Source: Polytrichum commune (lineage: Eukaryota; Streptophyta; Polytrichopsida; Polytrichales; Polytrichaceae). Taken from it: a DNA stretch of 64,000 nt. The notes below the pieces were generated by a model. That model was not told where the DNA came from and did not search any database. It was given only the letters and a program-made list of their open reading frames with translations. This document shows positions 1 to 64,000 of this stretch, one piece after another. Position 1 is the first letter of the stretch. Each line of letters begins with the position of its first letter. The stretch spans positions 24,663,501 through 24,727,500 of the forward strand of contig OX485805.1 of NCBI GenBank assembly GCA_950295325.1, read 5' to 3'. Position numbers and translations under genes: made by a program.

Positions 1-49
1 CAAGCTTAGATACTTGCACGACATTGCATATAACCCACTTAAGTTACAT

Positions 50-530
50 GGGTCTTATGTGGCTCATTTTCTTAATCGGACCCCTAGATTTGATCGGTAT
101 GTGCTTCGGTGAGGATCAAAAAGTAAATATCATAAAGACATATGTCTGAAAGAGTTCGACCCATTACGTCTTCAAGTATTACTAACTACTCTACATTGAA
201 TATAGTGAACACAATTGGCAGGACCGACATATGTATCGAGAAAAGATATCAACAAACATGCACTTCCGATAATCATAACTAAATAAAGGGAAACCCGTTT
301 CTCAATCTGGTTTTTGCAGATGTTTCATCGTAGCTTGGCTAATGCAGTTGGGGCGAGCCCACCCGTACACTGATTCCTTGCAGGCAAGGGTTTAGACATC
401 ACCAACAAAGTATGAGTGTATGAGTTGGCTCACCCAAATCGGCTAATACAACACACATTTCATGGTGTACCTCTAATCGGTAGAAGTTGGAGAACATGAA
501 AAACGAACCAAGTAACACCCACATACGTTA
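50..530. repeat. Dispersed repeat, degenerate copy 1
   Basis: This stretch resembles 58382-58712 along most of its length. Shared blocks include the region around 92-130 (58400-58450), the block around 240-330 (58530-58620), and 478-530 matching 58657-58712 closely. It holds no convincing reading frame. It is probably part of an old transposable element whose ends I cannot place. Confidence 0.5.
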
Positions 531-532
531 GA

Positions 533-2848
<2,316 letters not shown>

Positions 2849-3380
2849 TTTGTGGTATTTAGTGTCACATACACTATTTGCGAAGGACTTAAACTAGATG
2901 CCTAGAGGTATCAAAGTGTCATGCCCACTAATTGTCAATATGATTTCATCTGTCAACATAAGTAACTTCTTCAAGTAAAGAAACATCTTCATCATTGGAC
3001 ATTTAGAGTAGCACATTGGAATACGTTAGATGACAGTCTTGAGTTTAATTATGCAAGGGGAAGATATTTTTGAGCTTACGAATGGCAAGTGTCATGTGTT
3101 TACATTTTAGTATGCAAGAGGAAGATATTCTTAAGCATACTAATGGCAAGTGTCATTTGTGTTCACTTTAGTCAACTTGTAGACCATTGTGGAACATAGA
3201 CATCCACCTCATAACACTATTGAACACACTCATGCCAAGATATTAATAAGCGCACTCGAACGCCAAGTGCCATGAGATGACACTCACGGTGAAGTTGTTA
3301 ATCATCAATGTAACCTAACATACGCTTCAAAATAGGATTTAAGTGACACTATTACGCATGTGACACTAAATACCATAAAT
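2849..3380. mobile_element. Non-autonomous TIR element, family A copy 1
   Basis: The left end (2849-2870) and right end (3358-3380) are inverted copies of each other around the core TGGTATTTAGTGTCACA. A second copy lies at 6910-7455 with the same internal order of motifs. No transposase is seen, so this is a MITE-like element. The superfamily is not determined because target-site duplications are not clear. Confidence 0.65.
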
Positions 3381-4367
3381 GGTGTGCTCACATTGTATGT
3401 TGTGCAAAGATCAATAAGGAAGATGGGTCTTAAATGGAACTTTTAAAGTGATTGCAATGATTGTCCCAATTATCTTAGTGCGTGGTACTATTTGGAGTTA
3501 CTAACAAACGTTCAATAGGTTGTTCGGGCTACACTAACTATCCCAATTAAGGTAGGTATATAGAAAACGGTGAAAAAAGTTGATTCGGCTAGAAAGAGTA
3601 GCTTGAAATTTGTGTGTTATTTTTCAAAGATGGAGTAGAGGAATTGATGAGAAAGGCAAGTTGTTTCATAACTTTATTCCATGTAAATAATTGGTTATAT
3701 TTTCCCAAAGAGGCAAGTAAGTCAAAGTCCCTATTTGTACACTAGAGTCTCCCTATTTGAGCATCAAAATATCCTATTCTGCATACAAATGCACACAAAA
3801 TGGTTAAGTCAATGACACCCAAAAGAGATCGCAAGTGGTGTGAAACAACACTCATCCTGCCGATCATTGCATCCCACCTATCATTGCATTTTTTTTCTTC
3901 GGGCCAACACTTCTACAATTAGCCATTTTGGGCCCACACAATAATCATTCTATCCTTAGTTTAGTGCTAATCATGAGCAAGACATTATTGCATTGTGTAG
4001 CTCACTTCTCCTAGGACATGTAACAAATGATTAGCACAAGGTGGTTAGCGAATCCAAACTAAGGCCTTAGCCACTTTCCTTCATAATTTTGGAGCTCATA
4101 TGAACATCTTATTCATTATCAAAGTGAAAATTCTTATGCTCATTAAATGGTCATGTCAGTTGCCCTCGATTGTGTTTATAATGACTATTGAGCTAAAAAT
4201 TGTCATCATGTTTTGCACATTGCATCCAATCTTTTTTTTAACACATGTTTTTTTGATATCCGTTCTTGGAGCCACACCAAACCACGTATCACTCAAATGT
4301 AGGTATCTTAATTAGAAGAGTGAACGAATAAGGTTGTGTACCTTACTGACATACAAACGGCAAATAG

Positions 4368-5330
4368 TTGTGGACATATAAGGTATGTTCCCTTATTGTA
4401 AACTCCATGTATACCAAAGTATGTGCAAACACATATGGTGAAGTCACGTCCGACATCAATGTTAAACAAGTGTGCTCCCTTTCTCCTACACTATTTAGCC
4501 TCTACATTGATGAACTTGGGACATATTTGGACGAGATTGACGGGGATTCGTTGTGTTTGTTCATAGAGGGTGGACTCTTCATATCACGTACGAACAAATG
4601 TGAGTGTAAAAAGGGGTATTATTTTAGGCATAGTATACATAAGGAGGAGGTATTAATTTTCTCTAGTGTGTGCATATTAAAAGGTTATTAAGAATTTCAA
4701 AGTAAAGGTAGATGTACAGAAGGGGATCCAACAATTTAGAGAAATGATTGACGATAGATGTGTTAGTTTCATCTAATTTAAGTTTTTATCCATTGTTGTC
4801 ATATGGTAATAGTCCCCAATGAGTGCCTTGTCCTTTATTGTTAGGGTTTGCATTTGGGTTCCAGGTGTAAACAAACTGGACGGTCTTGGAGCGCTCATTG
4901 GCTCCCTTGAGTTTTGCTCTATGGATTGTGGTTGTTAGTGTGGTCTTGTCTTTGTTTGTTTGATGCAATCGTTGAAAAAATGTTCAATGACTTTCTCATT
5001 GGAAAGTGAAAGTGGAATGTATATGTAATAAATGCTCATTTATTTTATGATCTACATTTTTTATATTTAGTGTAGGCATTTATCATTTGAAATTGAAAAG
5101 CTTAGCATAAATTCATGAGTCCATTATGTAGCCTACTCTTAGTAAGTGTACATTTGATTGTCTTAATAAATTTCTTCTATATAGAGGGTTTAATTTCATA
5201 GTGACTCACCCACGACGTTTAGGTTTTCAATGAAGAGTCCACTCCCCCGGGTGCTTGTTCAACAAAGTGGTTGTCATTTTGTTTTACGCTGATGATGTTG
5301 TCTTGCTTTCTAAATCAGGTGCATGCTTAT
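4368..5330 (+). mobile_element. LINE-type reverse transcriptase relic, interrupted
   Basis: The first part (4440-4563) encodes VKQVCSLSPTLFSLYIDEL, the RT palm-domain signature usually written VRQGCPLSPxLF. After an inserted block, 5255-5320 encodes FYADDVVLLSKS, the catalytic YADD box. The two parts are in the same frame if the insertion and one target copy are discounted. No endonuclease, RNase H or complete ORF is visible, so this is a dead fragment. Confidence 0.8.
4564..5253. mobile_element. hAT-like non-autonomous DNA transposon inserted in the LINE relic
   Basis: The block is flanked by TTTGTTCA (4556-4563) and CTTGTTCA (5254-5261), an imperfect 8-bp target-site duplication. Its ends carry the inverted motif TGGACTCTTCAT (4571-4582, and inverted at about 5230-5241) with looser pairing outside it. 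An 8-bp duplication suggests hAT. No transposase frame is present. It splits the LINE RT between its LSPTLF and YADD boxes. Confidence 0.7.
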
Positions 5331-6909
5331 AAAAATTCCTCAACAAAGTTATAATATTGATTTATCACTATCAAAGTCATAAAGTTATTCTAGACCTACC
5401 TTACCAGCTAGGCAAGCTCCAAGTATTTATATATTATATCAAACCCCGGGAATTGTGCTTGGATTTAGATGATCCAATATTATTAGCCTCTCCTCTCCAT
5501 CTTCTCTCTCCTTTTAAACAAGCAATGAAATTGAAACGTTGAACCCTCCCAATTGTATTAACATCATAGAATGATGATTATATTTTGAACATTTGATCCA
5601 TCTCACCTTGACATGTGTCTTTTTGGTGCCATCCATAACTGCAAGTTGTGCCTCATACCACTCATATATAGGCGCTCAATTAAGAAGAGTGGACCTATAT
5701 AGGTCCATATACCTTTAATTAATAGTTGGAAACATGTACTGCATAACCACCCTACAATGTCAGCCTGACCACCTTCTCAATTGATGAAGAATATCAAAAC
5801 ATCAATTTGACATGCTAAAATCATTTCCTACTTTAGTATCCAGGAAGGTCTTTGGGCATAATCAGTCAAGATCCTAGTATTTCCAAGTCCAACCAGTTAC
5901 ATCTTCCGGTTCTATTTATTAATTTGAGGTATTTTCCATAGATTCCTCTACAACGATGGGTAATTTCCCTGAAGAGATCTTGAACTTCAACCAGTTATAT
6001 CTCATACTCGAAAGGTTCATCCGTAACTAAGCTTACTAGCGGTCAGCTCTCCCTGTTCCATGTCCTAGTTCACAACCTTATGTAAATGTTATGTACATTA
6101 GAGCTTGAGCAGGCCCTGGTGCAATTCAATATTATGTATGACATTATTAAAGATCGCCTGTAGCGACTGTCAGAAATAAATACCTGCGAATTTGAAGACG
6201 AGAGAAGTCCCACTAACTTATACCTATTGTTCTGAGACGGTTCGATTGGATTTGACTGGGGTACGTCATTTCCAAGAGATTTGGTATCTCTGGACGTGCA
6301 ATAAATTCTGGGACAAGACCCAATCGATTAAAAAATTCTCGTACAATTGCAATGCCAAAAGATAGAAAAATAACGGTGACAAAATGTCGATTTTTATGGC
6401 GATACTTTAGAGAGCAGGTATGATATGTGATCTTCTTAAGCGGTCATATAGGTGTGCTTAGTTTTCACAATGTGCAGGTTGTTGTATGGTTGTGGTATTG
6501 TATTACAGGAGATGTGTATTGCTCATCTATTGAGTTTGAAACCTTGGTGTTGTTATCCACGAGTGTTCTTGTCGAATGCGGAGGATGGTGTCAACTGATT
6601 CAACATGAACTTGATGACTGTGTTTTAAGAGAGCCGACATTAAATTTTAGATTAGATTAAAATAAATTATTGTTTTGATTTGTTTTGTTTCTATTTTTCC
6701 TTTTTGACTAGTTTGCCTTGGGTCATTTAGAGCATGAGATAGTTGTTGTCCTATGTAAATGGCATAAGTTAGTATGTGAGCAAAGAAGATTGAAGTTGCA
6801 TTCCACCGCAAGGGAGTTATTTTTGTAGGAGTCAAGTGCAAGTGCTGGTTGTGTTGTTAGGAATGTTGCAAACTTATTTAGCCAGTTGGACCATGTTTCT
6901 ATCTACACC
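5331..6909. other. Intergenic repeats, no gene recognised
   Basis: Apart from the dispersed repeat at 5865-6060, no frame here shows family motifs. Short blocks near 5675-5710 resemble 4290-4325, again pointing to degenerate mobile DNA. Confidence 0.4.
5865..6060 (+). repeat. Dispersed repeat, partner of 29075-29290
   Basis: The sequence matches the reverse complement of 29075-29290. Shared blocks include CCATAGATTCCTCTA and GAACTTCAACCAGT. No coding potential is seen. Confidence 0.6.
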
Positions 6910-7455
6910 ATTTATGGTATTTAGTGTCACACACACTATTTGCAAACAACCTAAACTAGATGCCTACATCTATCAAAGTGTTACGCCCGCTAGTTGCCAA
7001 TATGATACTATTTGTCAACATGAGTATCTTTCTTTAAGTGAATAGTATTTACATCATGATATTTAGATACTTGAGATGATAGTTTTGTGGATTGGGATAG
7101 CACGTTAGGATACTTGAGATGGTAGTTATATGTTTTAGTATGCAAGGGGAAGATATTATTGAGCATACTAATGGCAAGTGTCATGTGGTTACATTTTAGT
7201 ATGCAAGAGGAAGATATTCTTGACCGTATTAATTGCAAGTGTCATTTGTGTACACTTTAGTCATCTTGTATATCATTGTGTAACATAAGCATACACCTGA
7301 TAACATTATTGAACATACTCATGCCAAGATGATGAGCTTCTTCGAACATCAACTATCATGAGGTGACACTAATGGTGATGTTATTGATAATTAGGGTAAC
7401 CTAGCATATGCCTCAAAACGGGTTGTCTGTCACTATTACGCATGTGACACTAAAC
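6910..7455. mobile_element. Non-autonomous TIR element, family A copy 2
   Basis: This copy parallels 2849-3380: it starts with TTATGGTATTTAGTGTCAC and ends near TGTGACACTAAA, and the internal blocks follow the same order. The right terminus is more decayed than in copy 1. Confidence 0.6.
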
Positions 7456-7664
7456 AATCTAGTGCTTTGATATCATGTCTGGAAAAGAGTGTTGCATAGA
7501 AAACATATGTTGTGTAAGGTTTGATGACAATGTTTGTGATTTTTGATTTTGTGTTTCATGAAAGTGGGGCAATAAGAGTAGTTTTCTTTAATCTTAACTT
7601 GTTTTCACGATAACATGTTGTTGTAGTTTCCATTTGAGGAGTGGACTAGGTGAATACCAAGGCA

Positions 7665-8190
7665 GACGTAAGGTTCGGTCTCTAGAGAGAGAATTGAATG
7701 TCAAGAGTCTCTCAAAGTTTTGGAGACTCTGCAAGTATAGGAACAGAACAATAACAACGGATTGACTTCTAGACATGAATTACTATCAACCTTTTAGGGG
7801 ACCAATTGAGCGAATTTCTCAATGTTTCGGACTCGTCGTCTGTGATTGATTGTGTACAAAACTGACCTGCACGAAGATACCTCCATGATGTTTCGCATCA
7901 AGAGTCAGTTGGCCCCAACAATTTAATTTTTCTTCAGAGAGAGTTGAATATCGAGAGCCTCTCAATCTTGAGGAGATTCTACAAGATCAAGAAAACAACA
8001 GGAACTGAGCAAATACACCGCATTGTGTTGTAGACAATTGTTGTCAAGTTTTAGGAGATCAGTTGTGCGGTTTTCTCATTTGCTTTTCGGACTTCTGTCT
8101 GCGATTGGTTGTGAACGAAACTGACCTGCAGAAACATACCTCTATGGTATTTCTCATCAGGAGTCAGTTGGCCCCAACAATCCAAAGTCT
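7665..8190. repeat. Two-copy tandem duplication, ~259-bp period
   Basis: GAGTCAGTTGGCCCCAACAA occurs at about 7902 and 8161, and the upstream blocks align in register (roughly 7665-7925 with 7926-8185). It lies directly downstream of the flippase stop codon at 8253, so it may belong to the 3' UTR of that gene. Confidence 0.7.
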
Positions 8191-8252
8191 CTTGAGCCAG
8201 TCGGACCGTCGCGTCTTCTTCTTGGACTTCTGATCGATAAAGGTTGAGCATT

Positions 8253-11200
8253 TTATCCATCAGTGGTAGACTCAGTGTTTACCACTGGTGGACTCTCTGT
8301 ACCTGGATCAACCTTCACCGGTCGCATCCTCTCTTCATCCAATTCCAATTCCATTTTAATCTTCTTCTCCATCTCCAGAACTTGGGAATCGTTGGGGTCT
8401 GCAAAGAAGTCAACCTCCTCTTTATAATTCTTCCTCTTCTCCCGCTCAATCTCAATGGTTTCTCCTTCAGTCATGCCAAGTAAACTTGCATTCCTTTCAG
8501 CCCGACTTGACCACGTGCGCGGAGGCACAAATTCTGGGAATATGTTGTGCTCTACTGAACCTCTTTGCCTCATATAACTGGAACGTGGGGAGATGTACTT
8601 AGGTGTGGACGCCATTGATTCATTCATGGACTGCAGAGCACTGCCGCGCTTTGAAACTCCACGGCGAGGTGTGGCACCGGGTTTCAGACGATCATGAAGA
8701 GGCGCTAAAAGAGAACCCTGCACTCACCAGAGTATGTCAAAGATGATGCAATTTACGTAATGACCAATTAACACATCTGACAATGAGCCTCCGACAAGAG
8801 GCAGTAGCCTAGCTCTGTAAACCTGGCCGGGATTTACATATGAAACTAGGGGTATGATCAAGGGTGAACATCTCTCGACCACGCCAACTTGCATTTTGGC
8901 GTCATCTCTCTGTGACAATGTGCTGAAATCCAATTCTGACCAAGGTACGCATGATCAAAACCAACTCTATGTATCAAATTCAAACAGTTGGGGGCTTCAA
9001 ATGTGTACAACGATACATATTTATCCCAGATGCATACACCGAGGCTGTTGTAGCAATCCAAATGGTTGGTATGACGTGAAATTCATGAAATTGGAAAGCT
9101 ATAATCGAAGTGCAGAATTTGCTTTTGGTAGGAATGTGAATTGTCACCCGAGGCTGAGTTCTCAGAAGCGACCCTCTTGTTCTCGGAGTGTTGCTGCTTG
9201 AAGGGCTGAGATATGTAGGCCCTCTTGTTCTTGGACTGATATTTGAAGGGCTCAGCGATGTAGACCCCCCTGCTCTTGGAGTCATGCTTAGAGGGTTGGC
9301 CATCATAGACCCTTTTTTTCTAGGAATGATGTTTGTAGGACCCAGAGGTGTAGACTCTCTCTTCTTGGGAGTGATGTTGGGTCTCGTCGGCTTGCGCCTG
9401 TTGTAAAGAGAAACACGTAGCGGTTGACTTGGCACGGATGATATGTCCAATCTTTGAAGATGTTTCGTGGCTTCACGAGTGTATTCTGCATCAGGGTCTG
9501 AAGAGAACCAAGTCTTTCTTCCAGGAAAACCTTCGTGATCGTCATCGTCATCGCTCGTAAATGAATCTCCTGGACCTATAGAATTGCACGCCGTATCTAA
9601 ACATCAGATCTAGTTTCTAAGCCACGCACCAATAGAGTAAAGAGAATGCACAGGTAAAGTTAACGACAGCGGGCTCGACACAACACATAGAAGCTGCTTT
9701 GGACCTTTCCATGCGCATATGGTGTAATTGGCGTATTAGATTACATCACAGATAAAACATAGGGTGATTGGAAGTTGTACCTCGCGAATTATCACTGTAG
9801 CCATTAATGTCATTACTTGGATAACGCTCGGAGTGTGCAGAGCTTAGTACACTTCCATCACCTCGTCCAACAATATATTCTTCATATTGATAAGGACTTG
9901 GAATGTCTATACCTGATGGGAATGCTTCAGGAGGTGAGTGCTCGTGATCATTTGCATTACAGTAGAACATCCTGTGTGCCCTGATATGTATTGCCTCTCC
10001 ATTCAGAGGATCCCCAAAACCTCCATGTGTGCATCTTTGGATACCTGATACAGATACTCAATAAAATGAAACTTGGGCATAGTACGTAGTCAGAACATGT
10101 ACCTCACTTTCTGCTGCGAAACAGGCAACACATTACCTAGGACATTTTTGATAGTAATAAAATTTCACTGGTGCTCACAAATGGCCTGCCATCTGTGTAG
10201 GAAAAAATTGGAATGAAAAAGGTTATTATGGATGACTCAAAGTACGAACTGCAACCTGGGACTCCAGAAAATACAATGAATGAAGCACAAGACAGGTCTC
10301 ATGTCCGGGTAAAACCTGTGTGTGCTGTATTGAATTCCATTTACGGTGTATTGTTGGGTAATAAAGTGAGAATAATATTGCATTTGAGATCAGATGTGAT
10401 GAGAACAACCTCTATAGATCCGTTTCTCCATATACCTTCCAAGGGTTATTCTAGGATGTCTTGGAGCTTTCTCAAAATGAAGAATAAAAAAGTGGAAGTT
10501 CACTTCTCTAGGTCGCTTGGGACCAACAGGTTGGACTGTTAACATTATGTAATCTGCACATAACATGAATGCAAAGGCCTACCTTTTGGGCTCCTGGAAT
10601 GACCCTCGTTATGCAACACAATAGATTGATGATAAGAATTTTTTGTACCTTCGATTTTGGCCGGCTTGCTACGAGTGTCAGAACCCTCCTGGGTTAGGCC
10701 TGAAGGAGAAATGTAATCGGTCCCTTTGATTGGAATAGATAAATGCTTCTCGTGTAGTGGAGCATTTGAAAGAATTAAGTTTGCAAGTGGGTATTGACGC
10801 GCCTGTGGTGTACCTGGATCCAATGACATGTATCCACTTGGACGTTGTTGAGTAATCTCCGAATGATTGTCAGAGATTTCTGCTAAAGACCGTGCAACTG
10901 CATTCGGCAACTGATCAATAATGTTATGGCTTTGTAAGTCATCTCTACGACCATCTACAGTTGGTGAGCCCAGGAGACTCGAATGCCTCCTCAATACGGA
11001 TCCACGGGACTTTGATGCCTTTGCCGGGTCCAACTTTTCTTGAGGATCAATGTGATGTAGTTTTGCATCCTGTAGAGGCAACCACCTCTGAGCAAGCAAT
11101 TGTAATTGAGACAACCTTCTGAATTTTTTATCTCTGGGATCAATTGTCGATGCACTATCAGCCCCCCCTACTGCTATCGTGATCCCGTCAAGGCCGAAGT

Positions 11201-14200
11201 TTAACTTGTATCCAGAGCTACCTGCATACCAAGAACAGGGAACCCTGTGTTATTCATACTCGACGATCTTAAATGCCGGTGACTAATGAGGGTAAAGGGG
11301 AAAACCATTTAGGAAACTGGAAGAAATATGCTACAATGTGAAGTGGCTGCCTGAAAATCATGACATGTAGAGACGTCATTAGTCTTACGAAGCAAATGAG
11401 CCTTATTCGGTCGAAGCTAAGAAAATTCAACGACAATTACATATATGGTCTTTCTTTGACAGGGACTAACTTCTGTATTCAATGACTGGAGATAGACAAC
11501 TTGCTAGTAACATCTTCCAAATGGTAGAGATTCTTACGGTGTGGTGGAGTAGGTCCCTTATGTAAAGGCAAGGGCTCCTTGCGAGAGTCAGAAAGACGAG
11601 TTACCATTTGGAACCCACTATTCCTTCGCTTCCCGCCCCGAGAGGAAGTATTCTCATGGTCAAATGCATCTAAAGTGTCATCATTCATCACCTCCCTCCA
11701 TGTCCTCTTCCGTGCCATCATCCGCTCCTTTTTCGTAGTAATATCTTCTGATGCAATATTTTCATCCGCTGGTATGATAAAATGTGGGGCAGGTATTCGT
11801 TCAACATAATCCGGCGCTCCTTCAACAAATACTCCATCACGCCACCCATGTTCCATTTCTCGTAAAAGATCAGTATCTTTTGGCATAAAATGCTGGCAAT
11901 ATATTGAGATCGCAGCATCTGGAATACAGGCTGCTATTGGGCAAATTATGAAGAGGAGCCAAAACTTTGGATCCTGGTACATATCGAGTCCTACAACGTC
12001 AAGATCTTCGGTGGTCTGCCTTTCCTTGAATAGCACTGAAAGCGCAAGGAGAAAAAGAAGTAAGGAGAACACTGCAACTAAAAGCACCAACAGCTGGAAA
12101 CTTGTGGCCGATGTGACGTGTATGACTAACTTCAAGTTCACTATGATAACTGCCAGAACGTACACCGCTGTTCCAAATGACCATATACTGCTTGTCTCAC
12201 CTCCTCCCCTGAAAGACTCTCAACTGTCAATCGTCCGCTTCTGTCCAAATACTACCAAGATTTTGAATTGGGTGCCTGTAAAACTTACTCGAGGATACAT
12301 AGGAAGGTCAATATGACAAACATAAAACAGTAAATCTTTATTCTTCGAATTCAAGCTTCTTTCTACAGCACCAAGAGATTTTCATGTTAATTATATGCAA
12401 TGTACAAGATCTGGAGAATCTATCCTTGTTTGCACCATGATGCGGATGACACTTGAGCGATGATTATAACGCATCTGCGAAGGAGAAAGTGGCCTCGTAC
12501 TACAAGAGACTTACATTGATGTATTGATGGCCAACCAAGGGAAGAAGAAGACAACCGCTGAGTGCCAAACTGCCGATAGGCCCCACCGGTACATGATCAC
12601 AAAAAAATGGAATGTCCTATCTGCTTGACTCTCCAGGTAAATCTGAGGGTTATTCTCTGCAGTGCAGTGACTAACATCTCGCTCCAGTATTGCAACTGTC
12701 ATAATAGGAAAGAAGGTCCAACATAGGTTGTAGGTGGAGAGCAGCACCTCAGAATATATGGACTGAGCTGAATACGCTGAAAAGAAAGAGTAATAAAAAT
12801 TAGCCATCACATAGACCATGGTTTTGTAGAATGTATACATTGCGAGATCATTGTTTCTCTTGTATGACCTGCAAGTAACATTCGCCTGTACATGTCACTA
12901 GTAATGCTTGAGAAGAAGGCACGAATGACATGTCAATACAACATCCCTACGCAATTTCGAAAGCAGGTAAAGAGGCCGAATTTTATTTTACCATCTTCCG
13001 TGGACAAGTAGGAGTCGTGCAAGAAAACTAAATTGAGCAATAGAGTAGTCGCTTGCAACGACTGCCGCACTGCCTTCATGGCCACTGATCCCTACTCCGA
13101 TTTGAGCTTCTTTGATCATACCCACATCGTTTGCTCCGTCACCCACAGCTGCAATAACAAAACCGGAGGACCTCACCATCCGTGTCACCTGCATCAAAAG
13201 AGTGATTATTAACAAGTCAGATATTCCTAGGATTAGTATGCATAATCCTCAACGGATTCACAAGGCCATTTTCAATGAACAAGATTAGGCGCTCAGGTAG
13301 GAGAAGATTCCTCCAACATTTATGGTAGATATTCTTCACAACATCTGTTCTCAATTCCTTTGTTTCCTAAATAAAAAATACCTGGGTTTTCTGAATCGGA
13401 GATACTCGACAGAAGAGTACAGCACGGCAATATTGACAGAGCTGTAAGAATAGCTCTTGATTTCCTTTTAGCAAGGCGACGCTCAGAGAAATACCGTCAA
13501 TAATGACGGCCATGTCTGAGGTTGACGAACCTTCTACCTCATCCAACACACACCAGTATTTTTATGTTAAAGGAGATCTGTGATAATAAGAAAACAACTT
13601 GAAATACCTTCAACCAGTAAACAGTATTACTTGGAATAAAGTTCTCACCTCCCTTAACTATGTTGTCAAAACGACGGCAAGCTTCGTCCAGCATAGCAGT
13701 CAGCAGCTGAGGGATAGCAGTCACCACTGCATCTGAGAGTAGAAAAAGATGCATAGAATCGGTGAGCAGGTTGCAGGACAAGCCGATGGATACAGCAGTC
13801 TCCATCTTATCGCCTGTGAGGACCTGTCCGATTTATGATGATTGTGCTGGATTTTCCCACGCGATTGTCCTCATATACCTATTCTAAAATACTCAGTATT
13901 CTTTTCAGGATTAGTGACAAACGACCAGCTTACAAAGTCCAAACTTTTCGTCGGAAACTTACAGCATCTGCAGTTCAAATATATATGACAGAAGATGCTA
14001 TCTACACTGCTACACCGTTCTCATGAGAGATTACACTGACACAATTACATTAAATACACGTAGGCAATTAAGGAGATCATGTTTGTAATGGAGTTCATCA
14101 CAAGAAGAAATACGTAAAGAAGCCACGGGGGCTCTGCACGCCAACACTACACAAGAACAAGATAAAATTAATCAAATTCTCATCGAAGCCATTGAAAATC

Positions 14201-17200
14201 AAGGTTCAGCACTTAAAAAGTTGACCTTACCCAGATTTTTATGCCCGCCTGTGCGAGCAGGGTGATCGTTTCTGCGACTCCTTCTTGTAGTTTATCTTCC
14301 ACAGCTGTGACTCCTAATAGTACCTAGCATAAAGCGAAAGATCTAGGTGCAGTATATTCATTAACTAGAAGTAGGCCAGACATCTCAAACCAACCCCTCC
14401 ATGGACAGAGCTGTTCAGTAGAAGACTAAGGCTGCTTTACTGACAAGATTTTCTGAACAACTCAGATAGAAACACAAAGATTTCAAGACAATACTGTCTG
14501 CATTTTTGAGGTTCTGAGGTTGGTCGAACTGCTTCTGGCAGTATTTATGTCTATTCTGTGTTGTGGTGATGAAGTAGAAGATGAACTATTCCATTCAGGT
14601 TTGAAATGTTGGAGTCAGTCACGGAAGGTAACTTTCTGGAAGGCTGTACTTGCATCACGCATGATAAAGGCCGGAGCCTCAAACAAGGCCAGCTCCGTGT
14701 GCTAAGTCTCTATTCCTGTTGGAAAGCATGCACGTAAAGAATGTAGTTACCATGTCTCGTTCAACAGTTTCCGCAGCGATCATTAGTTTAGCTTGCCGGT
14801 CGTCAAATGAGTTACTTGCGTTGTGGAATCGTCCCGCCCATGATTCGTACTCTTTTTGACTCAGCTGGAAGTAATATATTAAAGCATCATAGTTAGTTTA
14901 CATTCCATGATCTCTCTACAATAATGAATCACCAATCGCTTAACTATATTTTCTCGTATACCTCACGTTCAGCAATACAAAGGGTCCGGTAGCCACTTCG
15001 AGAAAAGTCTTCAACGTGCTGAATGGTCGCTTCAACGGTCGGGGATTTTAAATGCTTCAACCTTTTGAGAATCGCAGAGTCCGCCCCTTTGCAATACAAC
15101 TTTATCCTGTCAAGCACACGCCCTAATCCGGTATCTTCAAGAACTCCATTGGACTGAATCTATTTCCACGATTACATCTATGGATATCCTCATTTCAGAA
15201 TATACAATCAATCACATGTTGGACATTTCCCTGTGTCTGTATACTTAACGTAGTGTGTGCTTGTTATGTGTGGCTATTCAGATATGACGTTATTATTTAA
15301 GATTACCTCCAAGCGAGGTTTAAGATTCTATACAGGAAGGTTAAACCTGATACTTGAAGGTCCTTACGTGTACTATTTTTCTACATGTAGTAAGCTCGGA
15401 AGAAGACAATGTCAAGAAATCTGGACAATGGAGATTGAGTTACTGACGAAAAGTGAAAAAGAAGTAACGGCAAATGGACCTAGTAACAATTAGATAATTA
15501 CCGCCCTTGGGGGTCTCTGCAGATGATGCTCATGCGCTTGCGCTCAGATGTATATTCCAGACGAGCTAAAACAGTTTGTCTAACCAGTCCAACTCCCTGC
15601 AACAATAATGTCGTCAAGTGGTGTGGAGACACTAAAGTATGTAGGGAGAAAGTATATGATATTTCTTTAGATATACTAACTCAGAATAATATCATCTAAT
15701 TGAAATTTTCAACCTGTACATAGATGTCCATCTCTGTTGCGTTTCGAGACTCGAGTTGAAACCCGCATTCTGCAGCACCCTGTACTAGCCACATTCAAAA
15801 AGTAATCAGTCTTCTGGAGCAAATGGGTGTCCAGAGGATACTTTGTTATGTTAGAAGGACGATGTCGTTCAGTCACAAAAGCTAAAAGATGAATTTATTT
15901 GAAGTATGAAACAAATCATGCCATCACATGTGACTGTATTGAGATCTGCGATGTACATGAAGGGATACAAAAATCTGAGGAAGAGACGTCGTAAAGGAAT
16001 GCAAAAGGTTCATCTACCTTACAAATACAAAATTGGTTACTGAGCCCAGTATTTTCCACAAGCCCTATGTACTCTTAGAGTACAGATTACAGATGAAGTA
16101 CACTGAGAGGGAGATATTGCATTTTACTGATGCCGCAATAGACAGTGATACGAACAACAAAGAAACCAGATTACTGTCTTTCCTGAACAAGGGCTGCTTC
16201 ATCCGGAGAGGAGGCTTGGTACTGGATTTCGTCGTCACTGGTAAATTGAGGATACACATTGTGACAAAGGGCAAGGTGAGTAAAGAAAGCCGAACACTTC
16301 CGGCCTATGTCATTATTAGACATAATAACTTCCTGCAAAACACTATCCTGAGCCACAACGTGGACAGAGCCACTTGATTGCTCTCTCGGTCTGTCTTCCA
16401 ACATTGGCTCTCCCCCATACAAATTTCCTCCAATTGAGCATTGAATAAATGCCATCACATTTTGCGTCAAGGTGCCTGTTTTGTCTGCCAGCACATAGTT
16501 GACCTGTACGTTGCAAATTGCCATCTCTCTTTCAAAGACTATGTGTAATTCAATTAAATGAATATAAGGACACCTTTGAGATATACCCAAGAAACCCTCT
16601 TAAACCAATAAAGAATAACGAGGACATTGATTTGCTAATGATTTTCCTCAAGATGCTACTTAGTTAACCAAGAGACTGGTACATTCTTACACATTCAGTC
16701 ATGTACTACTCATGAGCTCCATATTTCTATTGTGCTTATTTTTTGAAATTTGAGGATTCTATTTCTCTTGTGGTCTGGTCATCCTTCAGTTCAGTCTAAG
16801 TAAATGTACGTAAATCGAGATTCCTCCCGCGTCTATAAGTTTGCACTTTCAGACCTGTTTAATTGGCTTGGCATTTGATGTCTTCAAATTTCTTGGAAGT
16901 AATAAGAACATTTGAAATTTTACATATGTTACTCAATTCTGCATGGATAGTGCAGCTGGTAGTCTTACCTGACCAAGTTCTTCAACAAAACCAGATGCAC
17001 GGGCCCGTGCTGGCCTATCATCTTCAGTGCTGTAAATTTGAAGGTCCCAGCCGATATACATACATTGCACCACATTTACTAACTCGACTGTAACGTACAA
17101 TGAGATGGGTATAAACTCATGCAACAAGACAAGGAACCTGCATAGCGCACAACCCTGCTGTAACTTGTTGTACTCTATGCACCTCAGTCGAAGAGGAGAA

Positions 17201-20200
17201 AAAGTAATTACACACTTACTAGCTATAGATACAAATCCTGTTGGTTTACTGTAAATTTACTTCAATTTCAAAGTAGGAGTCTTAAAATGGTGAGAAACAA
17301 TTTGATCTCGAGCATTCAAGATTGATAGATTCAAATTCAGAATGTTGTGATCCAGCTTCTCAAGTTGTACCTAAGAAATCGAATGCAGTAGCTTCCAATG
17401 GTTCCAACTCCAAATTCTGGCCATCCAGATACCTCTGGTACATAGAAGACGTCCTTGTGATTCTCCAACCAAACATTCCCGGCGACGGCGAGAGAGATAC
17501 AGATAATTATCAGGAAAAAGAACATTGTTTTTACCATCGTGTTGATATGAGCTGCAAGAGTAGAACCCTGCGGATCAATGAGCGTATCAGATAGGATTGG
17601 TTTCCGAAGCATGATCACGTTGATATTGGAATTACAGACGTCAAAGGTACACTTCGTATATCCAGAAGTGATGAGACAGGTTTTCTGGGCGCAAGATTGA
17701 TGGAAAAGGTTCGTAAATAGAATCGCTAAACAACTTGAAAATTTTCACGAGCTAGTTTCAACAAAATCAGCAAAACCGACTCTAGAGTAGACGAACCCAG
17801 ATTATCTAAATGGGAGGAGCAACGAATTGAACAGATTAAAGCAAGAAGTTCAGGAGGAATCCAATAGCAGTATTACCTTCTTCGAAATTGTTGCCATGTT
17901 ACGCACGACCTTTGTGTCACGTCCTGTGAAGACAACAGTGCCAAGAACCCATGATGTATTACGAAGAGTTGCTCCTCTGAGCAGTATATTGGATTTATCT
18001 AGTGGAATTCTACGTTTACCCTGCAGAAATCAAGGTATAGTCTTATACATCCGTTTTGATGTCTATCATCCATAAGCAAATCAGCTTCGATTATGTTTGC
18101 AAATACATTACCTATCATTCATGTATGAAAGTTAATCTTTTGGATTCGCAGTCACAAAACACAGTCTGGGTAACGGGATCTCTCGAAGAGGTGAACGTTC
18201 ACCTGAACATTTATAGCGCCCTTAAATCCATATGAGCGGCTGTTGGGATGCTCACACTTAATAGTCATGCCAGAGAAAACTGACATTGACATTGAACCAT
18301 TCTCAAACACACAAGGCGCTGATTGATATGTTGCTGTTCGGATTTTCAAGCGAGTGTCACCATCAACATATGCTGTATCCACATAAGCCACTCCTGTACA
18401 TGAGTAAGAAGCAAAGTAAGCTTATTGTAGCGATAGATCCACGGTAAAAGAGAGTGAAGAACATCACTGATGCACTACATAGCAAATGTACCTCACATGA
18501 CCGATAGCGTTAATATGACTAATCGCTGTCATCAACATATATGTGAATATGAATTGTACATAGATGTCAAGCGTATACAGTAAATAAATAAGAGATAAAC
18601 ACTGAGGTATTGTTGTTTTTGAGCTGGAGCTTGAAGACCACACCCTGAGAATCAGAAGAACACAAGATCACCATATCTGCTGGAAACTCCTCATCCATAT
18701 TCACCTGTAATATGTCGCCCACAATAACGGATTCCCAAGCATGGATCTCAAACCTTTCGCCCTTGAAAATATAAGCTTCTCGATGGTTCACCTACATGGA
18801 TTGTCTCCCTAAATTATTTATGTAGTAGAATTTAGAAGTTCAGATAATTTCATAAATTAAAGATGTGCAAGCAATTCCTTTCCCAGATATAGAAAATGAC
18901 TGCAAGCATATACGTTCACTCCAGCACCAATGTGCCAAACGAAATAAGGAAGCAGTAAAATATTTTTGGTGACAAATTGTCCTGATGAACTTCTTGAGAA
19001 ATTAGTTTAGACGGCCTTCTCAATGCAATTTAGACACCAGATCAAATTCGTAAGACTCTAAGTAGGACATACTTTTTTGCAAGTTAAGTGACTTGCTGTG
19101 GTTCTTGTCAGATTATCTTAGGTTGACACTCTAATGCGATAATATTGTGAGTGCGATCTTGAAGTGAAGGAGAGCCTGTCAACGTGGCTCCAGAATATCT
19201 TATCATACTGCCAAATGCTTGGCCAATCAAAAGTATCAAGTTGCCACAACATGGAAGTGCTGGCAATAAGGTGGTGTGCTCACCAATCTGTCAGCAACAT
19301 GGTGTCTCCAGTCATCATAGACTTCTTTAACACCATTTAAAATTAGCACAAAAGAAAGAGGAGCAAAAGTCGTGATCCAACTGGTTGGTGACAAGCCTGG
19401 TACAAGCTGTATTAGCGCAATCAGCAGGAAATAAAGGTTTGCTGGCTGCAGGAATTGATGAAAAAGGTTCGATGGGACGAATGTTAAAGCAGTGTATTTA
19501 GATGTCACGAGTTTGTTTGAACAAAACCTGCAAAATCAGTTCCATACCTGTGTTAAAGCCATCACTACGAAAGCATGGTCGGCACTGTACCTTTTATTTG
19601 TAAAAAATGTGACATAAAGGCCATTTGTGTGTCACATTACAACCTACCAAATTATAATCCTTCCAAATAAGAAATGAAGAAGATTCCCGAGAGAGCTCGT
19701 GGAAGAATCTGAAGAAATTGTTCTCCTACTAACAGAGATGGTCACACTGTAGTTCTCGACACCCACAGCACAGGCAATCCGCTATAAGAAACGTGCGTGA
19801 CTTTCATATGACTGTGTTTTCAAGTTGAATCACAGGATGATGGTTCCTAAATCATCATGACACTCACCTCTAACCTTAGAGAGAGCTGATGCACTTACTC
19901 GTGATTTTGCAGTGCACTTTCACAGAGTTTTCTGGTCACATGCACTCGAACGGTTCGGCAATTTGACAAACTACTTGGTTGCTGCTGAGCTCAAACACAT
20001 CATAAAAACAACACAATTGCACTACTCAGCAGAGTAAGTAATGAGTATTTGAGTCAAACATCATCTTCATCGAAAGTATAAGACGACAATGCAGACCTGG
20101 CTAACACAGGTAGGCACTCTGAATATGAGCTATGGTGCAAATTTGCAATATTACTCTGAATCAGATGACATGGATATAATGTGTAATATCTAGAAAGATG

Positions 20201-20690
20201 ATTGAACATGACCCTTGAAAGAATGGAAGATAAACTTATTTCAGCACTTTGGTAATGGCTCCACAATCATTCGAGACAGAGAACCCCCTGCAGCATGCTG
20301 AGCATCCTTGCCAGGCATGCACTAAACGGCTCAAGGAATCTAAGGTTTTTCAGTATGGCCTGAGAAAGTTGGCATAATCTTCTGGCTGTAGTTAAATTAC
20401 TAGAGACTTCAAACCAAAGACCCAGAATGAACTGTACAAAGCCCAGAATATTGCAGTTCACAAAAGCCTAGAGCTTCTGTGACACAATATCATGCATGAC
20501 CCTCTTGGCAAGTTAAGGGGAGAGAAATTGAAGGCCTGAACCTGCCCACGTTCCAATGCAAGGAATTAAGCAGAGAAATGAAAAGGCCCAAATCGTATGT
20601 ATTTGTTGAAGAGAGGAGGTAGCATATTAGGAGAAATAATTACCTTATATCTGGTCCCTTCAGTTTTGTTGCGTAGTTCATTCTCCACAT
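8253..20690 (-). CDS. P4-type phospholipid-transporting ATPase (flippase), 22 coding exons, long C-tail
   Basis: P4-ATPases move phospholipids to the cytosolic leaflet of endo- and plasma membranes. Model, 5' to 3': 20690-20644, 19527-19284, 18791-18644, 18393-18203, 18020-17877, 17651-17371, 17137-16969, 16503-16183, 15779-15714, 15596-15502, 15106-14962, 14864-14751, 14323-14231, 13823-13649, 13530-13382, 13188-12992, 12868-12515, 12208-11538, 11221-10583, 10044-9781, 9575-9148, 8717-8253. The total is 5400 nt, 1799 aa. Seen: N-terminal TSKYT, PISLY in M4, DKTGTLTQN (phosphorylated Asp about residue 415), KGADS, LTGDK, GDGANDV (about 811) and M5-M10 ending near 1085. The family is usually 1100-1250 aa, so the tail of about 700 aa is exceptional. 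It has a GYKLNF segment (about 1205) where other P4 enzymes carry GYAFS, then a 15-aa proline/basic repeat. Odd points: DGDT replaces DGET (residue 159), and the exon-8 donor reads GA. The start exon is the least certain part. Confidence 0.88.
9172..9400 (-). repeat. 45-bp tandem repeat encoding 15-aa SP/TP-basic units in the flippase tail
   Basis: About five units of 45 bp (one of 48 bp) lie inside the penultimate coding exon. The translated units follow the pattern T-x-L-x-P-x-N-I-[ST]-P-R-[TK]-[RK]-G-[SP]. Most carry [ST]-P-x-[KR]-like sites of the kind used by proline-directed kinases. Further TPRR, TPK and SPR motifs continue in the last exon. Confidence 0.85.
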
Positions 20691-22400
20691 CTCTAGCAGT
20701 CTGTCGTTGAAATGTCTTGTGTTAAAGGATTACAGAGCAAAGTGGAGGGGATCAATTAGCCACATGCAGAGGTAATTGGCAGTTGTGACTTACCATATCG
20801 TTCTCCAGTGCACAATGATATTTCACAGAAATCAATAAAATATATGACAATCTCTTTCATGCGAGGGACTTTTAATCAACCACAGGCTGTGCAATTTTCT
20901 GGATACTGCCATTCCAATAGCTCGATAGGCACTTCTTTACTTGTTCCTAACTGCAGTCCTGCAAATTAAAACATAACATTGTATTGCCGTGAAAGGCACT
21001 CCCTCCAATTTCTACGAAACGTTGTCACAAACAAACCCTACAGAAACATGGAAACTCCCACCTTTTAATCAGCTGAAATCTCCAAACATGTCCTACTTCT
21101 GCTCTTCAACACCCCTAAGGTCAGGTTTCCAACAAGATCGAGGGATATGCTCCAAAAAAGTATAGAAGAAACCCAGGATAGATTTTACTATGCACGAGGA
21201 CTTTGAACAAGCTGAAAATTTGCCTGCATTCCTGACTATAGGATTGTCAATTGTCAACAGCATTGCCAAGCAGCCTCTGGAAAAGTCTATCTGGAAAATC
21301 ATAGGCCCATATAATCTGGTAGATATGACTTCTATCGTCGATCTCTGACAAAATTACAACTGGAAACGTAATTGAGACCGGCATTGCCCTTTTTAGGGTT
21401 GAGACATAATTTCTCTACCCTGATGAGTGCCCACTGAGGTTCCAGATCGGAAAACTTACCCTAGCAGGTAACACATTCTGCACGATACACAGATTAAAGA
21501 AAAGCATATGATACATGGTGGAAGCCAGGAAATCACGAACGTAGCCGGGACGTAGCCCTATCCAGTTACCTCAGGTTAGAAGAATTCCGACAAGAGAAGG
21601 AGAGCAGCTGCGAGACAACCTTTACTCCTCCATTTCGTACAGCCTACTAGTGGAACCATTTTCTTGATTGCTGCACACAAGTGCAAGATTCACATAAGCG
21701 TCGATTATCTTTGCCCCCCGATATTGCCCATCCGAGGACTTTCTATTACGGCAGTTAAACGTGATGATGCCTCCGAAGTTGCAAAATCCACTTCATGTAA
21801 CAGATGTTGTGCCAATTCGACTATTAAGCCTCAAAAGTTATGGAACCAGAAAGTAACCAAGAAATCTACAATCCGCCAATGCCCGTGCCTTCGAAGCTTG
21901 AATACTTGATTCGAATGCAAAGCTGACCAAGACGCTCGCGTTGCACAGGATATACCCACGACTTGATCAATTCCGGGGAAAAAAAGAAAAAAAGAAAAAA
22001 CTGAATTGACTTGAGGCAAATGGAGCAGCATGATCTCAGGAACCACGTTACGCGATTTTGTGCTTCGATCGCAACGGACCTCGTCTGCAGCACGAACTGT
22101 ACATGAGTTGATAAGAATATTCTCCTCTCAAGATTGATGAAAAACCAGGAAAATGATCTTTAAGCTATTGTTTTCTACTCCAATTGAGCGAAGTTCTCTG
22201 AGGCGAGAGAGAGAGAGAGAGAGAGATTCGTGCGACTCCTTTGATTCCTAAGTGCTTTATGAGTGGTCTCGATGTAATCATAGCCAGAGAGGAGGGCAAA
22301 AACAAGGAAGAGGTCGGTATCTCCGTGGGTGGCCTCCATTCATCCGTCAAGGCTTCATCAATATTGAAGCTGGCCATAACCAATCGGCTTACGTTATTTC
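20691..22400 (-). promoter_or_regulatory. Putative flippase upstream/5' leader region
   Basis: Upstream of the proposed start there is no conserved frame. On the minus strand the region holds a CT tract (22227-22204) inside a pyrimidine-rich stretch, a pattern common in plant leaders. Start and intron positions of the leader cannot be read from sequence alone, and a further upstream coding exon is possible. Confidence 0.3.
22204..22227. repeat. (GA)n microsatellite
   Basis: Twelve or so GA units on the plus strand (CT on the minus strand). It lies upstream of the flippase and may fall within its leader. Confidence 0.9.
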
Positions 22401-22984
22401 AAGTATTTCAGGCCATCAGGGATTTCTTTTCAGTTATATATTGTAACCATGACTGTATTTCAAGATGTCTCATCCACGGCAAACTGTACTGTACTGTGTG
22501 TATCTGTCAAATATTCAAGTACTAGATGACAGTTTTGAATCTCATGGAGCTGGATGGAAACTGAAGATTAAGATTGTTGTGTGTGCAATACAAGAAGTAT
22601 TCGCATCGTGAAATGGAATCAACACTCCTGAGTTTTCTCTTCAAGGTGCGCACAGGTCTTCCAAGTAATAACGGGTAACAATGAACTCTACTCCTCAAAA
22701 CTAACGTGTGTAGACACAAAGATGTATTTGAGGGACAAAATGGACGATTCTAAGTTCATGGAAATTCCTATGAGAGTGGAAACCCGCATCTCAGAGCATG
22801 TGAACTAGAGTATTCACGGCTAATTCCTCAATCTAGCAATCCAGGCTGAAAGCATTCCTATCGCCATGACCGTTTCAGTGAAGTATTCTACTAGGCGACT
22901 ACAAGTATTAATCGGACATTTTTCTACCATATCCAAAGCAAATCTTATTGATTGTTGAACTGGTTCCCTTGCATCCACAGAATT

Positions 22985-24610
22985 GCTCAAACACTTCCAT
23001 TGCATCAATTGGGGATAACTGCTTCTGCTGTCGATGAGCCATCTGCATCTGCTGGGATATGTGCTTCTCTGAGCCATCTCGATCTCCTGAGACACTTGAA
23101 TATGCTGGAACAATTTCTTCTGTTCAGACATATGTATCTGCTAGATTTGTTTCCGTATCTTCTGGCACATTCATCTTGGGTAGAACGACACCAGAGGGCT
23201 CCCCCTGCATGAGCAACACGTACACATCAGCGTTCTCTGGCCATTTCAGTCCTTCCAGGAAGTGAGTTCCCATGACACATATATCATTGTGTAGAGGGGC
23301 TGAGCTTCTACAAAGTTGCACACTAGCGCATCCAGCATCCAAAATCATATTCACACTAGCTGAAGGAGCCGGTCCCCTTTGTATAATAGACTAATTTAAA
23401 ACTCCTGACCTGCATATTTTCTCCGTGTTCCTCAAAATCGCGGTAAGAACATGAATGGCCCCTTCTTTCCAGCCGTAAATTTATAAATTCTCAGAACCCA
23501 AGTATTTAGTCAACTGAATGCAATGACGTTACCTCAAGAGACATCTGCTTCAGCTGGAAGGCAAGAGCGTTTGCTGCTGGAGCATCTGCTTCTGCTGGAT
23601 TTGATGCCAGATTTTTCGGCACATTTATCTCAGATGGAACGACACCACAGGACTCCCGCTGCTTGAGCCGCATGTACACCAGCAATCCCTGGCCATTTCA
23701 ATTCTTCGGGGATGTTAGTTCCCATCACATCATTGTCCATAGGAGGTAAGCTTCTAAAAAGTTGAATGCACACGAGCGCATCGAGCAGCCAAATTCATAC
23801 TATACACTCGCTGGAGGAGCCGGTCCCATTTGTATAGGACAAGACCAAATCTCCTGACCTGCATTCTTTCTCCACGTTCCTCAAAATCACGGTAAGAACA
23901 TAAATCACCCCTTCTTTCCAGCCTTTTAACAGATCCTCAGAACTCCAGTACTTAAGTCAACTGATTCCGAGGAAATTACCTCAAGTACCATATTCTTCTG
24001 TAGGAAGTCAAGAGCGACTGCTGCAACATTTGCTTCTGCCGGGACATCTGTATCTGCTGGATTTGTTTCCGTATCTTCTGGCGAATTTATCTCGGATGGA
24101 ACGACACCAGAGGACTCCCCCTGCATGAGCGGCATGTACACATCAGCGTTGCTAATGCCTTTTGACTTCGTTAATGTCAACTTATTTAGCACAATAATGT
24201 CACAAATATGACACTTTCTCTTAGTGGAAACTTAGAATGTCACAAAGTTGACAGACGAATATGACATTAATCCACTGGATTCCAGTAATTCTCTGTCCAT
24301 GTCAGTTCTTCAGGGAATTGACTTTCCATGATATATCACTGTCTAGAGGGTCTGAGCATCTACAAAGTCAGACGCACACTAGCGCATCCAGCATCCAAAT
24401 TCATATCTAACACTACCTGGAGCAGCCAGTCCCCTTTGTATAATAGGGCAAGACTACTAAATCTCCTGACCTGCATATTTTCTCCGTGTTCTTCAAAATC
24501 GCGGTAACAGCATAAAGCGCCCCTTCATTCCAGCCGTTAAGTCACAGAGTCTCAGAACTCCAGTATTTAGTCAACTGATTGCAAGGACGTTACCTCAAGA
24601 AGAACGTTGG
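22985..24610 (-). repeat. Three tandem copies of an exon-like module
   Basis: Anchors repeat three times: CTCCTGACCTGCAT at 23402, 23851 and 24463, with matching blocks at 23329-23390, 23772-23840 and 24375-24440. Spacing is 449 and 612 bp; the longest unit has about 160 bp extra near 24190-24310. On the minus strand each unit holds an open piece like GWKEGAIHVLTAILRNTEK and one like ESSGVVPSEIN. Two units end in a Leu-Glu codon pair followed by a GTAA donor (near 23536 and 23980), and a related exon end sits near 24597. This looks like duplicated exons of a gene I do not recognise. One copy has a stop in the second piece, so some units may be non-functional. Confidence 0.6.
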
Positions 24611-24960
24611 AATGTGTGGCCTTCAACACCTTGATTGTCTGCCACGAGAAGGATATGATCAAGCTTGCTACGACGGATACTTTCCTCGTTTATAAAGAGC
24701 TATCACGCTAAATGACCAGAAACTACTTGAAATTCTGGGAACACTAACGAATGAAAGGAACGACAGATAAGACAAGAGGAAGTTTCAGTTCGAGACCTGC
24801 TCTCATCTTTCACGAGAACTGTCACATTGTAGAAGAACCTGAGTTTACAGATGGGAATGAAACTTACTAGCGCAGTACACAGGACACAGAGAAGTTGTAA
24901 AGGAATATTACGTTCCGAATACGTTACTGCTCAGCCTGAAAGTGCTACCGCAATGGTACC

Positions 24961-25552
24961 TCACAACCTCAGGAGCACCATGATAATAAACAACATGGAT
25001 AGAATCAGTACTTCCTGTATCATGCAGAGACCTTCCCAGAATGCAGTTCGATTTAGTATCTGTTGTATCTTCTCCAAAAGCAGGCGTGACTTGAGAATTG
25101 CCTTCTGAATGTCAGCAGTTAGGGATTCCGCGATCTCTGAGGTTGCCTGACCGGCTTCGAGCTTCTCGTTAAGCCGCTTAAGTTCCCTTGTGCAATCATC
25201 CAAACTATCTTTATACTGCGTCAACTCCTCGTTCACTGCAGGTTTAATTTCAACGACCAAAATGAAAAATGATTCAGAAATCATTAGCAATGTACCAGTA
25301 CCTTGGTATCGACGGAAGGGAATGCCATTCTCTCTGCTTTGTATATTGATGTGGATCCCTGAGGAAACGAATCTTGACACAAAAAGTCACTGACAGAGAA
25401 CGATCAGCCACCAGAAGTAGCTCCAGCATGGCCGACGTCCTCACCTTGATCGATGTCATCATGGTATGACTCCAGTTTCTCCAACCCCTCATGCAGGATT
25501 CTGGCAATAGATTTTGCTGCCATTTCCACGTCCTCTAGTCCTTCCTCTAGCT
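24961..25552 (-). CDS. Unrecognised coiled-coil protein with a C-terminal membrane segment (partial)
   Basis: Three exons can be proposed: 25552-25445, 25372-25302 and about 25227-24961, joined in phase. The first encodes an acidic helix-prone piece (LEEGLEDVEMAAKSIARIL). The third encodes a charged coiled coil (CTRELKRLNEKLEAG), then a hydrophobic segment (VLILSMLFIIMVLLRL) and a stop, so the product would be tail-anchored. The acceptor of the third exon is uncertain (a nearby CAG is an alternative), and the 5' end and start codon were not found. A methionine frame near 25860-25804 (MAPILAVDL) could be an upstream exon but could not be joined. I know no family for it. The tandem exon modules just downstream may belong to the same transcript. 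Confidence 0.4.
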
Positions 25553-25899
25553 CTGGTCCAGGAAAAAAATAATCAGTTGTTTAGTTTCCAATTCAAACAA
25601 TAATTAACTCTATCGATCACAAATAATATTATGCCTATCATGCTCCAATACATCAGCTAATGAAAACTGCAAAGCTACGGCAGCTAAGTTCTGCTAGGAT
25701 GCCGCTGCGAGAATCATTCCATTCATCTACATCTCAGACAGCCATTTCGATCAACACTATAGTGATGCGTTTCTGGAGAAACGCGCCGTCGGATCAATCC
25801 AAATCCAACTCTCAAAACTTCTTCAAATGGCGAACGATTGCCGTGAGATCCACTGCAAGGATTGGAGCCATTTCCGTACCATCACCTTCGTCTTGATTC

Positions 25900-28800
25900 A
25901 TCGACGGACCCCTTTCGGGACTATCGACCTTTGCCTTCGACATCACCTTCTGCTTAATTCGATGATTTCTGCGATTGCGAACGTGCACAGCCGAGAAGAC
26001 AACAACGACTGTGAAATGCGAGAAGCCGGTGACTGAGGTCTCCTGTGACTGCGAGCCGATGGATGAGAAAAGCCAGACGAATTTTTAATGTGCCGCCTCA
26101 TTCATCCGGATCCAACTGAATTCATCTCCGACCCTTGAAGTTGGACAAAAGTAAAGTATGTAGTCCTAAAGTGTTCTGTGATCTTAAATGGTTTCTAGCA
26201 TATAAGTACAGATTCAAGTCTGAAATGTACATATCTGAAAGAAAAGCAGGTTAAGAAAATCTATGAGCACCACTTCAAGATTTTAAAAGATATTCATTTT
26301 CATTTTAAAAATAACAATACCAACTTTCATGTTCTTCATTTGGATGTGCCAATGTGTTCATGTAAGTTTTCTTGGATTGTCGAATCCTTACATATGTTGG
26401 AACGCTGGAAGTGGCCATTGTAGGCACACTTACATTAGATAACCTACGAGAGGAAAGAGGAGAGTGAATGACGAGCAAATAGAGCGGTGAGTCATCTACC
26501 TCATCAAAATTGATAAGCTCATGGATGGAATTTGGGAGGTATGGATGATATTGCTTCTTTGTGGATGAAACATTCTAACAAATTTCGATAACCTTCTTGT
26601 TTTTGAATGAGCGATTGGTTATGTAGTGAAAGCATATGGTGTAAAGGAACATCTTCTCAAGCTCATCCTAAGAGCAATATTAATTTTTGGAGGTGACACA
26701 TGGGTTTTGTTGAGGTTCCAAGTAACAGAACAGTGACATATGGCATTTTGCTCAAACCTTGATTGACTTTATGCCAAACAAGGTTATCACCTACAATAAT
26801 CGAACAAAAGGAAGTAAAATATACACTTCCTCCCTCTCTTCATTCTACCTTTGTTTTCTCTTTTTTCCCTCTTTCTAGGTTGAAGGAAGGAAGTGATTTG
26901 ATGAGGATGACCAAATATTATGTCGTTCTCTTTCAGTCCCTTCCTTCCTTCTTACTTGCATTCCTTGAGTCTTCCATTGACAATTGTTTAAGTTTTAAAG
27001 CTCTAGTAGGAAGCTCCAAGTTATGGCTGCATGTTCCAAGAAAAAACACAGAAGCATGCAAAAGGCGATGAAAATATCGATAAGGTAGGACAATACCCTC
27101 CTTTTTGTCAAGAACAATACGGTACACCCCATCTATGACAACCCCTATGTTTGAAGGACAATTTGCCACAAAAATGACTCAAGCTTGAAAATTGATTTCT
27201 CAAACCAATAGGAGAATTTCCTTGAGCTGGAATCTACAAAATTATACGGAAAAGTGATGCAAGAAGAGTGCCACAACAGAACCACTTCGTTTTTTTCATA
27301 CTTTGGACTCTGACCCTAATGTAAAGTCCTTGGGTCTAAACTTTTGTTCTCGGCCAATAAGAACACTCGATTTTGGTGTTTCTTTGGTCTAGGACCAAAC
27401 CACGGCCTAAGACTTTACAATGACCAACTTACAAGTAAGTTGTACGAAGCGAGGCACCCGTATGGGGAGCTTCATGACGTTGAGAAGCGGTCAACATTTG
27501 AGACATGTGTGAACCTATAGCTTATAGACACTCGTCCATGGTGTATGATGTCGGGCTTTGCATGTCCTTTTACATCTTGGCTTTTCAAAGAATTCTATAG
27601 TAATGCCAACAAGGAAACTGTTGTATCCCCTTGGATAGATAGATATCCAACATAAATGTAGATCACGTTTGTTTTTGTCCTACGGACTCATGTGGAGGGC
27701 CTTATGTGGTCACTCTTCTTAAGTGGACACCTATATTTAAGTGGTATTTAGCAAGGTTTGTGGCATCGGGGATGGCTCCCTTGTAAGAGAGATGAAATGC
27801 ATCCAATCAAGGGGTATTCTCAGAGGGGGGAGAGGGGGGGGGGCATTGTGAAGAAATGTGCATATTCATGGGATTGTCCATATATATATATATATATATA
27901 TAATGAATTTTATAACATATAACTCATGTATTTTCATATGAATTTATTAGTACCCTAATATTTACAATGTTTTATAAGTTATTATGAAACAAAAGAGGAG
28001 ACTTTGTATTTACCAAACTGCATTTTTTTAATGAGCAATGTTGTATCAATAATTAAACCTAGACATCGTTCTAGGTTCAATTAGTAATACTCATTGATTG
28101 GGGGATGAGGGGGTTATGTTATCACTCAATAAAGAGAAAGACAACCGTCACTTTGACCACCCATAAACTATTGCTTGGCATTCAATTCCAAATCTATGGT
28201 TTTAATCGACAATGGCCATAATTGTTTGCTCAGATGAAAGTGTCCACAATAGGACTACATACCTTATATTGAATCCCAATAAATCTCGGCAACGTATGTT
28301 CGATATGAAGATTGGTACAAATCATTCTCAACCGCCTATTGTGACATATGATTTCTACATTTGTTTGACCAATGTTTCAACCTTTAAGATCTTGCACTGA
28401 ATGATATGGTTGTCCTTCAAACTCTACCTAAGGTACGTGGCCCTATTCTGGGCAATTCCAACTTCAAATACAATTTTGACCATTGGATCATGTTGGGAAT
28501 AGCTTCATTTGGTTATCAAGTCCAAATCACATAGATTATCATTTCAAAGTTAATGCATTGTCAAGATTAAGATGCAAAACCATAAGAGGGCAAATTGAAG
28601 ATGTTGTTTCTCTCTAAACGACCACATAAACCCTCCCAATTCTGCTAACTATTGAACCTAGAACAATGTCTATGTTTGATGAGAACATCGTGATCCAATC
28701 TCATCATAACATGTGTCTATGCAATCTAGGTTGTTGACTACAAACCTTGACATATAGGTACCCTTCAAATATAAGTGCCCATATAAAAGAGTGGCCACGT

Positions 28801-30169
28801 TTAAGATCCACATACCTTAGGTCCTTGGGATATAGAATGCCATGTGTAAGCACGTGTGACAATGTTGATTTCTTTCAAACCCACAATGACGTAAGATATC
28901 CCAAGTCCACACATTGTTCAATGTGTTCCTAAACTCATTCTATACGAAACCAAAGAAAACGTACATCCCAAGTGAGCCATCCATCGTCACAATGGAATTG
29001 GACACCCCAAACAAATGATAATTCTCCCGGCATCTTTAGGGCTAATTGGATGAGCTATTTGTCGAATTAGGTTGCGATTGTGTAAGACGGAGAGCAATGA
29101 ACGGGAAGAACCAACTGCTAGTTACAGATGAACCGGTGGAGTTTGAGAAATGACTGGTTGAAGTTCAAAGGAAAACAACCAATCGTTTTAGAGGAATCTA
29201 TGGAATATACCTCAATTTTATCAAAGAAAAACTAGACGATCGTAAAATTGCAACTGGTTGGATTTGGAAACACTAGGATTTTGACTGATTATATCCAAAA
29301 ATCTCCTAGGACATTGGTGGAGAGGCTTAATATTACAAACAACATCAGTGTTAAAAATTGTGTACCCATGTGATGACGATCCTAGGTTTGCCTTCTACAA
29401 TGAATAGACATATTATTGACCACTTTAGGAAGGGTGTTGTGATAGGGGCTTCTATCTTATGTATATAATGGGCAGATCACAAGCTATATACTTTTGTAAA
29501 CCACGTGCAATTGGGGGTACATTGAAGATGGGTTATTTTTGTAAATATCTTGAAAAATTGGCACCCTTTTTGTAGATAAAATGGTATTGCAAGGTGTTTT
29601 TCAAGACCCTATAGGTAAACATAATTCATACCATGAATTTATTTTATAAGCTCTATTTTGTTTGTAAATTATACCACTTACCAAAATATTGGAAGTTTGA
29701 CATAAATTGATGTTAATCTGTAATAGAATTGCAACAATACATTAACAATACGTGCAAATAAAATTAAATGGTACATGGTTGCAACACTATCTTGAAACAA
29801 TTTAGCAGTTGTCTTGAAACTCCAAGCTTGCCAACATCTAGATCTGATGACTTTTAGTCAAAGGAGGCAAATTCTCATCCAATCCAAAGACATTCATTCA
29901 TTAAACCTCATATAAATTCTACATTCTTCCAAATATCATAGAGCCAAAATTATTAATAAAATTAAATACTACATTTATTTTTCACCTACCCTATTGTGGA
30001 TATAATATTGTATGGGCCATTTCATCCGAGCTATAATAATTCCAAAATTTGTACAAGTTTTTTCTCTCTTGCATTAAAAGTACCCTATATATATATTTTC
30101 TCACATGGTTTAATAAAATTTTGACAAGTGACCTCCCCGTTCTTATGTACTTATTCTTCAACAATCTTA
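25900..30169. other. Intergenic, degenerate repeats, no gene recognised
   Basis: Reading frames are short and without family motifs. Features seen are a TA run (about 27881-27902), a G-run (27820-27843), and blocks near 27180-27240 resembling 32055-32110. A dispersed repeat at 29075-29290 is listed separately. Confidence 0.45.
29075..29290 (-). repeat. Dispersed repeat, partner of 5865-6060
   Basis: Reverse-complement match to 5865-6060 in the same block order, with several indels. No coding potential is visible. Confidence 0.6.
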
Positions 30170-30642
30170 GGGCCACTGCACACATGAGCCAAGATCCGTG
30201 ACCATAAAATTGTGAGAGCCCAAAACAAGTGTCCAGAGGCCGTCCCAAGACACTTTCAAAATGATGTAGTGTGAAGTCATATGTGACCTGGCCTTCAACC
30301 AAATGCTATTTCAATGAATTTTTCTTCATGTGGGGTCCTCACATATGATAAAATATAATAAATCAACGCCTGTGAGATTTCAGAGTGCCATGGTCTCCCA
30401 ATTTTGGGTAGGCCTACCTCCAAGAGTTGGTTTTTGAAAATAGTCCAAGTGACCATGAAACATGATCCATTTGATGCCATGTAAGAATCCATGTAGACTT
30501 TACATCCATCTTGCATCCACATATTCCGTTGGTCCCTCAATCGTAGTGTAAAGCGAACTTGGACCAGCTCCACCTTTTCCACCAATGAGAGTGCTTCAAG
30601 TGAAATGGTCATGGGCACTCAGTCTTGTGTGTGAAGTGGCCT
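30170..30642 (-). mobile_element. PIF/Harbinger-like MITE, copy 1
   Basis: About 473 bp with terminal inverted repeats beginning GGGCCACT, flanked on both sides by TTA. It matches the copies at 30894, 32619 and 59215. Arbitrary orientation is assigned relative to copy 2, which is inverted with respect to this one. A 3-bp TWA target and a GGGCC terminus fit PIF/Harbinger. There is no transposase. Confidence 0.8.
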
Positions 30643-30893
30643 TTAGTGAAGAGGCTAGTATCACTATAATAGTCACAAAATGACCACAAATTTGGGAAAA
30701 TGTTATTAAAATAAAATAAACAATTCGCAATTGAAGCTACTCTTTTTAACCATTTGTCACCCCTAGTATTATAGCTTAGGATGCTGTGCTATTTGTCGCT
30801 ATTTGTCACTATTTCCATTTGAATTAACAAAAACCAAACCATTTGAGAAAATCCAACATGCTAGATTAAGAATTTCTTTAAAATTGATCTTAA

Positions 30894-31372
30894 GGGCCAC
30901 TTCACACACTAGATGGAGAGCCCGTGACCATTACACTTGAAGCACTCTCATTGGTGGAAAAGGCGGAGCTGGTCCAAGTTCGCTTCACACTACGCTTGAG
31001 GGACCAACAAAGTAAGTGAATGCAAGATGGATGTAAAGTCTACATAGATTCCTACATGGCATCGAATGGATCATGTTTCATGGTCACTTGGACTATTTTC
31101 AAAAACCACCTCTTGGAGGTAGGTCTAACACAAAACCGGGAGACCATGGCATTCCGAATGTTTACAGTCGTTGATTTATTCTTATTTTATCATGTGTGAG
31201 GACCCGCATGAATAGAAATTCATTGAAATAGCATTTGGTTTGAGGGCCCGTCACACATGGCTTCACACCACACTACATGATTTTAAGGTGTCTTGGGACG
31301 GCCTTTGCACACTTTCTTTGGGGCTCTCACAATTTCATGGTCATGGCTCTTGGCTCGTGTGTGAAGTGGCTC
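30894..31372 (+). mobile_element. PIF/Harbinger-like MITE, copy 2
   Basis: About 479 bp, TIR GGGCCACTTCACACAC at the left and its inverse at the right, flanked by TAA on both sides. The interior is the reverse complement of copy 1, only 250 bp away. Confidence 0.85.
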
Positions 31373-32618
31373 TAAGACTGATAACATCTGACCATCTAGT
31401 ACTTGGCATGTATCTATTAAGTGATGAGTTGTTGAAAATTCAAAACCAAGATGATGATTTTAAAGGTGGCAAAAAAGTTATTATTTGTTAATTCCAATTC
31501 AATTTGTTCCCCCCAAAAAAACCAAACACACACACCATTTTGTTATGGTTGTGATGAATTGCACAATAACCTACAATATTGCAAATGTTAAGCTTCAAAT
31601 TCAAGCTCGATGTTGGACCATGTAGGTCCCAATACGCATGTGGATAGGTGGGTTTACACTATCAAGGTCTACGTTCAAGAAACTTGGGGTGTAGAACACT
31701 CCTTTACGGACCTCAGTTTGTGGCTTGAGATTGGACCCAAGCTTGAAGTTTGGATTCTCGAATTGAGTGGAGCAGTTTCTTGAATCAAGACCAACAAAGT
31801 TTGATAGGAAAGTGTCGCCACATTATCACTTGCATATTTTCGAAGTTTGGGCAAAGAATGCTCCTGATGTAATCTCCTTTGCATCCAAAGTTTTGCGCTC
31901 CACCAAAACGTTTGCTTGATTTCAAGGTTCTTAGGCATGTGACCCGTCACCTTTTTGTAAACCCACCAGTAGGACATGTTTACATCAAGGTCCAATCCAC
32001 TACATTGTGGGGTCCAAATACACTCATATGGACCTCATTTATGGACACGAGATTGGGCCCGAGCTTGAAGATTGGTTTCTCAAACTAGGAGGAGTAGTTT
32101 CTTGAGTAAGCACTAATGGTAATCGGGAGAGGGAAGTGACGCTAGATCAAAGTCTGCAATTGTTCTCCATCTCCTATTGATCATATTTACTTCTTCAACT
32201 TACATAGTCGAACCTCATAAGAATTAGTTATGATTATTGGAAGTGCATATTTGTTGATTCTTTCATCAAATATGTAGGAGGTCCTCCCAACTGTGTTCGC
32301 TAGCTATTGAATGTGAATCAATTGATAAAATACAAAGACACAATCCAATCTATGTTAAACAAGTTTGTTTTATGAATGTTTGTTCTTAGATCTTATCTAT
32401 CCACACCCTAATCAATTTTAGATGCGCAATTAAGAAAAGTAACCAAATAACACCCCCCCATACCTTTGTGTTGCCATTTCAATTTGTCACACTGCCTTGG
32501 ACCCGGGACCCCTAAGTTAATGTAAACTTTAGACCTCCTTAGGTCCAGCCGGCCTGTGGTCACGTGATTTTTGGAGTTCCTTGGTCTTGGACCCTAGTGT
32601 TACTTAACCCCGTCCTAA
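31373..32618. other. Intergenic, degenerate repeats
   Basis: Blocks near 31740-31790 and 32055-32110 resemble each other, indicating an old duplicated or mobile sequence. The ~106-codon frame at 31995-31675 (minus) has no recognisable domain. Confidence 0.35.
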
Positions 32619-33120
32619 GAGCCACTTCACACACGAGACTGAGAGCCCGTGACCACTACACTTCAAGCACTCTCATTGGTGGAAAAAGCAAGCCGGTCCA
32701 AGTTCGCTTCACACTACGCTTGAGGGACCAACGGAGTATGTGAATACACAATGGATGTAAAGTCTACTTGGATTCCTACATGACATCCAACGGATCATGT
32801 TCCACGGTCACTTGGACTATTTTCAAAACCCACCTCTTGGAGGTAGACCTAACGCAAAACCGGGAGACCGTGGCACTCCGAACGCTCACAACCGTTGATT
32901 TATTCTTATCTCATCATGTCTGAGGACCCGCATGAATAGAAAATTCATTGAAATAGCATTTGGTTGAGGACCCAGTCACAGATGACTTTACACTACACTT
33001 GAGAGTCCGTGACCATACAACATGATTTTTGGAAGTGTCTCGGGACGGCCTTTGGACACTTTTCTTTTGGGCTCCCACAATCTCCTGGTCACGGCTCTTG
33101 GCTCGTGTGTGAAGTGGCCC
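32619..33120 (+). mobile_element. PIF/Harbinger-like MITE, copy 3
   Basis: About 502 bp, same orientation as copy 2, flanked by TAA at 32616-32618 and 33121-33123. Its right half is duplicated in tandem immediately downstream. Confidence 0.85.
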
Positions 33121-33570
33121 TAAGTAGGTTCTAGCTTCTGGCATGCACACCTTCAAGTACAAATCTCGGCGGATGAAAGCATGTTCCATGGTCACTTGGA
33201 CTATTTTCAAAACCCACCTCTTGGAGGTAGACCTAACGCAAAACCGGGAGACCGTGTCACTCCGAACGCTCACAACCGTTGATTTATTCTTATCTCATCA
33301 TGTGTGAGAACCCGCATGAATAGAAAATTCATTGAAATAGCATTTGGTTGAGGACCCGGTCACAGATGACTTCACACTACACTCGAAGTCCCGTGACCAC
33401 ACACAACATGATATTTGGAGGTGTCGCGGGACGGCCTTTGGACACTTTTCTTTGGGCTCCCACAATCTCATGGTCATGGCTCTTGGCTCGTGTGTGTGAA
33501 GTGGCCCTAAGTAGCTTCTAGCTTCTGGCATGCACACCTTCGAGTACAAATCTCGGCGGATGAAAGCACG
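32797..33570 (+). repeat. Tandem duplication of the MITE right half plus flank
   Basis: Unit 1 (32797-33180) and unit 2 (33181-33570) match closely. Each runs from ATGTTCCA-GGTCACTTGG through the MITE terminus and about 60 bp of flank ending GGCGGATGAAAGCA. High identity suggests a recent unequal event after MITE insertion. Confidence 0.85.
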
Positions 33571-35168
33571 GGCACTGGGACACCTCGTGCCACTTTGAAA
33601 CGGTGGATTTGATATGATAGACAAAGAGCGAGCTAGAGAGAGTCTCTGTTACATAAGTAGCCACCCCCCCCCCCTCTCCCACTAGGTAGGTATCTGGTGG
33701 CCCACAACGAACGTGGATGAATGTAGTTGAATGGATGTGGTGGGATGAATGTCTCCGTCGCTGACTGTCCTAACTAGATGATGAGACTGTATCTAATAAC
33801 ACAGCAGGTAACGTAGACAGACCCATTTCAGTAATTCACTTCAGCAATTCATTCGAAAGTGTGGTACATGTGTGATAATGGAGTGGTTTTCTTACATTTT
33901 TGACGACGTGTTACCAACAAAAAAAGATCATAATTTAGTTTGAAGTAATGAAATGTCGACCACGTCTTATGAATTAACAGTGATGAAGTAATGAAATTAT
34001 CGTGGTTTTTCAAAAGGCAAGATTCTCTCCCAACCCATATTCACGACACATGTCAACCTGTTTCCGAAGATTGATAGGCAAACTTTTTTGAATATGACCA
34101 TCGTCCTTTTCAAGGGACCCAAATTTGTGGCTTTTTATCTTACTTTTTTTCTTCCCCCATCATGATGAACTCCACAACGGTTATAACTTCTCCCTCACCT
34201 TATCGCTACCAATATCCAACAGTCCAGATTAAAGAATAACATCTACATATGTGGAACGTCACGGCTTTAGGGACTTGATGTATTAAGATTGAGGTGGTTA
34301 TCGGAAACGGGTATGTCTACCATAAACATGGCGTCCCAGTGTATTCACCTCTAGTGATTGTGTATTATTACTGTGGGATTTAGTGAAGCTTTTTAAGGTC
34401 ATTGAAACTACAGTAATTAAGTACTTAATCTTGTATGATGGGATGAGAGACTTGGCCAGGGGCTAGATTTGTCTTGGTCTTTGATCTGGGCCCCACACCC
34501 CCCCCCACTCACTCCACTAAGAAAGAGGACGGATGAGGTGGATGAGTTTATCACCACCGAATGACCTCACGACATGGATGACACTCTGTCCAAGGCAACA
34601 GGTACATCCGACCTCTGTTTTCACCTATGGTGATTGTGCATTATTACTGCGGTCAATGATGTGTTCATGCTTCTTCATCCATGTCGGTCGATGAAACTTA
34701 TTATGGATACCAAGTCTAAGATGATGGATGAGACTTGGCCAGGGCGACACTATATATATTGTATTCAGTACTATCATCCCAGCCTACTTTCAGTTCAACC
34801 ACTTCTGGTATATTTTGTATCTTAACATTTATGTAATGAAATATTGGGATGGATGATTGAGTTTTGGATGAAAAAACACTTAGTAAATGACTAGAAATGC
34901 AACATTGTACATGTGTAATGCCCAACTTTTTTCTTTTACAAGGAATGATAAATAATGTTAGGTTTACATTTACTGTTAGTGACACTACATGGGTGGTTTA
35001 CACTTAGTATTGAGGAAGTCATATGATTTTCGGTGACACTGCATATTTGGTGTAGATTTTTGTCTTCCTCTTTGATATGGGCCCCATGAAACTTACCCGA
35101 GGTGAAAACATAATTAGTTAAATTATGACATGGAAATCATTTATTGAAGTTGATTCTACTCCAAACTA
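33571..35168. other. Intergenic, no gene recognised
   Basis: Contains C-runs (33661-33672, 34498-34507) and the tandem duplication at 34340-34745. No coding frame shows conserved motifs. Confidence 0.4.
34340..34745. repeat. Two-copy tandem duplication, ~271-bp spacing
   Basis: Blocks at 34347-34460 recur at 34619-34745, including TTCACCTATGGTGATTGTG-like and GAGACTTGGCCAGGG motifs. The match is partial. Confidence 0.5.
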
Positions 35169-35450
35169 CCATAGTTGGTTCGTGCACCTTGAAACAAAAA
35201 ATTAATTTTATATATATATATGAGAAAAACAAGGTTCATTAGCTCTTTTTTGGGGGAATTTTATCTATTCTATGGCTAAAAATATTAATTAATTTTTTAA
35301 TAAGGTCTAACAATACCTTTTCTCAGTAAGGTCCAACAATATTCATTTTTTCTAACATAATTTTTCACTTAGTCGTTTGACTGGGCTCATGATTTCCAAA
35401 TTTTTACGGGGTTTTTTTTTTGGAATTATTTTTGCACGAACCAACTATGG
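35169..35450. mobile_element. Short MITE with perfect 18-bp TIRs
   Basis: CCATAGTTGGTTCGTGCA (35169-35186) has its exact reverse complement at 35433-35450. The 282-bp element is AT-rich inside and non-coding. No clear target duplication is visible. Confidence 0.75.
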
Positions 35451-37128
35451 TGCTACGGCACTATGTGGAGACCAATTGCTTCCGATAGATGGACCCCATT
35501 GAATTGTGTTGTTAACCACAAGTTTTATGGTGTGTAAACACTAATGAGGGGTGAATTGTAACTATTCTACGTAGACACTCATAACAATATTCACAAGGTT
35601 TTTACTTGTTTAAATGCCATACTTTGATCTCTCCAAGTTGCTAGATTTGTACAATGGTTGTATGGTATCATTGGAAAGTCTTAAAAGTTGTTGATTTCTG
35701 ATTTTTTAATGAGGTAGATAACTTTAGTATATTAACCCATAGCAAATCATGACCTGCAATTAATCTTAACATAAATATACGTATCCAAGTATTAAATGTA
35801 TGTGTCCAAAAGAAAACTTTTAAAGACATCAAATACACGTATTGAGTACACCAACACTTCAGGTGTTCAAAAGTCATTCATAATGTTTCAAATACCTCTA
35901 AACACAACTCTCATGTTCTAAGTATGTATATGTTTTGAATCACATGAACATAACACATGCGTGACACCCACACATTTCTTGTGTCTCCCTAACCACTCAT
36001 GTTCTAAGTTGCTCCCTCTCGCCTCCCATTTCTCCTCCTTCTCTACAACTCTTCCTACACCCTTAATGCTTAAAAGGTCCAAAATGCCCATTATGGGGTC
36101 TTAAGATGTTGTACGTAGGTGTTTAAGATCACCTAAATTGATGATTAATTCATTTATGAATTTGATTAAAAGGGATCCCATGTAGAATTAGTTTTCTTTT
36201 CAATTATAGTATTTCAAAATTATATCATACATACATGCCCCAAAATGAAATTTGAAAGATTTGAGCTTGCAAAAGTACTCTAAAATACATACCACACAAC
36301 CATATATGGAAACCACGTGATTATAATTTCACCTCCTTTTTTTTGAAGTAGATTGTTGTGTGTTCAACAAAATCTGAATCTCATAGTAGACCAAACAAAA
36401 TTTGACTATGACACTTGCTAAGATATTTGTATAAAATATGGCATAGGTCATATGAAGTATGCTTGTACCCTTAAAATGACCAAGGGGCTCAATACATGAG
36501 CTACTATGTGTGTGTGTGTGTGTGTGACAATCCAATACTAAGCATGTATTGCAACTCAATGCATATAGGCCCACTTAAGCTATGTATTTGAGCACGGATC
36601 TTCAATCACATAAAGGTATTCAACCAATTAAGAGAAGAACGCACTTGAAGAATGAGCTAGTTTAGTAAAAGTGACTTTTAGCACTAGAAAATGCAGTGTA
36701 TAGCTCAACTACATATTTTATTCTATTTTGCATAGAGAGGCCTAGATCAAGCACTTTTACACTCTTTCATTAGCTCTCTTTCCCCCCCCCCCCCCTCCCA
36801 TCCCCTTCCCCCCCATAAAAGAATTATGTTTCCAAACTCCATGGACATCCACATGCATACACACACAAAATACTAAATATGTGCTTGTATGCAAGGGCAC
36901 TAAAGAACATGCCATCTAAATCGCAATCTTCAATAACATGGTGTTCAACCAATTTAATAGAATCCACTTGAAGAATAATTAATGTTAGCAATGAGTAACT
37001 TATAACACTATCAACTAAAAATGGATGCATGTAGCTCACATATACACGTGTATTTTCTACACATAGAGAGGTCCACATTAAGCCTGAGCCTCTCCGGACA
37101 CTTAATAAGGGAGTTTTGCTACACTTAA
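35451..37128. other. Intergenic, no gene recognised
   Basis: Contains a (TG)n run at about 36507-36526 and a C-run near 36782-36795. No supportable gene. Confidence 0.4.
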
Positions 37129-37490
37129 CATTGAATTTAGTGTCACCAACTCTATTTGCCTTGCTCAATACTAATTGTAAACCGCCCGTGTAGAGAACTT
37201 GACATTATTTGTCATTCCTTGTAACTTTTTGGGGACACTATAGATTTACACTTATGCAATTGCTGTCACTTTCTAAAGCAAATTTTCATCCCAATTTCAA
37301 TCATCCATGATAATGTTTCATTACATGAATGTTAGGATACAAACTATATACCAATTTTTATTAAGCATTGACATGAATTTCATGCAAATTTCAATCATCT
37401 ATGATAGTGCTTCCAAACTCATCCATAAGAAGTGTCATTGGAAAAGTTACCACAGTGACATAATATAGCCTGTGACACTAAATGCAATGG
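37129..37490. mobile_element. TIR element with family-A-like ends
   Basis: The left end (CATTGAATTTAGTGTCACC) and right end (GTGACACTAAATGCAATGG) are inverted copies. The tips share TTTAGTGTCAC with the elements at 2849 and 6910, but the interior is different. It ends just before the GC-rich leader of VAC14. Confidence 0.55.
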
Positions 37491-37499
37491 TATAAGTTT

Positions 37500-39833
37500 A
37501 GTGGACCCCGCCATTTATGTTTTTTTCTCCGGTCTGCCCCGGGCATCCACGGGCAGAGGCAAAAGGCCCCATCTGTGGATGCACCTTAAGGGTCTCCGAG
37601 GCCCGGCCTTCTCTTTGGCCCCTCCCTTCCTGTTCGTCTCTTCTCCATTCTCTCTTTTCTGTGTGCTCTCCGCCCTCCATCGCGTCGTCGTCACTCGCAG
37701 TGTTTGCAAAGCATGCGAGATTGTTTTCCGCCATAGTTACAATCACACGTGCCCTCTGGCAGCCTCGGGGAGCGCTACGTGTGCACCAGGCACATGCCTC
37801 CTCGCTCCCCTCTTCATCTTCTGTCTCTCGGGTCCGCGCAAGCGGAGGCTACTCCTAAGCTGCTCGGATTCCTTGTTTTCTAACGAAAGGAAAGGCGGCC
37901 TGGGAGGGAGGGAGAGAGGGAGCGAGCGAGCGAGCGACCTCACCCGGGTTCCCCTTGTTTGTCCCTTTGTTTCACTCTTTGTCTGCCGCTCTTCAAAGCT
38001 CTGTGTATATATCCATTCATCCTCCTGTAACTTACTAGTCTCCTGCGCAGTTTGTAGTGCCGGCCCTTACTTTGTAGTGTTGTGCTCTGTCGTGTCGGGT
38101 TTGGTGCGTTTCGGAGGCGATTTTCAGGTTTGGAGTATGTAAGTGGCTTATGTAGTTAGCGGAGGGGGAGTTTGGCAGCTGCGGGGGTTGCCCAACGCCG
38201 CTTCCCTATTGCACGATCACACACTTCTAGAGTGTTCTGGAAGCTCCCTCTCCTACACTCATGTGGGCCTCGGTGGAGCGGCCGGGTAGGGATGTGTGGC
38301 TCCTCTGCCATTGCTGTGGGACCTGAGGGCCGGTCCAGTCAGTCTGGGGTTTTGCGCGCGCGAGCTGTACCGTTTGAGGCGAATCCGGATGGGTAGTGGC
38401 ATCATCATCACCATCATCAAGCAGGATCATCATCCAGAGGAGGAGGTGAGGGTTTCAGGGCATGAGCATGGCGGGGGAATTGCAGCCGCATCAACATCCG
38501 GAGCCTTGGCATTTCGCTGCAGTGTGGAGTGTAGTAGCACCCTTGTTGTTTCCTCGGAGGTATACAGAAGGAGCTCATCATTAGGTTTTTATTCGGATGC
38601 AAATTTTTATTCTGACATCAAGAGTTTCCAAGACCCCGAGTTGGCATAGTAGACAAATTTAATTAAGTAGCAACCTCTGAGTTGGGCAGACTTTCTGAGG
38701 AGGAGGGTTGGGCTGGTGGGCAGCAGCTGGTGTGTCTGACTGAGAAGATTGAATTGACGATTTCGGGATGAGCGAACTTCATTGATGACTCTGAAGTGGG
38801 CGTCCGATTTGTGTGTGATCATCGGGAGATTTGAGGCCAAGTTGAGCATACGTTTTCAGGTCTCCCTGCATAGTTTTTTTTAATTTCCAGGCCCGGCTTT
38901 TATGCGAGGCGCCTGGGGTTGGGTCTGAGAAAAGGTGTCAGGAGGTGGACAGGTTATCAATATAAAAAGCGTGCAATTCAACATCCTCTAGTGTAATTTC
39001 CATCAGGAGCAGGGTGCAGCGGTACTGCGGGTTGTTGAGAAGTTTTATTTGATTCCTTGGTGTGGAATTTACGAAGGTTGTGGGGTAGATTTGTCAGCAA
39101 TATGGTGAGGGCCAGAAATTAAATTCCACGGCTATTCTCCTTTATCAATCATGTGACCTAGGGGGTCATGTGGGGAGCATGTCAATATTATTGGGGTGTA
39201 TCGATTCTGGGCCAAACCTAGTGCAAGCCGCAATTCAGATGTAAATGAGCTCGGCGATCATGACTTGTTTTGGTTTGTGCACATATGCAAACCATTTATG
39301 GACATGTGAATTTTGGGTCAAGAGCAAGTGCAACAACAAATCAGGCTCTTCTCTGTAGGCGCAATGAAATTGAGTAGGGATCACGTTTGCGGTTGTTGAG
39401 GTATTGGTCTCCGGCAGTAGCAATGAGAGTAAATTAAACTGCAGACTGTTAGAGCAAGATCGTGATCCTCCCTCTTTATGAACGCTTTACGAAGCTTGCC
39501 AACCTCTGGATTGTGTACCTTAGTGTTAGCCAAGCTCCCTTCGTGGAGGTATAAATGTGGGTCCAGGTTATTTATGCATGTTGCAAGGGCGCAAGTTCTC
39601 AATAGTACATTAGAACATTTATCCAGGGATTTGGGTGCACCATTCTCAGCAGTGGTTAGTTTTCAGTTTTATTTCTTTTGGTTGGTTCTACTCATGGAGT
39701 CACTATAGGGATAGAGGGAGGGAATCATGGAGTATGGACACCCTGAGTTGTGTAAAGTTTGGCGAACTGGTAGTGAGGTGGGGAGTGTGAGGGATTTACT
39801 TCAACCATAGGTGGGGGGCTTTCGAGAGCGAAG
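37500..39833 (+). promoter_or_regulatory. GC-rich promoter/leader region of VAC14
   Basis: Base composition changes sharply here: 37500-38560 is GC- and CpG-rich, with pyrimidine tracts and a short GAGC repeat (37918-37938), while both sides are AT-rich. This is typical of a promoter and 5' leader. Several short upstream ATG frames exist. The true transcription start and leader introns cannot be fixed by eye. Confidence 0.45.
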
Positions 39834-42800
39834 ATGGCCGATTCAATTGCACCGCTCTCGCCGGCTGTTTTGCGGAATTTGGCTGATAAGCTCTATGAGA
39901 AACGCAAAACAGCTGCCCTTGAGGTAAGCTTCCTAAATCTGATAATCAATCTTAGAAACAGAAATCACAATATTGTAAATCAACTGTCAAAATGTCACTT
40001 CACCCAATCAAGCTGAAATATGCTGCATCACATCATTCAAGCGACTTTTTGGAGGCAAAGATGGAAAAGGGGCTCTCTCTGAAGTTTGTTTTTGAGGTTG
40101 AAGATTGTGGAGGTCTATGCCAGTTGAATGTACTGGCATTTTGAATGGCTTCATGTCATCTTTATATAGCTGATGCATTGACATCTCTTCCTCACATTTT
40201 GCAAAATGGCCAGGTTGAGGGTGTAGTGAAGTCCCTAACAGCGCAACAAGATCATGAGAAAATTTCCAATATCATCGCACTTCTGACTTCTGATTACGCT
40301 CTCTCTCCACAGGCCAATCACCGAAAGGTCTGAATGTATTCATCAGCATTCTTTTTTTTCACTTCTCTTCAAAAGTAGTGGCATGTACAGTTGAGGTTGA
40401 CAGAGCTTTCTAACTGAAACCTTAAAAGTTTTGGCATGACCACTTTGTTCATTTTCTGATTGCTAATTGCTATACTTTTCCATTACCAGGGGGGTCTGAT
40501 TGGTCTAGCAGCTGCAACTGTAGGCCTTGCATCTGAAGCTGCCCAGCACTTGGAGGTAGTTTCTCCCTCAAGCACTTGTGAGGCTTACAAGTATGGCAAT
40601 TTTGCCTAACTTTGTGTTGGGTTTGAGTCATGATACCACACACACACATGTTGTCATACAGGCCACAGAGTTTCAATTGTGCTGGATGTTTTTCATTTGA
40701 AACAGGTCACTCTATACACAAAATGTTGGGGTCAGCATCAGGCTGATTGGCCAGTATTAAGGCTCATGGCTGATCTTGCAAGTGCTGGCAGATCGAAAAC
40801 CCCTGATAATACAATATAGGTGGCATTTTTGTGAAATAGCAAGGTTGTAAGAGGGGGTAGAATTAACAGTCTTCGCGGAAGATAATGTTTATCATTAATG
40901 CAGACTTTAGGTCTTTTGTTAATGGAAGAATATGCGTTTGGAGTGGGTGGCGATTGGGGGAGGGGGGTTGAGAGGTCACCATGGATTTGCTGTGCAAAAT
41001 ACCTGGTGGTATTCTTGTTTTGTTGGAAAATAAGTGAATTCTAGCCTCATTGGGTTCTGTATTTTTGGGCATATCACCTGGTTGATTGGGTTCAATAGTA
41101 TGTGAAGAACATCAGTCAGTAGTTTTTTTGGGGTCATGGATGGTGCCTTAATTTATGGACTTTGTCTTGATAGTTCCTGATTTTGATGGTGAAGTGGTGA
41201 AGCCAGAATGGTGAAATAGTTGAAATGCTACTACTACTGTCATTTGTTCCTTAAGTGAATGTAATCGTGGTTCTGCTCACAGAAAATTGTTCCCCCAGTT
41301 CTCAGTTCTTTCACCGATGCAGACAGCCGTGTACGTTATTATGCGTGTGAAGCACTCTACAATATTGCAAAGGTAAAATTTGAGGTTTATTGGGACCTGT
41401 TTATTTTCGTTCAATATATTGTTGTGTGTACTTTGTGGATGGCTCTAAATTCCTGGATGTGTGTATGTGTTGTTGGTGGCCAGGTTGCGAGAGGTGATTT
41501 TATTGTGTTTTTCAATGAAATCTTTGATGCTCTCTGCAAACTATCTGCAGACTCGGATCCCAATGTACAGAGTGCAGCCCACTTGTTGGACCGCCTTGTC
41601 AAGGTTATTACCTTCCCTGGATCTTGAAAGAGTACACTGATTCGCTGAATTAGTAAGCCTGGAGAATTAGAGTTCTAGAGGATTAACATGTGCTTTCAAG
41701 GAGGTGCAATGAAACTTTCTATACATACCCCACAAATAGCTTCTTTGAAGCATGTGGGTGGCAAGTACAATTAACAACATTCTGACAGGCTAGAAAATCA
41801 GTGTTTCTCTTGCCCTATGTAGACCTGGAATTTTATGTCAGACAACCTGTCTGAATCTCCTTAGCTAGTCTCAACATATATGATTAGTAAACTTCGTTGG
41901 AGTGTTTATGGACCTCAGGGACATAAGCTTGAAGCGGTTAGACAGTACATGTGCCATCCAAAGAAATTGTTTTAGTTAAATTTGGGAGCCCCAAAACTAT
42001 TATATTATTTATTTGGGCACCTTGCTAGGACTTTATCAGGTGTTGTTTACGGGATTAGGTGCAAGTAGTTTGTGCTTGGTGACTTGTATCCTGTAACTCC
42101 TAAAAGACATGATGTTTCAGGTTGTTAAACTAACTACTGATAGCTTTTTGTTATGCTTGGTGACTTACTGTGCAGGATATCGTAACTGAAAGTGATCAAT
42201 TCAGGTTATATTCTATGTCTCTGGAACCCTTTGTTTTGAGTATTATTTGAATGTGAATTTGAAGGGCATTTGTTGAAGTTCTGTTACAAAAGAAGGTTTA
42301 CCCTGAGTATTGAAAATATGCTACATTGAATGCATTCTGCTTTGTGTATTTATAGCTGAAAAGATGGAATGCAGTCAGATCCAACAGTGAGTAGTCACTG
42401 CAGAATGTGCATTTTATAGTAGTAAACTGAGATTATTATTGTGTTTACAGCATTGAGGAGTTTATACCCCTTCTGAGGGAGCGCATGAATGTACTCAATC
42501 CGTTTGTACGTCAGTTTTTGGTGGGATGGATTACTGTGCTGGACAGTGTTCCAGACATCGATATGCTTGGATTCCTTCCAGACTTTCTTGATGGTGAGCA
42601 TATTTTGAAGTTACAAGTCAGTTGATGGCCTTCTACTTTGAATCCTATGAACAATCGAGACTGGCATAATGATGTTGAACATGTTGGCCCTGGCAGGTCT
42701 TTTTAATATGCTCAGTGATTCTAGCCATGAGATACGACAACAAGCTGACCAAGCCCTCTCAGAGTTTCTCCAAGAGATAAAAAATGCTCCAGTAAGTGCT

Positions 42801-45800
42801 TATCTAGATGCAATATCTAATATATTGTCTACAAAGTTTGCACATCAGTAGTCATGATTGTTGGCCAATCTTTACTAGCCACTGAAACCGCAGATGAGGC
42901 TCTTGTAGGGGGTTGAGAAGTACACCCTAGGTATGGAGCTCGGGACATTTGACAGATTGCTCTACTTACAGAGTGCCTCTTTAGGTTCTAATTGTGAAAA
43001 TTACTTGTTCATGGCAGTCGGTGGACTATGGAAGAATGGCAGAGATCCTTGTGCAAAGGGCAGGATCTACTGATGAATTTACGCGTCTTACCTCCATCAC
43101 TTGGGTGTGTACAAAATCCTGTCTTTTAACTTCTTCTGATTCTGCATGTGGGGTAGGTTTTAGAGGTGTTCAATAATGGGTAAGGCCTTTTGATGTAGTT
43201 TTCTCAAAGATAGTCATGAGCATTTAAAAGTAAATTGTTCAGCTCTCTTGGTACCGACCTAACTCTTAACATCTCTATTCTTATATTATTCTCTGCAATC
43301 TCTACAGGATTGACACAAGGATGTCATCTTGTATTTTGTACTAGAGTGGGCTTACTGATTGTCCATACAACCAGGATATGACTAAATGGACTCATTTATT
43401 GTTGGTCATTGGACTTCCTTTGAAATGGTCAGGTGTGCAGACTTTGTAGATATTCTCAATGCCAAAAATAGTCTTCTTGGTCCAGGTGTATTTGGAATAT
43501 TTATGCCATCTTTTGTCTGCCATCGGATATTTGAATATCTGGGTGTAGGTTAACGAATTTGTGAAACTTGGAGGAGACCAGCTCGTGCCATACTATGCAG
43601 ATATCCTTGGAGCAGTCCTACCTGCTATTTCTGACAATGAGGAAAGGATCCGAGTGGTAGGTGACATGTAATCAGCCATAGCTCTTGAATGAATTAGCAC
43701 ACTTTTTGCAGTTATTAAACAATACTTCTAGTAGTCATTTATGTAATGCACTCTGCCTTGCAATGTCTCCTATGTTGCTGGATGTGTTATTTTGATGACT
43801 GACCTTATGAATCTAGTCTTGAACTTTTTCTTTGTATGCTGGTTCGGGTACATAATTGGGCAATGGGTGTGTGGGATAATGGTAGGTTGCTAGAGAAACA
43901 AATGAAGAACTACGACAAATAAGGGCAGACCCAGCCGAAGGCTTTGACATTGGGGCAGTTCTTGTTATTTCCAGAAGGTTTCTCCTCTCCTTTCAATCAC
44001 CGCCTCATCTTAAGATGGAACCGCAATGTCTCATGCCAAATGTCTGGGACACAATTCTTTCCTTGAATCTTAGTTGGATTAATATGGAGCTGCATTACAT
44101 GATGTGTGATTACATCTGATTTTGAAGAGATGTCATGTCAACAGGGAGCTTGGAAATGATTCGGAGGCCACAAGGTTAGAAGCTTTGAGGTGGATATCTG
44201 TGCTTTTAGAGAGGCATCGTACAGAGGTTAGTTTTGGGAATGCAGAACAATCCTTGATCTGCATTCTATGATTCCATTGTGTCTGCTTGTCCTCAGAATT
44301 AGCTGCAAAACTTGAAAGAAAATCACCAAATGTCCTTTTGTTATTGCAATTGTAGATGACTATAGTGTAGCATATTATAGTCTTTGTTTCTGCTTGTTCT
44401 GCAACTTTGGTGAGTTGTCTCTGTTTTGCTGATAGTAAGAGTGAGCTCTGTGGGTGCAGGTTCTCTCATTCTTGGATGACATCTTTCCTGCATTGCTGCA
44501 AGCACTTTCTGACACATCTGATGAAGTAAGCCCAGCTTCACAACCTTCATCTAGTTGTTTGATGCATCTCCGGTTAAGCTAATGATATGTTATCATTCTC
44601 CTAACTTTTGAGTTATTGGTATATGTTTGCAGGTGGCCTTGCTTGTACTGGAGGTCCAAGCCTGTATAGCTCGAGACACACAGCACTTTCGACATCTCAT
44701 GGTTTTCCTTGTACACCGCTTCAATAGCGAGCAGAACTTTCTTGAGCGGTACCACATCTGTCAATATTGGTCAAATCCTGAGTGCTAGTCATCTGTGGTA
44801 TAGTTGCATGGTTGCTTATTAGCAAAGCATCAGGGGTAGGGAGTAATGAGATGATAGAGTAACTGAGCTAGGTTTGTTGTATGGTTTTGAGTTATCTCAT
44901 TTTTATTTTGTCTGTACAGGAGAGGAACACTAGCATTGAGAAGACTCTGCCAATTGCTTGATGCAGAACGAGTCTATCGGGAACTGGCCACCATTTTAGA
45001 AGGTGAAGCAGACTTGGAGTTTGCCACCATTATGGTCCAGGTTGGTTCTCTAGTGGTTCAGACTTCATTCTGTTAACAGTTTACATGTTTTGCAGATTAG
45101 ACAAGGTGCAATGTGTTAACCTCTTAGTTATTGGTAACTTCCATTGCAAGTTATTATGATTATGATGGTGGTGGATGTCAAACCTGGAAAGCTGCAGCCA
45201 TATATTGGAATTTTCTCAGAAGATCACTCATTATCTCCAGTGTGAATGCCATTTACTTAACAGTTGCATAATATGCTGACAATAAACCAGGAAATCCTTG
45301 CTGGAAAAGTTGCTGGAGGAGTAATGCTCCTTTCGGTAGTTTTAGTAAGGTAGTGGGGTTAAAGTGCATATCATGCTTAGAGTATGTAAACAAATGAGAA
45401 AGTATTGTTGTAAATTAAAGTATGCCATGTCCATTATGGCTCACTTCCTGTCATAATTGTACATGCTGCAGGCACTTAACTTGATACTGCTAACTGCACC
45501 TGAGTTAGCAGATTTGAGAGGTATTATAAAGGGTTCACTTTCAGCTCCTGCTGGGCGGGACCTGTTTGTTGCCTTATACTCTTCCTGGTGTCATTCACCA
45601 ATGGCCACTGTCAGTCTCTGCTTGCTTGCACAGGTAAGCTCACAGACATGTTGCATGGAATCCTTCAGAATTGCTGTCCCCCACTCTGTTAATTGTGTGT
45701 AGGTTTTGTAATGAATAACACCATGCATGGCGTTTAACATGGCCATTCATGTTACTGTTTTAAGAGGCAACTGTGATCTATCAAATTCTCGTGCAAGCAA

Positions 45801-47999
45801 CTGAACTCATCTGGCTAAAAGTTGGTTACTGACATAAGCATTCTCTAAGCAGGCATATCCGCATGCAAGTTCAGTGATTCAATCACTCGGAGAGACGGAC
45901 ATTAGTGTAAATTTGTTAGTCCAAGTAGACAAGTTGGTGCGGCTTCTGGAGACTCCAATTTTTGCTTACTTGAGATTGCAGGTGAATCTGTTAACTTCTT
46001 GGTCATAAATCCTTTTGTTGCTGCTAGGTGCTGGTTCTGGTCTATAATTCAGAGCCACTTTTGGGAGAAACAAGGTTCATGGGGACTTGACAACTATGTT
46101 ATTGTTTGTGTTACTTACATTTGTATGTTCCAGTGTACTGGACAAGTCAACCCTGTCCATTTTCACCCTGGGAGATGGAACTTTCTTGTCTCAAGTCAAT
46201 GCGTACATTGACTCTATTTGTCTTGTCTCCCTTTCAATGCATATTCATAAATTCATATGTGAGAAATTGTACATTTCTCTCTGAATTGGTATACCTCTTT
46301 AAATTGAGGAAACTTAGGTAACAGGCTCTGGACCAGTTGGTGCGAATGGAATATGATATAGTATTTGGTTCTGGATGACTTTGTTTACAGTACATGTTCT
46401 AAGTGTGAAGGGTGTGTCTTAACTTTCAGTTGTTGCTTGCTCTGTGTGTGTGTTAATAGTTGTTGGAGCCAGCTCGTTATCCTCAGCTTTTGAAGACTCT
46501 GTACGGGCTTCTCATGCTTCTTCCTCAGGTACACAACCTAAAAAGAAAGACAACAACTGTTTTGAATGATCACATTTTATTGGGCCTTAATATTTGTTGG
46601 GCGTGGTACATGACTCCTTTATGTAAAATGGTGACTGTAAATGATCTGAAATATCAATTATAGGTTCATTTCCTGTTTGTGGCACAAGTTGGCCATTTTT
46701 TTATAATATACATTTGGTTGTGCAACTTCCTGGTCTTTTTGCATAGTTTGAGCATTTATATATTGCCTTCTTTTGGTGTTGTTGGTAGTTGACATGTCAT
46801 CAATATAACGGGTAGATGTATCTCCTGATGATCATTTTGATTCCAGCAAAGTTCAGCATTTAAAATTCTACGTACGAGACTGAAGACTGTCCCAACACAC
46901 AGTTTTTTGCACATGCAACCGCTTGCAACATCTAGCACCAGTGAGTTTCCAGGACTCAGTGCAATCCGAAGAACTGCCTCAGCCTCAGGAGGAGCATACA
47001 ACCAGATACTTTCTCATATTCCATCCATACCAACTGGCTCGTCGCTTGCTCTTCAGGGTACCGAGGATACGGAGAAAAATACAGAAATGAGCAATGGTCC
47101 TACAGGTATCAATTTTGCTATGCAGTTGAAGCAGTTTGAGCTCATGCAACAGCAACATCGCCTGCACCGGGTGGTTTCTAATAATTCAAGACCACCTCGT
47201 AGACCTCCAGTGGTTCCAAACCAGGTACTGCTGGTGTTGATAGTACTGATGGCACAGATAGGGTTTTGTGAATAAATAATATGAGGCAAGATAGGTGTGC
47301 CTAATTCCAACATAGCAATAATTTGGACACCTATATTTGAGTGGTATGTGGTTAGGAGTGGATCTAAGAACGGACACCATAAAGACAAGTGAATAGATTG
47401 GAGTATGTGCTCAAATAAGTTAACTAATCTACACTCAATAGTCAACGTAATTGGGGGACCTATATGACCACTTAATGAGCACGAGAATCTTCACTTATGA
47501 AAATGAATAGTTTTTTGATATGAGCTCCGAAAATTATGAGGCAATTGGCTACGGGCACGATTTGGATTTGCTAATCATCTTGCATTAATTATGTGTCTCA
47601 TATCTTACTAGAAGTGGGTGCAGAGAGAAAGTTTCCGAATTAGACAATAAAGTTCCTTAGCATGTCTGCCTGCCAATTGTAGACTTTGCATCAAAAGATT
47701 GATGACAGACCTATTATTCTAGTCTCCTATTTTACACAGAAAGAGCAGTATGTTTACTTGGTATCTCATCAGACACAATATTTTGGAGATGCAGAATGCA
47801 AACCAGAGCGTAGTTCTAGTGGAGTCATCACGTAATCTTTTGAAGGGTATTTCACTTTCACATCGGTTTGTGCTTGGGTTTGCAGAATGGACAAAGACCT
47901 GAAGATCGGCCGGAGCTACAGGTCCCAAGAGTAGGTGGCTCAGAAGTACGGGTGCCACCATCACCACGATCCCCACGGTCGTCATACCGTAGTTCATAA
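39834..47999 (+). CDS. VAC14: VAC14 homolog, PI(3,5)P2 regulatory complex scaffold
   Basis: VAC14 is the HEAT-repeat scaffold that holds the PIKfyve/FAB1 kinase and FIG4/SAC phosphatase on endosomal/vacuolar membranes. Exons: 39834-39923, 40214-40327, 40490-40555, 41283-41372, 41484-41603, 42176-42204, 42451-42593, 42697-42791, 43018-43104, 43549-43656, 43886-43977, 44145-44226, 44460-44525, 44633-44748, 44920-45040, 45472-45633, 45853-45981, 46460-46528, 46847-47224, 47886-47999 (2271 nt, 756 aa). All introns are GT-AG and phases agree. The start ATG in GCGAAGATGG follows an upstream stop. Plant-like signatures include [17 protein letters not shown] at the N terminus, [36 protein letters not shown], and the VAC14-specific C-terminal region from SFLDDIF to [20 protein letters not shown]. 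The final 160 residues are low-complexity and poorly conserved, as in other plants. Family length is about 780, so the model looks complete. Confidence 0.96.
47300..47480. repeat. Degenerate dispersed repeat in VAC14 intron 19
   Basis: The block from about 47320 to 47470 resembles 58395-58540 and, more weakly, the start of the window. It shares a GTGGTATGTGGT-like motif and a CTACACTCAATAG-like motif. It is probably the same old element. Confidence 0.35.
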
Positions 48000-49295
48000 T
48001 AATCTCCACTTTGTATTTGATTGCACCATATGCCTCCCCAACTTAACAGATATTAAAAGGTCAAGACATTTTTTACTTTTTTGGAACTTTGTTGATACAT
48101 GATTTGTTATACCTCCCTAGACATCGAAATATCTACGTGCAGGGATGGCCGTCTGACCCTGGTGACCTGATGACTGTGAGCTTTGGGCCCTTGTCGAAAC
48201 TTCCACTCTAGAACAGTGATCAATCCAAGCTCCTCATGGTCCAAGAGGTGATAGACAATTTTTGGGTCTGGAAGAATAAGGCTGGTCCATAGATTACTGC
48301 TGAAGCTGCAAAACCCAGCCAGAAGCATGCTCTTCACAGGGGTTCAGATGTGTCTGATGTGATATAGAGCAAAGGGTGCATCCCCTTTCTTTACTCCGAA
48401 TGGAGATGTGGATGCCTACCCCCTGGGTCCACAATTGTAAGAAAAACACACTACGCACTGTGTACTGTGCGACATTGTATCAGATGGTAGAGAAGCTCCT
48501 TCTTTAAGCCATGTTGCTTGCTACTTTTGCATTGAAAATAATGTAGCATTGTAATATTCATTTGCCAAATTTCAATGCGCGCACTTCCTCAAAATACACA
48601 AATCACATGGTGTCATGAGAAGATTGTCGATCGACGTTTTTAGTACTCTTGCACTGATTGAAGAACTGTTCTGTTCATCACATTTGGATTCCACGAACAG
48701 ATTTCAACATCGACACGCCCTTCGGGAATTGTTTTTAAGAATTGCTTTGGAAGCTTGAGAAATAGTTCTTCGAGGTATTTGTGGGCTATCAGTCACAAAT
48801 ACCTTCTTTTATCTTTTCCAAGTACAGTTCCAAAACCCTGAGAAGTTTCCACTAAATTTGCATCAAACAAATTGGGTTCTTTGGTAACATCTTACAGGAC
48901 GTGACGTAGCACGATTTAAATATTTCTCGCGTGTTCGTGACAAATTTGGAGCTGTGTAAGCATTTCCATTTTACTACCATGGAAAATCCATGCGATCACA
49001 TTTTCGTATTCATTATGACAAAAAGCCATATGGAAACGGATTTGACGTAGGATTCTTAAGGCTACATTAGATGTTACATTGTCCAGCAGGGTCTGGAGTC
49101 GGCACCCACGATCGAGTGCTAACTAATTCACCCACCGAAGTCTCTCTTTGCACCTTCTCTACTCCAACCAAGCAAGTCGGGTGGATGAACCGAAGTTACT
49201 TCATGATCCAATCGGTAGTTTCAAGTTCGAGAAAGTGCAACAATGGTGCCTAAACACCAATGCTGCTTTCTGTATGTATATGTAAAATGTTCTGA
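48000..49295. other. VAC14 3' UTR and intergenic spacer
   Basis: No coding frame with conserved motifs. A poly(A)-signal-like AATAAT followed by AT-rich sequence lies near 48538, so the VAC14 transcript may end around 48.56 kb. The rest holds nothing I recognise. Confidence 0.35.
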
Positions 49296-49453
49296 ATGTT
49301 CCAGTAGACAGGTCAATACGCGCTCATGAGAGGAGCATGCATTGGTTATAGACTGGTAGCCTCCCACCAAAGGGAGGCTCTTGTAGTATGTGCTTTTGCC
49401 GACACCCACTTCGTTCAAGAGTACAAAGTGGTAACGCCTCGCAGCAAAAGCAG
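49296..49453 (+). ncRNA. Candidate structured RNA, tandem copy 1
   Basis: This copy aligns with 49516-49670 (220 bp downstream). Four stems can be drawn: GCTC 322-325 with GAGC 333-336; AGCCTCCC 358-365 with GGGAGGCT 372-379; CACTT 407-411 with AAGTG 426-430; and GCTTTTGC 392-399 with GCAAAAGC 444-451 enclosing the third (add 49000). Single-stranded parts such as CGTTCAAGAGT and GTAACGCCTCGCAGC are identical between copies, while stem bases change in pairs. The strand is arbitrary because both strands fold. No snRNA, snoRNA, tRNA or ribozyme signature was recognised. Confidence 0.45.
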
Positions 49454-49515
49454 TGAACAGCTTGACACAAACTAAAACAAACTAAAAGTAAAGTGACGAC
49501 AAATGTGTCATTGTT

Positions 49516-49670
49516 ATGTTCCAGTAGACAGGTCAACATAAGCACATGAAATGTGCCGCATTGGTTTGAGACTGGCGGTTTCCAGAAGGAATACCATGGG
49601 TAATCTTTGCTCCCGCTGACACCCACTCCGTTCAAGAGTGCAGAGTGGTAACGCCTCGCAGCGGAAGCAG
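49516..49670 (+). ncRNA. Candidate structured RNA, tandem copy 2
   Basis: Same order as copy 1. Stems: GCACAT 542-547 with ATGTGC 551-556; GGTTTCC 577-583 with GGAATACC 588-595 (one bulge); CACTC 624-628 with GAGTG 643-647; GCTCCCGCTG 609-618 with CAGCGGAAGC 659-668, one mismatch (add 49000). It sits about 200 bp upstream of a TATA-like site and 610 bp upstream of the CSB start. Function unknown. Confidence 0.45.
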
Positions 49671-49869
49671 ATTGGATGATAACCTCCGCACATTAAAAGA
49701 TGAATTCAATGGTCACTCCGGACATAATCAAAGCGTCGCAACATCAGAAACAAACTCAACTGCTTAAACAACTGAAAAACCTAGGGCCATTAAGAACTCA
49801 AGAGGAGAGGAGGCCTGCAGTGACTGAAGAAACTGGAAGAGCAGATGCGGATTAGGGCTCAGGGCTTTT

Positions 49870-49879
49870 CTATATATAC
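49870..49879 (+). promoter_or_regulatory. TATA-like element upstream of CSB
   Basis: CTATATATAC lies about 410 bp before the CSB start codon, at a plausible distance for a leader of roughly 380 nt. It is the only TATA-type match in the spacer just upstream. Use as a promoter is inferred. Confidence 0.35.
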
Positions 49880-50283
49880 GGAGAAAGTCCCCCCCTTCCC
49901 TTTTCCATCGAACGGCGAAAACGGGATCCGAAAGTATTGACGGTTGGATCTGTGCCACGTTTTCCTATTCCAGTTTTCTGGAAACTTCCCTGAAAAGCAC
50001 TAAAATAAGCCACACATTTGTCAGGCAAACAGACAGGCAGACAGTTCCACGAAGAAACTCAAACGTATCAATCAAGGAGCGTCGACACGAAGCTGCAGAG
50101 CTCATCAACCATGTTCTTTGTGTGTGTGAAGTTTTTGCTGGATATCGTTGGAACGATGATGCCAATTCCATTCAATCCTCAGTTGTGTTCGCAACATGAG
50201 GATGATGTGTCGATGATTGGGATTCTAGGGTTAGAGGACTAAGGGTTGGTGGATTTGGGGTCCCGTGTTTTTGTTCTTCCGGT

Positions 50284-53200
50284 ATGAGTCGACATCGCAT
50301 CCGCCCTGCAGGGGAGGCTTCCACGAGCGGTGCTCCAGAAACGGAGGATGATGCTGCGCTGCTATCTACTTTGGGCGTTACTGCGGCTAACCCTGTAGAC
50401 ATTGAACGCACACTCCTGGCCGAGGTGCAAATGCTCTTCCCTCCCTTTGACCCCCATCTGTGCAGAGTTTTGTAACTCTTTTTCGCACTTTCTAGAGTTG
50501 CAGTGAGCAATTCCTATGGTCACTGGACTACGATTCTCTCACCAATTGGCTCTGTAAGTTTTTATTTTTATGTTTATTTTTTTTTGGGGGGGGGGGGGGT
50601 GGGGGGAGACCACATGCACAACTCATTTCACCCATGAAGCTTATATGTTTTTCAAATCCATAATGCCCACTGATAATTGAGAGAAATGCAACCCTCTTAA
50701 CCCCTTCCCGCCCTCAAGAATCATGGAGGGTCAAAGGACTCCAGAGGGTCTTTCTGTGTCTTTCTCAATAGTTGTTGGTGGACTATGAAGATTTATGATA
50801 TATATGGACTTCATATATGAGACGAGCATGCTCATTTCACCCACTATGTTTGATTCAAATTTATATTGTTCACCAATTATTGAGAGAGATGCAACCCTCT
50901 AAACCCTCAAGACTCATTAAGGGTCAAAAGACTTTAGAGGGTCTGTCTGTGTCTGTGTTACTCTAAATGATTGGTGGGAAATGAAGATTTATGATGTACA
51001 TGGACTTCATGTGTGCGATGAGCATGCGATATTGCCCCAAAATGCTTCAAATGCCGATGATTATTGTGAGAATCTTTTTACAGTGACCATAGGTTGGGAT
51101 TTTCACACCAGAGTGGGGGGATATTTTGTTTCTTCTCCTCTGTGCTCTTCAAAGTATGGATACAATTTTGTGGTGGGTTGCATTGCATCATTCTTATTAC
51201 AAGGAGCAACTGTGCTCATCACTCTCAGAAATATCATTTAAGGGTTATCTTCTTCTTTGCGGACCGGTGTATCAGGTTGAAGAGAAGGCTCGGGAAGGTC
51301 GTGTCAGATTGGATGACGAAGATGATGGGGGGGAGGGTGATGATGGTGAGGGTGGCAAAGATGATCCCCATTCGAACTTGCGAAGGCGCTTGCACAAGCA
51401 GGTGGTTGTGCTGGACCGGGAGATCAATGCAGTGGCAGATGGAGTGTATGGGGATGGGAAGCAGATGCTGGAAGAGGAGGAGGAGGAGGTGGTGGTGGAA
51501 GAATCTGTGAAGAAGAGCGCATCGCTGCACCGTGCATTGGCAGATGACAGATTGAGGAGCTTGCTAAGGAAGAGAAGGCAGCTCAAAGAGCAGTTGAAAG
51601 CTTTGGATGTGGAGGATGACAATGCACTGAAAAGTCTAGTTCAGGACATCACTCCTGTGCTGAAAATCAAGAAGGGGAAGAAACAAGAGGAGGAGGAGGT
51701 GATGGTGCCATCAAATTCTGGCAAGGATTTGGGTAGTGTGAATGCGAAGAAAAAAGTTGTGTGCCTTGTAGAAGACAACAATGTCTTTGATGCAGCTCTG
51801 GACTCTGCTGCCACTGGGTTCACGGAAACTGTAAGCATGTGTTTTTTTGTGAATGCATCATTCATGGTTTGCAATTTCATTCATGGGTTGGGTACCCTGT
51901 GATGTGATGCAGAGTCTGTGAATTTGAATTGAGTACAAATGCATTGTTGTAGCAAAAGTTGTGGAGTGTTTTCTTGAAAAAAAATTTTAAAAATTGGCAT
52001 TTGTTTTTCCTGCATCAGGATTTTTGTTTTGTCTTGTCTCTCCTGATTTCCTTGTGTCAATGAAATTGAGGCCTTAGTACACGTGCTATACTATAACTTG
52101 CTTGAGACTCCCATCGCCTCTGGAGATCAGTATGCAATAACTCAAGACAGGGCTTCTTCCATGCAAATTGACTGTTGTGGATGGTTTCTGGTCAAATTGC
52201 TTGCTACCACTTGGCTTCTGCTGCATGTGTGATTTGTTTGCTATTTCTGTCTAGTTTTTGGTTGCTTCCTTTTGATTGCTTTGTATTGAGTATGTAACAC
52301 TGTACGCATTGGATTAACTAGTACTCTTGATTCTTATTTTGTGATTCACTGGTTACCCATTGCTGTTTGCAAGGAAATTGTATCCAAATGTGCTTGGTAG
52401 GGCTGTGTTGCTGATCTTTTATGTTGGTAGAAATTGTGGATTGTGATTATCTGACATTCCTCTTTTATCTTTTCATGGCAGGAACGTGATAGGTTGATTC
52501 GCACAGGTGTAATGACTCCCTTTGATCAGATAAAAGGCTTTGAACGCAAGGTGCAGAGGGTGCCAATGGTTGCACCAAGGGCGGTGGCCAATTATCCAGA
52601 CGAGCTGCTGGCTAAAAAATCTCTCTCAAATCTAACCTCTTCCTTTGCAGCCATTGCCAAGTCAAGACCTACAAGCAAATTGCTGGATGCTTCTGAACTA
52701 CCCAAACAGGAGCCTCCCACTCGCGAGTTTAGACGCCTACAGAGGCCTTTGAAGCTGAGACCTGAACCTGAGCAGGAGGGACAACTGAAGGTTCGTAAGA
52801 AGTTTGTGAGGAAGACAAAGCGACCGCAACCTGAAAAGAAGTGGAGGCGGACGCATGATTCCTCTAGCGATGAGGATAATCAGGAGGATCCTGAGGGGGA
52901 TGGTAAGTCCAAACTGTTTTGTTGTTGACAATATTTTAAAGTGTCCCAATTGAAGGCAAACAAATTTTATGTGTTTGAGACTGGTGATTGATTGGTACCC
53001 ATGAAATCTCCAGATAGCTGGAGTGAGGAGCTAGAGGGCCAGCCAAAGAAAAAACGTGTACGAAAAAGCAGAACCAGTGGTGATGAACATGAGGAAGGCT
53101 TTGCAGAAGAAATTTTAGGTGAGGAGGATGTTGTGCTGGATGGTGGACTCAAGATTCCTGCCACAATCTATGACAAGTTGTTTGATTACCAGAAGACGGG

Positions 53201-56200
53201 GGTGAAGTGGATGTGGGAACTCCATTGTCAAAAGGCTGGGGGCATTATAGGGGATGAAATGGGTTTGGGAAAAACTATCCAGGTGATTGCATTCTTAGCA
53301 GGTTTACATAACAGTGGCTTGTACTTTCCAAGCATTGTCATTTGCCCAGTCACTCTACTTCGTCAATGGAAACGAGAAATACGGACATGGTATCCTGCCT
53401 TTAAAGTGGAGATTCTCCATGACTCTGCTGTTGTCTCACCGCAAAAATCCTCTAAAAAGAAGGCAAAAGCGAAGCATCAAGAGTCGGATGAGGAAGATTC
53501 AGATGAAACCACAGATGGTAGCGAATCCGAGGAAGAGGAAGAGAAAATTGTGGCAGTAAAGAAAGAGGATAGATGGAATGCCTTGATTGCTAGGTCCATC
53601 CAGTCTTCATCAGGCATTCTTCTGACAACATACGAGCAGTTACGCGTAGTCCGAGAAAAGCTGCTTGATGTGAATTGGGGCTATGCAATTCTGGACGAGG
53701 GGCATCGTATTCGAAATCCAGATGCAGGAATAACTTTAGTGTGCAAGCAGCTACAAACAGTTCATCGAATCATCATGACAGGAGCACCCATACAGAACAA
53801 GCTCACAGAACTTTGGTCCCTTTTTGATTTTGTGTTCCCAGGGAAATTGGGTGTGCTCCCTGTGTTTCAGGCTCAGTTTTCTCTGCCCATTGCAATCGGT
53901 GGTTATGCAAATGCAACCCCATTGCAAGTAACGACAGCTTATCGATGTGCTGTGGTTCTTCGTGATTTAATAATGCCCTACTTACTGAGGCGGATGAAGT
54001 CGGATGTGGAAGCACATCTACCAAAGAAAACTGAGCACGTGCTTTTTTGTAGTCTAGTAGATGAACAGCGAGCTGCATATCGTGCTTTTCTGGCGAGCTC
54101 GGAGGTGGAGCAAATTTTTGATGGCAATCGGAATTCATTGTATGGCATTGATATCTTAAGGAAGATTTGTAACCATCCTGACCTACTAGAGAGGGAGTAC
54201 AATTCTGGGCATCCGGATTACGGAAACCCTGAGCGCAGTGGGAAGCTTAAAGTGCTCGCTCAGGTTCTGGATCAGTGGAAAACTCAAGGTCACAAAGTGC
54301 TCCTGTTTACACAGACACAGCAGATGCTGAACATCATTGAGAACCATGTCATTGCAAAAGGTTATGTGTATCGTCGAATGGACGGAAACACACCTGTGAA
54401 GCAGCGGATGTCATTGATCGATGAGTTCAATGAGGGCAACCATGTTTTCATTTTTATATTGACCACAAAAGTGGGAGGTCTTGGAACGAATCTTGTCGGT
54501 GCCAACCGAGTTGTTATCTTTGATCCTGACTGGAATCCTTCTACAGATATGCAGGTAACCAACCTTGGCTGGTCAATCAAGCAATGCTAAATAATTTGCA
54601 TTATTGTTGTCCTCTAGTATGTTTGGCTACAAGGCACAAGATTTCACGACTCCATTTGAATTCCAGAAGTGTTAACCTAGGAAATCATGGTTTAACTGCA
54701 GGCTAGGGAACGGGCCTGGCGGATAGGACAATTAAGGGAAGTGGTTGTGTATAGGCTCATCACTCGAGGTACAATCGAAGAGAAAGTTTATCATCGACAG
54801 ATCTACAAGCATTTCTTAACAAATAAGATATTACGTGACCCACAACAGCGTCGTTTTTTTAAAGCAAGGGACATGCGTGACCTATTCACGCTTCAGGAGG
54901 ATAGCAATATAAAGACCGAAACGTCCACTTTATTTGCAGAAACTGGTGGAGAATTACAGCTGCAAGGAGGGAATCTAGACACTATGGCAGCAGATGAACA
55001 AATAGAAGGCCATAAGGATAAGAAAAGGGACAAGTCACTTGACCCAGAGACATCAAGGCAGAAGGAAAAAGTAGTAGCTCTTGAAGATGGAGAGGGGCAA
55101 GAAGAGGAGTCTCGAATTTTGAAAAGCCTATTTGAATCCAACGGCATTCATGTAAAGATTTTATTCATAACTCCTGTTAGTCTTTTAATGTGTATGGTGT
55201 TCTAGTTGGGTGGGTCACTGGGTGTGTTGTGGGTAAAGGGTTTTGAAAGAAAAATTGAAAATTTAATACCCAGCAGATTATGGTATTGAAAATATTAACA
55301 AAATGTCCAAGAATATATAGGTGATGCCATGGAATATTGCAGTTGTATATGTGCAAATATGAAGCGGGTATCAATACTGGTATTGAAGGAGGTGATATCA
55401 GCCGGGCTGGGTATTTTGTGCTCAACCCTAAACCCTAGACCTAGATATTACCTGGACAATATTGGTTGTTATTCTGAAGCTGTTGTTTCAACTTTCACCA
55501 CTTGGGTTATGCTGACATTGCTTTTATTTTTTGGGGGGCCTGTGGGTTCAGTCAGCTATGGATCATGATGCCATACTCGGAGTGCACGAAACTGAGAAGG
55601 TGAAGATTGATCGAGAGGCAAGCCAAGTGGCGGAGAGAGCAGCCACTGCATTGCAACAATCACGTCGTCTCCGCAGTGCAGAGAGTGTTGCGGTGCCAAC
55701 ATGGACTGGTCGCTCTGGGACTGCCGGTGCTCCTGCGAGTACCCAAAGGAGGTTTGGATCAACCACCAACACACGTCTAATTGCGTCATCTACAATGTCA
55801 CAAAGTCAAGCAAGGACGGGACAAAATGGTGCACACCCTCCTGCCATGGGAAGCATTGGAGGGAGTGCTGCTGGCACAGCGTTCTCATCAGCTGACCTTC
55901 TGGCCAGGGTGCAGGAAAGGAATGCTAGTATATCAGGTAAATGCATGCTCTTCACATCATTAGTCAGAGATATTAATTCCTTTACTTTTTGTTTGCACAA
56001 AGGCTGCATGGTATAAGAAGAGATGACTCCGATATTGCCACTGGTGTGAATTATGGTGACACTTCGTCTTCGAGTTGGTCTAAGTTTATATGTAATCCCA
56101 AAATGGACATCATGAGAATTAGAGTCTCCCCAAAGAACACTGCCCCCTTTTAAAGATGAACACCTTGAACAGCAAGCCCCTAGGTTCCCACATGGATGGT

Positions 56201-56805
56201 TGAAATTATCTGGGTCACCCGGATACCCTCACTATGAATGGGTGGACCATAGGTGGTAGGGTGCACATGAAATCAAGGGCTAGGAAGGTCACCAATCCAA
56301 GTACTATTCCGGTTTTAGGCGGCTCATCTCAGAGTTCCCATGGCTTCTGGTTAAGACCTTGGTTCAAGCCACCCTTGCTGCATTGCATCACATATTCAGA
56401 TGATGGCATTTCCATTGTTGTTGGATTGAAGCTCATTGCCTCAATGTGTATTATTTGTCTCCAGGTGTTGCAAGCAGAAGTACTGAAGTCAGGGTTAGCT
56501 CAAGTAGTGTGATCGCCGAAAGCAGAGTAGAGGTTAGGAGACCATCTAGTGGTTCAGGAAGTAACAGTAAGAGCAGGCAGATTCAATCTGTCCAGCCGGA
56601 AGTCCTGATTCGGCAGTTGTGCACCTTCTTCCAAAAGGAGGGAGGGAGTGTTTCATCTGCTCATGTTGTGGAACACTTCAGAGACCGGGTCTCTAATCAC
56701 GACCTGTCTCTGTTCCGACAACTTCTGAAACGGATAGCAATTTTGGAGAAAAGACCGCATGAATCGAAGTGGGTATTGAAACCTGAATACCAAGAACAGC
56801 AATAA
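50284..56805 (+). CDS. CHR8: CSB/ERCC6 (plant CHR8) SWI2/SNF2 DNA-dependent ATPase
   Basis: CSB acts in transcription-coupled nucleotide excision repair, remodelling stalled RNA polymerase II complexes in the nucleus. Exons: 50284-50424, 51276-51830, 52482-52902, 53014-54554, 54702-55151, 55552-55936, 56465-56805 (3834 nt, 1277 aa; the family in plants is about 1190). Seen: the N-terminal [12 protein letters not shown] motif; acidic and basic linkers; motif I DEMGLGKT (about 453-460); an acidic insert rich in Asp/Glu; motif II DEGH (about 600); [18 protein letters not shown]; motif [13 protein letters not shown] and RERAWRIGQ, interrupted by intron 4; and the conserved [16 protein letters not shown] block. 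Near the C terminus VPTWTGRSG and a winged-helix-like segment ([18 protein letters not shown]) match the plant tail. Splice junctions are GT-AG and in phase. The end of exon 1 (donor GTGCAA) is the weakest call. Confidence 0.95.
50612..51030 (+). repeat. Two-copy tandem duplication in CSB intron 1, 209-bp period
   Basis: Copy 1 (about 50612-50830) and copy 2 (about 50821-51030) share CTCATTTCACCCA, GAGATGCAACCCTC, GTCAAA-GACT--AGAGGGTC and GAAGATTTATGAT in the same order. A long G-run (50585-50606) precedes copy 1. Confidence 0.8.
56022..56390 (+). repeat. Dispersed repeat, copy in CSB intron 6
   Basis: Matches 60241-60590 along its length, with blocks TTGGTCTAAGT-TATATGTAA, GCTAGGAAGGTCACC-ATCC, GTTCCCATGG and AAGCCACCC in the same order. 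It lies wholly within the intron between CSB exons 6 and 7, so it is not coding. Confidence 0.75.
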
Positions 56806-56820
56806 ATAATTCATCTGAGC

Positions 56821-56839
56821 TCTCTCTCTCTCTCTCTCT
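56821..56839. repeat. (CT)n tract in the CSB 3' UTR
   Basis: About nine CT units start 15 nt after the CSB stop codon. Likely transcribed as 3' UTR. Confidence 0.9.
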
Positions 56840-57436
56840 AATGTCAAAAATGTGAGTCTGGGTGCATGTCTTGTTCTAGGGACCTGTGCTTAATTAATGT
56901 GGGCTTTGAGGATTACTGGCTGAGTGTAAACCTTTGTACTGATGAATTTGCATAATTTGTGCAAGCCGAAGTTTTGAGGAACTTTGCAGACAAGTAAATA
57001 GTGAGGGTCCGAATGAAAACTTATAGCCCTGGAACCAAATCTCGTATGATAAAGACCATGAAATTAGTGCAAGGTGATAGGCAAATCTAAATTGTCCTGT
57101 AGCCATTTTCCTCACAATATTAGGAGCTTGCATGAATATCTAACTCACTATCATAGTGAAGATAATCTTTCTCATGCATTGATCATATAGCTCCCCCCAA
57201 TTTTGGTGACTATTGAGCCCAAAAATGTTAAACAAGATTTGAGCATGTAGTCCAAGCTCTTTGTAACAATGGTTGGATTGTGTCCGCTCTTAGAGCATGA
57301 CTATACTTTAACCTCATGATGCCAATTTAATGGTCAATTTCAACAAGGTTGGCATTTATTCGTTCTCAATATCGCCAGTTTAGAGGTGTATTTCCCATCC
57401 CAAAGGCTTCGGCCTCTTCAAATATGCAATTATAGA

Positions 57437-59130
57437 GGGGAGAGTTCCAACTCTATAAAGGAATTGACGAACAATCTTTGATGAAATAGAATCTTAGCTT
57501 CAACCTTTTCTCTATAAGATCTTGTGTATGATAAGATGTTGTTCATTTTATCACCAGACCCACAACTTTAAAGTGCTCATACAAAGTGAATGTGTATAGT
57601 ATATAGAGAGACTAGGTACTCTCCTCTAAACTAAGGTTACCCAATTTAACACCCCTTTATGTTGGTGCTCGGTGTACAACATGTGGTCATTTCCTTAACT
57701 AAGAGCCACACCAAACTACACAACACTCAAACAAAGGTGATTATTTAAGATGAGTAATTAGATTTGGCCCACTTATCTCAGTTAACACAATAAAATATTA
57801 TAATTGTCTTAATGGTCTTAAAGGCTTTAAAGGCCTTAATTGTCTGATGCGTCCTTCAAAATAGTTTTAATGCTTGTGGTCTATCCAAGCAATGTGCACA
57901 TAACCTATTAGGTCTCTACCCCAATTCTCCTAGCCTTATCCCTAGTGTTCATACCATTGCTGGAATAGTAATGACTTTTTAAGTACCATTTAGGAATCTA
58001 TAATGAGGATTTCACATTTTTTAATCAAGTAGGGTATGGGTGTTTGATAATACTTGTGTTCTCAATACCATTTGGGTCTATATAACATGTAGGAACCTTC
58101 ATACTAGGTAAAGTCGCCATGATATTAATACGGTTTAGAATGGTATTGACCTAAATAATAACTCGGGTAATACAAAGATTTCTCACACTTGGACATACCC
58201 ACCAATTTTTGGTTCGTATTACAACTTTAATATCCATGGGTAGGTTCTTTCATGCTATTATTGATGTTCATTATCAATACCCATGCATTCACCTATACAT
58301 GGTCCAAGATTAGTTGAAATTGTAGGTAGCATCTTTGATACCATTATCGATGTTGATTATTGATATCAAATTCACCTAAGGTAGGTGGGTCATACACCTA
58401 GATTTGATTGGTATGTGGTCTGATGAGGATCAAAGAGCAAACTTTGTAAAGACACATGTTTAAAAGAGATTGGACTATGTCCTCAGATTTTAATAACTAC
58501 TCTACTCTCAATGATAAACACTATCGGGAGGATCAACAAACATGAAATTTTGGTAATCATAACTAAATCAAGGGAGCTACGATTTTCAATCCGATTTTTG
58601 CAAATATTTCATTGTAGATTTGCTCACACAACATGAGTTTTGTTTTGTAAATCTAATGAATAGAAGTTGGAGAACATGAAAAAGGAACCAAATAACACCC
58701 ACATACCTTATATACTAGTCCAACATTGGTTCATGCCCATCATTGCCCTTGCTCTCATTGGTTGGTCCTCTTCCATTTGTAAATATTCATGAAGCTCTCT
58801 CCTCTAATTATGACCCTTTATGGATCAACCCCCACATATGAGGACTACCATAGAGACATATTCTAAGGGCATGTTCACACGATATACACCAAACACAAAC
58901 ACAAAGGGGTGCTAAATTGGGTACCATTAATTTAGAGGAGAGTAGTCTCATTATATGTCCCACACGTTCACTCTATATGAGCTTCATAAACTGTGGATCC
59001 CACAATCAAAATAATATCCTACAGACACAAGGCTTTACATAGAAATAGCCAAAGCTAAGATTTTATTTGATCAAATATTATGAAGTATTTATAATTGATT
59101 TTCTTATAGAGGAGTTGAAAGCACGGCTGC
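57437..59130. mobile_element. Element with ~250-bp inverted arms
   Basis: The left arm (about 57437-57690) and right arm (about 58870-59125) are diverged reverse complements. Shared blocks are AAATCTTAGCTTTGGC-like, CTCTCCTCTAAAT, and CCCAATTTAACACCCCTTT. The ~1.2 kb between them has no transposase frame. It may be a foldback-type element or two inverted copies of one repeat. The 58382-58712 repeat lies inside. Confidence 0.55.
58382..58712. repeat. Dispersed repeat, partner of 50-530
   Basis: Matches the start of the window in the same order; the best block is GAAGTTGGAGAACATGAAAA with its flank. It has no coding content. Confidence 0.55.
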
Positions 59131-59214
59131 AATAAACCCAAGTTCTTCCGGCCCGGGACCCGTTGGCTGTAGAATAGCGGTTGGGATTGATGTGTGGTCC
59201 AGTTAGCGGACTAA

Positions 59215-59713
59215 GGGCCACTTCACACACGAGCCAAGAGCCGTGACAATGAAATTATGAGAGCCCAAAAAAAAGTGTCCAAAGGCCATCCCAACACACC
59301 TCCAAATTCATGTAGTGTGGTCACAAACCCTCAAGTGTAGTGTGAAGTCATATGTGATCGGACCCTCAACCAAATGCTATTTCAATAAATTTCTATTCAT
59401 GCAGGTCCTCACATATGATAAAATAGAATAAATCAACGGTTGTGAACATTCGGAAAGCCATGGTCTCCTAGTTTTTTGTTAGGCCTACCTCCAAGAGGTG
59501 GTTTTTGAAAATAGGTCAAATGATCATAAAAAACGATCCATTCAATGCCATGTAGGAATCCATGTAGACTTTACATCCATCTTGCATCCACATATTCCGT
59601 CGGTCCCTCAAGCGTAGCGTGAAGTGAACTTGGACCGGCTCCGCCTTTTCCACCAATGAGAGTGCTTGAAGCGAAATAGACATGGGCTCGCAGTCACGTG
59701 TGTAAAGTGGCGT
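59215..59713 (-). mobile_element. PIF/Harbinger-like MITE, copy 4
   Basis: About 499 bp, starts GGGCCACTTCACACACGAG and ends with the inverse of that motif, flanked by TAA on both sides. Orientation equals copy 1. It lies directly upstream of the proposed CHORD-like gene leader. Confidence 0.85.
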
Positions 59714-59836
59714 TAAACTTGGCGTTGTCCCGTTGCCGGGCCCTGTGTTGATAACAGGTGAATATGCTCTAAGCTACTTGCTGAGAAGAATCCGTCTCGG
59801 TGAATTGGAATTGACAGGAAGCGATGTGGGCGATCA

Positions 59837-59886
59837 ATGTCTCCGGCGCTCTTGCATTCCCATCCACACCTTCGCAATTCCCAAAT
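59837..59886 (+). CDS. Possible first exon of the CHORD-like gene
   Basis: An ATG here opens a short frame (MSPALLHSHPHLRNSQ) ending in a strong GTAAGT donor, with a phase that can join the exon at 61077. An alternative ATG at 59824 in another frame also reaches this donor but does not join in frame. The link is inferred from phase only, across a 1.2-kb intron. Confidence 0.3.
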
Positions 59887-60240
59887 GTAAGTTCAAAATT
59901 GGCGCTGCCGCTTCGGAAATCGAATGTGCAGCATGTGAAATGCGGTGAGACGCTCACACTGAGGTTGTAGTTAGGGTTAGTGAATTAGTTTGTGCATGTA
60001 GGAACGCTCCAGCCGATTGAATTTGAGGGTGGGGAGGAGACGTGTAATGTGTTTAAGCTTCTGAGTGAGATTGAGATTACTTTTATCATCGCGCGGAGGG
60101 TGAGTGAAGATGGATTGAATCTAGGTCGACTCAAATGTTTGCGGATTCATCAGTTCCGGGGTTAACAGAGAAGGAAAGTGGTGTTGTAGGGTTTTGGAAC
60201 TCGTGTGTTTTTGATGATGTAAGGGGTTGGCAGCAGTTGC

Positions 60241-60590
60241 ATGAGAGGATGTCGATGACTCCAATGTTGCCACCACCGGCATGTGAAGCATGGCGTTGCT
60301 TCATCTTCCAGTTGGTCTAAGTCTATATGTAATCCTGAAGTACGCATCTCTAGAATTAGAGGGTCACCGAAGACTACTGCCTCCTTTCACCTTGAACGGG
60401 CGCAGACAAGCTGGTCTGCCCCCTTTATGATTGGTGGAAATGATTGGTGGAAGAGTGCACTGGAAATCGAGTGCTAGGAAGGTCACCCATCCCAGCATGA
60501 TTTCGTCCTTAAGGTTGCTTGACATTGGAGTTCCCATGGGATCCGGGTTTAGGCCTTGGATTAAGCCACCCCTGCAGATTAATTGCTTGA
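60241..60590 (+). repeat. Dispersed repeat, copy 2 of the CSB-intron repeat
   Basis: Partner of 56022-56390 in the same orientation. It would lie in the long first intron or upstream of the CHORD-like gene. A second, smaller duplication follows: 60660-60715 resembles 60995-61050. Confidence 0.7.
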
Positions 60591-61076
60591 GTGAATTAGA
60601 AGCTAGATTAATTCAAAATTCTAATGTTTGCTTTCCCACATTTTTAAGAATTGACTTCATGAGATGAAAAGCTGGGAGAGCGGTGCATACAATCTGAGTG
60701 ACGTGATTTTGGCATGTGATTTTTGGCGTGTGATTTGGTGCTGTGTGTCGAGACACACTTAGACTAATGTTCGTGCAGATCGTAGAATGGTTCAATTGTT
60801 AAGTATCTTAATGCTTCTGAGTGAGCTCGAGAGTTATATAATGTGGATTTGGGCGAGAACGGAGGGTGGAGTGTGTGGACTCTCAAGTACTGGCGACAAT
60901 TTTATAGTTTCTTGGTGACCAAAGCAGGTGTTGTTATATGTGTTAGAGTTTGGAAATTGCAGCGGGAGATGTGACGGGGATGGAATTGTATGAGATTTGT
61001 AAGATGGGAGAGGAGCAGTGCATACAATCTAAGTGGATTTGGACGTGTGATGTGGGATTGATGAAGCAGTGGTGAG

Positions 61077-61679
61077 TGGGCAAGGGGAGCAACAAGTGAA
61101 GCCCGAGCTCAGAACTTGTCGCACGTGTAAAAAAGCTTACAGTCCTCTTGAAAATCACCCACGAGCTTGTCGGTATCACTCTGCGCATTTTGGAGGTCAG
61201 CATTACTCCCTCTCCTTTTTCTCATCAATTTTCTTCATCACCAAACAAGACTTTCACCTACGCGGATGCTGCTGCATTTCTTGCATTAGGATAGTGGCAG
61301 GAGGAATCTACTCTATAACCTTCCGTCTACTGTAGATGAGATGTCTCCGATCATGAGGCTGCGGTATGCAGGACACCATTGTCTGGGATTCATCACCCTG
61401 GATACAATTTTCCTTTGTATAGTTTTGCAGAAAGAATCACGAGAGTGTTAAGGTCACTCTCGATTGACATAGAGAAATCAGGCTGCTGCTATGTTGATGC
61501 ATCCCAATTTTTGTACTTGTGCAGGAGAAACGAAGCGGAAGTTTGAAAGTGTGTACACGGGTGGAACCTTGACTACTGTAGGTGGCGGGGAGATAATAGA
61601 ATACTGGCATTGCTGTGGGGTTAAAGACCCCTTTGATCCTGGTTGTGAAGCAGCCCCACACATATCTTACGATGATTGA
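61077..61679 (+). CDS. Small CHORD-like Cys/His zinc-binding protein (3' exons)
   Basis: Two exons, 61077-61195 and 61525-61679, join in phase through a GT-AG intron. The product shows CRTCKKAYSPLENHP, then CRYHSAHFGG, then YWHCCG and DPFDPGC followed by PH. This C-x2-C ... C-x-Y-H ... C-C-G ... C ... H order is the zinc-ligand layout of CHORD domains. A similar stand-alone protein of unknown function is, to my recollection, conserved in plants. CHORD proteins proper (RAR1) carry two such domains plus a middle motif; only one is seen here. The exon start at 61077 uses a weak acceptor, and the start codon is not settled. Joined with 59837-59886 it would be 107 aa. Likely role: zinc binding, otherwise unknown. 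Confidence 0.75.
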
Positions 61680-62273
61680 AAGTGTAGATTTTCTTTAAAC
61701 TATTTGAGTTACTGAAGCCTGTACCATAAGTCGTTCATGACGCATTCTACATGATTCTTGAGTGCAGTTTTGAGTGTGTTCTGTTGTCTCCTCCCTTTGA
61801 AATTTCCAAGGAACTGACTAGATTGGCATAACGATCTGCTTTCTGCTGTTGCAAATTGCACATGCAAAAGAATCTGGAGACTTTTAGAGGTTGAACCATG
61901 CAATTCAGTTCCGATGGTAACCAGAAAAATTCGAGCAAAAAGATATTAGGGTGGATATTGTGAGTTAATTCAACTGTGAAAAGGTCGGATCCTATTCGAA
62001 ACCAGAGAAGAAGCTCAGACAGGGGTGTTGCCACATTCTTGATGGACTCACGTTCTGAATTTCTGACACGCTACTGTGAGCAGCAGCAAATAATTGTTCA
62101 TACATGGCAGTCTCCAGATTCTGGAAGACTTTTTGAGAGACAGATTCTTAGCATCTTGAGGCTTTTAGAGCCAAGCAGGACAGTCACACAAGTAGCCAGA
62201 GAGATCAGTATTGATCTATGCAGAAGATGAGAAGACGGAAATCAGAGCTGCTCATTGAGTTTGTTATCCCTTT

Positions 62274-63332
62274 TTATGGCCAGGCATGGATGAAGTACCC
62301 CTTCGACCGCAGGCTGGCCATAAGCTGTGTTGCTTCCTTGCGAGAGTGCTCAAACTTATCCCAGTGGTATGCAGACATGGACGTGTGGTGGTAATGAATC
62401 TCCACAAACAACTCGTCGATGATTTTGGACATGTCCAAGTCATTCAACCATCTCATCAGTATCGGCCACTCCGCCCCCTCAATGTCCATCTTAACAATGA
62501 CCGTATCTGAAGCCGTCAGGTTCAACTCTTCTTTCATGAACCTCGTTATGTTGATGGAGTTTGTCAAGCCGTCATCGTAGTCGGCCACAAATTTGTTGTA
62601 GACCTTCATCCGTTGCAGCATCCAGTCCGGGATGCCAGGCTCTGATCTCACACGGTTTGCTGAATTCGAAAAACTTGGCAGCCAGTTTCCCTCTTCATCG
62701 GCGCCATGCTCAGGAATGCGAAAAAAGTTGGGGATCGCTTCGAACGCGTGGACTTCCGTGAAATCGCAAGGATACATCTTCATGAACCATTGTACGCTAG
62801 TGTGGAAATTGTTTGCCCCTAAATCGAGGAACACCCGGCGGCTCCGCACGTTCAGGTCAACTTTACTTCCATAAAGCCATGGAAGCAGATGCGTTTTATC
62901 TTCAACATCTTTGACAAACTGCAGTGTGAATCCTCGCCGAAAATTGTTCACCTCATCCAAGCTTTCGATCAGCTGCCCCTTCACATTGCATCTGGCGGGC
63001 CTCCCCATCCACTTCATTTGGTTCCATGGGTCTGCCTTCGAATCTTGAGGTGCGCTACCAAGATGACCAAATACCGAATCACAGATAGCATCCTGTTTTC
63101 CAGCACTGTCAACCCTGATATTGTCAATATTTTTGTCTTCCTGATCAAACACTGCAGGTGTTGCAGACTGCAAACCCCCTGAATGATGTATGAAAAAATC
63201 AAGTAGAATGTAACTAAGCAGAACTAAAATAACAAAGCGCAATACTCGTGAGGAGTTCATTCGACCCGCTGCGTGCATGTCATTAGAAAACTTCATGATT
63301 GTCATTGATGGAATTACTATTTTTCCTCTCAA
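62274..63332 (-). CDS. FkbM-family methyltransferase, membrane-anchored, intronless
   Basis: A single uninterrupted frame of 352 aa. Residues about 30-48 (VLRFVILVLLSYILLDFF) form an N-terminal signal anchor, so a type II Golgi/ER-membrane protein is inferred. Around residue 165 the SAM-binding loop RRVFLDLGANNFHTSVQWF is present, and later VIVKMDIEGAEWPIL, the acidic post-loop of FkbM methyltransferases, which O-methylate sugars or similar acceptors. The acceptor here is unknown. Start choice is open: Met1, 10, 13, 19 and 25 all precede the membrane segment. Unlike its neighbours it has no intron. The length is in the range of plant and algal FkbM-domain proteins. Confidence 0.88.
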   Translation of the reverse strand: MRGKIVIPSMTIMKFSNDMHAAGRMNSSRVLRFVILVLLSYILLDFFIHHSGGLQSATPAVFDQEDKNIDNIRVDSAGKQDAICDSVFGHLGSAPQDSKADPWNQMKWMGRPARCNVKGQLIESLDEVNNFRRGFTLQFVKDVEDKTHLLPWLYGSKVDLNVRSRRVFLDLGANNFHTSVQWFMKMYPCDFTEVHAFEAIPNFFRIPEHGADEEGNWLPSFSNSANRVRSEPGIPDWMLQRMKVYNKFVADYDDGLTNSINITRFMKEELNLTASDTVIVKMDIEGAEWPILMRWLNDLDMSKIIDELFVEIHYHHTSMSAYHWDKFEHSRKEATQLMASLRSKGYFIHAWP

Positions 63333-64000
63333 GCAAGATTATTGCCAATATCCAGAACAATTTTCTGTTGTTTGAACCTAAATCCCCACACCCTGGTTTC
63401 CAAACCAGGCACTGTAAACCTGGTCCAGCACATGTAGAATGAGGAAAGGGCTAAATTTTGCGTATCTATCAATCAAATCAAGAGATAGATGACACCACCC
63501 GGGGCTGGCATGATTTGAGAGATGCTTCACCCTTGGCCATAGACTGAGCTCATATGTAAACATGACACAAGGTTACAGAGATTGGCTATGAGAGGTGATT
63601 ATTCTTAGGAAATAAAGAATGTATTTAATGTTCATAAATTTATGATTTCAAAAACTTAAATTTAGAAGCACAAAAAGTGAGATTGGCACATGACTTCAGT
63701 TCCTATAATATATGAGACGTGTAACTTAGGGTTCTTTATACTTCTATTCTGTAGTCTATGGGAATCGGTCTTTCACCTCTAACTGCTTGCATTGTACATG
63801 GCATTGTATAGGCTTATTTGGACATGATTGGCGACAACATGTGGTTTTGATTTGGGATTAGGCTAATACATGTTAGGATTAAGGGTTGGAGGCATGTAGG
63901 GATATGAGAAGTTGCTTATTTTATTTTTTTAAATTAAATAAAATTTTATGGGCTTAGTTTTAAGTAAAAATTTTTTTTTGAAATTATAAATGTTCTTGAC
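63333..64000. other. Upstream of the FkbM gene, no other gene seen
   Basis: AT-rich sequence without supportable coding frames. It should include the promoter of the minus-strand methyltransferase gene, but no motif is convincing. Confidence 0.4.

Follow-up and report, generated by a model that had tools for sequence, protein, structure and literature searches.

Two tandem repeats between VAC14 and an SNF2 helicase gene of Polytrichum commune are very probably paralogous box H/ACA snoRNA genes with predicted rRNA targets

The window, by which we mean the whole 64,000-nucleotide stretch of P. commune DNA that was analysed, lies on contig C3 and carries two tandem copies of a repeat, copy A at positions 49294-49453 (160 nt) and copy B at 49514-49670 (157 nt), offset by 220 nt in their left part and by 217 nt in their right part. 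They follow exons of VAC14, recognised by Pfam in two of the four reading frames tested, and precede an SNF2 helicase gene, the one that a preliminary description of this DNA named CSB; the VAC14 exons and the SNF2 gene are both on the plus strand. The preliminary description had placed two copies of about 155 nt, 220 bp apart, between these two genes, and the window bears this out. Close to where the SNF2/CSB gene begins, positions 50513-51093 hold an inverted repeat with arms of 34 nt (79%) that are 513 nt apart and enclose stretches of two tandem copies of about 200 nt (77-86%), with plus-strand folding z scores of -5.6 and -5.3; this looks like a MITE-type element.

Differences between copies A and B had been reported to fall on paired positions. 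The change from T49324-A49334 to A49544-T49554 in stem 1, that from T49411-A49426 to C49628-G49643 in stem 3, and those from T49396-A49447 and T49397-A49446 to C49613-G49664 and C49614-G49663 in the enclosing stem (alignment columns 16-67 and 17-66) are all in the sequence, as read by eye. Stem 2 was said to have changed its sequence while still pairing; its hairpin does fold in both copies, but copy B misses four of the eight pairs in the alignment register.

Folding was compared with dinucleotide shuffles on both strands. The minus strand reached -64.5 kcal/mol in copy A (z about -5.6 to -5.99) and -54.0 kcal/mol in copy B (z about -2.74 to -3.0), energies matched by 0 and 1 of 200 shuffles, respectively. 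Plus-strand energies were -50.8 and -48.0 kcal/mol (z -1.4 and -1.1), matched by 17 and 27 of 200 shuffles. The structure described earlier is thus real, but it had been read on the wrong strand, since the minus strand folds far better. Across the four full copies found in the genome, the 44 pairs of the minus-strand structure give 176 pair cells: 135 Watson-Crick, 27 G-U, 3 C-A, 10 other and 1 gap. The 27 G-U against 3 C-A cells, together with boxes that stand at a fixed distance from the right guide arms, fix the strand as minus. The plus strand was rejected because the 27 G-U pairs would become C-A mismatches there and because its folding is near that of shuffles.

Over the four copies 92.6% of 175 cells pair, and displacing the partners by 1-3 columns lowers this to 36-50%. 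The consensus structure was drawn on copy A, a choice that favours the 92.6% figure. With the 3' letters shuffled, 1 of 500 trials reached this level of pairing and 13 of 500 reached the covariation score. Changes on both sides of a pair occurred in only 4 of the 44 pairs, with 64 of 500 shuffles doing as well, and further pair types over the four copies were matched by 96 of 500. Strict covariation is therefore weak, given four sequences, four double changes and shuffles that often equal them. The minimum-energy fold of one of the copies on contig C2 (C2b) differs from the H/ACA model. Support for a structured RNA under selection, which had been proposed in place of two decaying repeats, comes from minus-strand folding, strand-specific G-U pairs, boxes and pockets, and less from strict covariation.

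Both copies have the anatomy of box H/ACA snoRNAs on the minus strand, although no match to a snoRNA had been recognised before. PMC8351944 characterises the class by a hairpin-hinge-hairpin-tail fold with ANANNA and ACA boxes, the target lying about 15 nt upstream of these. That fold is present in the copies, with an extra hinge hairpin in the four full ones; in minus-strand order we find a 5' hairpin, the H box, the hinge hairpin, a 3' hairpin with a 5-bp lower stem, pocket and upper stem, and ACA. In copy A (C3a), which ends in ACATTC, the 5' hairpin (49391-49453; fold, alignment and pair count) has an 11-bp lower stem, a pocket and a 9-bp upper stem. Its predicted left guide GAGGCGTT (49433-49440), invariant in the four copies, forms 8 bp with LSU AACGCCUC, a target also present in LSU fragments of the same genome, and its predicted right guide GTCG (49400-49403) forms four pairs, one of them G-U, with LSU UGAC; both emerged from a pocket scan. 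The H box ATACTA (49384-49389) is followed by the 8-bp hinge hairpin (49358-49379) and by the 3' hairpin with its pocket (49301-49356), both seen in the fold and the alignment. The predicted right guide of the 3' hairpin, ACCTGTCT (49306-49313), forms 8 bp with LSU AGACAGGU in the same scan, and the ACA box lies at 49297-49299. Copy B (C3b) ends in ACATAA and repeats this layout in fold, alignment and pocket scan: a 5' hairpin (49608-49670) with the left guide of copy A and the right guide GTCA, the H box AGATTA (49601-49606), a hinge hairpin seen in the fold and unlike that of copy A in sequence (49577-49595), a 3' hairpin (49521-49575) whose right guide is again ACCTGTCT, and ACA at 49517-49519. 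The boxes of both copies were located by alignment and by a grammar scan.

The ANANNA box occupies the same columns in all four full copies, its three A columns invariant and its three N columns variable. In each of them 14 nt separate the first base of the right guide GTC from that of the box, and ACA stands at the same distance from the first base of ACCTGTCT; this spacing, which depends on the predicted guides, fits the rule of about 15 nt in the accessible part of PMC8351944. ACA adjoins the 3' hairpin in all six copies, two of which are partial relatives. While the stems drift, no base differs among the four copies in the left arm of the 5' pocket or in the right guides, GTGTC and ACCTGTCT. 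Conservation does not extend to the left guide of the 3' hairpin, where three of seven bases differ between copies.

An Rfam scan, one of the checks suggested earlier, returned nothing at the gathering threshold in the window among 4227 families. In a relaxed search of 48900-50000, the two best of nine matches, both on the minus strand, were to the H/ACA families SNORA13 (E 0.077) and snoR137 (E 0.93), which share class and strand with the copies at scores far under gathering (25.2 vs 53 and 20.2 vs 44). A scan of the window with an H/ACA sequence-and-stem grammar gave six candidates, namely both copies and four others with folding z scores no better than shuffles (0.04, -1.07, 1.42 and -0.82), and missed a third RNA described below. 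The grammar is not specific, since 24 shuffled windows gave 3.5 candidates on average (range 0-9).

A DNA search of the 408-Mb genome with either copy as query gave four matches, two on contig C3 and two on contig C2, where the full copies lie 8 kb apart. The genome contains four instances of the 17-mer TGCGAGGCGTTACCACT, which spans the left guide of the 5' hairpin, and none of its reversed control. We built a covariance model from the four full copies and searched 82 kb with it (the window and the C2 stretches L010 and L011). It had six hits, every one of them on the minus strand; its own source sequences account for four, so that its match to copy A holds by construction, and in the window it found only copies A and B, with no third full copy at E up to 1. 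The other two were one further copy upstream at each C2 locus (rough E values of 3e-12 and 1e-8), at L010 5304-5405 and L011 4866-4997. These partial relatives keep the 3' hairpin and ACA, with its right guide unchanged in L010 and altered by one C-to-T change in L011, but their 5' hairpin is a different one and they lack the hinge hairpin. It seems that one guide module was exchanged in them and the 3' hairpin kept; the hinge hairpin is optional, since these two related copies do without it. What the sequences show directly is the strand, the anatomy, the boxes and the conservation between the paralogous loci.

Downstream of the two copies in the minus direction, at 49077-49240, lies a third H/ACA-like RNA on the minus strand, with a 12-bp 5' stem, a 3' hairpin and ACA at 49080-49082. 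The window copy folds as two hairpins ending near ACA (z -2.6; 3 of 200 shuffles as low), and the first base of CCAGAC, its predicted right guide, precedes ACA by 14 nt. The RNA is conserved at both C2 loci, at 78% in L011 (query bases 3-164 of 215) and at 83% at the 3' hairpin in L010 (bases 5-66). ACA is present at all three loci; a perfect ANANNA is absent in the window and was seen, by eye, only at C2b among the three. With it, the minus strand of this locus carries a cluster of at least three RNAs of H/ACA type.

Candidate targets were sought by scanning the pockets against 2,510 uridines in six rRNA stretches: the dispersed LSU and SSU fragments of the genome itself, three foreign LSUs (two of them partial) and one foreign SSU. 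A full rRNA of this genome was not found on the chromosomes, only scattered fragments. The LSU fragments are dispersed and partly rearranged, with 40 matches in one search and 94 in another (for example C3:16438478-16439227, C2:58186861-58188251 and C6:6798558-6798871), and the same few segments often stand side by side; an 18S query had 24 matches in the genome. Contig C22 (20 kb; L031 5289-7112) carries complete 18S and 5.8S genes next to an LSU that matches poorly. Its 18S is 93% identical to a plant-type query and reads GATAACG, as against GTTAACG in four chromosomal fragments; it looks foreign, the contig possibly being a contaminant, and served solely as background in the scan. Pieces of eukaryotic LSU rRNA are also carried by two IMG/VR 'viral' contigs (L002 1-361 and L001 12735-13115).

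For the 3' hairpin, the top uridine in all four copies was that in GAGACAGGU-U-AGUUUU of the large rRNA. For the 5' hairpin it was, again in all four, the uridine in UUAUGAC-U-GAACGCCUC, with 8 + 4 pairs in the arrangement UUAUGAC-[U]-G-AACGCCUC; these four hits are not independent, because the arms are identical in three copies. The foreign LSU L005 has two bases changed at the equivalent site, which is not its top uridine. For the third RNA, the uridine in GUCUGG-U-UAAUUCC of 18S came first at two of three loci, and at C2a other sites score higher; the pocket borders of this RNA were set after the match had been noticed. All three predicted sites are contained in the dispersed LSU and SSU fragments of the genome itself. 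The score of the predicted target was reached by 34, 39, 45 and 68 of 300 shuffled guides for the 3' hairpins, by 96 to 130 of 300 for the 5' hairpins and by 142, 165 and 245 of 300 for the third RNA, that is, at chance rates of 11-43% for the copies and 47-82% for the third RNA. As shuffled guides so often score as high, we speak of predicted targets throughout.

What chiefly speaks for the target assignment is that three different top hits coincide with known pseudouridines. We take the 3'-hairpin site to be yeast 25S Psi2975, a placement that combines a published table with the yeast sequence. The 5'-hairpin site is presumably Arabidopsis 25S U3100, which we place 135 nt after U2965 in the 25S sequence, with U2965 derived from Gm2912, equal to yeast Gm2922. 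The corresponding distance from the U2965 counterpart to the target uridine is 136 nt in the fragments of the genome itself, and human Psi4522, the putative U2965 counterpart, and Psi4659 are 137 apart. The 18S site of the third RNA follows the h31 uridine of GACUCAAC at 119 nt and the CCG cytosine at 30 nt. The choice of the h31 uridine is an assumption, with which its 89-nt distance to the cytosine agrees. Since human 1248, 1337 and 1367 have the same spacing, the third RNA's site corresponds to human U1367 and Arabidopsis 18S U1311.

The table used for the yeast placement is in PMC8307265, whose accessible part gives snR42 as the guide of Psi2975. According to the part of PMC8351944 available to us, Arabidopsis 25S U3100 has no known snoRNA and equals human U4659, and 18S U1311 is assigned to an 'unknown snoRNA'; human U4659 is pseudouridylated at 87% in the part of PMC6182160 available to us. 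In the literature within reach of our searches, which included a word search of PMC4660826, we saw no plant guide named for U3100 or U1311, and the accessible part of PMC10281867 holds nothing on the predicted target sites.

The alternative that weighs most leaves the H/ACA anatomy untouched and is a sub-case of our main reading: at least one predicted target may be wrong, the RNA being an orphan snoRNA or acting on another rRNA or snRNA site. In addition to the scores of shuffled guides, it draws on the 5' pocket match, which works only if one or two bases stay unpaired between the guide duplex and the upper stem and has a right arm of only four pairs, on the variable left guide of the 3' hairpin, and on a scan confined to rRNA stretches, among them no full plant LSU or 18S. 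Against it, the three sites coincide with pseudouridines reported in yeast, Arabidopsis or human, and the window's own hairpins score highest on them. We regard it as a considerable possibility that clearly falls short of an even chance, and hold it slightly better than even that all three predicted targets are right. On the bolder proposal we are tentative, placing it a little below the even mark: the cluster would hold plant guides for U3100 and U1311, mapped pseudouridines that had none in the 2021 Arabidopsis survey, the U3100 guide would be of a three-hairpin form, and the hinge hairpin would have been gained or lost among paralogues.

Decay is a much weaker contender. If the copies were snoRNA pseudogenes that are no longer made, the drift of copy B and the window's third RNA, with its imperfect H box, would be accounted for, but both copies have kept their boxes, the spacing and three of the four guide arms, and the stems mostly still pair, so that we consider this improbable. 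A SINE or other structured mobile element, an alternative raised in the preliminary description, would explain two similar tandem copies in intergenic DNA and related pairs on C2; it is very improbable and was rejected, as was a tRNA origin, given the low copy number (four full copies in 408 Mb, each at a locus that also holds the third RNA), the absence of a tRNA gene in the window and the mostly invariant guide arms. Many genomic copies without conserved pairs, the case which had been held to count against a functional RNA, were likewise not what we found, as the four full copies mostly keep their pairs. Equally improbable is a structured element of a plus-strand transcript, such as a UTR of VAC14, which the plus-strand orientation of both neighbouring genes might suggest and against which the folding z scores and the G-U versus C-A count speak. 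We conclude with high confidence that the two repeats are tandem paralogous box H/ACA snoRNA genes on the minus strand; the earlier interpretation is partly supported, as regards a structured RNA under selection and its place between the two genes.

Mature RNAs of the H/ACA class have ACA exactly 3 nt from their 3' end and are bound by the dyskerin complex of dyskerin, NHP2, NOP10 and GAR1. By analogy, each RNA of the cluster would bind this complex. The cluster is probably transcribed into one minus-strand precursor, which may start from a promoter near 49.87 kb and would be cut into single RNAs. Two pockets would then pair with rRNA on either side of one uridine, which would be isomerised to pseudouridine; the predicted sites are the yeast Psi2975 site for the 3' hairpin, U3100/U4659 for the 5' hairpin and U1311/U1367 for the third RNA. 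Judging from their sequence, the copies most likely direct such conversion of rRNA uridines to pseudouridine.

The putative promoter consists of TATATATA (49871-49878), a possible TATA box of the minus-strand precursor, and, just downstream of it in the gene direction, a CCCTAA core (49852-49857, minus strand) that partly resembles a telo box. Because TATATATA is a palindrome it could serve the plus-strand gene instead, and CCCTAA occurs 26 times in the window on both strands. In the accessible part of PMC4660826, plant snoRNA clusters carry telo boxes (AAACCCTA) and Site II elements (TGGGCY) upstream of a TATA box. Upstream of the L011 cluster we found two Site II elements and a group of three telo boxes close together, and upstream of the L010 cluster one telo box and three Site II elements. 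The scanned upstream stretches contained no TATA string close by at either C2 locus, and no full telo box or Site II element in the window.

What had been an unknown structured RNA is now a gene cluster open to testing, since its boxes, guides and predicted target uridines can be named; it includes candidate guides for two conserved rRNA pseudouridines that have no listed guide in Arabidopsis. Paralogues with and without the hinge hairpin offer a small natural experiment on variation in H/ACA architecture. The kind of gene is ordinary, a box H/ACA snoRNA; what is unusual is the hinge hairpin and two predicted targets without a named guide in the Arabidopsis survey. With yeast snR42 the copies share the target uridine predicted for the 3' hairpin, a likeness of predicted job only that carries no claim of homology. 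The closer parallel is with the plant polycistronic H/ACA clusters described in the accessible parts of PMC4660826 and PMC8351944, which have the same tandem snoRNAs on one strand, the same ANANNA and ACA boxes and pockets and, as at the C2 loci, telo boxes with Site II elements. The P. commune cluster differs from them in the extra hinge hairpin of its four full copies and, in the window, in a putative promoter made up only of TATATATA and the CCCTAA core.
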